Virus record (IMG/VR): IMGVR_UViG_3300028416_000444
Coordinates: 1-41,371 of that record
Direction: 5' to 3' (one strand)
Length of the DNA: 41,371 bases
Source of the DNA: a virus
The notes under the pieces were generated by a model. The model searched no databases. It was given only the letters and a program-made list of their open reading frames with translations, and was not told the DNA's origin. The position numbers were made by a program, and so were the translations under genes. Every line of letters begins with the position of its first letter. Positions within the stretch are counted from its first letter, which is position 1. This document shows positions 1 through 41,371 of the stretch, piece after piece.

Positions 1-1
1 A

Positions 2-325
2 TTGTTTGATGCGTTGAGTATTAACGCAGTAGCAGTTTTGCACAACACAGTCAATGACAAACAAGCACAGATTATAAAACAGCAACACAAACAAATAACA
101 GTAGTGCCAGATCAAGATGAAGCTGGGCTAAAACTAATTGATCGTGCTGTTGAACTAGGATGGGCAGTAAGTATTCCAGACTGGCCTGAACATATTAAAG
201 ATGTAAATGATGCTGTAAAACATTATGGTAAATTAGGTACATTGATAACTATTATGAACACTAGAGAAACTAGTAAAATTAAAATTGAATTGGCAAAAAG
301 AAAACTTGTTAAAAAAGTCAAATAA
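2..325 (+). CDS. 61: DNA primase (T4 gp61-like), C-terminal fragment
   Basis: The gene is open at the left edge, so only its last 107 codons are here. The visible part carries a TOPRIM-type acidic motif (VPDQDEAG) followed by a conserved stretch ending in KDVNDAV, as in the catalytic core of DnaG/gp61-family primases that make RNA primers for the lagging strand. It is followed after 15 nt by the gp41-type helicase, the partner with which gp61 forms the T4 primosome; that neighbour supports the call. The apparent first codon at position 2 is a TTG inside the gene and not a real start. The C-terminal tail is lysine-rich, which would suit DNA binding. Confidence 0.8.
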   Translation: MFDALSINAVAVLHNTVNDKQAQIIKQQHKQITVVPDQDEAGLKLIDRAVELGWAVSIPDWPEHIKDVNDAVKHYGKLGTLITIMNTRETSKIKIELAKRKLVKKVK

Positions 326-340
326 CGTATAATTAAACAT

Positions 341-1756
341 ATGGCAAAAGAAAACAATAAAGAATACACATTAGAAATGCAAAAACTGTTTTTGGAGATG
401 ATGCTCCAGGACGCTGAAAGCTATGTGCGTGTGCAGAACATTTATAATCCAGAAAACTTTGATCGTAGTTTACAAAGTGTAGCTGAGTTCATTAAAGAAC
501 ATATAGAGAATCATAAAAGCATTCCTACACTTGAACAAGTAAAAGCAGTTACAAATGTGCAGATGCAACATGTGCCTGACTTAACTGAAGAGCATTATGG
601 TTGGTTCTTTGAAGAGTTTGAAGGCTTTACTAGACGTCAAGAACTAGAACGTGCTATTCTTAAGAGTGCAGACTTATTAGAAAAAGGTAATTACAACCCA
701 GTAGAAAAACTAATCAAAGAAGCAGTGCAGATTAGTTTAACTAAAGACATGGGTACAGATTACTTTGATGATCCTAAAGGTAGATTAGAATTACTTAAAA
801 GTAAAAACGGACAAGTATCAACAGGTTGGCCAATGTTAGATAGACCATTGTATGGTGGATTTAACAGAGGTGAGCTACAGATATTTGCTGGTGGATCAGG
901 ATCAGGTAAGAGTTTGGTTATGCAGAACTTGTCAGTAAATTGGAGTCAGCAAGGACTTAACGGTGTGTACATATCCTTAGAGCTAAGTGAAGGACTGTGT
1001 GCAATGCGTATTGATAGTATGATGACTAACACATCATCAAAAGAAATATTTAAGAAACTTGAAGATGTTGAAATGAAAGTTAAGTTAGTTGGTAAGAAGT
1101 CGGGTAAACTACACATCAAATATATGCCAGCACAATCAAACGTTAATGACATTAGAGCATACTTGAAAGAACTAGAAGTACAGACAGGTAAGAAGACAGA
1201 CTTTTTATGTGTTGACTATTTAGATTTGATTATGCCTGTGAGTGCTAAAGTTAGCCCAAATGATTTATTTGTTAAAGACAAATACGTATCAGAAGAATTA
1301 AGAAACTTGGCAAAAGAATTAGATGTTATATTTGTTACAGCTTCGCAGTTAAATAGAGGAGCAGTAGAAGAAGTAGAGTTTGATCATAGTCACATTGCAG
1401 GTGGGTTAAGTAAAATTAATACAGCTGATAATGTGTTTGGTATATTTACAAGTCGTGCAATGCGAGAACGTGGAAGATATCAAATACAGTTAATGAAAAC
1501 TAGATCAAGTTCTGGTGTTGGCAGTAAAGTAGATCTAGAGTTTAATTTAGAAAGTTTAAGAATAACAGACCTAGGTGAAGAAGCACAAGAAGGGTATACT
1601 AGACAAGCACCAAGTGACTTGATGAAATCAATTAAAACAACTACAACAGTTGGCGAACAGCCTGTAGCAAATGTAGAAGGTGAGCAACCTAAAGTTACAG
1701 GCGAAGTACAAAGTAACAAATTGAAACAGATGTTAGGCAACTTAAAATCCAAGTAA
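341..1756 (+). CDS. 41: Replicative DNA helicase (T4 gp41 / DnaB-like)
   Basis: The product is a 471-aa RecA-fold hexameric helicase that should unwind DNA at the phage replication fork. An N-terminal helical domain (about residues 1-140) precedes the ATPase core. Walker A is GGSGSGKS at 184-191, followed by the DnaB-typical ISLELSEG segment near 211-218. Walker B is FLCVDYLDLI near 288-297, and a conserved SQLNRGA element follows. Length matches T4 gp41 (475 aa). The last 60 residues are low-complexity and polar, probably a flexible tail for partner contacts. The gene directly follows the primase fragment, the normal T4-like pairing. Confidence 0.95.
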   Translation: MAKENNKEYTLEMQKLFLEMMLQDAESYVRVQNIYNPENFDRSLQSVAEFIKEHIENHKSIPTLEQVKAVTNVQMQHVPDLTEEHYGWFFEEFEGFTRRQELERAILKSADLLEKGNYNPVEKLIKEAVQISLTKDMGTDYFDDPKGRLELLKSKNGQVSTGWPMLDRPLYGGFNRGELQIFAGGSGSGKSLVMQNLSVNWSQQGLNGVYISLELSEGLCAMRIDSMMTNTSSKEIFKKLEDVEMKVKLVGKKSGKLHIKYMPAQSNVNDIRAYLKELEVQTGKKTDFLCVDYLDLIMPVSAKVSPNDLFVKDKYVSEELRNLAKELDVIFVTASQLNRGAVEEVEFDHSHIAGGLSKINTADNVFGIFTSRAMRERGRYQIQLMKTRSSSGVGSKVDLEFNLESLRITDLGEEAQEGYTRQAPSDLMKSIKTTTTVGEQPVANVEGEQPKVTGEVQSNKLKQMLGNLKSK

Positions 1757-1762
1757 TATTAG

Positions 1763-2755
1763 ATGTATAGTATCAAAGACGTCAGGCATCTGCATTTAGA
1801 AATATCTAGCCTATGTAATGCTCGTTGTCCATTATGCCCTCGTAACTTCCACGGTTACCCCTATAATGATGGATATATAGAAAGAAACCTCACACTTGAA
1901 GATGTTAAAAAGATATTTGAACCCAACTTTGTAAAACAGTTAACAGGAATAATGATCAATGGTAACTTTGGAGACTGTGTTATGAATACAGAAACTCCGG
2001 CAATAGTCAAATACTTTCGACAACATAATTCCAACCTAGAAATAAAAATAAACACCAACGGCGGAGCAAGAAGTAAACAGTTTTGGCAACAGTTAGCTGA
2101 GTTAGATGCTCACGTACTGTTTGCATTAGACGGACTAGCTGATACACATTCAATATACAGACAAGACACTGTGTACGAAACAGTGTTAAAAAATGCTAAG
2201 ACTTTTATTAAAGCAGGTGGTCAAGCTACATGGAAGATGATTCCATTTGATCATAATCAGCATCAAATTAAAACTTGCCGAGAACTGAGCAAGCAACTTG
2301 GATTTAGTAATTTTACATTAACAGACCAAGGTAGAGACACTGGTATTGCTGTTGATAAAAAAGGCAAGGTAGTTAACCTGTTGGGCACACCTAAAAAGAT
2401 TAATTTTGAACAGCTATTACAATCTAAAAAAACTGATCAAGTATTGTTAGAAGATCTTGACCCCAAAGTTAAACAAATAACCTGCGAAGTAAAGAAAAGT
2501 AAATCAATATATGTAACATCAACAGGTGAAGTGTATCCTTGTTGTTATACTGGCTTTTATCCAAGAACATACGGACACGGTCAGTACTATGAAGTAGTTA
2601 ATAAACAGTTAAAAAATATTATTGAACCTAACAATGCCTTAGAAACTTCATTAGAAGAAAGCATTGGGTGGTTTAATATAATAGAACAGAGTTGGAACAC
2701 TGAAGACTTTAAACAAGGCCGCTTACTGATATGTAATGATGTGTGCGGTTCCTGA
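1763..2755 (+). CDS. Radical SAM protein with SPASM-like C-terminal cysteines
   Basis: The CxxxCxxC [4Fe-4S]/S-adenosylmethionine signature is CNARCPLC at residues 18-25, right at the N terminus as in SPASM/twitch radical SAM enzymes. A TNGG element near residue 95 matches the SAM-binding region. The C-terminal part has further cysteines (a CE pair near 240, PCC near 261 and CNDVC at the end), which could hold auxiliary Fe-S clusters. Such enzymes modify peptides, tRNA or small molecules; the substrate cannot be read from the sequence. It starts 6 nt after the helicase stop and ends in a late-promoter box. Similar proteins occur in marine T4-like phages. Together with the enzyme at 30502-32043 it would use Fe-S clusters, for which this phage carries its own iscU/iscA genes. 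Confidence 0.85.
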   Translation: MYSIKDVRHLHLEISSLCNARCPLCPRNFHGYPYNDGYIERNLTLEDVKKIFEPNFVKQLTGIMINGNFGDCVMNTETPAIVKYFRQHNSNLEIKINTNGGARSKQFWQQLAELDAHVLFALDGLADTHSIYRQDTVYETVLKNAKTFIKAGGQATWKMIPFDHNQHQIKTCRELSKQLGFSNFTLTDQGRDTGIAVDKKGKVVNLLGTPKKINFEQLLQSKKTDQVLLEDLDPKVKQITCEVKKSKSIYVTSTGEVYPCCYTGFYPRTYGHGQYYEVVNKQLKNIIEPNNALETSLEESIGWFNIIEQSWNTEDFKQGRLLICNDVCGS

Positions 2756-2767
2756 TAAATACTATCA
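2754..2767 (+). promoter_or_regulatory. T4-late-type promoter, GATAAATACTATCA
   Basis: The box GATAAATA overlaps the stop of the radical SAM gene and continues as CTATCA, close to the T4 late consensus TATAAATACTATT. A 14-nt identical copy lies at 12406-12419. The next ATG is 24 nt beyond the 8-nt box (2786), giving a short leader. It should drive the block from 2786 onward late in infection. Confidence 0.7.
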
Positions 2768-2785
2768 CTAACGGAAACTTAACTT

Positions 2786-3031
2786 ATGCAACGTAAAACA
2801 AAAAGTATTTTAGATGAACTGAGCTCAATGCACATTAGCAAAGACAGAAACCACTTAGTGGAAAGTCGTGCTAATAACATTATTCAATCTGCTATCAATA
2901 TTTTTGAACAGATTGATAATCTATACGATTCTGAAGCGGCAGAAGATTTACAGCGTAAGTTTGTTAACGCAATTAAATCAAGAGACCCTAAAAAGTTTTC
3001 CCGATCAGTGAGACGTAAAGATGAAGATTAA
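2786..3031 (+). CDS. Conserved small phage protein of unknown function (81 aa)
   Basis: I do not recognise a named family. The protein is predicted to be all-helical and highly charged, with a basic C terminus (KKFSRSVRRKDED). It is the first gene after the strong late-type promoter at 2754, so a late or virion-related role is possible but is inference. It overlaps the next gene by 11 nt in another frame, suggesting translational coupling. The leader has only a weak Shine-Dalgarno (ACGGAAA). Confidence 0.7.
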   Translation: MQRKTKSILDELSSMHISKDRNHLVESRANNIIQSAINIFEQIDNLYDSEAAEDLQRKFVNAIKSRDPKKFSRSVRRKDED

Positions 3032-3551
3032 TGAAATTGTTCAAGAAGGTATACTAGATAACCTTAAAGGTAAAATTGGTAGATACCAAAATGCTCAGGC
3101 AATGAAGCAAGCTGGTGTACTTGGTGCACGTGCCTGGAAAAAGTACCTTGCTGGTTTAGAAGCCGCAAATGACTACAACGAAATACAACCAGGACTAGTT
3201 AAAACACATTTACGTAATTGGATTGATCAATCATTATTCGGAAGGTATAGTTTAAATACTGCACCTGGCCCGATACAGCAAAGCGTCAATGCTTTTATTG
3301 GACAACTTGCTCAAGATCCTAAAGATACTACTAAGTTAGAAAAAGCATTTTCTGCAATTCTTAACCAAACACGTAAGATGCAGTTAGACCCAGGTGCAAA
3401 ATCTACACAACAAAAACCAGTTGCTGGCGGCAAACAAATATGTGACCAACCAACAAAACAAATTGGTAATTCATTATTTGTGTGCGGACAAGAAATAAAA
3501 CAAGGCGATCCAGGATATGATGAGCTTGTTAAAAAACTGGGCGTAGAATAA
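3021..3551 (+). CDS. Unknown protein with MKINEI-type N terminus (176 aa)
   Basis: The N terminus MKINEIVQEG resembles a short leader seen on many late proteins of marine T4-like phages; its meaning is unknown to me. The middle is helical, and a low-complexity linker (about 125-140) is followed by a C-terminal unit with two cysteines (ICDQPTKQ and FVCGQEI) that may form a small cysteine-containing fold. No catalytic motif is visible. It sits in the 2.8-9.2 kb late block between two other conserved unknowns and is followed by the 599-aa double-domain protein after 1 nt. Confidence 0.65.
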   Translation: MKINEIVQEGILDNLKGKIGRYQNAQAMKQAGVLGARAWKKYLAGLEAANDYNEIQPGLVKTHLRNWIDQSLFGRYSLNTAPGPIQQSVNAFIGQLAQDPKDTTKLEKAFSAILNQTRKMQLDPGAKSTQQKPVAGGKQICDQPTKQIGNSLFVCGQEIKQGDPGYDELVKKLGVE

Positions 3552-3552
3552 C

Positions 3553-5352
3553 ATGCAAATAATCGAAGGCGGAAACGTATTTAAAGATGAGAAAGGTACA
3601 GCGTTAACTAAACGTATCAATCTTGTCGACGTTAAGCCCACTGTTAAGTATTTAGAATCGTTAACAGGACTTTCCCTACTAGATAACATGCTAGGGTCAA
3701 CAGGCAAAAAACCTACATCAGGTGACTTAGATCTTGCAGTAGATGCAAAAAAACATACCAAAGATGAAGTATACAACAAATTAATTGCAAAAGGTGCAAG
3801 TCCCCAGGACGTTGCTAAATCAGGCGACTCAGTCCATTATAAGTGCCCAATCAACGGTGATCCAATGAACGGATATGTGCAAGTTGACTTTATGTTTGGT
3901 GATCCTAAATGGCAACAATTTGCATTAAATGCAAGTTCTGATTCAGAATTTAAAGGTGTACACCGTGCAATACTATTAGCTAGCATTGCCAAAGCAAGAG
4001 GTATGAAATGGTCATACAAATACGGACTAGTATCAAGAGAAACAAATAAAGTTATTTCAAATGATCCAGATGAAATTGCAAAAATGCTAATAGGCGGAAC
4101 ACGTAAAGATCTAGCAAGTGTAGAAACAATTATTGCACAAGCACAAAAGAACAACGACTATGAAGAACTAGTAGCAGACGCAAGAGAATACTTTGCTAAG
4201 GATGGACTACAATTTGAATCAACAGAAGTTAATTGGATTGCTCGTACAAGAGATAGACTTATTAATCAAGGTATGCAGGTTATTACAGAAGCGGCTCGTA
4301 TTGAACATCCTGAAGATATGATCTTTGATAGTGGAAGCCAAGGTGCATTAAAAGCTGTTACTGATTTAAAAACATTACCGCAAAAAGCCAAAGACATTAC
4401 AATTAAATGGGACGGTAAGCCAGCAATTATATTTGGACGTGATGAAGATGGCCAGTTTGTATTAACAGATAAGTCAGGCTTTACAGCTAAAACATATCAA
4501 GGACTAGCACGTTCTCCAGAAGAGCTAGAAAAAGTAATGCAAATGAGAGGCGGCGATCGTACAGAATTAATTAACATGTACAAAGCACTATGGGCACCAT
4601 TAGAAGCACAGACACCAAAATCAATGACAGGTTATCTCAAAGGTGATTTATTATATACAGGTACTCCAAGCAAACAAGGAAACAAATACGTGTTTACACC
4701 AAACACTGTTACATACTCAGTTGATGCAGATACTGACTTAGGTAAACAGATTGGAACTAGTAAAGCAGGTGTAGCAATACATACACGTTTAACTGACCCA
4801 CAAGATGCAGGAACACCGTTCTATGCAGTAGAACAACTGCCAACAGGCCCTGTGTTATTTGTAGGACCTAAAATGAAAGATACGCCTAAGGTAGATATAC
4901 CAACAGATAGATTAGAACAAATTGAAAAAACAGTTAAGGCTAGCCAAGGTGCTATTGATGCTTTCTTTTCACCTAACAACCTACGTGAGATACAGATGGC
5001 AAACTTACCAGCTTTAATGAAACAGTATGCCAACTTTAAAGTTAGAGAAGGTAACTTTGATAACATGGCTGAAAACTTTTTAGCATGGGCAACAACTAAA
5101 GTAAGTGCACCTAAAGCACAAAGACTAGAACAATATATTAACAATAATATGAAGATAGTAGAATTAATATTTTCTATCTTTAAGGCCATTGCTGTTATTA
5201 AGACACAGGTAGTTAGAGCGTTAGATCAACAAGGCGGTGGTATAACAGCATCAATAGATGGCGAGTCAGGGCATGAAGGTTATGTAGCAGGTGGACTTAA
5301 ATATGTTGATCGTTTAAGATTTTCAAAATCAAACTTTGCGAAGAATGTATAA
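3553..5352 (+). CDS. Two-domain protein: Pol-beta-type nucleotidyltransferase plus ligase-like adenylylation domain
   Basis: Residues 1-220 carry the nucleotidyltransferase signature: a GS pair (48-49), the acidic pair in SGDLDLAVD (D58, D60) and a third carboxylate in VQVDFMFG (D112). Residues 250-599 carry KWDGKPAIIFG (K285-G288), like the K-x-D-G lysine adenylylation motif of DNA/RNA ligases and capping enzymes. GDLLYTG fits motif III, and near the C terminus HEGYV (E575, G576) with LKYVDR (K583) resembles motifs IV and V. The middle has no obvious motif. These motif matches are visible; true fold and activity are inference. Relatives seem to exist in marine T4-like phages, annotated as unknown. 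It overlaps the next gene by one base (TAATG). Possible roles are nucleic-acid end repair, tRNA handling or protein AMPylation. Confidence 0.75.
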   Translation: MQIIEGGNVFKDEKGTALTKRINLVDVKPTVKYLESLTGLSLLDNMLGSTGKKPTSGDLDLAVDAKKHTKDEVYNKLIAKGASPQDVAKSGDSVHYKCPINGDPMNGYVQVDFMFGDPKWQQFALNASSDSEFKGVHRAILLASIAKARGMKWSYKYGLVSRETNKVISNDPDEIAKMLIGGTRKDLASVETIIAQAQKNNDYEELVADAREYFAKDGLQFESTEVNWIARTRDRLINQGMQVITEAARIEHPEDMIFDSGSQGALKAVTDLKTLPQKAKDITIKWDGKPAIIFGRDEDGQFVLTDKSGFTAKTYQGLARSPEELEKVMQMRGGDRTELINMYKALWAPLEAQTPKSMTGYLKGDLLYTGTPSKQGNKYVFTPNTVTYSVDADTDLGKQIGTSKAGVAIHTRLTDPQDAGTPFYAVEQLPTGPVLFVGPKMKDTPKVDIPTDRLEQIEKTVKASQGAIDAFFSPNNLREIQMANLPALMKQYANFKVREGNFDNMAENFLAWATTKVSAPKAQRLEQYINNNMKIVELIFSIFKAIAVIKTQVVRALDQQGGGITASIDGESGHEGYVAGGLKYVDRLRFSKSNFAKNV

Positions 5353-5924
5353 TGGACTTTATTAAAGAATTAATTGAATCAAGAATGTATCGTAGACTTG
5401 AACAAGTTAAAGGTACTGATGTGGCTACAATAGGCAGTCTAGTGTTTGATCACATGTTAATGTTAAGAGTTTTATATTATATTGATAAAAAGAAAGCACA
5501 GCGGTATGCTAAAGATACAATGAAACAACAAAACTTTAGTGGCTTTAGACAGTCAATGACTGACTTATATAATTTCTTAACACTGGTTATTAGTCAACGT
5601 CAATATGCAGATAAGCTATTCAATGATTGGGATATTGTTATTCCAGAATTAAGAATCAAACGTGTTCTACGTGCTGTTGCAGATGGCGACATGGACGAAA
5701 GAGATTATGATTCGTTATTACTATTGTTAAGCAGACGTATTAAAAACTTAACCGGAGACCAAATGTGGTTACGTAGACTAGTGCAAGACTGGCAAAAACG
5801 TATCAGCAGAATGGACCAGACACAAGCAATGACTCGTATACTACAAACAGTTAGACGTCCTATTAATACTGACTTGTATATGGCATTGCAATCATCAAGT
5901 AAAGTAACTCCAACAAATACATAA
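5352..5924 (+). CDS. Conserved unknown helical protein (190 aa)
   Basis: No motif I can name. The protein is predicted largely alpha-helical with many paired basic residues (RRLEQ, RRIKN, WQKRISR), which would suit nucleic-acid or capsid-core contact. It begins inside the stop of the 599-aa gene (TAATG) and ends the same way into the next gene, so all three are probably translated as a coupled unit. Its consistent position beside the two-domain nucleotidyltransferase-like protein makes a partner role possible. Confidence 0.65.
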   Translation: MDFIKELIESRMYRRLEQVKGTDVATIGSLVFDHMLMLRVLYYIDKKKAQRYAKDTMKQQNFSGFRQSMTDLYNFLTLVISQRQYADKLFNDWDIVIPELRIKRVLRAVADGDMDERDYDSLLLLLSRRIKNLTGDQMWLRRLVQDWQKRISRMDQTQAMTRILQTVRRPINTDLYMALQSSSKVTPTNT

Positions 5925-6166
5925 TGGCTAATTGGGCATACGTAATATTCGCCTGTGCTATGATAAATGGCGATCCACAATGTGATCCAGAACCTGTATC
6001 TATAGTTGATAACTTCACTACTGAAACAGCGTGTACTGTCTTTGCAGTATTGTCCACAACAATGATTAATGACGATATGTACAAACAAGGTATTACAGAC
6101 AGTTGGGCAGTGCCATCACAGTGCCAGATTGTGCCCGGAGAAGCTGATAAATTCTTTGTATATTAA
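5924..6166 (+). CDS. Small cysteine-containing protein of unknown function (80 aa)
   Basis: The product has four cysteines (near 11, 20, 37 and 67), a hydrophobic N terminus (WAYVIFACAMI) and no basic signal-peptide start, so it may be a small disulfide-bonded or structural protein. It is the last gene of a coupled run and is followed by the promoter and leader of the 83-aa gene. I cannot assign a function. Confidence 0.6.
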   Translation: MANWAYVIFACAMINGDPQCDPEPVSIVDNFTTETACTVFAVLSTTMINDDMYKQGITDSWAVPSQCQIVPGEADKFFVY

Positions 6167-6197
6167 TAAACTGTACTTAAAATAGTTGAATATTAGA

Positions 6198-6204
6198 CTA
6201 AATA
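6198..6204 (+). promoter_or_regulatory. Late-type promoter box CTAAATA with 5'-terminal stem-loop
   Basis: CTAAATA at 6198-6204 is a variant of the T4-late box. By T4 spacing the transcript would begin near 6210. Exactly there a stem-loop lies: GGGAA (6211-6215) pairs with TTCCC (6224-6228) around an 8-nt loop. The strong Shine-Dalgarno AAGGAGA follows at 6238-6244, before the ATG at 6251. A 5'-end hairpin of this sort commonly protects mRNA against decay. Confidence 0.55.
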
Positions 6205-6250
6205 AGTGTAGGGAAAGAATAAATTCCCATATAACTAAGGAGATATTATT

Positions 6251-6502
6251 ATGGCAGTTTTAGCAGGTAAAGGAACAGTTTCACAATCACAAGGCGTAGG
6301 TCCAAAAACTTACATCTATGCAATCACTACAGGTACAATTACAGTATCAGACGCATGTGACTCAATCACTACAACTTACTTCGGTACAGTTGCGGCAGTT
6401 GAAGGTACAGCAGACGGCAACCATATTATGGTTCAAGGTGGACCAGGTGGTGCTGAAGCAGTTTCAGGTATTGCACTAGTTGCTACATTCGCTAACGCTT
6501 AA
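6251..6502 (+). CDS. Small Gly/Ala/Thr-rich protein, probable structural or decoration protein (83 aa)
   Basis: The sequence is rich in small residues and alternating beta-type segments (TYIYAITTGTITVSD, GTVAAVEGT), with no membrane segment and no catalytic motif. The gene stands alone: its own late-type promoter and 5' hairpin lie upstream, the best Shine-Dalgarno in this region precedes the ATG, and an intrinsic terminator follows 29 nt after the stop. That layout implies a high dose of a single small product, typical of capsid decoration, tail-tube or head-fibre proteins. The structural role is inferred from composition and expression signals only. Confidence 0.75.
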   Translation: MAVLAGKGTVSQSQGVGPKTYIYAITTGTITVSDACDSITTTYFGTVAAVEGTADGNHIMVQGGPGGAEAVSGIALVATFANA

Positions 6503-6531
6503 TTGAGTTAGACTAGTACTAAATTAAAGAG

Positions 6532-6557
6532 CCCTACTTTTTTAAGTGGGGTTTTTT
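6532..6557 (+). terminator. Rho-independent terminator
   Basis: CCCTACTT pairs with AAGTGGGG (8 bp with one G-T) around a TTTT loop, followed by six T. It closes the 83-aa gene's transcription unit. Confidence 0.9.
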
Positions 6558-6575
6558 ATTGGGTTAAATATCTAT

Positions 6576-6830
6576 ATGGAACAACAAGAACTGTTTAAGA
6601 AAGATACTACTCGTTGGATATATGAATCACCTGATGGTGGGTCAACTTTATATAGACGTAAAGCCAACGATCCTCATCACAAGCGTGAACTAGTTAAACA
6701 GTTAGATGATGAATTCAAAGATTATAGAGACTGGATGTATAAACAGGATTGGTCTGAGCTAAGTAAAAATTCAATGGTTAAAGAATCTATAGATAAGTTG
6801 AGAGTGCTGGTAGAACTTATAAAAGAATGA
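6576..6830 (+). CDS. Conserved small phage protein of unknown function (84 aa)
   Basis: I place the start at the ATG at 6576; an upstream in-frame codon at 6546 would start inside the terminator stem and is unlikely. The N-terminal part (TTRWIYESPDGGSTLYRRK) is a compact beta-like segment, and the rest is charged and helical. Similar short proteins are familiar from marine T4-like phages, but I know no function. It overlaps the next gene by 4 nt (ATGA). Confidence 0.65.
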   Translation: MEQQELFKKDTTRWIYESPDGGSTLYRRKANDPHHKRELVKQLDDEFKDYRDWMYKQDWSELSKNSMVKESIDKLRVLVELIKE

Positions 6831-7246
6831 TCCGTTGTTACACATTAGTTGATATTACTCAGACCGGGTTTACTAGAAAGCCAAAAACTCCTGAGCAGAT
6901 TGTACAGCGTAATCAACAACGCAATTATGAAACATTTATACAGCTAATATCATTACGAAGCCAACCTCAACTAATTCACGCTCCGCAACAAATAGAAAAT
7001 ATTGATATAGGCGATTATGAGTTTGGTAGCTATTATATGCCAAGTATTTTTCAATATAACCTATGGATATTTGATTTTAACAGTGATCACCTAGACTCGT
7101 ATGCTACAGTCAACAACCCTGTGGGAAGTTTAACTAACGATTTCAATAACATACCTATAATCAGCGGATTGTCGGAGACTGCCAGTATACAAGGGGTTAT
7201 AAGCACCCATGGTGAACACCTCAACACTTATTTTCAGTGTTTTTAG
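6827..7246 (+). CDS. Conserved unknown protein (139 aa)
   Basis: The N terminus (MIRCYTLVDITQTG) and the following QRNQQRNYETFIQLISLRSQP segment, read in parts, resemble a conserved family of marine T4-like phages without known role. The C-terminal two thirds is aromatic and Asn/Asp-rich, suggesting a beta-structured domain. No signal peptide, membrane segment or catalytic motif is visible. It is translationally coupled to the preceding gene and is followed by a 137-nt intergenic region with a late-type promoter. Confidence 0.65.
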   Translation: MIRCYTLVDITQTGFTRKPKTPEQIVQRNQQRNYETFIQLISLRSQPQLIHAPQQIENIDIGDYEFGSYYMPSIFQYNLWIFDFNSDHLDSYATVNNPVGSLTNDFNNIPIISGLSETASIQGVISTHGEHLNTYFQCF

Positions 7247-7254
7247 ACTATTGT

Positions 7255-7262
7255 GATAAATA
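7255..7262 (+). promoter_or_regulatory. Late-type promoter GATAAATA with 5' stem-loop and repeats
   Basis: GATAAATA here predicts a transcript starting near 7268. A stem-loop follows at once: ACTAGT (7272-7277) and ACTAGT (7281-7286) around TTA. Further on, TAGGCACAA occurs twice as a direct repeat (7313-7321 and 7334-7342, 21 nt apart), possibly a protein-binding site. The next gene starts at 7384 after GGAG (7370-7373), so the leader is long, about 115 nt. Confidence 0.5.
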
Positions 7263-7383
7263 AAAACAAGAACTAGTTTAACTAGTAACAAAGCATTTAC
7301 GATAACATTTTATAGGCACAAACAGGCTACTTTTAGGCACAACATAGTAAGATTGCTTTAATATCCTATTGGAGAAAAAAGCA

Positions 7384-7641
7384 GTGAGTACTACTCGAAT
7401 TGAGAAAGAGAATTTAGAAGCCCACGTAGAGTTATGTGCCGAGAGGTATGATGCGTTGGAAACTAAATTAGACACAGTTGAAGAAAAAGTAAGTTCACTT
7501 GAAACCAGTGTAGGCGAAATCAAAGATATGATTACTCATCTTGATAGACGTCGTTCCACACAGTTAATCACTTGGGCAGGTACAGCAATTACAATGCTAA
7601 TTGGCGTTGTTGGCTGGCTTTTAACAAAGTTTGTTTGGTAG
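7384..7641 (+). CDS. Coiled-coil protein with C-terminal membrane anchor (XhlA-like)
   Basis: I choose the GTG at 7384 because GGAG sits at a suitable distance upstream; a TTG at 7369 overlaps that site. The 85-aa product is a heptad-type coiled coil (about residues 15-55, LETKLDTVEEKVSSLETSV) followed by a single membrane segment near the C terminus (TWAGTAITMLIGVVGWLL). This order matches the XhlA family of small phage membrane proteins linked to lysis, but the same order also occurs in unrelated phage proteins. The role in lysis is therefore tentative. Confidence 0.6.
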   Translation: MSTTRIEKENLEAHVELCAERYDALETKLDTVEEKVSSLETSVGEIKDMITHLDRRRSTQLITWAGTAITMLIGVVGWLLTKFVW

Positions 7642-7646
7642 TCACT

Positions 7647-8132
7647 ATGACTACAGAAACTTCCTTTCGTAAACTAAAATCTCTCACTACTCATAGTCTA
7701 CAAAGTCTTTCTGCAAATATTATCGTCAAAGTTAAAGATGATTATATAGTTTTTAATCGCTACAAAATTTCCCCAACAGATCATGGTTACTATGAAGTAT
7801 ATCGTAACGACACTTTAGTACACGAGTTTACAAATAGTCGTAATGCGTTAGCATGGTGTATACTAGAAAAGCATGCAAGGATAGAAGATGCAAATAGCTT
7901 ATTAGGTCAAGATAAAAAGATAGGGTGGCTTGAGCTAGATATTGATAGACAAACACAGATAATGAACACCACTCAAGATAATGATAGAAGAGCGTTGATG
8001 GCAACTAAAGTAACTAATAACATTCATGTAAGAGGTGATATTAAAATTAAGTTACAAGAGCAAATTGAATTGGCTAAATACTATCAACAAAAAGGATTCG
8101 ACAATGAAACTGCAAGAACTAGCAAAAAATAA
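7647..8132 (+). CDS. Conserved unknown protein (161 aa)
   Basis: I start it at the ATG at 7647, just after the stop of the preceding gene; an upstream in-frame codon at 7572 would overlap that gene by about 70 nt. The N-terminal half looks beta-rich (IIVKVKDDYIVFNRYKI, then YYEVYRNDTLVHEF), and the C-terminal half is helical, ending in KDEs of mixed charge. It overlaps the next gene by 29 nt in a different frame. No known domain is recognised. Confidence 0.65.
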   Translation: MTTETSFRKLKSLTTHSLQSLSANIIVKVKDDYIVFNRYKISPTDHGYYEVYRNDTLVHEFTNSRNALAWCILEKHARIEDANSLLGQDKKIGWLELDIDRQTQIMNTTQDNDRRALMATKVTNNIHVRGDIKIKLQEQIELAKYYQQKGFDNETARTSKK

Positions 8133-8931
8133 AATAAAACAGGTTGGCAAAATCATGGAAGGCCACTTTAATCGAGATATTAATGTGTCAAAACTATCAA
8201 TGGAACAAGCAAAAACATTGTTAGCTAAGACATCTAACATAGTTGCTGAAGTACAGTCTAGCATTAACAGACACACAAGTGAAAGTAATCCAACATATCT
8301 CCAAGCACTAATGATGAAAGAAGCATTAGAAGCATATATTAAAGAAGGTACAGCTGAAACTAGAAATCCATATGCAGGCGGTACAGGAGAGCAAAAACAT
8401 ATTGCTCCAGGTGCAATGGCTCCAGCAGACATCAAAAAAGATGATGACGAAATGGAAGAAGCATGTGGCTCTACTCATAAAAAGAAAATGAAAGAGTACG
8501 GTAAGAAAAAAACTTACGAAGCTAAACAAATTAACGAAGCAGACGTTGAAGAAGCTCAAGTAACATTAGCGGCTCAAGACGTAGTTGATAGAATCCAAAA
8601 AATGTATGAAGATACAGCAGAAATGCAATATAAAGACTTACCTAACCTAGCACAAATGATGAAACAAGAGCTAGGCATTAATCAAACACAGGCATACTAT
8701 GATGCAACTAACACAGCAATTTCAACACTAGTTACTGCATTAGAGCAAGCAAAGACAGACTTAGAAAGTGCAATGGCTCCAATCACAGGTGAAGAAACTA
8801 TTAGCCCTGAAGAATTTACAGAACCAGAAGCAGATGTAGAAGATAACAGCACACCGCCAGAAATGGATGATGAAGAAGCAGTTATTGACGCACCGGAACT
8901 AGATACAGATTTAGGCAGAGAAAGAAGATAA
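8104..8931 (+). CDS. Acidic helical protein, unknown (275 aa)
   Basis: The ATG at 8104 is preferred because AAGGA lies 7-11 nt upstream; an in-frame start at 8035 lies deep in the previous gene. The protein has a basic N terminus (MKLQELAKNKIKQVGK), long predicted helices, a lysine patch (KKKMKEYGKKK) and a very acidic C-terminal tail. Charge-segregated helical proteins of this sort can be head-core or assembly proteins in T4-like phages, but nothing here proves it. It overlaps the next gene by one base (TAATG). Confidence 0.65.
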   Translation: MKLQELAKNKIKQVGKIMEGHFNRDINVSKLSMEQAKTLLAKTSNIVAEVQSSINRHTSESNPTYLQALMMKEALEAYIKEGTAETRNPYAGGTGEQKHIAPGAMAPADIKKDDDEMEEACGSTHKKKMKEYGKKKTYEAKQINEADVEEAQVTLAAQDVVDRIQKMYEDTAEMQYKDLPNLAQMMKQELGINQTQAYYDATNTAISTLVTALEQAKTDLESAMAPITGEETISPEEFTEPEADVEDNSTPPEMDDEEAVIDAPELDTDLGRERR

Positions 8932-9251
8932 TGAAACTATTTGAGGTATATGGTTCAGAGCATGAGCTAGCGGCCTTAGTTCAGTATCTTATCAGCCGTT
9001 CAGAAGATTTAGGCACTAAAGGAAAAGTAGGAACAGAATCTTTTCTTAAAATGGCAGATAATTTAGGTGTTAATGTGTCGATGTCACAACTACAATCAAT
9101 GGCACAACGACAGCCATTAAGCAATATGATTGCAGATGTTAATCCACAGCATGTTAGTTTTGATTTAACAAGCACAAAGAATCCTACAATGAGTGTTGAT
9201 AAAGCACGTAAAACAGTTGACTCCATGGCAAAACGAGCGATGAAAAGGTAA
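8931..9251 (+). CDS. Conserved unknown protein (106 aa)
   Basis: No named domain. The sequence alternates helices with a short central segment and has a basic C-terminal helix (ARKTVDSMAKRAMKR). It starts within the stop of the 275-aa gene and is the last gene before an intrinsic terminator, so it closes the 7.3-9.25 kb transcription unit. Confidence 0.65.
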   Translation: MKLFEVYGSEHELAALVQYLISRSEDLGTKGKVGTESFLKMADNLGVNVSMSQLQSMAQRQPLSNMIADVNPQHVSFDLTSTKNPTMSVDKARKTVDSMAKRAMKR

Positions 9252-9280
9252 ACTCAACATCAATCGTTGCTACTCCAGTA

Positions 9281-9306
9281 GCCCTATCTTTTGGTAGGGC
9301 TTTTTT
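9281..9306 (+). terminator. Rho-independent terminator
   Basis: GCCCTATC pairs with GGTAGGGC (8 bp with one T-G) around TTTT, followed by TTTTTT. It separates the late block from the Fe-S gene unit. Confidence 0.92.
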
Positions 9307-9310
9307 ATGG

Positions 9311-9340
9311 TTGACATTCAGACAATAAATAGTATACAAT
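9311..9340 (+). promoter_or_regulatory. Sigma70-like promoter upstream of iscU
   Basis: A perfect -35 TTGACA (9311-9316) is followed by TATACA after 16 nt or TACAAT after 18 nt. Between them AATAAATA (9324-9331) resembles a late box, so the unit might be read by both host-type and modified polymerase. AAGGAA precedes the iscU ATG. Confidence 0.7.
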
Positions 9341-9367
9341 AATACAATGTATTAAGGAAAAATATAT

Positions 9368-9748
9368 ATGGCATATTCAGATAAAGTTTTAGATCATTAT
9401 GAGAATCCAAGAAATGTTGGATCTTTAGATAAAGACAGTAAAGATGTAGGAACTGGCATGGTTGGCGCACCTGCTTGTGGTGACGTTATGAAACTACAGA
9501 TACAGGTAGAAGAAGGTGTTATCAAAGATGCCAAGTTCAAAACATATGGATGCGGTTCGGCTATAGCAAGTTCAAGTCTAGTAACAGAAATGTTAAAAGG
9601 TAAAACTATTGACCAAGCAGGTGATATTAAAAACTCAGCAATAGCAGAAGAACTAGCACTACCACCAGTTAAGATACATTGCTCTGTACTAGCAGAGGAC
9701 GCTATCAAATCAGCAATAATTGATTACAAAGAGAAGAATTCTAAATGA
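9368..9748 (+). CDS. iscU: Fe-S cluster assembly scaffold IscU
   Basis: The 126-aa protein is a complete IscU: GAPACGD with C37 and D39, TYGCGSA with C62, and the HscA-recognition motif LPPVK (98-102) followed by H104 and C105. IscU receives sulfur from the cysteine desulfurase IscS and iron to build [2Fe-2S] clusters. All ligands of the E. coli protein are present, so it should be active. It overlaps erpA by 4 nt (ATGA). No IscS, HscA/B or ferredoxin gene is in the window, so the host would have to supply sulfur. The gene has its own sigma70-like promoter and so may act early. Confidence 0.96.
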
Positions 9749-10074
9749 TAACAGTAACAGAGTCAGCAGTAAAAAAATTAAAAGAAATACTAGCAGAAGA
9801 AAACAACCCTGATCTTAAAGTTAGAATGTTTGTTAGTGGAGGTGGGTGCAGTGGTATGCAATATGGATTCACACTAGAAGATCAACCTGCAAATGAAGAT
9901 GACTTTGATTTAGAAGTTGCACCAGGTGTACACATGTTAGTAGACGCAATGAGCGGACAGTATGTACAAGGTGCTGAAGTTGATTGGAAAGAGTCAGTAC
10001 AAGGTGCACAGTTTGCTATTAGCAATCCTAACGCACAAACAAGTTGTGGATGTGGATCCAGTTTCTCAGTATGA
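9745..10074 (+). CDS. erpA: A-type Fe-S carrier, ErpA-like
   Basis: The protein has the three conserved cysteines of A-type carriers: C35 in [11 protein letters not shown] and C101/C103 in SCGCGSSF. The [10 protein letters not shown] sequence and length (109 aa) are closer to ErpA than to IscA. Such proteins pass [2Fe-2S] or [4Fe-4S] clusters from the scaffold to target enzymes. It lies between iscU and a second A-type gene, with 4-nt overlaps at both ends, which implies coupled translation. Likely targets inside this phage are the radical SAM enzymes; that link is inference. Confidence 0.9.
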
Positions 10075-10391
10075 TAACTTTAACAGATAAAGCATACGAA
10101 CGAGCGTTACATTCAATTCAATCAAGAGAAAATACTATAGGACTTCGTGTTGGAGTAAGAACAGCAGGATGTTCTGGACTTGCTTATGTATTAGAGTTTG
10201 TTGACCAAATTGGTGAACATGACGAAGTGTTTGAGATTAAAGATGTTAAAATAATAATAGACAAGAAAAGTCTTGTATATCTTAATGGATTAGAAATGGA
10301 TTGGGTTAAACAAGGACTCAACGAAGGCTTTGAATTTAATAACCCAAATGCCAATGGTGAATGTGGCTGTGGGGAAAGTTTTACTGTATGA
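10071..10391 (+). CDS. iscA: A-type Fe-S carrier, IscA-like
   Basis: I place the start at the ATG at 10071, overlapping the erpA stop. The 106-aa protein has C34 in [10 protein letters not shown] and C98/C100 in GECGCGESF, the three ligands of the family. GCSGLAY is the IscA/SufA-type version, so it is a paralog of the preceding ErpA-like gene and not a copy. It completes an iscU-erpA-iscA order in a single operon. It overlaps the next gene by 4 nt. Confidence 0.92.
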
Positions 10392-11350
10392 AGAATAGGC
10401 TATTTACCTTTGGGTGTAGTTTTACAAAATACGGTTGGCCTACTTGGGCTGACATTTTAGGCCAAGAGTTTGATGAACATCAAAATTGGGGGAAAACTGG
10501 AGCAGGTAATCTATTCATTTTTTGCTCCCTTATGGAAGCCATACAGAGAGAATCAATCAGCAGTAATGACACTGTAATAATAATGTGGACTTCTCCTGGA
10601 AGAGAGGATAGATGGGTTAAAGGCCATTGGATAACTCCTGGTAGCATATATAATCAAGACGTTTATTCTAAAGATTGGGTAGATAAATTTGCTGACCCAG
10701 ATGGGTACTTAATTCGAGACTCGGCTTTGATATCATCAGCTAATAAAGTCTTAGATAATATTAAATGTGATTATCATCAGTTAAGTATGATGCCGTTTAA
10801 CATTGTTAATGATTCTGAACCTTCCTTAATTGAAAAAATAAAATCTAAATTTAATATTATAACAGGACAAGAAACAAAAAACGTTAAATCTATGATACCA
10901 TCTACAGATAAAGTTATTAATTTATATCAAAATGTTATAGATAAAATAAAACCGTCGGTGTTTGAAACGATCTTTAACAATGATTGGTATAGTCGGCAGG
11001 GCTTTAAGGCAAAGACTTGGGCTGAAGTTAGTTATAAAGAATCTAAGGAAACCTGGGCTCCTCATTGGCCTGCATATGAAGATTTTATCAATAAACAAAT
11101 AACTGAAGAAATATTACAGGAACTAAAGCAGTTTTATGGTTTTGACAATATAGATTTGTTTATAAAAGAAATACACCGATTTGAAAATAGAAATGACATA
11201 CATCCTACTCCTATAGAACATTTAGAATATCTTAACAAGGCATTGCCTGAATTCTTAATATCTAAAGAAACTATTGAATGGGCACAAAAAAAGCAAATAG
11301 ATGCAGAAAAAGGCATTGAATATATACATCCAAAAATAAGTAGGCTATAA
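10388..11350 (+). CDS. SGNH/GDSL-like hydrolase (320 aa)
   Basis: The start is the ATG at 10388 overlapping the iscA stop (ATGA). The first 20 residues contain [16 protein letters not shown], an SGNH block I with the serine in GCS; GKTGAGN follows as a block II/III-like element, and [13 protein letters not shown] near the C terminus resembles block V with its Asp and His. This supports an esterase/acyl-hydrolase fold. A cell-surface or glycan substrate is possible but not shown. A second, divergent SGNH-like protein lies at 28818-29528. Confidence 0.7.
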
Positions 11351-11353
11351 TAA

Positions 11354-12037
11354 ATGATAAAACAAGTATACGAATATAAAGAACTAAAACGTACAACAAC
11401 AGAAAAGCAACGTTTATATACATGCCCTGATGGTAACGCAGTTCCTAGTGTTACAACAATCTTAGACAAAACTAAATCAGAAGAAAAGAAAGCAGGACTG
11501 GCACGCTGGCGTAAGAGTGTAGGTGAAGCTAAAGCAAAAGAAATAGTTACAGAAGCGGCTAACAGAGGCACACGCATGCACACCTACTTAGAAAACTATG
11601 TGCTTGGCGAAGAACTAAAAGACAAAGTATCAAATCCTTTTGCTCAGCAAAGTTTAGACATGGCCAAGATAGTTATTGACGAAGGACTTAAAGATGTTGA
11701 TGAGTATTGGGGGACAGAAGTAGCATTATATCATCCTAAGATTTATGCAGGTACTACAGACCTAGTAGGTGTACACAAAGGCGAGCCTGCAATTATGGAC
11801 TTTAAACAAACTAATAAGCCAAAGAAGCGTGAATGGATTGAGGATTACTTCCTACAACTATGTGCATACGCAGAAGCACACAACGAAGTGTACGGAACTA
11901 ATATTCGTAAAGGTGTTGTGCTTATGTGTTCAAAAGACTACAAGTATCAAGAGTTTATCTCAGAAGGTACTGAATGGGATATGTGGCGTGACCTATGGTG
12001 GCAACGTGTTGAGGAATACTACGTTAATCATAGATAA
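11354..12037 (+). CDS. PD-(D/E)XK nuclease, RecB/Cas4-like
   Basis: Motifs appear in the expected order for a RecB-type nuclease: GTRMHTYLE (residues 72-80) with the leading histidine, E122, GTTDLV with D136, IMDFK with D149 and K151, and the QLCAYAEA element (168-175). It is about 227 aa with no helicase part, so a stand-alone exonuclease. Such enzymes in T4-like marine phages probably act in DNA degradation or recombination. It starts 3 nt after the SGNH gene. The stop overlaps a late-type box that leads to the next gene. Confidence 0.85.
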   Translation: MIKQVYEYKELKRTTTEKQRLYTCPDGNAVPSVTTILDKTKSEEKKAGLARWRKSVGEAKAKEIVTEAANRGTRMHTYLENYVLGEELKDKVSNPFAQQSLDMAKIVIDEGLKDVDEYWGTEVALYHPKIYAGTTDLVGVHKGEPAIMDFKQTNKPKKREWIEDYFLQLCAYAEAHNEVYGTNIRKGVVLMCSKDYKYQEFISEGTEWDMWRDLWWQRVEEYYVNHR

Positions 12038-12040
12038 ATA
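12033..12040 (+). promoter_or_regulatory. Late-type promoter abutting a start codon
   Basis: GATAAATA overlaps the nuclease stop, and the ATG of the membrane protein gene begins 6 nt downstream (12047). T4-late spacing would put the first transcribed base at or next to that ATG, giving a leaderless mRNA. No Shine-Dalgarno is visible. Confidence 0.45.
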
Positions 12041-12046
12041 TGATTA

Positions 12047-12406
12047 ATGGAACTTATATTATTCGCATTAATAATCAAACACTGTATAATAGATCTTGGT
12101 ATACAAAGCCATTTTCTGTGGGGCAAGACACATAACAAAATAAATTATTTTGGCTGTCATGCTCATTACCTACATCATGCTATAGGAACATTCATAGCTT
12201 TTATACTATTCACAGATATTAAAACAGCACTACTAGCAACAGTAATAGACTACATAGTGCATTGGCATGTTGACTTTACTAAACACAACGTTAATACCTA
12301 TTTTGAATTAACAAGAAAAGATAAATGGTATTGGTGGACAGCAACAATTGATCAACTTCTACATTTTTTAACTTACTATTTGTTAGTCATCTATCTCGTC
12401 AACTAG
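12047..12406 (+). CDS. DUF3307-like integral membrane protein
   Basis: The 119-aa protein has about four membrane helices carrying conserved polar residues: KHCIIDLGIQSHFLW in the first, CHAHYLHHAIGTF in the second, IDYIVHWHVDFTKH in the third and TIDQLLHFLTYY in the last. This pattern of His/Asp residues in helices matches the DUF3307 family; its function is unknown. The clustered histidines suggest metal binding. No Shine-Dalgarno precedes the ATG. It lies between two late-type boxes. Confidence 0.75.
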   Translation: MELILFALIIKHCIIDLGIQSHFLWGKTHNKINYFGCHAHYLHHAIGTFIAFILFTDIKTALLATVIDYIVHWHVDFTKHNVNTYFELTRKDKWYWWTATIDQLLHFLTYYLLVIYLVN

Positions 12407-12419
12407 ATAAATACTATCA
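12406..12419 (+). promoter_or_regulatory. T4-late-type promoter, GATAAATACTATCA
   Basis: This is an exact 14-nt copy of the element at 2754-2767 and matches the T4 late consensus TATAAATACTATT closely. The tail fibre ATG lies 26 nt beyond the 8-nt box (12440). Confidence 0.72.
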
Positions 12420-12439
12420 TAATAAATGGATAGAGACTT

Positions 12440-14014
12440 ATGGCAATAGTACAAATTTCAAAGATACAACATCGTAAAGGCTTACAAGAAAACCTACCTC
12501 AACTAGCAGGTGGTGAATTAGGTTGGGCACAAGACCAACGCAGACTTTATATTGGTAACGGAACATTAGTTGACGGTGCACCAGTTATTGGTAATACAGA
12601 AGTACTAACAGAGTTTAGTGATGTATTATCAGTTGCAACTCCGTATACATATAAAGGTGAAGCCGCAGGGTATACAGTTAAAACAGATGAACCTGCTGTT
12701 GAAAGAAAGATAGGAGGTAAACTAGATGAGTTTGCTTCAGTAAAAGACTTTGGTGCAAAAGGCGACGGCGAAACAGATGATACAGTAGCAATTAATAGAG
12801 CATTTTACGAATTATTTTGCCGTGAAAAGAATCCAGAAATAAGACGCAGTTTATATTTTCCTGCAGGAATTTACAAAACATCAAACACAATTTTAGTTCC
12901 ACCATACGCTAAAGTATATGGCGAAGGTGTTGAATCTTCAATTATCAGAATGGCTCCAGATGATTCATCAATGCCAACATTTGCAATGCGTACTACAGAT
13001 AGTTTACAGCAAACAGGTGCAAACATTGGATCTAACTCTGCTATACTACCTAAGAATATTGAAATGAGTTCTATGACTATTGAGTCAAATGTTGAAACTC
13101 ATATTTTATTAGTTGAATCAGCACAGCAATGCTATTTTGAATCAATGAACTTTACAGGTCCTTTACTAAAAGCAGATTTAACAGATGCTACTAAAGGTAC
13201 AATAGCAATTGAAGTTGAAGGAACAGCGGCGGCAACACCAGAAATGATTACATTTGATAAATGTGGAATAAGTGGTTGTACATATGGTGTCAAAGCAGAC
13301 GCCAACTCAAATGGCGTCACATTTACCAATGGACGTTTTCATATCCTATGGAGAGCTGTGCAGTTAGGAGAAGATACAACTGATGTTGGTCCTTTAGGGT
13401 ATCGTATTACACAAAACTTATTCGACGACGTTTCAGATTCAGGTATTTACTTTGCTAATGTAAGCAAAAACATCTCAGGACATAATGTTTTCTTAGATGT
13501 TGCTAATACATTTAATGGAACAGGTAATCCAAGTGAATCAATAATTCAAATTCTAGCAGATGATAATATCTCTGTTGGAGATATGTTTGAGCGTACTGAT
13601 GCAGATGATTTAATACATACCCGAGTTGATGTTGCTAACACTGTAAGAGGTATATATTTTGACAATGCAAGAGGTATTGCATACGGTAACTATAAACGTG
13701 AATCAGGTGTTAGAGCAACAATTGAAAATAATCAAACTTCAGCACAAACTATTTTTACTAGACAGGAAAACGGATTCTGTTGTTTTAACATTGATTATTC
13801 TATATCAAGAGGCGACGCAAAACGTATTGGTACATTAACAGTTACGCTGTCACAAGGTTCAAATGCACTTTCTTATGTAGATGACTACAATGAAAATGCA
13901 GAAACAGGTGTTGTGTTATCTGTAACAGAATCAGGATCAAACTTTTTATTCAAGTATACTAGTACAAACACCGTACCTGGGCACATTCATTATTCATTAA
14001 CACATTTACGCTAG
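12440..14014 (+). CDS. Tail fibre/spike protein with pectate-lyase-like beta-helix
   Basis: The N-terminal 45 residues (KIQHRKG, LAGGELGWAQ, RRLYIGNGT) match the virion-attachment module found at the start of many tail fibres, including the Mtd type. Residues 101-114 (VKDFGAKGDGETDD) are the classic opening of a pectate-lyase-3 right-handed beta-helix. About 300 residues of beta-helical rungs follow, then a C-terminal domain (about 430-524) that could be a receptor-binding or trimerisation unit. It is a late gene behind a strong late promoter and is probably the host-recognition protein. Whether it cuts a polysaccharide cannot be decided here. Confidence 0.85.
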   Translation: MAIVQISKIQHRKGLQENLPQLAGGELGWAQDQRRLYIGNGTLVDGAPVIGNTEVLTEFSDVLSVATPYTYKGEAAGYTVKTDEPAVERKIGGKLDEFASVKDFGAKGDGETDDTVAINRAFYELFCREKNPEIRRSLYFPAGIYKTSNTILVPPYAKVYGEGVESSIIRMAPDDSSMPTFAMRTTDSLQQTGANIGSNSAILPKNIEMSSMTIESNVETHILLVESAQQCYFESMNFTGPLLKADLTDATKGTIAIEVEGTAAATPEMITFDKCGISGCTYGVKADANSNGVTFTNGRFHILWRAVQLGEDTTDVGPLGYRITQNLFDDVSDSGIYFANVSKNISGHNVFLDVANTFNGTGNPSESIIQILADDNISVGDMFERTDADDLIHTRVDVANTVRGIYFDNARGIAYGNYKRESGVRATIENNQTSAQTIFTRQENGFCCFNIDYSISRGDAKRIGTLTVTLSQGSNALSYVDDYNENAETGVVLSVTESGSNFLFKYTSTNTVPGHIHYSLTHLR

Positions 14015-14020
14015 TCAACA

Positions 14021-14452
14021 ATGTGGGCACAAACCTATGAAGAAAGGTTAAGACTCTGGGCATCCTTACGAGAGTCTGTCAGTAACAAATCTTTAACTGA
14101 ACAACTCAATATAATAAACAATTGGTGGAGCCACGCTCCTAGAGTCAATAATGTAGTACATTGGCACGATAAAGAAAATTGGTTATCCCCCTGGGAACTT
14201 TTGGCAGAAAAAGGATATTGCGAACTTGCATCTGCTCTCGGTTTAGCTTATACTATAATTCTAGTCAACAAAAACGTAGATGTACAAATAGCACAAGCAA
14301 AGGACGAGTCTAGCAGTGACGTTACAATACTAATTGTTGATGATGAACATATTCTTAACTGGGACATTAACTCAGTGATAAGTAAAGAACAGTACAAATT
14401 TGAAATTAAAGAAACATTTGATTGCACCAAACTTAACGAGATGATTGGATAG
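14021..14452 (+). CDS. Conserved unknown protein downstream of tail fibre (143 aa)
   Basis: The protein has a striking tryptophan-rich N-terminal half (NNWWSHAPRVNN, HWHDKENWLSPWELL) followed by YCELASALGLAYTIILV, and then a beta-type C-terminal half. The W-W-AP ... HWHD ... PWELL pattern is conserved in marine T4-like phages as far as I recall, without known function. The Cys and His residues could form a papain-like site, but I cannot see a full triad. Its position directly after the tail fibre (6 nt) makes a chaperone or tail-assembly role plausible. It ends 2 nt before nrdA. Confidence 0.6.
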   Translation: MWAQTYEERLRLWASLRESVSNKSLTEQLNIINNWWSHAPRVNNVVHWHDKENWLSPWELLAEKGYCELASALGLAYTIILVNKNVDVQIAQAKDESSSDVTILIVDDEHILNWDINSVISKEQYKFEIKETFDCTKLNEMIG

Positions 14453-14454
14453 AA

Positions 14455-16764
14455 ATGGCAGAGATATTAGTAACAAAAAGAGATGGCGAAAAAGAGCCTT
14501 TAGAAATAGACAAACTACATAAAGTTGTTATGTGGGCCTGTGAAGGCATTACTGGTGTTTCAGCTAGTGAAGTTGAAATTAAAAGTCACTTACAATTTTA
14601 CAATGGTATTAAAACAGCAGACATACAAGAAACAGTTATTAAAAGTGCGGCTGATTTAATAACAGAAGAAACGCCAAACTATCAGATAGTTGGAGGTAGA
14701 TTAATTAACTATCATATACGTAAAGATGTATATGGACAGTTTGAACCTTGGCATGTTAAAAAGATAATAGAAAAAAATATTGACTTAGGAATGTATGATC
14801 CTGAGCTTATGGATTTATATACCAGTGACGAATGGGATAAGATAAATGGCTATGTCAAACACGAAAGAGATGAGTCATTGACATATGTTGCTATGGAACA
14901 ATTCCGTGGAAAGTATCTTGTACAGAATAGAGTAACAGGTGAACTATATGAGTCACCGCAGATAACTTATATTTTAATTGCGGCAGTACTGTTTGGAAAC
15001 TATCCTAAAGAAACAAGATTAAAATATGTAAGAGAATACTACGACGCAATTTCAACACACCAAATATCACTACCCACTCCTGTAATGGCTGGCGTAAGAA
15101 CTAGCCAAAGACAGTTTTCAAGTTGTGTTCTTATTGAAACAGATGATTCACTAGATTCGATCAATGCTACATCATCAAGTATTGTTAGATATGTTTCACA
15201 GAAAGCAGGCATAGGTATTGGTGCAGGTCGTATTCGTGCTATTAAATCGCCAATTAGAAAAGGTGATGCTTATCACACAGGCGTTATTCCTTTCTATAAA
15301 CTATTTCAAGCGGCTACAAGATCATGTTCACAGGGTGGAGTTAGAAATGGTGCGGCTACTTTGTACTATCCAATATGGCATTTAGAAGTAGAAGACTTGC
15401 TAGTGCTTAAAAATAATAAAGGCACTGATGACAATCGTGTTAGACATATGGACTATGGTATACAGTTTAATAAACTAATGTATGAAAGACTGTTGTCAGG
15501 TGGAGATATAACTTTATTCTCGCCACATGATGTTCCAGAGATGTATGATGCTTTCTTTAACGATCAAGATAAGTTTAAAGAACTATATGAAACAGCAGAG
15601 CGTAATACTCGCATACGTAAGAAAACAATCAAAGCAATTGACCTGTTTGGACAGTTTGTACAAGAGCGTAAAGACACAGGTAGAATATATTTACAAAATG
15701 TAGATCATGCTAATACTCACGGTAGTTTTAAAGAAGATGTAGCACCAATTAAGCAATCAAACTTGTGTTGTGAAATTGACTTACCTACGAAGCCACTAAG
15801 TGATTTAAATGACGCTACGGGCGAAATAGCACTGTGTACGCTATCGGCAATTAATTGGGGAGTATTTAGAACTCCTGAAGAAATGGAAAAGGCATGCACG
15901 CTTGCAGTTAGAGGATTGGACGCATTATTAAGTTATCAAAACTATCCTGTATTAGCGGCGGCATATGCAACACAGAATAGACGACCACTAGGTATAGGTA
16001 TTATTAATCTTGCTTATTGGCTAGCAAAGAATGACTTTACATATTCTGATCCAAGTTGTTTACCAGAACTAGATAGATGGGCACAGCATTGGTCATATTA
16101 TTTGATTAAAGCAAGTGCAGACCTAGCAGAAGAGTTTGGATCCTGTCCTAAGTCAAGCGAAACAAAGTATCATGATGGTATATTACCTGTTGATACATAT
16201 AAAAAAGAAGTTGATGAATTAGTTGATCCAGTTGATCATGTTGATTGGAAAGGTCTTAGAACACAGCTTAAAGCTACAGGTATACGTAATTCAACGCTAA
16301 TGGCATTAATGCCAGCAGAAACATCTGCACAGATTAGTAATTCAACAAATGGTGTAGAACCACCTAGAAGTTACATTAGTATTAAACAAAGTAAACACGG
16401 AGCATTAAAACAGGTTGTACCCGAATTTAGACGCCTTAAAAATAAGTACGAACTACTATGGGATCAGAAGTCACCGGAGGGTTATCTAAAAATTATGTCA
16501 GTTCTCCAGAAGTATATTGATCAAGGCATTTCGGTAAATACTTCTTACAATCCAGCCTACTATGAAGATGATAAAGTGTCAATGAGTGACTTACTCAAGC
16601 ACATTGTAATGTTTTATAAGTATGGCGGAAAACAGTTATACTACAATAACACACACGACGGACAAGGTGAAATAGATGTTGATCGTGATGTTAAAGATAG
16701 TGTAGAAGTTGATAATTCACCGGAGCAGTACGACGAAGACGACTGCGATAGTTGTAAAATTTAA
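14455..16764 (+). CDS. nrdA: Ribonucleoside-diphosphate reductase alpha subunit, class Ia
   Basis: The 769-aa protein is a complete class Ia large subunit, which reduces ribonucleotides to deoxyribonucleotides for phage DNA synthesis. Residues 1-90 form an ATP-cone allosteric domain. The active site has C224 (FSSCVL), the N436-L-C438-C-E440 triad and C461, equivalent to E. coli C225, N437/C439/E441 and C462. The C-terminal tail ends in CDSCKI, the redox pair re-reduced by glutaredoxin, which is encoded nearby at 19578. All key residues are intact. nrdB follows after 18 nt. Confidence 0.97.
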   Translation: MAEILVTKRDGEKEPLEIDKLHKVVMWACEGITGVSASEVEIKSHLQFYNGIKTADIQETVIKSAADLITEETPNYQIVGGRLINYHIRKDVYGQFEPWHVKKIIEKNIDLGMYDPELMDLYTSDEWDKINGYVKHERDESLTYVAMEQFRGKYLVQNRVTGELYESPQITYILIAAVLFGNYPKETRLKYVREYYDAISTHQISLPTPVMAGVRTSQRQFSSCVLIETDDSLDSINATSSSIVRYVSQKAGIGIGAGRIRAIKSPIRKGDAYHTGVIPFYKLFQAATRSCSQGGVRNGAATLYYPIWHLEVEDLLVLKNNKGTDDNRVRHMDYGIQFNKLMYERLLSGGDITLFSPHDVPEMYDAFFNDQDKFKELYETAERNTRIRKKTIKAIDLFGQFVQERKDTGRIYLQNVDHANTHGSFKEDVAPIKQSNLCCEIDLPTKPLSDLNDATGEIALCTLSAINWGVFRTPEEMEKACTLAVRGLDALLSYQNYPVLAAAYATQNRRPLGIGIINLAYWLAKNDFTYSDPSCLPELDRWAQHWSYYLIKASADLAEEFGSCPKSSETKYHDGILPVDTYKKEVDELVDPVDHVDWKGLRTQLKATGIRNSTLMALMPAETSAQISNSTNGVEPPRSYISIKQSKHGALKQVVPEFRRLKNKYELLWDQKSPEGYLKIMSVLQKYIDQGISVNTSYNPAYYEDDKVSMSDLLKHIVMFYKYGGKQLYYNNTHDGQGEIDVDRDVKDSVEVDNSPEQYDEDDCDSCKI

Positions 16765-16782
16765 GTTAGGGGCAATATACAA

Positions 16783-17907
16783 ATGAGCGTGTTAAATAAA
16801 AATAACAAGAGTCATCTAAAAGCTAATGCGTTTTTAGATAAAAGTGGTGGGCACGGTATCCAACGTTATGATACTGTTAAGTATAGACAATTTGAAAAAC
16901 TAACTGATAGACAATTAAGTTTCTTTTGGAGACCTGAGGAAGTTGACGTAATGCGTGACTCCAAAGACTTTAAAGACTTAACACCATATGAACAACATAT
17001 CTTTACAAGCAATTTAAAGAGACAGATTGTGCTTGACTCAGTACAAGGACGTTCACCTAACTTAGCTTTATTGCCTTTAGCAACTATACCAGAGATTGAA
17101 ACATGGATTGAAACTTGGGCGTTCAATGAAACTATTCATTCACGTTCATACACACATATCATTAGAAACGTTTATGCAGATCCGTCAAAAGTATTTGATA
17201 GCTTAATGGACGTAAACGAAATTGGATCATGTGGTACAGATATTTCCAAGTACTATGATGACTTAATTGAATATCATAGAATGTATGAATATTTAGGTGC
17301 AGGCGAGCATATAGTCAATGGCAAAAAAGTCATAGTTGACGAGTATGAACTTAAACGTCGTTTATGGTTATGTATTAATTCAGTAAACGTATTAGAAGGT
17401 ATTCGTTTTTATGTTTCTTTTGCTTGCTCTTGGGCATTTGCTGAACTTAAGAAAATGGAAGGCAATGCTAAGATTATTAAACTGATTGCTAGAGACGAAA
17501 ACATTCATTTAGCAAGCTCACAACACTTATTAAAAATGCTACCACAAGACGACAAAGACTTTGTTAAGATTAAAAAAGAGTGCGAACCAGAGGTAGTAGA
17601 AATGTTTAAGTCAGCAGTTGAGCAAGAAGAAGCCTGGGCAAAATACTTGTTCCAAGACGGTTCAATGATTGGACTTAACGAAGAACTACTATGTCAATAC
17701 ATTCAATGGATTGCTAACAAACGTATGTCAACACTAGGTTTAGAGTCACCATATCAAGGTGGTTCAAATCCTTTACCTTGGACACAGAAGTGGATATCAG
17801 GTAGCGAAGTACAGGTAGCACCTCAAGAAACAGAAATCAGTAGTTACACTATTGGTGCAGTTAAACAAGACGTAACAGAAGATACTTTGAAAGGTTTTAG
17901 TTTATAA
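16783..17907 (+). CDS. nrdB: Ribonucleoside-diphosphate reductase beta subunit, class Ia
   Basis: The 374-aa diiron protein supplies the tyrosyl radical to NrdA. Ligands are visible at D85 (VLDSVQGR), E116 and H119 (NETIHSRSY) and in the later LEGIRF and DENIHLAS segments. The radical tyrosine is Y123, in the same E-x-x-H-x-x-x-Y spacing as E. coli Y122. The C terminus (EDTLKGFSL) should be the peptide that docks to NrdA. It overlaps the first desaturase gene by one base (TAATG). Confidence 0.97.
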   Translation: MSVLNKNNKSHLKANAFLDKSGGHGIQRYDTVKYRQFEKLTDRQLSFFWRPEEVDVMRDSKDFKDLTPYEQHIFTSNLKRQIVLDSVQGRSPNLALLPLATIPEIETWIETWAFNETIHSRSYTHIIRNVYADPSKVFDSLMDVNEIGSCGTDISKYYDDLIEYHRMYEYLGAGEHIVNGKKVIVDEYELKRRLWLCINSVNVLEGIRFYVSFACSWAFAELKKMEGNAKIIKLIARDENIHLASSQHLLKMLPQDDKDFVKIKKECEPEVVEMFKSAVEQEEAWAKYLFQDGSMIGLNEELLCQYIQWIANKRMSTLGLESPYQGGSNPLPWTQKWISGSEVQVAPQETEISSYTIGAVKQDVTEDTLKGFSL

Positions 17908-18740
17908 TGCTTAAATGGTTTTATAGAACATTTCCGTTAGACAAGAGAGTAAAAATGCTACAGGCATTTGCTTATATTGGTCTAATAATAGGACTGGTAT
18001 TATACTTTGATTGGGCTTGGCTTGTAGCAGGTCTAGCATACAGTTGGATACTATTTTTAGTTGGTGCTAGCTGTGGACTACACAAATATTCAAGTCATAG
18101 ATCATTTGAACCTAAGAATAGATTCTATAAAATTTTAATGTTATCGTGCAGTACTGTATTAAGTTTAGGTAGTAACGTGTCATGGGCATGTACACACAGA
18201 AAGCATCATAAGTATTCAGACCATGAGGGCGATCCACATTCACCAAATATCAACGGTGGTGGCTTTTGGCGTTCAATACGACTATGGTTCTACTACTTTC
18301 CAACATATCAAATTAATCCAAGAACAGTAAAAGATCTTAGCATTGACAAAGATCATAAGTGGTTCCACAATAACTACTTTAAATTAAATCTTGGAGTATT
18401 TTTAGTATTGTTTTTAATAAGCCCTAAGGTAGCAACATATTTTTATTTCCTACCAATCGTATATGGGTTCCAAGCTATCAGTTATATCACTGTGTTAGCT
18501 CACAACAAGTATCTTTACAAGTGGATAGGTTACACAAACTTTCCTAGTACAGATAGAACATTTAACTCAAAGATAGCATCAGTGTTTGTTCCTGGCGATG
18601 GTAATCATAATAATCATCATACACAGCCTGCCGCGGCCAAGAATAAGTTTACTGCAAAGGATTGGGATCTTGCTTGGTGGTTTATTAAGTTAGCGGGTAA
18701 AGATGTTAAAGATGACTATCAGCAGAAGATACACGCTTAG
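17907..18740 (+). CDS. Membrane fatty acid desaturase (acyl-CoA/acyl-lipid type)
   Basis: The three histidine boxes of membrane diiron desaturases are present: HKYSSH (59-64), HRKHH (97-101) and HNNHH (234-238). Four membrane segments are predicted in the usual pairs. The family inserts a cis double bond into fatty acyl chains at the membrane, which increases fluidity. The gene is coupled to nrdB (TAATG), so it rides in the nrd operon. Its last 35 nt overlap the 3' end of a second desaturase on the opposite strand, a clear paralog with the same box order. Host origin is likely. Confidence 0.93.
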   Translation: MLKWFYRTFPLDKRVKMLQAFAYIGLIIGLVLYFDWAWLVAGLAYSWILFLVGASCGLHKYSSHRSFEPKNRFYKILMLSCSTVLSLGSNVSWACTHRKHHKYSDHEGDPHSPNINGGGFWRSIRLWFYYFPTYQINPRTVKDLSIDKDHKWFHNNYFKLNLGVFLVLFLISPKVATYFYFLPIVYGFQAISYITVLAHNKYLYKWIGYTNFPSTDRTFNSKIASVFVPGDGNHNNHHTQPAAAKNKFTAKDWDLAWWFIKLAGKDVKDDYQQKIHA

Positions 18741-19536
18741 ATAGTAAGTCAGCAATTTCACCACTTAGATCAAACTTGTTATTTCTCTTACCATAGTTTC
18801 TTTCACCTGGGTAAGCATGGTGAGTTTCGTGATATCCTTCTCCAGCAAATAGCCAAGTAAACAATACACTATCCCAACTAAGATCATTTTCATTATGTGG
18901 CTTAGTACCTTTAAACCAACGTTGTAGTGTTTCACTGTGTGCTATAACTGTTACCCAACTCATACCTAGTAGACAATATACTACAGGTAAAGCAAATAAG
19001 TAGACAACCAAGACAGGATCAACCATAAACAGTATTATTGGATAAACAGACCATATTTTCCAATAGTTATTATGATAGAATTTAATTTCTCGATCTTTAA
19101 CTAAATCAATAACAACACGTGGATTAATCTTATCAGTCTCCATCCATAAGAACCATAGTTTAATGTTATGTATCCAGCTATTAGTTAGTGCGAATGGGTC
19201 TTGCTCGGTGTCTGAATGCTTATGATGTGTTCTATGACCTGCCGCAAATTCTATAGGTGTTCCTAGGGTAGTCATTGTACCCAGTAATAATAGTAAATGC
19301 TTTACAAGACGATTACGTGGGTCTAAGGCACGGTGTGATATCCACTTATGCAGGCTTACGCTAACGCCTAAAGTAAACAATATATAACCTAATATAAGCC
19401 CTGCGATTAATAGTGCAAAGTTAAAATTTATAATCAAAGTGGCAATAACGAGCAAATAAATGGTTGCTTGTGCAATGCGAACTCTGTTATAATTAGCAAT
19501 CGATAATTTATTTTTTAGGTCATTGAATAATGTCAT
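18706..19536 (-). CDS. Second membrane fatty acid desaturase, opposite strand
   Basis: This is a paralog of the plus-strand desaturase, with HKWISH (63-68), HRTHH (101-105) and HETHH (236-240) and shared segments such as FHNNY/YHNNY and KINPRVV/QINPRTV. I start it at the ATG at 19536; longer starts would run into the glutaredoxin gene on the other strand. A perfect TATAAATA lies just 5 nt before this ATG and no Shine-Dalgarno is seen, so a leaderless late transcript is predicted. It is one of only two minus-strand genes in the window. The pair may have different regiospecificity, since the sequences have diverged strongly. Confidence 0.92.
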   Translation of the reverse strand: MTLFNDLKNKLSIANYNRVRIAQATIYLLVIATLIINFNFALLIAGLILGYILFTLGVSVSLHKWISHRALDPRNRLVKHLLLLLGTMTTLGTPIEFAAGHRTHHKHSDTEQDPFALTNSWIHNIKLWFLWMETDKINPRVVIDLVKDREIKFYHNNYWKIWSVYPIILFMVDPVLVVYLFALPVVYCLLGMSWVTVIAHSETLQRWFKGTKPHNENDLSWDSVLFTWLFAGEGYHETHHAYPGERNYGKRNNKFDLSGEIADLLSKRVSSADSHL

Positions 19537-19541
19537 AACTA

Positions 19542-19549
19542 TATTTATA
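19542..19549 (-). promoter_or_regulatory. Perfect T4-late box TATAAATA on minus strand
   Basis: Read on the minus strand the sequence is TATAAATATAGTT, near-identical to the T4 late consensus TATAAATACTATT. The desaturase ATG (19536) follows after 5 nt, so the transcript would start at about the start codon. Confidence 0.6.
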
Positions 19550-19577
19550 GATTTAAAAACTACAAGGGAAAAATTAT

Positions 19578-19820
19578 ATGCTAAAAATATACTCCAAAAC
19601 AAGCTGTCCGCATTGTGATAGTGCTAAACAATTTCTTGAATCAAAAGACATTGAATTTGAAGTTATTAACATAGAAAAGGATAGCGAAGCAAAAGAATTC
19701 TTAGTGGGAGAAGGACATCGATCAGTACCACAAATATATAAGGATGATGAGCTATTTGTTGAAGGTGGATATAGTGCATTAATTAAATTAACAGAGGATG
19801 AAATAAAGGCAAAATTATGA
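19578..19820 (+). CDS. nrdC: Glutaredoxin
   Basis: The 80-aa protein has the dithiol active site CPHC (10-13), the cis-proline segment SVPQIY and the GGYSAL motif of glutaredoxins. It should keep the NrdA C-terminal cysteines reduced with electrons from glutathione. AAGGGA precedes the ATG. In related phages a glutaredoxin/thioredoxin gene usually lies near nrdAB; here two desaturase genes stand between. It overlaps the next gene by 4 nt. Confidence 0.93.
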   Translation: MLKIYSKTSCPHCDSAKQFLESKDIEFEVINIEKDSEAKEFLVGEGHRSVPQIYKDDELFVEGGYSALIKLTEDEIKAKL

Positions 19821-20119
19821 AATTAGACAACAACGAAATTTATACATTTAAATTAGTAACAGGTGAAGAAGTTGTAGCACAGACAGTTGAGATTGATGAT
19901 GACCATTACATGGTTAACAAGCCTTGTACAGTATTACCAAATCAAGAAGGTAAAATGCAAATGGTTCCTAGTGCATACACTATGGAATTGGAGAAAGATG
20001 TACGGATAAATACTAGTGCAATAGCAATGATTCTAGAATCAAATGAATCTGTTAAGGCGGCTTATAAAAAAGCAACAACAGGTATTGATGTACCTGAAAA
20101 GAAAATCATACACGGATAA
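19817..20119 (+). CDS. Sm/LSm-like small protein (100 aa)
   Basis: The N-terminal 75 residues have the run of an Sm-type beta barrel: FKLVTGEEVVAQ, then HYMVNKPCTVL, then a third strand pair and NTSAIAMIL. The GEEVVAQ turn and the conserved KP are typical of LSm-like proteins found in several phages. A short helical tail (YKKATTGID) follows. If correct it could bind RNA, like Hfq, but no RNA-binding residues can be confirmed by eye. It overlaps the glutaredoxin gene (ATGA). Confidence 0.5.
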   Translation: MKLDNNEIYTFKLVTGEEVVAQTVEIDDDHYMVNKPCTVLPNQEGKMQMVPSAYTMELEKDVRINTSAIAMILESNESVKAAYKKATTGIDVPEKKIIHG

Positions 20120-20124
20120 TTTAA

Positions 20125-20412
20125 ATGCCAGCAGTAGTAAGAAGAGGTGACGCAAATTCAGCAGGAGGGATAGCCACACAAGGTGCGGCCACTGTATTTG
20201 TAAATGGAAGAGGCGTAGTGCCTCCGGGTAGTCCTGTAACTCCGCACCCTTGCTGTGGATCAAAAGGATGCGACGCACATTGCTCAGCAGTAACTACTGG
20301 CGGCTCAGCTACTGTATTTGCAGAAGGCAAGCCAATAATTTTAGTTGGTGATAATGATACGTGTGGACACGCAAGAGCTCAAGGCTCTCCAAACGTTTTT
20401 ATAGGATCATAA
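20125..20412 (+). CDS. PAAR-domain spike tip protein
   Basis: The 95-aa protein starts MPAVVRRGD and has the two PAAR-like repeats with TVFVNGRGVVPPGSPVTPH and TVFAEGKPIILVGD. Cysteines and histidines (PHPCCGSKGCDAHC, CGHA) can bind the single metal ion that sharpens the tip. PAAR proteins cap the central spike of contractile tails (T4 gp5.4) and pierce the outer membrane. The following gene begins 1 nt after the stop, so the two are probably made together for the same baseplate. Confidence 0.93.
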   Translation: MPAVVRRGDANSAGGIATQGAATVFVNGRGVVPPGSPVTPHPCCGSKGCDAHCSAVTTGGSATVFAEGKPIILVGDNDTCGHARAQGSPNVFIGS

Positions 20413-20413
20413 C

Positions 20414-22387
20414 GTGGCAGGAATACTAACTCCAATGCAAATGAATGCAGGAGCCGGGCTACTTCAAAATAGTGGCATAGGCATTGCTCCAGCACTGGCA
20501 ACAAATATTACAGCATATACCAGTATTACTGCGATAGATACAATTACCTATTGTCATGATAATTCAAGTAAAGTTACTGGGTCAACTCTAACTAATTTAC
20601 AAAGTTTAGGTAATGGAGTATTCCCTGGATTAACAAACATTGTACTGCCAGCAGATCATGCAACAGTGGGTGCAGGTGCATTAACTACAAAAATAACAGC
20701 ACACGCAAATGATTTGATTGGAGCAGACATTGGTGTGTTTGCACAACACTTTAGTCTAGCTAGTGCATTTACAACTAGCAGTAATGAATTTATTAGCAGT
20801 GCAATCAACGCCGATTCAAGTTTAGATATTAATACAGATGTTAACAATTTATTAACAGGCGCAATCACAGATACCACAGTTGCACTACCATCATTTGCAA
20901 GCGACTTATTAAACTCAGGTAACTTACTAAATTATAATGACCTACGTAACTTAGGAAATCCATTATCATTTATTAAACTATACTGGCAACAAGCAGGCGG
21001 GTTACCTATCATTGATGACTATCTTTCAGCTGAAGGTATTAATACTGCGGGACTAATTAATGCAGTAAGTTTAAGTGACCCGAGTGCTATTATTAACTCG
21101 CAAGTAAGTGACCTTGGTACTGAAGGATTAGTTAATTATGAGGACGGTGTTAATCCTAGTGCTGACTCTGGTAAAGCTAGTAAAAAAGGACTTGGTCAGG
21201 CAGTATGGGATACCTTAGGAAAAATTAAAGATACTGATCTTGCAAGCATACAAAATGTTTTAGGTAGTAGCATTTCTAATTTAGAAACTGCACAAGACTT
21301 GTTAGATCCAAAAAAAGTATTTCCAACTGCATATCAAAGTTTAAAATCATTTGACACAAATGGTACTATAACTTTAATTTATATTAATCAAACATTAAAT
21401 GGACAGCTCGCAGGGCTAGGTCAAAGTTTATATTCAGCAGTGCCAGAATATATAGCAGATAGTAATCAGGCACTGGCAAGAAGTTTGCAACAAATTAAAG
21501 ATATATTTAATATCACAAGTCAACAGTTGAGCCAAGTAGCAGAAAAATTAGAAACTACTAAAGGGCTTGGCACAATCATTGCACTTGACAAGCCGGTACC
21601 TGATGCAACTATCAACTATTTTAAAAATATATATGGTACAGGATCAGGAACTAACGGACAATTTTTAGTAACAGATGTTATTGGAACAGTAGCAGGTTAT
21701 ACTCATACTACAGAATTATCACAACTAGCAGAAACAGTGGGTAATCTAGATGACGAAAGTGAACTAGACAATCTAGCTAACTTATATGAAACAATGAAAA
21801 ACTTGTTTGACGATGCCGCAACATATTATACAATAGTCGAAGTTTCACCTCCAACAGTTCCGCCAACATACACAGAAACTTGGTATATTCCAGCAGGTCG
21901 ATATGGTTTGAGTTCAGCAAGTTACGCCTCAAGAAATCTTGCAGTTGATGATGTAATTACAGCCATTGACATAGAACTTGCTAGTTTAGCTTCAACATAT
22001 CCTACACAAGCTACAGCAACAACAGCTAACATTACAAACTCATCAGCACAAATCAAACGTGAACTAGAGAATATGCCTAAGGCAGGTATTGTTACAGCAG
22101 ATACACAGACCGGAATAAAAACCGCTGTGATGGGACTAGTAACTAATTTACATCAGTATGGAGCAGACGAAAGTTTGGGTGGCACAGGATGGATATTAGA
22201 AAACGTAGCCAGCAGTGACTTTTATGGTGAAAGTTTAGTTGCGGCTCTTAGAGAAGGGCGTAACATAAGAAGATTGAATGATGCTAGTATTGGTAATAGT
22301 TTATTCATTGACTCTCAAACAAGAACCAGCCAGCAAGCATCATTTTTAGATTCAACATACTCAGTTGATGAAGCAAAAGACTTATGA
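20414..22387 (+). CDS. Large probable baseplate/tail protein (657 aa)
   Basis: The start is a GTG one base after the PAAR stop. The N terminus (MAGILTPMQMNAGAGLLQNSG) is Gly/Ala/Asn-rich and without a signal peptide. The protein is long, Thr/Ser/Asn-rich and low in cysteine, with helical stretches around 400-480. I recognise no named domain. Its coupling to the PAAR gene and the size suggest a tail or baseplate component, possibly a carrier of the spike. It overlaps the next gene by 4 nt (ATGA). Confidence 0.7.
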   Translation: MAGILTPMQMNAGAGLLQNSGIGIAPALATNITAYTSITAIDTITYCHDNSSKVTGSTLTNLQSLGNGVFPGLTNIVLPADHATVGAGALTTKITAHANDLIGADIGVFAQHFSLASAFTTSSNEFISSAINADSSLDINTDVNNLLTGAITDTTVALPSFASDLLNSGNLLNYNDLRNLGNPLSFIKLYWQQAGGLPIIDDYLSAEGINTAGLINAVSLSDPSAIINSQVSDLGTEGLVNYEDGVNPSADSGKASKKGLGQAVWDTLGKIKDTDLASIQNVLGSSISNLETAQDLLDPKKVFPTAYQSLKSFDTNGTITLIYINQTLNGQLAGLGQSLYSAVPEYIADSNQALARSLQQIKDIFNITSQQLSQVAEKLETTKGLGTIIALDKPVPDATINYFKNIYGTGSGTNGQFLVTDVIGTVAGYTHTTELSQLAETVGNLDDESELDNLANLYETMKNLFDDAATYYTIVEVSPPTVPPTYTETWYIPAGRYGLSSASYASRNLAVDDVITAIDIELASLASTYPTQATATTANITNSSAQIKRELENMPKAGIVTADTQTGIKTAVMGLVTNLHQYGADESLGGTGWILENVASSDFYGESLVAALREGRNIRRLNDASIGNSLFIDSQTRTSQQASFLDSTYSVDEAKDL

Positions 22388-22812
22388 GAATTGAGTTATA
22401 TTTAAAAATATCTAAAGGTTGCAAACCTGATATTTTAATAGAATTCAATGGCCAACCTATCAATGTTAAAATAGATAAGATAAAGAATAAATTTGGGCAT
22501 TACCCTGTAGTGTTTGATGTAGATCCTCTTGAACAAAATATGATCAAAGTATCAATAACCGGTCTTGGTAAGGATTCACTTAGTGATAATCAGGTAAATG
22601 TATTTGACGCAATAATTGATGGAATCAATTTTGGAATCGTACACGTTATGAATTCCTGGGCATATCCTGAAGGACTAGCACCGCAGAAAGGAGCAACTGA
22701 GTTAGACCGTGACGGCTATATAGAAATACCTTTTGATTTACCGGTAGCTCTATATTGGGGGAAAGTACATACAGAATTTAAATTTGAGGATTTTCCTGAA
22801 TGGATAAGCTAA
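22384..22812 (+). CDS. Unknown beta-rich protein (142 aa)
   Basis: The sequence alternates short hydrophobic strands (IELYLKISKG, KVSITGLG, FGIVHVMNSW), which suggests a beta sandwich. PEGLAPQKGATELDRDGYIEIPF is a distinctive loop region. No catalytic motif is seen. It is coupled on both sides: 4-nt overlap with the large tail protein and 13-nt overlap with the oxygenase-like gene. It could be a partner or substrate of that oxygenase, which is inference. Confidence 0.65.
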   Translation: MRIELYLKISKGCKPDILIEFNGQPINVKIDKIKNKFGHYPVVFDVDPLEQNMIKVSITGLGKDSLSDNQVNVFDAIIDGINFGIVHVMNSWAYPEGLAPQKGATELDRDGYIEIPFDLPVALYWGKVHTEFKFEDFPEWIS

Positions 22813-23540
22813 CAAAAGAATGGTTTGAATTAGACTTTCCCGGTGGACCTACATCAGTAGAAGTAGCTGATGATCCGTTTGATACTGATGTACCTATTGT
22901 TGAAATAGAATCTGACATTGATGTTGAGTTTATTACTAAAATATGTAGAATTAAACACGAAACAAATAGAACAGATTATAAAGATCAAATGCCTCCATAT
23001 CAAACAGTGCCAAGGACTCGCAACCTTTATATTTCACTTTTATGGAATTATAGTACCCGACCAATAAGGTACATAGATCTTCGTAATAGAAGAGATGCTG
23101 AACCGCCACCATTGACACAACCTGATGAAGGTTCATTAAAAATAAAAGAACATCTTAAGTCAAAAGGGCTTAATATTGATATATGTTGTCAAATGAATCT
23201 TCAGAGTCGAGGATATTTTAGACCGCATAGAGATATGAATGGACTAAAAAATTTAATGTATGTTTGGATACCTTTAACATATCCTATAGGATCCTCACTA
23301 AAATTTTACCCTCATGGTGAATATAAACCTAAGCTCGGTAACTACTATCTGTTTAATCAGCACACATATACTCATGCTATTCAGAATATGCACTCAGACG
23401 AATGCAGATATGCACTAGTTGGACACTTAAATCCAGAATTAACAGATACTCCAGAGTTTAGACAACTTGTTCGTGACAATATTAATAAGCAATATAATGA
23501 ACAAACAAATCACGGTTGGACACATAAAGTTAATAGTTGA
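22800..23540 (+). CDS. 2-oxoglutarate/Fe(II)-dependent oxygenase-like protein
   Basis: The iron-binding facial triad is visible as H143-R-D145 (YFRPHRDMN) and H192 (YTHAIQN), and R203 (CRYALVGHL) lies at the place of the 2-oxoglutarate-binding arginine. The jelly-roll strands around them and the HRD...H...R order are most like aspartyl/asparaginyl beta-hydroxylases. It could hydroxylate a phage tail protein or a host protein. The first 40 residues are acidic and without a clear fold. The last gene of the PAAR-tail run, it ends at the sigma70-like promoter at 23537. Confidence 0.78.
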   Translation: MDKLTKEWFELDFPGGPTSVEVADDPFDTDVPIVEIESDIDVEFITKICRIKHETNRTDYKDQMPPYQTVPRTRNLYISLLWNYSTRPIRYIDLRNRRDAEPPPLTQPDEGSLKIKEHLKSKGLNIDICCQMNLQSRGYFRPHRDMNGLKNLMYVWIPLTYPIGSSLKFYPHGEYKPKLGNYYLFNQHTYTHAIQNMHSDECRYALVGHLNPELTDTPEFRQLVRDNINKQYNEQTNHGWTHKVNS

Positions 23541-23565
23541 CCAAAAAATTAAAAGACGTTATAAT
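23537..23565 (+). promoter_or_regulatory. Sigma70-like promoter TTGACC-N17-TATAAT
   Basis: TTGACC (23537-23542) and TATAAT (23560-23565) are 17 nt apart. The -35 overlaps the stop of the oxygenase-like gene. The same -35/spacing/-10 combination, including the following A-rich stretch, recurs at 24295. It drives the endolysin gene. Confidence 0.78.
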
Positions 23566-23614
23566 AGTTACACTTTAAAGCAGTAAATAGTTGAACGGAA
23601 AAGGAGAATAGTTG

Positions 23615-24235
23615 ATGAAATTATCAAGGAAGGTACTATACGCAATACTAGTAGTGTTAATAGCAGGTACATATTTGCATTTAACGCAACAGGCTGAACA
23701 AGAGAAAGTGGTTACCACAGAAGATATTGTGATAAGCATTGAGCAACAAAAAGCAGAGCTTAAATTAAAACAAGAATTAATAGCTCAGTTAGAACGTGAA
23801 GACGAGTGGATGAAAGAGATTAGTTGTCTTGCACGTAACGTATACTATGAAGCACGAGGCGAAAGTCTACAAGGACAAAAAGCAGTAGCCCTGGTTACTC
23901 TAAACAGAGTTGAAAATCCAATGTTTCCTAATACTATATGCGGTGTTGTAAACGAACGCAAAGTAGTTAAAGGAAGAACTAAATGTCAATTCTCCTGGAG
24001 ATGTGAAAGTCATACTAATCCTAAAAAAGCAGTAAGACAAAGTCATGAAAGTTATCAAGCGGCCTTAACTGCTATACTTGATTATGAAAGTCTTACAACT
24101 ACTCTAGTTACAAAAGATACATTATTTTTTCACGCCAAACATGTTAGACCGTTTTGGAGGAAAGTCAAACAACGTCTAGCACAGATAGACAATCATATAT
24201 TCTACGAACAACGACCAGGGGATAAACGTAGATAA
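23615..24235 (+). CDS. Cell wall hydrolase, SleB/Hydrolase_2 family (endolysin)
   Basis: Residues 5-22 are a membrane or signal-anchor segment (VLYAILVVLIAGTYL), followed by a charged helical linker to about 65. The catalytic domain then shows CLARNVYYEARGES (71-84, with E79 the expected catalytic acid), VALVTLNRVE, FPNTICGVV and CQFSWRC, all typical of SleB-type peptidoglycan hydrolases. The N-terminal anchor suggests a SAR-type or membrane-tethered endolysin released late. I choose the ATG at 23615 because AAGGAG lies 8 nt upstream; a TTG one codon earlier is unlikely. An intrinsic terminator follows. Confidence 0.92.
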   Translation: MKLSRKVLYAILVVLIAGTYLHLTQQAEQEKVVTTEDIVISIEQQKAELKLKQELIAQLEREDEWMKEISCLARNVYYEARGESLQGQKAVALVTLNRVENPMFPNTICGVVNERKVVKGRTKCQFSWRCESHTNPKKAVRQSHESYQAALTAILDYESLTTTLVTKDTLFFHAKHVRPFWRKVKQRLAQIDNHIFYEQRPGDKRR

Positions 24236-24258
24236 GTGTTGTAAAAAAACAACAAATT

Positions 24259-24284
24259 AAAGGACATTTATTGTCCTTTTTTTG
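24259..24284 (+). terminator. Rho-independent terminator
   Basis: AAAGGACA pairs perfectly with TGTCCTTT (8 bp) around a five-base loop, followed by a T tract. It ends the endolysin unit. Confidence 0.92.
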
Positions 24285-24294
24285 TCTAAAATGG

Positions 24295-24323
24295 TTGACC
24301 AGAAAATCCAAAACCGCTATAAT
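24295..24323 (+). promoter_or_regulatory. Sigma70-like promoter TTGACC-N17-TATAAT
   Basis: TTGACC (24295-24300) and TATAAT (24318-24323) with 17-nt spacing, 12 nt after the terminator. It should drive the gene run from 24370 onward, which has no other clear promoter until the late-type box at 32311. Confidence 0.82.
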
Positions 24324-24369
24324 GTATTTGTAAGTTAGAAAAACGGTTAATTATTTAGGGGTAGATAAT

Positions 24370-24834
24370 ATGACATATACAACAGAAAATCCAACACTAG
24401 AGTTACTACAAGAAAAATACAACTCTACTGCACCAAGATTAAACTATAAAGGCGAACCAATTAGAGGCGGTATGACTGAAGGTCAATGGAACCGTGATGG
24501 TGTTGCTGTGTTAGGTGGAGAAACAAGCTACGGTTCAGCTGGTGTTACAAAACATGCTTGGAAACTTGGTAAACAAGGTGAAGTTCGTTGGGCTGAATCA
24601 GATAACATTCCTCCAACAGACATCTTAGAAATGGCTGTGGTAGACGGTACAATTACTTGGGAAATGTTTGAACGTACACAAAAACAAAACTCAATTGAAA
24701 CTCAAGAGTTTCTTGGACGTTATCAAGCTATGCGTGAGAAACATGGTTACTCAGAAGAAGAGCAAATGGAAATGCGTGCTGAGTTTGGTGATGAAGAAGT
24801 TGTTGATGTTTTCACTGGCAAGGTGATATCATAA
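24370..24834 (+). CDS. Unknown protein (154 aa), first gene of a long early-type run
   Basis: The start is ATG 24370 after AGGGG. The N-terminal half is Gly/Asn-rich (RGGMTEGQWNRDG, GGETSYGSAG), and the C-terminal half is helical and acidic (SEEEQMEMRAEFGDEE). No known domain. It follows the strongest host-type promoter in the window, so it is probably expressed early and in quantity. A one-base overlap (TAATG) links it to the membrane protein gene. Confidence 0.65.
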   Translation: MTYTTENPTLELLQEKYNSTAPRLNYKGEPIRGGMTEGQWNRDGVAVLGGETSYGSAGVTKHAWKLGKQGEVRWAESDNIPPTDILEMAVVDGTITWEMFERTQKQNSIETQEFLGRYQAMREKHGYSEEEQMEMRAEFGDEEVVDVFTGKVIS

Positions 24835-25199
24835 TGGATTGGTGGATACTGGTTCCAATAGGAATAGCTTTGTTAGGTATTATGTTACACGGAGTATTCA
24901 TGGCTATAGCTATTTTCCTTGTTGGTTATGCTGGTGGTGCTTTCTTTTGGGATCATAGTGTAGGAATGGTCTTAGGAATTATTTTACTCGCTTATTCGCT
25001 AGTTAATAATGCTGGTGACAGCTATAAGAGTTCAACAATTACTAAAGATACTCCTGTTAATAAAAACAATGGCAGTTCAACGACACAAGCTGGTATGACA
25101 CCTCCTCCAGTAAGGTTACCTGAATCGCCTACTCGACCAAAGACACATTTAACGGGTGCTAAAACTGAAAAACCTTGGATTGACGAGTGGAACTCATAA
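24834..25199 (+). CDS. Small membrane protein with proline-rich tail (121 aa)
   Basis: Two to three hydrophobic segments fill residues 3-58 (WILVPIGIALLGIMLHGVF, AIAIFLVGYAGGAFF, MVLGIILLAYSLV). The remaining 60 residues are polar and proline/threonine-rich (MTPPPVRLPESPTRPKTHL) and probably cytoplasmic. Function unknown; a role in altering the host membrane early in infection is possible. Both ends overlap neighbours by one base. Confidence 0.7.
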   Translation: MDWWILVPIGIALLGIMLHGVFMAIAIFLVGYAGGAFFWDHSVGMVLGIILLAYSLVNNAGDSYKSSTITKDTPVNKNNGSSTTQAGMTPPPVRLPESPTRPKTHLTGAKTEKPWIDEWNS

Positions 25200-25573
25200 T
25201 GAAACCAACTATTGGACAAATTATAACTGTAGCAACTGAATATAATCGCCCTAGCATATGGGGCGACGTTCAGCACTCAGAACTTACTGGTGAGGTTGTT
25301 GATTACAAATGGGCAAAGCCTGAAGAGTTTGCTGTTCGTAATCCTAATCATCCCAATGGCTTTTCAGTTATCCATATGAAAAATGTCGTTGACATTAGAG
25401 ATGAGGACGGGCATGAATATAAATTTACAACAGATTCTAGTGTTAAAGTTTGGACAGTTACTGGTAGCAAAGGCAACGAATATACTGTAAAATTACAAAA
25501 CGGAGAATACAGTTGTGAGTGTGTTGGCTTTCAATATAGAAAAGATTGTAAACACATTAAACAATGTATATAG
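25199..25573 (+). CDS. SWIM zinc-finger-like protein (124 aa)
   Basis: The C-terminal 30 residues form a SWIM-type metal site: C106-E-C108, then C117-K-H119 in YSCECVGFQYRKDCKHI. SWIM fingers bind DNA or proteins. The N-terminal 80 residues look like a small beta-barrel that begins TIGQIITVATEY. I start it at the ATG at 25199, inside the stop of the preceding gene (TAATG), instead of a GTG 12 nt upstream. It lies directly before DNA ligase, which fits a role in DNA transactions. Confidence 0.78.
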   Translation: MKPTIGQIITVATEYNRPSIWGDVQHSELTGEVVDYKWAKPEEFAVRNPNHPNGFSVIHMKNVVDIRDEDGHEYKFTTDSSVKVWTVTGSKGNEYTVKLQNGEYSCECVGFQYRKDCKHIKQCI

Positions 25574-25581
25574 GACTTAAA

Positions 25582-26898
25582 ATGAAACCTTGGGAAATAA
25601 CAATAAAACTTGAATCTGATAATTCAAGATTAGCTAAAGAAAAAATACTTCGCGACGAAGCTGGTTGTGCGAATAAAGAATTCTTCCACGGAGTCCGTCT
25701 AGCCCTTGACCCCCTAATTACATATGGTGTTAAGAAAGTAGATATACAAAAAGGTCCAGGTGGGCCTGGGTTAGATTGGACCATTTTTCAACAAGCACTA
25801 GATGGCTTACGGTCAAGAGAGATTACAGGTAATGCCGCACAACTAGTGTTAGATACAATGATGGAATCAGCAACACAGGAACAATGGAACAATTGGTATA
25901 GACGTATTCTTATCAAAGACTTACGTTGTGGTGTTAGTGAAAAGACTGTGAATAATGTAGTTAAGAAAGACTACCCCGACTATGTTATTCCAGTCTTCAC
26001 TTGCCAACTAGCACATGATGGTGCTAACCATGAAAAGAAATTAGTAGGTAAAAAACAGATTGAAGTTAAGCTAGATGGCGTTAGGGTTATTGCTATATTA
26101 CATAAGAATAAGCGTCCTGAAGTGTTTAGTCGTAACGGCAAGCAGTTTCATAATTTTGAACATATTGTAGATCAATTAGCTCATGTTGTAGAAACTTACG
26201 GCATCGGAACAGATATGATATTAGATGGTGAAGTAATGAGTAGCTCATTTCAAGACTTGATGAAGCAAGTTCACCGTAAAACTAATGTTCAGTCTGACGA
26301 TGCCATCCTACATTGTTTTGATATGATTACCTTAGAAGAATTTCAACAAGGTGGCAGTGTTCGTCCACAACATGAGCGTTCACAAGAGCTAGATAGTTGG
26401 ATTGAAAAACATGCTCCGGAACTTCCGCATGTTGCTACACTGACATGGCAAGAGGTAGACTTAGACACTGAGCAAGGACAAACAACGCTTAAACAGATCA
26501 ACAAGCAGGCTATTGACGGTGGATATGAGGGTATAATGATCAAGGATCCTAACGCAGGATATGAATGTAAGCGTAGTCATAGTTGGTTAAAAATGAAACC
26601 GTTTATTGAAGTTACCCTAGAAGTAGTGGATGTAGAAGAAGGGACTGGCCGTAATGCTGGTCGATTAGGCGCACTTATTTGTAAAGGAGAAGATGATGGA
26701 CTTAGTATTAATGTTAATTGCGGTAGTGGCTTTACTGACAGCGATCGTGATAGCTTCTGGAATACTCGTACAGAGCTCTTGGGGAGAATGGTGGAGGTCA
26801 GGGCGGACGCAGTCACAAAAAATCAAGACGAAACGTACTCGTTAAGGTTTCCTAGATTTAAAGGATTTCGTGGCTTTGAAGTTGGTGAAAAGTTATGA
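25582..26898 (+). CDS. 30: ATP-dependent DNA ligase (T4 gp30-like)
   Basis: Motif I is VKLDGVRV with K163 as the AMP-accepting lysine; SRNGKQF follows as motif Ia-like, DGEV is motif III, FDM is motif IIIa, EGIMIKD is motif IV and WLKMKP is motif V. The N-terminal 150 residues form the helical DNA-binding domain of gp30-type ligases, and the C terminus is the OB domain. The length (438 aa) is near T4 gp30 (487). I prefer ATG 25582 because AGGA (25572-25575) sits 6 nt upstream; an ATG at 25564 would add 6 residues. It seals nicks in replication and repair. It overlaps the next gene by 4 nt. Confidence 0.95.
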   Translation: MKPWEITIKLESDNSRLAKEKILRDEAGCANKEFFHGVRLALDPLITYGVKKVDIQKGPGGPGLDWTIFQQALDGLRSREITGNAAQLVLDTMMESATQEQWNNWYRRILIKDLRCGVSEKTVNNVVKKDYPDYVIPVFTCQLAHDGANHEKKLVGKKQIEVKLDGVRVIAILHKNKRPEVFSRNGKQFHNFEHIVDQLAHVVETYGIGTDMILDGEVMSSSFQDLMKQVHRKTNVQSDDAILHCFDMITLEEFQQGGSVRPQHERSQELDSWIEKHAPELPHVATLTWQEVDLDTEQGQTTLKQINKQAIDGGYEGIMIKDPNAGYECKRSHSWLKMKPFIEVTLEVVDVEEGTGRNAGRLGALICKGEDDGLSINVNCGSGFTDSDRDSFWNTRTELLGRMVEVRADAVTKNQDETYSLRFPRFKGFRGFEVGEKL

Positions 26899-27110
26899 TC
26901 GAACAATTTTTATTAGATTTGATTGCAACAGCACGTGCCAGTGAATTCCCTGAGCATGGTGAATATTGGATATGGCTAGCATTTGTTATAGGCAACGTTC
27001 TAATGTTTGTTCCTAGCGTTGGTTGGACTCACGTAAAAGAAACTGATGAAGAATGGTCAGCTAGAATACTAAAACAGAGAAAAGAACAGTCATGGTGGAG
27101 TTTATCATGA
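26895..27110 (+). CDS. Small single-span membrane protein (71 aa)
   Basis: One membrane segment is predicted at about 24-42 (YWIWLAFVIGNVLMFVPSV), followed by a charged C-terminal tail. Function unknown. It overlaps ligase and the following small gene by 4 nt each. Confidence 0.6.
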   Translation: MIEQFLLDLIATARASEFPEHGEYWIWLAFVIGNVLMFVPSVGWTHVKETDEEWSARILKQRKEQSWWSLS

Positions 27111-27271
27111 GTAGACCACAAAAGCCTAAAGGTTGGCAAGGAAGACTAAAACAGCGTTCGGCACATCAATATGCTTTATTTAAAGATGATCTACCTTTTG
27201 GGCATCGAGTTGAAAGAGATAAAACCAAAGTGATTGATCGTAAACGTAAACACAAAAAGGAACTTGACTAA
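27107..27271 (+). CDS. Small basic protein (54 aa)
   Basis: ATG 27107 overlaps the preceding stop (ATGA). The product begins MSRPQKPKGWQGRLKQRS and ends in a cluster of Lys/Arg (DRKRKHKKELD). It is very basic and probably binds nucleic acid or acidic proteins. No family is recognised. Confidence 0.55.
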   Translation: MSRPQKPKGWQGRLKQRSAHQYALFKDDLPFGHRVERDKTKVIDRKRKHKKELD

Positions 27272-27274
27272 AAA

Positions 27275-27445
27275 ATGGAAAACATATATAATTGTTCAGT
27301 ATGCAGTGTAGATTTTGATGAATACTCAGAGGGAGGCACTGTAGGTAACTTTGGAATGTTGCCGGTGGCATTTTGCCCGACATGTTTGGCTTGTATGTTA
27401 GATATGTCAGATCAAATGAAAGGAGAAGAAGATGAACTGGTTTAA
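27275..27445 (+). CDS. Small zinc-ribbon-like protein (56 aa)
   Basis: The product has two cysteine pairs, CSVC (residues 7-10) and CPTC (34-37), with a further C40; this spacing suits a zinc ribbon. The tail is acidic. It starts 3 nt after the preceding stop and overlaps the next gene by 14 nt, so it belongs to the same coupled run. Small zinc ribbons in phages often bind host proteins; its partner is unknown. Confidence 0.6.
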   Translation: MENIYNCSVCSVDFDEYSEGGTVGNFGMLPVAFCPTCLACMLDMSDQMKGEEDELV

Positions 27446-27743
27446 GAAATTTTTAGTTGCTGTAGTAGATGGGTGGAGACTGGTATTAGATAATAGATAT
27501 AATCCACTAAGATTTATTAAAGACCCTAGTGTACAGACTTACTTTACATGTGTATTATTTGTAATGTGGTGCTTTTGGTTTGGCCTCATTGGATCTTATT
27601 ATGTTGGATGGTTTGGATATAGCATTGCAACAAGTATCATTGTTCATCTAAGTGTTTTGGTACCTATCGCATTAACAAACGGAGTATTTCTAGATGCTGA
27701 GCGTGGTGGTGCTAATTGGGTAAAAGAATGGAGAAAAATATGA
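27432..27743 (+). CDS. Small membrane protein with two spans (103 aa)
   Basis: An amphipathic N terminus (MNWFKKFLVAVVDGWRLV) precedes two predicted membrane segments (about 38-60 and 63-84, rich in Trp/Phe). The C terminus is charged. AAGGAGAAG lies just before the ATG, and the gene overlaps both neighbours. Function unknown. Confidence 0.65.
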   Translation: MNWFKKFLVAVVDGWRLVLDNRYNPLRFIKDPSVQTYFTCVLFVMWCFWFGLIGSYYVGWFGYSIATSIIVHLSVLVPIALTNGVFLDAERGGANWVKEWRKI

Positions 27744-27895
27744 CAGTAAGATTTTTAGCATGGCTTAGTATTTTATTTTTATCAATAGGTAGCAATGTGC
27801 TTGACTTTAGTACATCGAGCTATCACATATTTTTAATAGCAGGTTTATTACTAGTACCAGTAGCGGTTATTATGTATATAGACCGGGAGGGTTAG
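27740..27895 (+). CDS. Small hydrophobic membrane protein (51 aa)
   Basis: The ATG overlaps the preceding stop (ATGA). Two hydrophobic segments (FLAWLSILFLSIG and IFLIAGLLLVPVAVIMYI) leave only short loops. It is a typical early phage membrane peptide; function unknown. Confidence 0.55.
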   Translation: MTVRFLAWLSILFLSIGSNVLDFSTSSYHIFLIAGLLLVPVAVIMYIDREG

Positions 27896-27897
27896 AA

Positions 27898-28062
27898 ATG
27901 AATATAGCAGAAGCAGTTAAAGTAATGTATGACATTAGTCGTAAGCTTCAACCACACGACGGGGAATTAGCACGTGAAATACAAATATGTGCTGAAAGAT
28001 TAAGAATGAAAAAAGACTTTTTAGATGAAGATGATATGGCTGAGATTCGGAGAGCAACATAA
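27898..28062 (+). CDS. Small helical protein (54 aa)
   Basis: ATG 27898 follows GGGAGG at a normal distance. The product is helical and charged (MNIAEAVKVMYDISRKLQ, RLRMKKDFLDEDDM). Its stop overlaps the next ATG by one base (TAATG). Function unknown. Confidence 0.55.
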   Translation: MNIAEAVKVMYDISRKLQPHDGELAREIQICAERLRMKKDFLDEDDMAEIRRAT

Positions 28063-28247
28063 TGTTGACTAAAACCTATGATGTTGTCTATTGGAATGAG
28101 GATGGTAAGAAAGAACTAGTCAACTCATTTAAAACAAAACAAGAAGCTGAAGAAGTTTATCTTAAGTGTATGGAAGGCGATAAAGAAGCACAGATTAGCG
28201 CCAGCTATGACATTGAAGAAGGTTACACAGGAGCTCCAGGACATTAA
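28062..28247 (+). CDS. Small protein of unknown function (61 aa)
   Basis: The sequence suggests a beta-beta-alpha unit (YDVVYWNEDGKKELVNSF, then a helix TKQEAEEVYLKCMEG). No named family. The aldolase gene starts 41 nt before its end in another frame. Confidence 0.55.
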   Translation: MLTKTYDVVYWNEDGKKELVNSFKTKQEAEEVYLKCMEGDKEAQISASYDIEEGYTGAPGH

Positions 28248-28821
28248 TACATTAACTAATATTTGTGAACTACTTAGAGACGCATACAGTCGTAACTGGA
28301 TAACCAGTCGTGATGGTAATATCAGTTGGCATCCTGAGGGTGCAGATTACTTTTACATTACACCAAGTGGTGTGCGTAAACAGGATATGACTCCTGAACT
28401 GTTTAAAAAGATTGATATTGCTACACTAGCAGAGCTAGATGATAATAGAGATCTTCGCCCAAGCGGAGAAATACATCTACATCATAGACTGATTAAACAA
28501 ACTGATCAGGAACAATGCGTAGTTCATCTGCACCCTACTTATATTGTTGCGGCAATGCAGACACTAGAGTTATCCAAATTAGTTACTGACTTTCCTGAAC
28601 TGTCAAGATATACTCGTGTTGCTGACAATGTAGGCATGGTACCACCTATCAGTGAAGAACTAGCAGAACAATGTATATTGAAACTAGGTCAAGATCGAGA
28701 TATTGTTGGTATCAAAGCACATGGTGCTGTCAGTAGGGGAAACACTTTATATGATGCTTATGAACACACAGAGCGTCTTGAACATATTTGTAAAATTGTA
28801 TTGGTAGGAAGAACTGTATGA
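28207..28821 (+). CDS. Class II aldolase/adducin-family protein
   Basis: The 204-aa protein follows the fuculose-phosphate-aldolase/adducin pattern: SRDGNISW near 34-41, YITPSGVRK near 50-58, RPSGEIHLHHRL with E88 near the catalytic position, VVHLHP with H107 and H109, KAHGAVS with H172, and EHTERLEHI. The zinc-binding histidine pair and a possible catalytic acid are present, so activity on a sugar phosphate is plausible. The family also includes methylthioribulose-phosphate dehydratase, so the reaction is undecided. The chosen ATG overlaps the preceding gene by 41 nt; the true start may be somewhat later. It overlaps the SGNH gene by 4 nt. Confidence 0.85.
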   Translation: MTLKKVTQELQDINTLTNICELLRDAYSRNWITSRDGNISWHPEGADYFYITPSGVRKQDMTPELFKKIDIATLAELDDNRDLRPSGEIHLHHRLIKQTDQEQCVVHLHPTYIVAAMQTLELSKLVTDFPELSRYTRVADNVGMVPPISEELAEQCILKLGQDRDIVGIKAHGAVSRGNTLYDAYEHTERLEHICKIVLVGRTV

Positions 28822-29528
28822 TTTTATATAGCAACAGCGATAGTTACGGAGTTTTAAGTCAGCCCGGCGAAGACACGCCTTATGGTAAAGTTTATGGTAA
28901 ATTTATTGCTGATAAACTTGGCTGTGAATTTGTTAATAGAGGAAGAAACGGAAGTTGTAATAGCAGGATTATGCGGACGTCAACAAGAGATCTTATTAAA
29001 TTACGGTTAGAAAATCCTAATAAAAAAATACAGGCCTTGATTAGTCTAACAACAACTTATAGAAACGAATCGTGGACTGAGGACAATCAGCACCCGGAAG
29101 ACTTTGATGGGCATTTTAAAAGTTTTCAGGCAATGAGTCAATTTGCTTTTTGGTCAACTGAACAAAAAGACTTTGCTAAACATTGGGTAGCACAATATGA
29201 TAACGAAGCTGAACAAACTAATCTGCTTTGGCAAGTGTTGCTGTTGACTAAAACACTGAAGTCGTATAATATAGATTACTTAATATGGTGGGGACCAAAG
29301 ATTGGGGTAGTGAAACCTGTTAATTACGATAATCCTTTTATTGAAGACTTTTATCAAGAGATTAAGAAAGATAAAAACATATTAAGTTTTGAGGATTTTG
29401 GTTTTTGTACTTGGTGTTTAGATCAAGGTTATGTTCCTTTTGACAAAGAGCAGTTTGGAGAATACGGGCATCATGGATCAGAAGCTCAACAGGCATTTGC
29501 TAATTATTTGTTGGAGAATCATTTATGA
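28818..29528 (+). CDS. SGNH/GDSL-like hydrolase (236 aa)
   Basis: The N terminus ILYSNSDSYG resembles SGNH block I with a serine, FVNRGRNGSCNSRI is a block II/III-like Gly-Asn element, and GHHGSEAQQAFANYL near the end holds the block V histidine. Compared with the copy at 10388 the overall order is the same but the sequence differs much. Substrate unknown. ATGA overlaps occur at both ends. Confidence 0.65.
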   Translation: MILYSNSDSYGVLSQPGEDTPYGKVYGKFIADKLGCEFVNRGRNGSCNSRIMRTSTRDLIKLRLENPNKKIQALISLTTTYRNESWTEDNQHPEDFDGHFKSFQAMSQFAFWSTEQKDFAKHWVAQYDNEAEQTNLLWQVLLLTKTLKSYNIDYLIWWGPKIGVVKPVNYDNPFIEDFYQEIKKDKNILSFEDFGFCTWCLDQGYVPFDKEQFGEYGHHGSEAQQAFANYLLENHL

Positions 29529-29959
29529 GTATGCACATGGAAGGTCCTGCGTTAACTACAACAAGGACTAAGAAGTATAAACTAAAAATGACTAAGGCAA
29601 AACGTGCAAAGTTAGAAATGGACATGTTTCACTACAATAAAAAGCAGAAGCGTATGGGAGAGCCTAAAGTTACATTTGATCAGTATGTTGATATTCGTTG
29701 TGGTAGACCTGTTCCTAAGAAAAAACTACATCCTAGTGAACAGGGAGAATACAATGGTCCCACATATCAAGCACCAATTGGTAGAGAAACTAAATATATA
29801 CCAAGTAAGCCAATGGGCGATGGCATAGCTACTAAAAAAGAAACAACACAATACACAGGAACATTGATTAAAGGTATTGCTACAATGCACAAGTCAAATG
29901 CTATTCCAATTATAGATAAGAAACAAGCACAGGAAGTAAGTAAGATGAGGAGAGGGTAG
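29525..29959 (+). CDS. Conserved basic protein of marine T4-like phages (144 aa)
   Basis: The N terminus MSMHMEGPALTTTRTKKYK and the following lysine-rich helix (KMTKAKRAKLEMDMFHYNKK) resemble a short family that I have seen in cyanophages without function. The C-terminal half is Gly/Pro-rich and probably loosely folded. Basic charge suggests nucleic-acid contact. It overlaps its neighbours by 4 nt and 1 nt. Confidence 0.65.
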   Translation: MSMHMEGPALTTTRTKKYKLKMTKAKRAKLEMDMFHYNKKQKRMGEPKVTFDQYVDIRCGRPVPKKKLHPSEQGEYNGPTYQAPIGRETKYIPSKPMGDGIATKKETTQYTGTLIKGIATMHKSNAIPIIDKKQAQEVSKMRRG

Positions 29960-30189
29960 TGTTATACACATTAGAAGATATGCCGTCATTGATAGAAGAA
30001 GTAAAAACTATTATACGTGATAAGGGACAAGATCCTGAGCAATTTGAAATTGAGGTTAGAGAATCAGATCCTAGTCTGCGTGTAGCAGTCTATACCATTG
30101 AAGGTGGCTTTATGGTTCGCTTGTTTGCACCCCATGATATTGATAGGTTACACGAAAGTTTAGACGAACTAGGAGAGAGCAATGGATAA
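29959..30189 (+). CDS. Small protein, GTG start (76 aa)
   Basis: The GTG at 29959 is preceded by GAGGAGAGG, a strong Shine-Dalgarno, and overlaps the preceding stop TAG. The protein is acidic with a central beta hairpin (RVAVYTIEGGFMVRLF). No family is recognised. Confidence 0.6.
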   Translation: MLYTLEDMPSLIEEVKTIIRDKGQDPEQFEIEVRESDPSLRVAVYTIEGGFMVRLFAPHDIDRLHESLDELGESNG

Positions 30190-30499
30190 CAACGATAAAT
30201 TTTTAGCAGTAGTGATATTTGCGGTACTGATAGGAGTATGGGTACTGATTAACGGAAACGAAGCAAACGCTGAACAACACAAACGCGATCAAATAAAATT
30301 TGTTCAACACATATATGACAATGCTCTAGATGAGATTGGCAACGGTAATCGCAAAGGTGGTTGCAAAGAATTAAGAAGAGCATTGATACACAGTAAAGAT
30401 TTAGAGGATGATGGCAATACCTATTACAACATAAGAGTTATTGGTACAACTGTATGTAATTGGGTAGCGGCCACAAAAACAGTAGTAGGTTCAAGATAA
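30182..30499 (+). CDS. Membrane-anchored or exported small protein (105 aa)
   Basis: A hydrophobic segment (residues 7-24, FLAVVIFAVLIGVWVLI) near the N terminus is followed by a polar helical domain with two cysteines (C61 and C91). It probably faces the periplasm. AGGAGAG precedes the ATG. It ends 2 nt before the radical SAM gene. Confidence 0.65.
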   Translation: MDNNDKFLAVVIFAVLIGVWVLINGNEANAEQHKRDQIKFVQHIYDNALDEIGNGNRKGGCKELRRALIHSKDLEDDGNTYYNIRVIGTTVCNWVAATKTVVGSR

Positions 30500-30501
30500 C
30501 A

Positions 30502-32043
30502 ATGACATATGATGTAGTATTATTCACTGATGTTACTGATACTATATTAGTTACTAAAGCTATTGGTGCTTATAAGATCGCCTACGTTTTAAGAGAAAAC
30601 GGTTATAAAGTTTTAGTAGTTGATCATTTACACACTTTTACCCAAGACGAATTCAATAAAGTTATTGAAAAAAGTGTAGGATCTAATACAAAGTTTGTAG
30701 GGTTTTCTAGTACATTTTTTAACGCAACAGTAGATGTTCGCAAAGACGTGGCAACAGAATTTGGTTGGATGAGAACTTTAGATGAACATTTCTTTCCGCA
30801 AGGAAAAGAGTTTGAAAAGAACGCAGTAACACATATCAAAAAAATAAATCCTGATTGTAAAATTCTAGCTGGTGGTGTTAAAGCTCATAAAAATATAACT
30901 AATCGAGATGTTGATTATGCTATACTTGGTTACGGTGAAACCGCAGTTCTAAATCTTGCTAATCATTTAACTAACGGCGAGCAACTTGGTTATGGTGCTA
31001 CTAAAAATCTATGGGGAGTAACAGTAATCGACAATGCCAAAGGTGAAGATTATATATTTGGTAAAACAGATTTTAGATGGGAAGACTCTGATGTATTAGG
31101 TAATGACAAAGTGTTACCACTAGAGATATCCAGAGGTTGTATTTTCAAATGTCGTTTTTGTAGTTATCCTTTAATAGGTAAAGAAGATAATGAACATATA
31201 AGATCAGCAGAAAGCTTACGTAAAGAAATGCAGGATAACTATGATCGTTTTGGTGTAGAACATTATTATGTATTAGACGATACATTTAATGATAACGAAG
31301 CAAAACTAGATCGTATTTTAGATGCAGTCAACCAGCTTACTTTCCAACCTAAGATGTGGGCATATGTTAGATTAGATCTATTATCTAAACGTAAAGACAT
31401 AGACAAGCTCTACGACATAGGCATACGTGCTATGTATCACGGTATTGAATCTATACATCCTGAAGCCGCAAAAGCAGTTAGAAAAGGTGGTAAGAAGTCT
31501 GATCATATTGATATGATCCGTGCAGTTAGAGAGAAGTACGGTAGCAAAATCAATATGCACGCAGGATTTATTATTGGGCTCCCAGGTGAAAGTTTAGATG
31601 ATATTAAACAAACCTTTGATCGATTAATGAGTCAAGATATCCCGTTACATACTTTTAGATTTACTGCTCTTATAATGCAAAGACCAAGTTCAGTTGTATG
31701 GTCCAGCGAGTTTAGTCGAGACTATGAAAAATGGGGATATGTAGTAGAACCTGAGGAAGAAGATGATTGGATGGGAATGAAATGGTCTACTGACTTTATG
31801 GACAGAAACAAAGCTGTAGAAATGGCACAATATTATATTGATCAAGTACAAGCAAGTGATAGAATGGGAATTACAGGTCAGGTCAGTTTTGCATTATTAA
31901 ACTATGGATACACTTTAGAAGAACTAGCTGATATGAGGTACAATCAAATACCCTGGGCAGATATAGAAAGAGTTAAAAAGGTAGAATTTGTGAACAACTA
32001 CAAACAAAATTTATTTGACTACCTGGATCAACAGAGCGTATAA
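30502..32043 (+). CDS. B12-binding-type radical SAM protein
   Basis: The 513-aa protein has an N-terminal Rossmann-like domain (about 1-170) as in cobalamin-dependent radical SAM enzymes, with YAILGYGETAVLNL near 139-152. The radical SAM core follows with C213-x3-C217-x2-C220 (RGCIFKCRFC), HYYVLDDTF and the GLPGES motif. The classical cobalamin motif DxHxxG is not visible, so cobalamin use is uncertain. Enzymes of this type methylate or cyclise difficult carbon centres. I use the ATG at 30502; an upstream in-frame codon lies within the previous gene. The substrate is unknown. Confidence 0.85.
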   Translation: MTYDVVLFTDVTDTILVTKAIGAYKIAYVLRENGYKVLVVDHLHTFTQDEFNKVIEKSVGSNTKFVGFSSTFFNATVDVRKDVATEFGWMRTLDEHFFPQGKEFEKNAVTHIKKINPDCKILAGGVKAHKNITNRDVDYAILGYGETAVLNLANHLTNGEQLGYGATKNLWGVTVIDNAKGEDYIFGKTDFRWEDSDVLGNDKVLPLEISRGCIFKCRFCSYPLIGKEDNEHIRSAESLRKEMQDNYDRFGVEHYYVLDDTFNDNEAKLDRILDAVNQLTFQPKMWAYVRLDLLSKRKDIDKLYDIGIRAMYHGIESIHPEAAKAVRKGGKKSDHIDMIRAVREKYGSKINMHAGFIIGLPGESLDDIKQTFDRLMSQDIPLHTFRFTALIMQRPSSVVWSSEFSRDYEKWGYVVEPEEEDDWMGMKWSTDFMDRNKAVEMAQYYIDQVQASDRMGITGQVSFALLNYGYTLEELADMRYNQIPWADIERVKKVEFVNNYKQNLFDYLDQQSV

Positions 32044-32049
32044 TAAAGT

Positions 32050-32301
32050 ATGGATAAAAAATATAACAAACAGGCTATAAAAGATATGTTGTATGGTACT
32101 GTGAAAGAACTAGCTAACAACAATGACTTTTACTACCGTGGAGTCAGCGACCATTTTAGCCATCTAACTCCTGAGGGGCGAGACCAGGTACACAGTCTAA
32201 TAGAACGTATGATTCCAATAATTCACGCATATGAAGATGAGGATTTTCAAGAGCGTGCTATAAATTCAACATTCAGTCTACTTAAGGACGAAGAAAAGTA
32301 G
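32050..32301 (+). CDS. Small acidic helical protein (83 aa)
   Basis: The gene starts 6 nt after the radical SAM stop. It looks all-helical with a conserved-looking FYYRGVSDHFSHLTPEGRD segment. No named family. It is the last gene before the late-type box at 32311. Confidence 0.6.
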   Translation: MDKKYNKQAIKDMLYGTVKELANNNDFYYRGVSDHFSHLTPEGRDQVHSLIERMIPIIHAYEDEDFQERAINSTFSLLKDEEK

Positions 32302-32310
32302 TCAGAAAAC

Positions 32311-32318
32311 GATAAATA
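32311..32318 (+). promoter_or_regulatory. Late-type promoter box abutting a start codon
   Basis: GATAAATAC lies in the 24-nt gap between two genes. The ATG at 32326 is 7 nt beyond the box, so the transcript would start at or 1-2 nt before the start codon. No Shine-Dalgarno is visible. Confidence 0.45.
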
Positions 32319-32325
32319 CGTGACT

Positions 32326-33534
32326 ATGCAAAATCCTACATTTACAGATAGATTTTTAATACCTTGGTTGACATTACTGTCAGGCCTGAGTATTTCTGCG
32401 GTTGCAGTTTGGTATTCAGTGGCAGGACTTGTTGCTATTTTTGCCGCATCTGCTACAGCTATTATTATTATGGGGGTGGTACTAGAAGTAGGTAAACTAG
32501 TAACAGCAGTATACTTACACAGGTATTGGTATTTAACAAAAGGATGGCTTAAAACATACATGGCTATCACAGTTGTAATCTTAATGTTTATAACGTCAAT
32601 GGGTATCTTTGGCTTTTTATCAAAAGCACACGTTGAACAAACATCATTGAGTCAAGAACAAACTGCACAAGTAGAAGCTATTGATGATAAACTATTACGC
32701 TCTGAAAGTAAAATTACCAGATGGCAAAGTGAAATAGATAGATTACTTAATGCAGGAACATCAAGTACAGACGCTGGATTGTTAAAACAAGATCAAATAG
32801 CTCTTACCCAGCTAAGAAAACAAATAACAGAAGAGAAAGCAATACCGAGACAAGAAGCAGAGCAACGTATTAAAACTGCACAAGAAAGACGGGATAAAGA
32901 AATTGAAGCCGCAAAACCATTACTAGATGATTGGAGTGGTGAGGAAAAATATAATAAAGAAGTTGCTAAAGCCAAACAAACAGAACAAAATGAATCATCG
33001 GTTGCACGTAGTCAACGTGATAAGAAAATTAAAGCAATTGATAAAAAATATGCAACAGAAATTAATTTATTGAACAAACGTATACGTGAAGCACGCAAAG
33101 GATCTACAACAAAGGCAGGTCAAGCCGACAAGCGTATTAAAGAGCTTGAGACAAATATTGAAACTGAACAACAAGCAATGGATGTTATTCGAGCAGACAA
33201 AATGGTATACGAAAAAGAATACAGAAAATTAGAAGCTGAAGTTGGTCCTATTAAATACATTGCTGAGTTTGTATACGGACAAACAGACAAAGACATATTA
33301 GAAAAAGCAGTGACATGGGTTATTATACTAATTATATTTGTATTTGATCCGTTAGCAGTTGGATTACTAATAGCATCACAGTACGCATTTAATACTAAAC
33401 GCTATAATGTAAATGGTAATGACCCAGGTGCAGGCAAGGTCAAAGTGATTGAAAAATCATATGAAATATCAGACGTGCCGCCTAAGGACATACAGAAACT
33501 TGAAAAGAAAGTAGAACAAAAAAAGGAAAAGTAA
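32326..33534 (+). CDS. Membrane protein with long periplasmic or cytoplasmic coiled coil
   Basis: I choose ATG 32326 instead of a GTG two codons upstream. About three membrane segments fill residues 12-100 (LIPWLTLLSGLSISAVAVWY, AIFAASATAIIIMGVVL, YMAITVVILMFITSMGIF). A charged coiled coil of roughly 220 residues follows, and one more membrane segment lies near residue 325 (TWVIILIIFVFDPLAVGLLI). A Lys/Glu-rich tail ends the protein. This order resembles DUF4407-type proteins. Related proteins occur in marine T4-like phages. A role at the host envelope is likely but unproven. Confidence 0.75.
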   Translation: MQNPTFTDRFLIPWLTLLSGLSISAVAVWYSVAGLVAIFAASATAIIIMGVVLEVGKLVTAVYLHRYWYLTKGWLKTYMAITVVILMFITSMGIFGFLSKAHVEQTSLSQEQTAQVEAIDDKLLRSESKITRWQSEIDRLLNAGTSSTDAGLLKQDQIALTQLRKQITEEKAIPRQEAEQRIKTAQERRDKEIEAAKPLLDDWSGEEKYNKEVAKAKQTEQNESSVARSQRDKKIKAIDKKYATEINLLNKRIREARKGSTTKAGQADKRIKELETNIETEQQAMDVIRADKMVYEKEYRKLEAEVGPIKYIAEFVYGQTDKDILEKAVTWVIILIIFVFDPLAVGLLIASQYAFNTKRYNVNGNDPGAGKVKVIEKSYEISDVPPKDIQKLEKKVEQKKEK

Positions 33535-33535
33535 C

Positions 33536-33727
33536 ATGGCAAAACCACAAGAAGCATTAGACAGTATATGGGACAAGTATCGTAAGTCGTTGAACGATGT
33601 TTCGGCACTGCTTGACGAAAATGAAACGTTAAAAGCAGACGCTGATATTGACTTTACAATACCTGAAGATATTCAAACACTAGAAGAAAGTGTTGAAGCA
33701 AAGCTAGCCGCTAATGGTATCAAATAG
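33536..33727 (+). CDS. Small protein with IWDKYRKSL motif (63 aa)
   Basis: An N-terminal helix (ALDSIWDKYRKSLNDVSALLD) is followed by an acidic stretch. The same helix pattern starts the next gene (TIDTIWSKYRIALKRLDQAL), so the two probably share an origin. It starts 1 nt after the coiled-coil protein and overlaps the next gene by 14 nt. Confidence 0.6.
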   Translation: MAKPQEALDSIWDKYRKSLNDVSALLDENETLKADADIDFTIPEDIQTLEESVEAKLAANGIK

Positions 33728-34385
33728 TCAAAAAACAATCGATACGATATGGTCAAAGTATAGAATTGCTCTGAAAAGATTAGATCAGGCACTGGACTTA
33801 CTTGAACCAAAAATTATAAAACCAGAAGATCAACTAGATAGTGACCTTGGGCTAGATTCAATTCCTAATGAAGTTAAACGACGTAGACAACCCAATGTTG
33901 TTACTTCAAGCAATTTACCAGACTTTGATGAATATGCTGGACTATCTAAAGAAGAAATAACGTACAAAGAAAATCAAAAAAGAGTATGGAAAGCTGTTAA
34001 TCCAGAAGCTCAACTCAAATCCATTAAATATAAAAAACAAGTAGGGTACATTGATAGATTACCTTGGGAAGATTTAATACTTCCTACAGCAGATAATTTA
34101 GAAGTAGGTAACGGTGAAAGTGGGTTTGGATTAAACTTTCCAAGTTTTCCTAAGAAAGGTGATACATTTCTTAGAGTTGATCAAGTTCCACATAACTTAT
34201 ATAAATGGAACGATAAGAAGTGGATTAAGGTTGACAAAAAGAGTAATGTAACATACACTTATAATACAGAGTATATAGAACACTTAATTGCGTTGATTAG
34301 TAATGGAGAATTTGAGCCAGAGAAACTAACACAAAATGAGCGTGAAGCTATTGCAGATCATTTACAAAAAAATAAGGATCAATAA
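33714..34385 (+). CDS. Unknown protein sharing an N-terminal helix with its neighbour (223 aa)
   Basis: After the shared IWSKYRIAL helix (about residues 12-20), the protein has a charged linker and a C-terminal domain with FLRVDQVPHNLYKWNDKKWIKV, a beta hairpin with several aromatic residues. No enzyme motif is visible. The W-N-D-K-K-W repeat suggests a small binding domain as seen in phage structural proteins. It overlaps clpX by one base (TAATG). Confidence 0.65.
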   Translation: MVSNSQKTIDTIWSKYRIALKRLDQALDLLEPKIIKPEDQLDSDLGLDSIPNEVKRRRQPNVVTSSNLPDFDEYAGLSKEEITYKENQKRVWKAVNPEAQLKSIKYKKQVGYIDRLPWEDLILPTADNLEVGNGESGFGLNFPSFPKKGDTFLRVDQVPHNLYKWNDKKWIKVDKKSNVTYTYNTEYIEHLIALISNGEFEPEKLTQNEREAIADHLQKNKDQ

Positions 34386-35593
34386 TGTCAGACTCAGCTA
34401 TTACAGAATGTAGTTTTTGTAGTAAACAAAAAGAGCAAGTCAAAAAGTTAATTGTTGGCGAATCTAGTGCTATCTGTTCAGAGTGTGTTGATTTTTGTCA
34501 ACAGCTTTTAACAGAAGATCAGGAAACTTACGAGCGTCCAGAAATTGATCTTGATCCTATACATATTAAAGAATTCTTAGACAAACATGTTATTGGACAG
34601 GAAGACGCTAAACGTATGATTAGTGTTGCTGTAGCAAATCATTATAAACGTATTGGCAATAAATCAACACTAGACCTTGCTAAAGCAAATGTATTACTGC
34701 TTGGACCTACAGGATGCGGTAAAACAATGTTAGCTAAAACTGTAGCAAAATATTTAGATGTTCCTTTTGCCATTGGTGATGCAACTAGTTTAACAGAGTC
34801 TGGTTATGTAGGAGATGACGTTGAAACACTGATATCAAGACTACTTAATAATGCAAAAGGTGATGTAAGAAAAGCCGAACGTGGTATTATCTTTATTGAT
34901 GAAGTTGATAAAATTTCACGCAAGTCTGAATCAACGTCAATTTCAAGAGATGTTTCGGGAGAAGGTGTACAACAAGCTCTATTGAAACTGATTGAAGGTA
35001 CTACGTGTCGTGTTAACTTAACAGGCAATCGTAAACATCCTAGTGGTGAAACAGTTGATGTAAACACAGCAAACATTTTATTTGTAGCTGGTGGTGCGTT
35101 TGTTGGATTAGATAAAATAGTACAACGTAGAAAATCAAACAACTCAATTGGATTTGGTAGTAATATCAAAAAAGAAATATCGCTACAAGCATTGAAAGAA
35201 GTAAACCCAGATGATTTAAACAAGTTTGGTCTTATACCAGAACTTGTTGGTAGATTCACAAACACTGTTGCATTAGAAGAATTAGAGCTAAAAGATTTAC
35301 AATATGTTCTAAGTAAAATAGAAAATAACTTAATAGACCAATATACATATTTGTTCAAATTAGATAAAGTTGACTTAGAATTAACACAAGATGCTATTGA
35401 AACTATAGCAAAGCGTACACAGACGCTTAAAACAGGTGCTAGAGGCCTGCACACAGAATTAGAAAGGGCACTTATGCCACATATGTATAATGTCCAAAAG
35501 TATAGACAACAGGGTATAAAACGTGTTATACTAGACAGTAATCAGGTAAATAAACCTACAATATTAACGAAGGAGACAAATGGCAAAATATAA
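34385..35593 (+). CDS. clpX: ClpX, AAA+ unfoldase of the ClpXP protease
   Basis: The 402-aa protein is complete. Residues 1-40 form the zinc-binding domain (C9, C12, C31, C34). Walker A is GPTGCGKT (107-114), Walker B is IIFIDEVDKI (168-177), and the pore loop is GYVG (140-143). The RKH loop is NRKHPS (215-220) and the arginine-finger region LVGRF (287-291). An IGF loop for docking on ClpP is present at 255-257 (SIGFGS). All functional elements of cellular ClpX are retained, so it could unfold substrates and team with host ClpP; no clpP is in the window. It is coupled to the preceding gene and overlaps rpsU by 14 nt. Confidence 0.96.
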   Translation: MSDSAITECSFCSKQKEQVKKLIVGESSAICSECVDFCQQLLTEDQETYERPEIDLDPIHIKEFLDKHVIGQEDAKRMISVAVANHYKRIGNKSTLDLAKANVLLLGPTGCGKTMLAKTVAKYLDVPFAIGDATSLTESGYVGDDVETLISRLLNNAKGDVRKAERGIIFIDEVDKISRKSESTSISRDVSGEGVQQALLKLIEGTTCRVNLTGNRKHPSGETVDVNTANILFVAGGAFVGLDKIVQRRKSNNSIGFGSNIKKEISLQALKEVNPDDLNKFGLIPELVGRFTNTVALEELELKDLQYVLSKIENNLIDQYTYLFKLDKVDLELTQDAIETIAKRTQTLKTGARGLHTELERALMPHMYNVQKYRQQGIKRVILDSNQVNKPTILTKETNGKI

Positions 35594-35828
35594 TCCATTA
35601 CTTAAAGGTGGTGGTGGTTCTTTAGTTGTTTTGAGTGATCGAGACAATGTAGAGCGTGCCCTTCGTAAGTTCAAAAAGAAAATGAATAATAATGGTGTTC
35701 TGCAAGATGTAAGAGATCGCCAGCATTATATCAAACCAACGGAAAAGCGTAAGCTGAAAAAAGCGGCCGCTAAAAAACGTTGGCAACGTGAACTTGCGTC
35801 AGGACAACTACCAAAAAAAATGTACTAA
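35580..35828 (+). CDS. rpsU: Ribosomal protein bS21
   Basis: The 82-aa protein has the bS21 core RDNVERALRKFKKKMNNNG followed by a basic C-terminal helix (KRKLKKAAAKKRWQREL). bS21 sits on the small ribosomal subunit near the anti-Shine-Dalgarno and affects initiation. Phage-encoded bS21 has been reported in SAR11 phages, from memory. AAGGAG precedes its ATG inside the clpX coding end, so both can be translated from one mRNA. It could replace host bS21 and bias ribosomes to phage mRNAs. Confidence 0.93.
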   Translation: MAKYNPLLKGGGGSLVVLSDRDNVERALRKFKKKMNNNGVLQDVRDRQHYIKPTEKRKLKKAAAKKRWQRELASGQLPKKMY

Positions 35829-35842
35829 AACCTTGCTTCGTT

Positions 35843-35850
35843 GATAAATA
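35843..35850 (+). promoter_or_regulatory. Late-type promoter box upstream of hsp20
   Basis: GATAAATA, with the predicted transcript start near 35856. That would place it inside the outer part of the first hairpin described below, leaving GTAAGA/TCTTAC and the inner CCA/TGG pairs still able to form. Confidence 0.5.
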
Positions 35851-35852
35851 AT

Positions 35853-35935
35853 ATTGTAAGATGCCAGACTTGGGTCTTACAATTTTAGGGCATGTTGCCC
35901 AAACTTAAACTTGCTTTTTAAAAGGAGATTAAAAA
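35853..35935 (+). promoter_or_regulatory. Candidate ROSE-type RNA thermometer in the hsp20 leader
   Basis: Three hairpins can be drawn. Hairpin 1: ATTGTAAGA (35853-35861) with TCTTACAAT (35875-35883), with an inner CCA/TGG pair. Hairpin 2: GGGCA (35888-35892) with TGCCC (35896-35900). Hairpin 3: CUUGCUUU (35910-35917) with AAAGGAG (35921-35927). Hairpin 3 contains the Shine-Dalgarno AAGGAG and pairs C35914-U35917 with A35921-G35924 and C35910-U35912 with G35925-G35927, leaving G35913 bulged. UUGCU opposite AGGA with a bulged G is the signature of ROSE elements, which melt on heating and control small heat-shock genes, chiefly in alpha-proteobacteria and relatives. Folding was done by eye. Confidence 0.6.
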
Positions 35936-36373
35936 ATGACAAGATTATCATCACTAGATTTACAACCCTTCTATCGAAATTCTATAGGCATTGATCAGCT
36001 ATTTGATACAATGATTAATAGGATCGATAACTCAAACTCAACTAACTATCCACCGTATAATATCATTAAACATGATGACGATAATTATACTATCGAAGTT
36101 GCTGTGGCTGGTTTTGCAGACGGTGAAATTGATGTTCAAGTAAATGATGGACAATTAATTATTACCGGAGACAAAGCCGAAGTTGAAACAGAGCAGGATA
36201 ACTATCTACATCAAGGTATTGGAACACGTAAGTTTGTACGTACATTCCAACTTGCTGAATATGTTGAAGTTAAAACTGCAACTGTTGAGGCCGGTATCTT
36301 AATTGTTTCTTTAGAACGAGAAGTTCCTGAAGCAATGAAACCGAAAAGTATTGCAATTACATATAAATCGTAA
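35936..36373 (+). CDS. hsp20: Small heat-shock protein Hsp20 (IbpA-like)
   Basis: The 145-aa protein has the alpha-crystallin domain (about residues 38-135), with YTIEVAVAGFADGEIDV, a DGQLIITGDK strand and the C-terminal AGILIVSLEREVPE segment; SIAI near the end is the IxI-type anchor. It is of the IbpA type. Small heat-shock proteins hold unfolded proteins for refolding; in marine T4-like phages they are common and probably aid virion assembly. The ATG is preceded by AAGGAG, which is embedded in a hairpin (see the ROSE-type entry). Confidence 0.95.
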   Translation: MTRLSSLDLQPFYRNSIGIDQLFDTMINRIDNSNSTNYPPYNIIKHDDDNYTIEVAVAGFADGEIDVQVNDGQLIITGDKAEVETEQDNYLHQGIGTRKFVRTFQLAEYVEVKTATVEAGILIVSLEREVPEAMKPKSIAITYKS

Positions 36374-36395
36374 TATAATTATTAACATAACGTAA

Positions 36396-36431
36396 TTAAA
36401 TACTTACAGAAGGGGGACAATTTCGTCCCCC
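36396..36431 (+). promoter_or_regulatory. Late-type box and 5' stem-loop upstream of clpS
   Basis: TTAAATACTTA (36396-36406) is a variant late box, predicting a start near 36408. Right after it GGGGGAC (36412-36418) pairs with GTCCCCC (36425-36431) around AATTTC. No T tract follows, so it is not a normal terminator; it may stabilise the mRNA 5' end or separate hsp20 and clpS messages. Confidence 0.5.
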
Positions 36432-36457
36432 ACTTAATTAATATTTAAAGGATGCAA

Positions 36458-36769
36458 ATGGGGACACAAGTGGAAGTCAAAGAAAAAGTTAAAACAGAGA
36501 TAAGTTTACAAGAACCAGGTATGTTTAAAGTTATCTATGTCAATGACGAAAAAACAACACTAGAGTTTGTTGTTGAATCTTTAGTAGATATATTTGACTA
36601 CGATAGTAAATCAGCAGAACATATTACAATGGATATTCATTCTAATGGAAGTGCTACTGTTGCAGTGTTACCATATGAAATAGCTGAACAAAAAGGTATT
36701 GAAGTTACTGTAGCGGCAAGAACAGCAGGTTATCCTTTAATGGTTAGAGTTGAACCTGAATCCGTTTAG
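36458..36769 (+). CDS. clpS: ClpS, N-end-rule adaptor of Clp proteases
   Basis: The 103-aa protein fits ClpS: FKVIYVNDEKTTLEFVVESL (read in parts, residues 23-42), an HSNG turn with H61, and EIAEQKGIEVTVAARTAGYPLMV at the end. The N-degron pocket residues N29, D30 and H61 are present; E31 replaces the usual Asp and L35 is at the gatekeeper position. A charged tail of about 20 residues precedes the core. ClpS delivers proteins with N-terminal bulky residues to ClpA (not ClpX), and no clpA is in the window. I use ATG 36458, 5 nt after AAAGGA, instead of 36452, which overlaps it. Its 3' end overlaps a minus-strand gene by 26 nt. Confidence 0.93.
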   Translation: MGTQVEVKEKVKTEISLQEPGMFKVIYVNDEKTTLEFVVESLVDIFDYDSKSAEHITMDIHSNGSATVAVLPYEIAEQKGIEVTVAARTAGYPLMVRVEPESV

Positions 36770-37529
36770 GATGATAAGTTCCGCTAGTACCAAAATCTTC
36801 AGGTAGTCCTCTAGGATTACTTACAAATCTAATATTATTCTTTATTTGATCCGTAGGATTCTGATATGTTCCAAACATCCACGTAGAAACTTTCTTTTTA
36901 ACATCAGCTTCTAAACAATTCAATAATTGACTATTGCCCATTAAATTCATCATTGGAGTATCTTGCAGTGATGTATCGTGCTCAACAAAACTAACGTCCG
37001 GAACAACACTAGTTACAATTATAATTTCTTTTACTGAATCCATCTCTTGCATTTTTTGAATTGTTTTATATAGATAACGAACATCACTAGCACCATAGCT
37101 CATTAATCTCATTACATCATCTATAGTGTTAACATAGCCATTTTCTTTCATCCATTGGAATTGTTGTTCTATTTCAAAATTTGGATTAAAGTCAAGACTA
37201 TACCATCCGTTGACTGGAACTATTGCTTTACCATCTAAAATACAAACTTGATTGTGTAAGTAGGTTACGTTCTTCATTTCTTCTGTTGTATTCACAATGT
37301 CAATGAAGCTCCAAGGTAGATTATCCATCTCCCATTTATGATCTTTTGGACCATCAACAAAGAATACATGTTTGTATTGTCCGGCTAGATGTTCTAGTGT
37401 CTGAGTTAGTACAACTCTATCTTCAGACACATTACCGGCAACTATACACATTAGACTCTCTGGTTGACCTTCCCAGTCTAACGAGTGTATAATATTTAAA
37501 TCACTTATTAAGTCGAATGTCACTTCCAT
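36744..37529 (-). CDS. Metallophosphoesterase-fold protein with lost metal ligands (probable pseudoenzyme)
   Basis: The order of segments matches calcineurin-like phosphoesterases, but nearly all metal-binding residues differ. DLN (10-12) stands for the DxH motif, AGN (31-33) for AGD, DGPKDH (59-64) for GNHE, TSVVP (173-177) for THHxP, and FGTYQ (219-223) for GHTH; FVSNPRG (236-242), a family hallmark, is conserved. The fold seems intact, so I infer a binding or scaffold role instead of catalysis. I start it at ATG 37529 (minus strand); longer starts would overlap the divergent gene. No Shine-Dalgarno is visible, while TACTTATATATG leads into the start. It is convergent with clpS, overlapping by 26 nt. 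Confidence 0.8.
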   Translation of the reverse strand: MEVTFDLISDLNIIHSLDWEGQPESLMCIVAGNVSEDRVVLTQTLEHLAGQYKHVFFVDGPKDHKWEMDNLPWSFIDIVNTTEEMKNVTYLHNQVCILDGKAIVPVNGWYSLDFNPNFEIEQQFQWMKENGYVNTIDDVMRLMSYGASDVRYLYKTIQKMQEMDSVKEIIIVTSVVPDVSFVEHDTSLQDTPMMNLMGNSQLLNCLEADVKKKVSTWMFGTYQNPTDQIKNNIRFVSNPRGLPEDFGTSGTYHPKRIQVQL

Positions 37530-37559
37530 ATATAAGTACTTATGCGAAAAGGAGAACAA

Positions 37560-37931
37560 ATGAATATTATATTTGAAACAGAAGTAACCCCAGAAATAGC
37601 TGAAAAGTACACGCTATTGGAGCTTGACACATTCAGAAGAACCAGCGACGGGAAGGTACAAAAGAGTTTTTGTGTTCTAACAAATGAAGATATTACACTC
37701 CAGGAAATAGCTTTAATCGAAAGGCAAAAAGAACTGCATGCTAATTTAATTAAAAATTATAAAAAGCAAGACTGGAACTATTGTCAAGAAGCACTATCTA
37801 ATCTTTACGGTAAATGGAAAGGTGAAGTAGATACATTTTATACTGTACTAAGCAAAAGAATTACAGAATTTAGAGAAAAGCACCCTGAAGATCAAAAAGA
37901 TTGGGATCATATCATAACTATTCCACAGTAA
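37560..37931 (+). CDS. Conserved unknown protein (123 aa)
   Basis: I place the start at ATG 37560, which has AAAAGGAG at 37548-37555; a codon at 37542 is upstream of that site. The N-terminal half is beta-type (NIIFETEVTPEIAEKYTLLELDTF) and the second half helical with several Trp/Tyr. No named family. It diverges from the phosphoesterase-like gene with about 30 nt between the starts and precedes the curli cluster. Confidence 0.65.
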   Translation: MNIIFETEVTPEIAEKYTLLELDTFRRTSDGKVQKSFCVLTNEDITLQEIALIERQKELHANLIKNYKKQDWNYCQEALSNLYGKWKGEVDTFYTVLSKRITEFREKHPEDQKDWDHIITIPQ

Positions 37932-38014
37932 GTACTAGTCAGACCGAGTAATACAGTCATATATCGATAGCTATCAATGATGTAAATAATATTACATTAT
38001 ATAGGTAGATAAAT
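37932..38014 (+). promoter_or_regulatory. Intergenic region upstream of csgF
   Basis: The 83 nt contain two inverted repeats: GATAGCTATC and ATGTAA-ATAATA-TTACAT (37980-37997). GATAAATA at 38008-38015 overlaps the csgF start codon, so it cannot work as a late promoter for that gene unless translation starts differently. No Shine-Dalgarno is visible. A promoter for the curli cluster probably lies here but I cannot place it. Confidence 0.35.
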
Positions 38015-38470
38015 ATGATCAAGACAATTTTAGGAGCGTTGTCTGTTGTATTAGTATCAACACAGCTAAACGCACAACCACTACGAGATTTTACGTTTAA
38101 AAGTCCGGCCTTTAACGGCAACGGATATTCCGCACACATCTTAACAATAGAAAACCAAGAACATTCACGTAAGAAAGCTATCAAAGATAAGATAGAAGCC
38201 AAGCTAAACGAAGAAAAAGCTAAAGCAGAAAATACTAACGTTAAGAAGTTTATGAGTAACTTAGAATCACGTATCTACGCACAAATATCACAAGACATAG
38301 CAACAGCAATGTTCAATGACGATGGTAGTTCACCAACATCGGGTACACTGAACTTTGAAGGCAACATTATTACTTGGGACAAGTCATCGGGTAACATAGA
38401 GCTAGGAGTTACTGACATGGCTGGAACAACAACCACATTAACAATACCATTAGGTGACTTTACATTTTAA
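38015..38470 (+). CDS. csgF: CsgF, curli assembly factor
   Basis: A signal peptide (residues 1-20, ending QLNA) is followed by QPLRDFTFKSPAFNGNG, the CsgF N-terminal segment that in E. coli plugs into the CsgG pore. A charged helix follows (KKAIKDKIEAKLNEEKAKAE), then a C-terminal beta domain with NIELGVTDMAGTTTTLTI, like CsgF. Length (151 aa) fits the family (138 in E. coli). It is secreted to the outer face, where it couples the CsgG channel to curlin nucleation. The stop overlaps csgG by one base (TAATG). Confidence 0.93.
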   Translation: MIKTILGALSVVLVSTQLNAQPLRDFTFKSPAFNGNGYSAHILTIENQEHSRKKAIKDKIEAKLNEEKAKAENTNVKKFMSNLESRIYAQISQDIATAMFNDDGSSPTSGTLNFEGNIITWDKSSGNIELGVTDMAGTTTTLTIPLGDFTF

Positions 38471-39276
38471 TGCGAACATTATTAATATTATTAACTGTAC
38501 TACTACTCGGTGGATGTGCCGCAGGGCAAGGTCTTAAAGGTCAGTACGATCAACCTGTAACTGTAGAAGCACCGACAGCTAAAGAGTTTGATACTATACC
38601 GCCACCGGCATTAGGCAAGGTAGTGGTTGCTGTTTATAGCTTTACAGATAAGACAGGACAAAGACGTCCAAGTGATACACAGTCAAGTTTCTCAACTGCT
38701 GTGACACAGGGTGCTGATGCGTTTCTAATCAAAGCATTAAAAGATGTAGGTAACAGTGCTTGGTTTGATGTAGTAGAACGTGGAGGACTTGCTAGTCTTA
38801 CACAAGAAAGACAGATTATTAGACAGATGCGTGAAGCCTATGATGGGCCCAACGCTAAGAAACTTATGCCAATGAAGTTTGCTGGCATGTTGATTGAAGG
38901 CGGTATAACAGGTTACGACACTTCAACAAGAAGTGGTGGTATGGGTATGCGTGTATTAGGCATAGGACCACAAACACAATTTAGTGAAGACATTATTACA
39001 GTAAGTTTAAGAGCAGTAAGTGTTAACACTGGAGCAGTATTGGCGGCTGTGAATGTACAGAAAACAATATATTCTACAGCAGACAGTATAGCAGTATTAA
39101 AATTCTTTGACAATGATACACAGGTCTTTGAATTTGAGTCGGGTATTACATTAAACGAACCGGCAACATTGGCAGTGAAAACTACAGTCGAAGCGGCAGT
39201 AGTTGAGCTAATAAAAGAAGGTGAACTCAAAGACGTTTGGGATTTTGCCTATCAGCCAGAATCTGGCAAGGAGTAG
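38470..39276 (+). CDS. csgG: CsgG, outer-membrane curli secretion channel
   Basis: The 268-aa protein has a lipoprotein signal with LGGC and C16 as the lipidated residue. Conserved CsgG segments follow: KVVVAVYSFTDKTGQ, SFSTAVTQGADAFLIKAL, WFDVVERGGLASLTQERQIIRQ, GGITGYDTSTRSGGMGMRVLGIG and SVNTGAVLAAVN. It should form the nonameric channel that exports curlin. The pore-constriction loop (near residues 66-74, RPSDTQSSF) differs from E. coli KPYPASNF: Y51 and N55 have Ser-like replacements, F56 is kept. It is followed by the curlin-like gene after 4 nt. Confidence 0.95.
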   Translation: MRTLLILLTVLLLGGCAAGQGLKGQYDQPVTVEAPTAKEFDTIPPPALGKVVVAVYSFTDKTGQRRPSDTQSSFSTAVTQGADAFLIKALKDVGNSAWFDVVERGGLASLTQERQIIRQMREAYDGPNAKKLMPMKFAGMLIEGGITGYDTSTRSGGMGMRVLGIGPQTQFSEDIITVSLRAVSVNTGAVLAAVNVQKTIYSTADSIAVLKFFDNDTQVFEFESGITLNEPATLAVKTTVEAAVVELIKEGELKDVWDFAYQPESGKE

Positions 39277-39280
39277 TAAA

Positions 39281-40054
39281 ATGAAAAATTTAGTAAAAAT
39301 GTTTGGGGCATTATTACTTGTAACATCAACGGCGTGGGCCGCTGATAACAGTATCTACATTGATCAAGCTGGTAGCTCGAGTACCATTGATTTAAAACAA
39401 GATGGTAGTGCAAACAAAATATTCGGAGTTGGCGATTCTGAAGGAACCGCGGCAACATTCACAGGTGGCAGTCAAACTGTTGACATACAGCAAATTGGTG
39501 CCAGTAACTTATTAGGCATAGACGCTAACACAACAGTAGACAGTGGTGTAGGTGTTGACTTAACTTATATTATCACAGGATCAAACTCTGTAGCAAGTAT
39601 TGACATCAATGGCGATGGCTTAGGCGTTGCCGCAAACAATACAATTGATATAAGACAAACTGGTAGTTATAATGACTTAATGCTTGACCTATTAGGAACA
39701 GGAAACAGTTTAACAGCAACAGCAACTGGTGGTGATTATAATGACTTTAACTTTACTATTGACGCTGACACAACAACTGTAAACACAGCTATTAGTGGCG
39801 GTGGTGGTAACACTACAACATTAGTATTAGGTACTGACAAAGCAACAGTTGATATTACAGCAGTTGGAGCATCAAACACAATCAGTCTTACACAAAGTGG
39901 CGCAGGTGATGCTACAAATGGTATGAATTTTGATTTAGATATTAACGGTTCATCAAACTCAGTAACTACAACACAGAGTGGTTCACAGTTTAATGACGTT
40001 GACGTAAACATTACTGGATCATCTAATGCCTGGACAATTAATCAATCAGACTAA
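39281..40054 (+). CDS. csgA: Curlin-repeat protein (CsgA/CsgB-like)
   Basis: I place the start at ATG 39281, 7 nt after AAGGAG. A signal peptide (1-20, ending AWA) precedes roughly 235 residues made of imperfect curlin repeats with the pattern N/S-x5-Q-x-G-x2-N: for example IYIDQAGSSS, IDLKQDGSANK, VDIQQIGASN, IDIRQTGSYN, ISLTQSGAGD and TTTQSGSQFN. It is rich in Asn, Gly, Thr and Asp and has no cysteine. The repeats form amyloid beta-helix rungs in curli; it could be the main subunit or the nucleator. It is exported through CsgG. Confidence 0.9.
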   Translation: MKNLVKMFGALLLVTSTAWAADNSIYIDQAGSSSTIDLKQDGSANKIFGVGDSEGTAATFTGGSQTVDIQQIGASNLLGIDANTTVDSGVGVDLTYIITGSNSVASIDINGDGLGVAANNTIDIRQTGSYNDLMLDLLGTGNSLTATATGGDYNDFNFTIDADTTTVNTAISGGGGNTTTLVLGTDKATVDITAVGASNTISLTQSGAGDATNGMNFDLDINGSSNSVTTTQSGSQFNDVDVNITGSSNAWTINQSD

Positions 40055-40055
40055 T

Positions 40056-40211
40056 ATGCAAACTCAAAACCAACATCTAAAAGTTATGATGCAAGACTTA
40101 GACAATCTTAGGCAAGAAGTGGCACAGTCACCAAACGGTGTAGAGTCTATTTTGAAAGAAATAGATAAACGTGGTTGTGAGTTATTATATCAATACCTAG
40201 CAACAAAATGA
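40056..40211 (+). CDS. Small helical protein within the curli cluster (51 aa)
   Basis: ATG 40056 is 1 nt after the curlin gene's stop. The product (MQTQNQHLKVMMQDLDNL onward) is helical and polar with one cysteine and no signal peptide, so it stays in the cytoplasm. It overlaps the FecR-type gene by 4 nt. No family is recognised; its place between an exported amyloid and an exported FecR protein is odd. Confidence 0.6.
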   Translation: MQTQNQHLKVMMQDLDNLRQEVAQSPNGVESILKEIDKRGCELLYQYLATK

Positions 40212-41320
40212 ACAAGTTACTCATAGTTTTACTCATAGCTATCCCCCAAATGGCTATGAGTGCTATTGGTACTATCTCAGATCAATTCCAAGACCCAGCA
40301 AGTATTACCCGAAAAGACAAAACTCTTGAAGGTGTTAAAGGTGTAGGTGTAGAAATGTTAGACCTTCTACGCACAGGAGCCGGCACACTTGAAATCACAT
40401 TTGATGATGACACACAGGTACAAATGACAGAGTCAGCTAAGTTAACCATCGACGACTTTGTATATGACCCAAAAGATGCAGACGCAGGCAAGCTAGCAAT
40501 TAAGATAGGCAGAGGCACAGCTCGTTATGCTTCAGGACAGATAGCAAAGAATCGTCCTCAAGCAGTTAAAATTAAAACACCAAGTGCTACTGTAGCAGTT
40601 AGAGGTACAGACTTTACAGCCACAGTAGATGAGATAGGTGCTACCACAGTTATTCTATTACCTAGTTGTCCTCGAGGTTGGATAGACATAGAACGTGATT
40701 GTAAGACTGGTGCTATTGAAGTAATAAGTTTAGGCGGGTCGGTATTTATGGATAAACCGTTTGAAGCAACTCGTGTACCTAATTTAGAAGCTAAACCTAC
40801 ACCACCAGTTATAGTTGACTTAACAGAAGAAATGATTAGACAAATTATTATTGTAGGTACACCTAGAGAAGTTAAAGAACAAGAAGCACGCTTAACACGT
40901 AAGTCATTATTAGATGACAATGCCTTAGACCAAGAACAATTAGAAAACGAACTAGATAGGCAAGCTGAAGAAATAGAACAGTACAGTGCTAGTACAAGAC
41001 TAAGTCGTAACTTATTAGATAGAGATTTTTTAGCTAATATCTTAGACATACTTAATTTACAATTAATAAACGCACAAAGTCGTGTGTTAAGCGGTACACA
41101 AAAGAATTCAATACTACCAGACTATGTTCCGGACCAAGGTGTAGAAGCTTATGTAGATAATATATCAGTAGAACTATGTATAGACACTATTGGTAGTGAC
41201 ATCGCTTGTATTAAAACACCAACTACACAAGAAAGTACTATACGTCAGATACAGGGCACTGTGGACATAACCAACAGAGTTAATAGTGAAGGTACGACCA
41301 CTATTACTACGAGACAATAA
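40208..41320 (+). CDS. Exported FecR-domain protein
   Basis: A signal peptide (about 1-19) is followed by a FecR-type domain with LRTGAGTLEITFDDDTQVQMTESAKLTI (read in parts, about 54-82) and the hallmark TPSATVAVRGTDFTATVDE near 128-146. The C-terminal half is helical and acidic (EEMIRQIIIVGTP, then Glu/Gln-rich segments). The FecR domain in non-regulatory proteins is a periplasmic or surface beta domain. Linked in one operon with csgF-csgG-curlin, it may anchor or protect the fibre. Two cysteine pairs (near 158-170 and 330-338) could form disulfides. It overlaps the next ORF by one base. Confidence 0.88.
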   Translation: MNKLLIVLLIAIPQMAMSAIGTISDQFQDPASITRKDKTLEGVKGVGVEMLDLLRTGAGTLEITFDDDTQVQMTESAKLTIDDFVYDPKDADAGKLAIKIGRGTARYASGQIAKNRPQAVKIKTPSATVAVRGTDFTATVDEIGATTVILLPSCPRGWIDIERDCKTGAIEVISLGGSVFMDKPFEATRVPNLEAKPTPPVIVDLTEEMIRQIIIVGTPREVKEQEARLTRKSLLDDNALDQEQLENELDRQAEEIEQYSASTRLSRNLLDRDFLANILDILNLQLINAQSRVLSGTQKNSILPDYVPDQGVEAYVDNISVELCIDTIGSDIACIKTPTTQESTIRQIQGTVDITNRVNSEGTTTITTRQ

Positions 41321-41371
41321 TGAGAGCTATTTTTATTTTAATGTTGTTGTTAATTTTCCAGCATTTATTCG
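41320..41371 (+). CDS. Start of another exported protein (partial)
   Basis: ATG 41320 overlaps the FecR gene stop (TAATG), and the frame runs off the window. The 17 visible residues (MRAIFILMLLLIFQHLF) are a signal peptide. It probably belongs to the curli cluster; its identity cannot be read here. Confidence 0.55.
   Translation, partial: MRAIFILMLLLIFQHLF

Follow-up and report, generated by a model that had tools for sequence, protein, structure and literature searches.

We consider it probable that the leader of the small heat-shock gene hsp20 in the IMG/VR virus record IMGVR_UViG_3300028416_000444, the whole of which was analyzed (41,371 bases, here called the window), is a ROSE-type RNA thermometer that controls the translation of the phage Hsp20 protein. 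The leader is assigned to the ROSE type because homologous leaders share its motif and its covariation, and because models of the phage leaders and of the bacterial elements recognize each other's members. From the behavior of this family, the leader would be expected to sense heat. Heat-shock genes are known in phages, for instance dnaK and hsp20, the latter being a core gene of the T4-like cyanophages, and we know of no account of how phages time their chaperones. The kind of element described here is itself known; the surprising part is the spread of a ROSE-like element through phages and its use on dnaK.

In the window the genes around the leader follow the order clpX, rpsU, hsp20, clpS, with curli genes farther along (Table 1). 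The gap between rpsU and hsp20 is 107 bases long and contains three hairpins, and the copy in front of hsp20 is the only copy of the element in the window.

Table 1. Features of the window that are discussed in the text
Feature	Position	Strand	Description
IscU/NifU-like and IscA-like iron-sulphur assembly genes	9368..9748 and 10044..10391		
Fatty acid desaturase gene	17907..18740	+	Pfam; convergent with the next
Fatty acid desaturase gene	18706..19602	-	Pfam; convergent with the previous
rpsU (ribosomal protein S21)	35580..35828	+	upstream of hsp20; Pfam 2e-19; without ROSE-type element
T4-type late-promoter-like box	35843..35850	+	GATAAATA; 1 mismatch to TATAAATA; 11 nt 5' of the UGCC of hairpin 1
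Hairpin 1	35853..35883	+	9-bp stem closing UGCC/GGG, bulged G (35863); AUUGUAAGA-UGCC-loop-GGG-UCUUACAAU
Hairpin 2	35888..35900	+	GGGCA-UGU-UGCCC
Hairpin 3 (sensor hairpin)	35905..35932	+	CUUGCU (35910-35915) paired with AGGAG (35923-35927): C35910-G35927, U35911-A35926, U35912.G35925, C35914-G35924, U35915-A35923; G35913 bulged
Shine-Dalgarno AGGAG of hsp20	35923..35927	+	8 nt 5' of AUG (direct reading)
hsp20 (small heat-shock protein, 145 aa)	35936..36373	+	Pfam HSP20 6e-19, PHROG 432 4e-40
clpS	36452..36769	+	downstream of hsp20; Pfam 8e-23; without ROSE-type element
Curli genes csgF, csgG and curlin-repeat protein, then FecR-domain protein	38015..41320		

The original prediction gave the sequence and the coordinates of the leader correctly, and the three hairpins that it drew are those of the minimum-energy fold of 35853-35935. 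This fold, which extends up to the AUG, has an energy of -21.2 kcal/mol, as compared with -14.4 +/- 2.8 kcal/mol for shuffled sequences (z -2.43; 4 of 200 shuffles were as low). The claim that the last hairpin masks the Shine-Dalgarno (SD) sequence with a CUUGCU element and leaves one bulged G agrees both with direct reading and with the fold. The bulged-purine motif of hairpin 3 (UYGCU/AGG) recurs in hairpin 1 as YGCC/GGG. Hairpin 2 is an optional module, variable and missing from most phages, that is present also in L001 and in several phage dnaK leaders. The leader shows the structural features of the ROSE type: a last hairpin that includes the SD, in which AGGA faces U(U/C)GCU and a single G is bulged, a total of two to four hairpins with one to three of them upstream of the last (three here, two in most phages), and a small heat-shock gene whose 5' UTR contains the element; its helices are backed by compensatory changes that are strong for hairpin 1 and modest for the SD hairpin. 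The arrangement UYGCU-AGGAG-AUG occurs once in the 41 kb when both strands are considered; given that 0.18 occurrences are expected by chance, a single window is weak evidence and the proof has to come from homologous leaders.

Accordingly, the main evidence comes from 231 hsp20 genes, obtained by Hsp20 protein searches of IMG/VR and from 12 named GenBank phages. Among the distinct hsp20 leaders of phages, 166 have an AGGA SD, and in 144 of these UYGCU was found 1-14 bases 5' of it, as compared with 15 of the 311 other genes of the same DNA that have such an SD; the Fisher test gives p ~7e-79, a value to be read as an effect size since the sequences are related and not independent. Two of the 15 motif-bearing control genes are dnaK genes with the full element. 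Most exceptions among the hsp20 leaders carry the variants UUACU, UGUCU or GACGCU, or belong to an hsp20 that stands second behind another gene; the hsp20 of L252 is without the element. Carriers include the Pelagibacter phages HTVC008M and HTVC115P, the methylophage Melnitz-3, phage C48C1, the jumbo phages Phosso and Atu_ph07, and the cyanophages Syn1, S-T4, P-TIM40 and S-CRM01. The element is not peculiar to one phage and belongs to a widespread phage family; the presence of cyanophages and a methylophage among its carriers shows that it is not tied to phages of alpha-proteobacteria.

MAFFT alignments of the full leaders misplaced the stems, and for this reason a narrow seed was used and the leaders were realigned with models. 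In a separate approach 111 distinct leaders were anchored by sequence only (YGCC..GGG upstream of YUYGCU..AGGAG), leaving the pairing unused. Pairs 1 to 5 of hairpin 1 outside this anchor are formed in 107, 108, 110, 103 and 74 of the 111 leaders, and in 78, 78, 69, 46 and 42 when the partners are shuffled; past position 5 the excess fades. YGCC/GGG is kept in the 111 leaders while the stem around it has been rewritten. In a model-fitted alignment 99% of the hairpin 1 pairs are kept, and 6 of 7 have changes on both sides. In alignment A3, which like A4 was fitted by a model to the structure, 95.4% of the cells are paired and 140 are doubly changed, versus 32.5 when shuffled; the covariation is 0.330, versus 0.131 when shuffled and at most 0.089 when the partner is slid. 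Alignment A4 behaves likewise, and the two together span 95-97% of cells paired and 140-194 doubly changed cells versus 32-54. In the SD hairpin, changes between U.G and C-G are frequent, and a C precedes the anti-SD motif only where the SD is AGGAGG (10 of 10); covariation on this side is limited because the SD is fixed. Related phages retain, nearly without exception, the pairing of UYGCU to the SD, which the original prediction had set as a test, and show massive compensatory change in hairpin 1.

The Rfam models, which the original prediction had named as a check, gave a divided answer. At the curated cut-offs no family matched in the window, and RF00435 (ROSE) gave no match to the leader in either the curated or the permissive scan. 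In the permissive scan of 301 bases, ROSE_3 (RF02523) was the best of 4,227 families and lay exactly on the leader; its score of 24.9 bits (E 0.0031) is below the curated cut-off of 43 bits and constitutes a lead rather than membership, so that the leader is filed as ROSE-like. Across 15 phage loci the leaders score 24.7-38.7 bits against RF02523, all Rfam ROSE scores on phage leaders being under the curated cut-off, and 8 of the 10 Rfam matches at these loci are to ROSE_3, all of them on leaders of chaperone genes.

Models were also built from the phage leaders. R1, a phage-only model obtained from 17 leaders outside the clade of the window, has a single match in the 41 kb, the hsp20 leader (E 1.4e-5), although its alignment forms a first stem, UUGGG/GCCCA, unlike the proposed hairpin 1, and part of the score rests on this different pairing. 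R1 was also run over phage DNA (404 kb and 535 kb), where almost all of its matches fell on hsp20 or dnaK leaders. The broader phage model R2, whose training set partly includes the window, matched 30 of 31 whole phage records, again almost only at hsp20 and dnaK leaders; weaker matches in the phage genomes L428 and L429 have no gene start behind them and were taken as noise. Among 299 evenly sampled Pseudomonadota genomes, 14 had an R2 match, and the top two (E 5e-8 and 6e-8) are both certified Rfam ROSE_3 elements of 67-71 bits; recognition between the phage-leader models and those of Pseudomonas ROSE runs in both directions. In 23 genomes of bacteria with a related Hsp20, R2 gave one marginal match, which indicates that the phage form is a distinct subfamily. 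Among bacterial relatives of the window Hsp20, 67 of 80 leaders have the motif under a loose test, and the Rfam ROSE families certify only 3 of 20 bacterial Hsp20 loci. From the cross-recognition and the few certified bacterial loci, we conclude that the phage elements are ROSE-like and that the Rfam cut-offs are narrow.

Two sets of records merit a comment on their provenance. The unverified phage record OQ572409.1 ('Pseudomonas phage Y7', L037) has an Hsp20 locus with a certified ROSE_3 of 69 bits and is probably host DNA. L431 and L434, from genomes that belong to the same order as the Pelagibacterales bin G022, have ROSE-like hsp20 leaders and Hsp20s that resemble that of phage HTVC008M, and their contigs may be phage DNA binned with bacteria.

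ROSE-like elements have been described as bacterial, in front of small heat-shock, virulence and ABC-transporter genes (PMC4166951, PMC11342760, PMC12857270). The closest known system is the short two-hairpin ROSE of Pseudomonas ibpA (RF02523; PMC3669281), in which a GAUGCC/GGGUC hairpin is followed by ACUUGCU...AGGAG with a bulged G in front of a small heat-shock gene. In contrast with it, the phage element is found in a phage genome and has other stem sequences, an A/U-rich sensor hairpin and, in the window copy, an extra middle hairpin; moreover, its phage relatives control dnaK and another gene, and a T4-type late promoter replaces sigma-32. Rhizobial ROSE (RF00435) also precedes a small heat-shock gene and consists of three to four hairpins, in the last of which UYGCU faces the SD and a G is bulged; it differs in the design of the upstream hairpins. 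The ROSE-like and ROSE-G elements (PMC11342760, PMC12857270) also pair UYGCU or CUGCU to the SD with a bulged G, but belong to bacterial transporter genes, and ROSE-G has opposing bulged Gs. The phage thermometers present in the literature searched are lambda cIII, which closes on heating, the fourU of SPbeta blyA, and one sigma-70 gene of a gut phage (PMC10586365, PMC11182007); these are also thermometer RNAs of phages, with other structures and other genes. The statement that a ROSE element had not been described in a phage agrees with our search of 5.4 million open-access papers, in which no paper describing one was found; the papers on cyanophage small heat-shock proteins and on Melnitz make no mention of a thermometer.

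The computed stability of the hairpins is consistent with a temperature response. The energy of hairpin 3 goes from -6.0 kcal/mol (10 C) through -3.9 (20 C) and -0.5 (37 C) to +0.5 kcal/mol at 42 C, whereas at this last temperature hairpins 1 and 2 still have -9.5 and -5.5 kcal/mol. For the leader taken through the AUG, the computed accessibility of the SD is 0.06 at 20 C, 0.23 at 37 C and 0.37 at 45 C, while control genes stay flat at ~0.5. The predicted melting of hairpin 3, with hairpin 1 staying folded, is the pattern proven for the two-hairpin thermometer of Pseudomonas ibpA, in which hairpin I withstands the heating that melts hairpin II, and in which deletion of G39 locks the P. aeruginosa element off (PMC3669281). 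An objection arises when at least 9 nt of coding sequence, for example codons 2-5, are included in the calculation: the nearest-neighbour model, which charges the full cost for the ROSE bulge (a feature it handles poorly) and ignores folding during transcription, then favors over the ROSE fold, by 2.0-2.9 kcal/mol at 10-42 C, a rival hairpin (UUUUUAA/UUAAAAA plus CUUG/CAAG) that places the SD in its loop. In many dnaK leaders the predicted exposure of the SD goes up likewise once coding sequence is added. Hairpin 3 forms before codons 2-5 are transcribed, and the objection of the rival fold still stands.

A box resembling the T4 late promoter lies just upstream of hairpin 1, and a transcript from it would start at the foot of this hairpin. 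With one mismatch to TATAAATA allowed, such a box is located 8-11 nt before YGCC in 47 of 109 other hsp20 leaders and within 45 nt in 54 of 109 (13% when shuffled), and it precedes 59 of 64 phage dnaK genes (23% when shuffled). The following sequence of events can be proposed. Late in infection the phage-modified polymerase would start at the GATAAATA box, which would place the stable hairpin 1 at the very 5' end of the mRNA. Hairpin 3, the structure of which is supported by homology and covariation, would conceal the SD behind CUUGCU as long as the water is at its usual temperature, and few ribosomes would load. On warming, the weak hairpin 3, with its U.G pair and bulged G, would melt while hairpins 1 and 2 stay folded and, judging from the computed energies and from the validated bacterial ROSE elements, the mRNA already present could be translated into Hsp20 without delay. 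Related phages have this cassette before hsp20, before dnaK and before a small helical-protein gene, one copy to each.

In the relatives the element is present on more genes than hsp20. All 64 distinct dnaK leaders (L006, L007, L008 and L234-L313), from phages whose DnaK is 76-100% identical to that of L006, have the full element. The order clpX-dnaK-hsp20-clpS is frequent, and dnaK and hsp20 then bear one copy each; the gene that follows dnaK, which is hsp20 in 34 of 35 cases, is preceded by an element of its own. A third target encodes a small helical protein of 77-103 aa (L424, L425, L426, L427; L012, 2860-2905; L013), sometimes directly upstream of hsp20, which has a weak resemblance to phasins (Pfam Phasin_2 in one of five, E 0.0045, below the cut-off). 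The targets dnaK and the third gene exceed the usual definition of ROSE, which is confined to small heat-shock genes. At the level of sequence, hsp20, dnaK and the small helical-protein gene, each with its own copy, constitute a phage-encoded heat-shock regulon. A conserved thermometer at phage chaperone genes would link temperature or protein damage directly to phage production in lakes and oceans, and would extend to a third gene class (Hsp70) an RNA family so far associated with small heat-shock genes and transporter genes; the phage leaders would offer natural thermometers tuned to a wide span of water temperatures.

A different reading is that translation is repressed by Hsp20 bound to its own leader, and in relatives also to the dnaK leader, until aggregated proteins in the infected cell titrate the protein away and free the mRNA; the leader would then be part of a sensor of protein damage with temperature as one input. 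We regard this as unlikely to be the main explanation. The IbpA protein of E. coli binds the thermometer leader of its own gene and represses it by means of R93, which cannot be replaced by any other residue (PMC10474464); small heat-shock protein and thermometer leader belong to one gene there, as is probable for the phage, whose protein retains the critical arginine. The equivalent of R93, which is R98 in the window Hsp20, is R in 177 of 180 phage Hsp20s, and that of Y34 is aromatic in 179 of 180; against this, the position of K98, also required in E. coli, is K or R in only 13 of 180, that of R97 is R or K in 128 of 180, and the R93 site may be retained for other reasons. The presence of the same bulged-purine motif in hairpins 1 and 3 is also in favor of a protein that recognizes it.

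Further evidence on this point comes from the A-type phages, in which both bulges are A and not G (YACC plus UUACU or UCACU) in hsp20 leaders (L008, L073, L075, L085, L086) and dnaK leaders (L008, L240, L243, L251, L259, L284, L286, L298, L301, L302) alike. The types were called automatically, and several misread sites (L044, L087, L090, L236, L240, L243, L249, L251) were corrected by eye. Where hairpin 1 could be typed both before dnaK and before hsp20 in a phage, which was possible for 43 pairs, the two types always match (28 G/G, 15 A/A, 0 discordant), and copying between the two elements is unlikely because their stems differ. On the DnaK tree the bulge type requires 4 changes, of which well supported branches force at least 3; on the Hsp20 tree only 1-3 are required (3, possibly 1), and the A-type may have arisen there a single time. 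These observations suggest that Hsp20 itself may read the leaders. A broader model, which we hold to be doubtful, is that aquatic tailed phages have their own heat-shock regulon of ROSE-like leaders on hsp20, dnaK and the small helical-protein gene, in which Hsp20 recognizes both bulged-purine motifs of every leader, RNA and protein jointly sense protein damage in infection, and recognizer and RNA have switched together between G-type and A-type. The dnaK leaders of L235 and L242 are mixed, with an A-type hairpin 1 and a G-type SD hairpin. In the column of E. coli IbpA A54, phage Hsp20s have T in 15 of 16 A-type phages and A or S in the G-type, a difference confounded by descent.

It is quite improbable that the leader is a static damper, with a hairpin that lowers Hsp20 output or shields the mRNA end and does not respond to temperature. 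Many phages live at an almost constant temperature, and hairpins that hide the SD cut translation in any case. In addition, 5' hairpins stabilize mRNA (discussed in PMC3669281). Nevertheless, a damper would not explain why cyanophages, pelagiphages and jumbo phages all preserve the exact UYGCU along with a bulged purine, or account for the near-complete restriction of the element to chaperone genes. The idea that hairpin 1 terminates rpsU, everything else being due to chance, is rejected as having next to no likelihood: UUUU follows hairpin 1, but no intrinsic terminator (GC-rich stem plus U-tract) is called there, the related hairpins have no U-tract and retain YGCC/GGG and the SD hairpin, and the element also stands before dnaK and other genes, so that the dismissal of a weak rpsU terminator in the original prediction was justified.

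Regarding the remaining gene content of the window, the phage carries IscU/NifU-like and IscA-like iron-sulphur assembly genes, and, after clpS, phage-borne curli genes that are followed by a gene for a FecR-domain protein. It also carries two convergent fatty acid desaturase genes; desaturases are classic enzymes of temperature adaptation.
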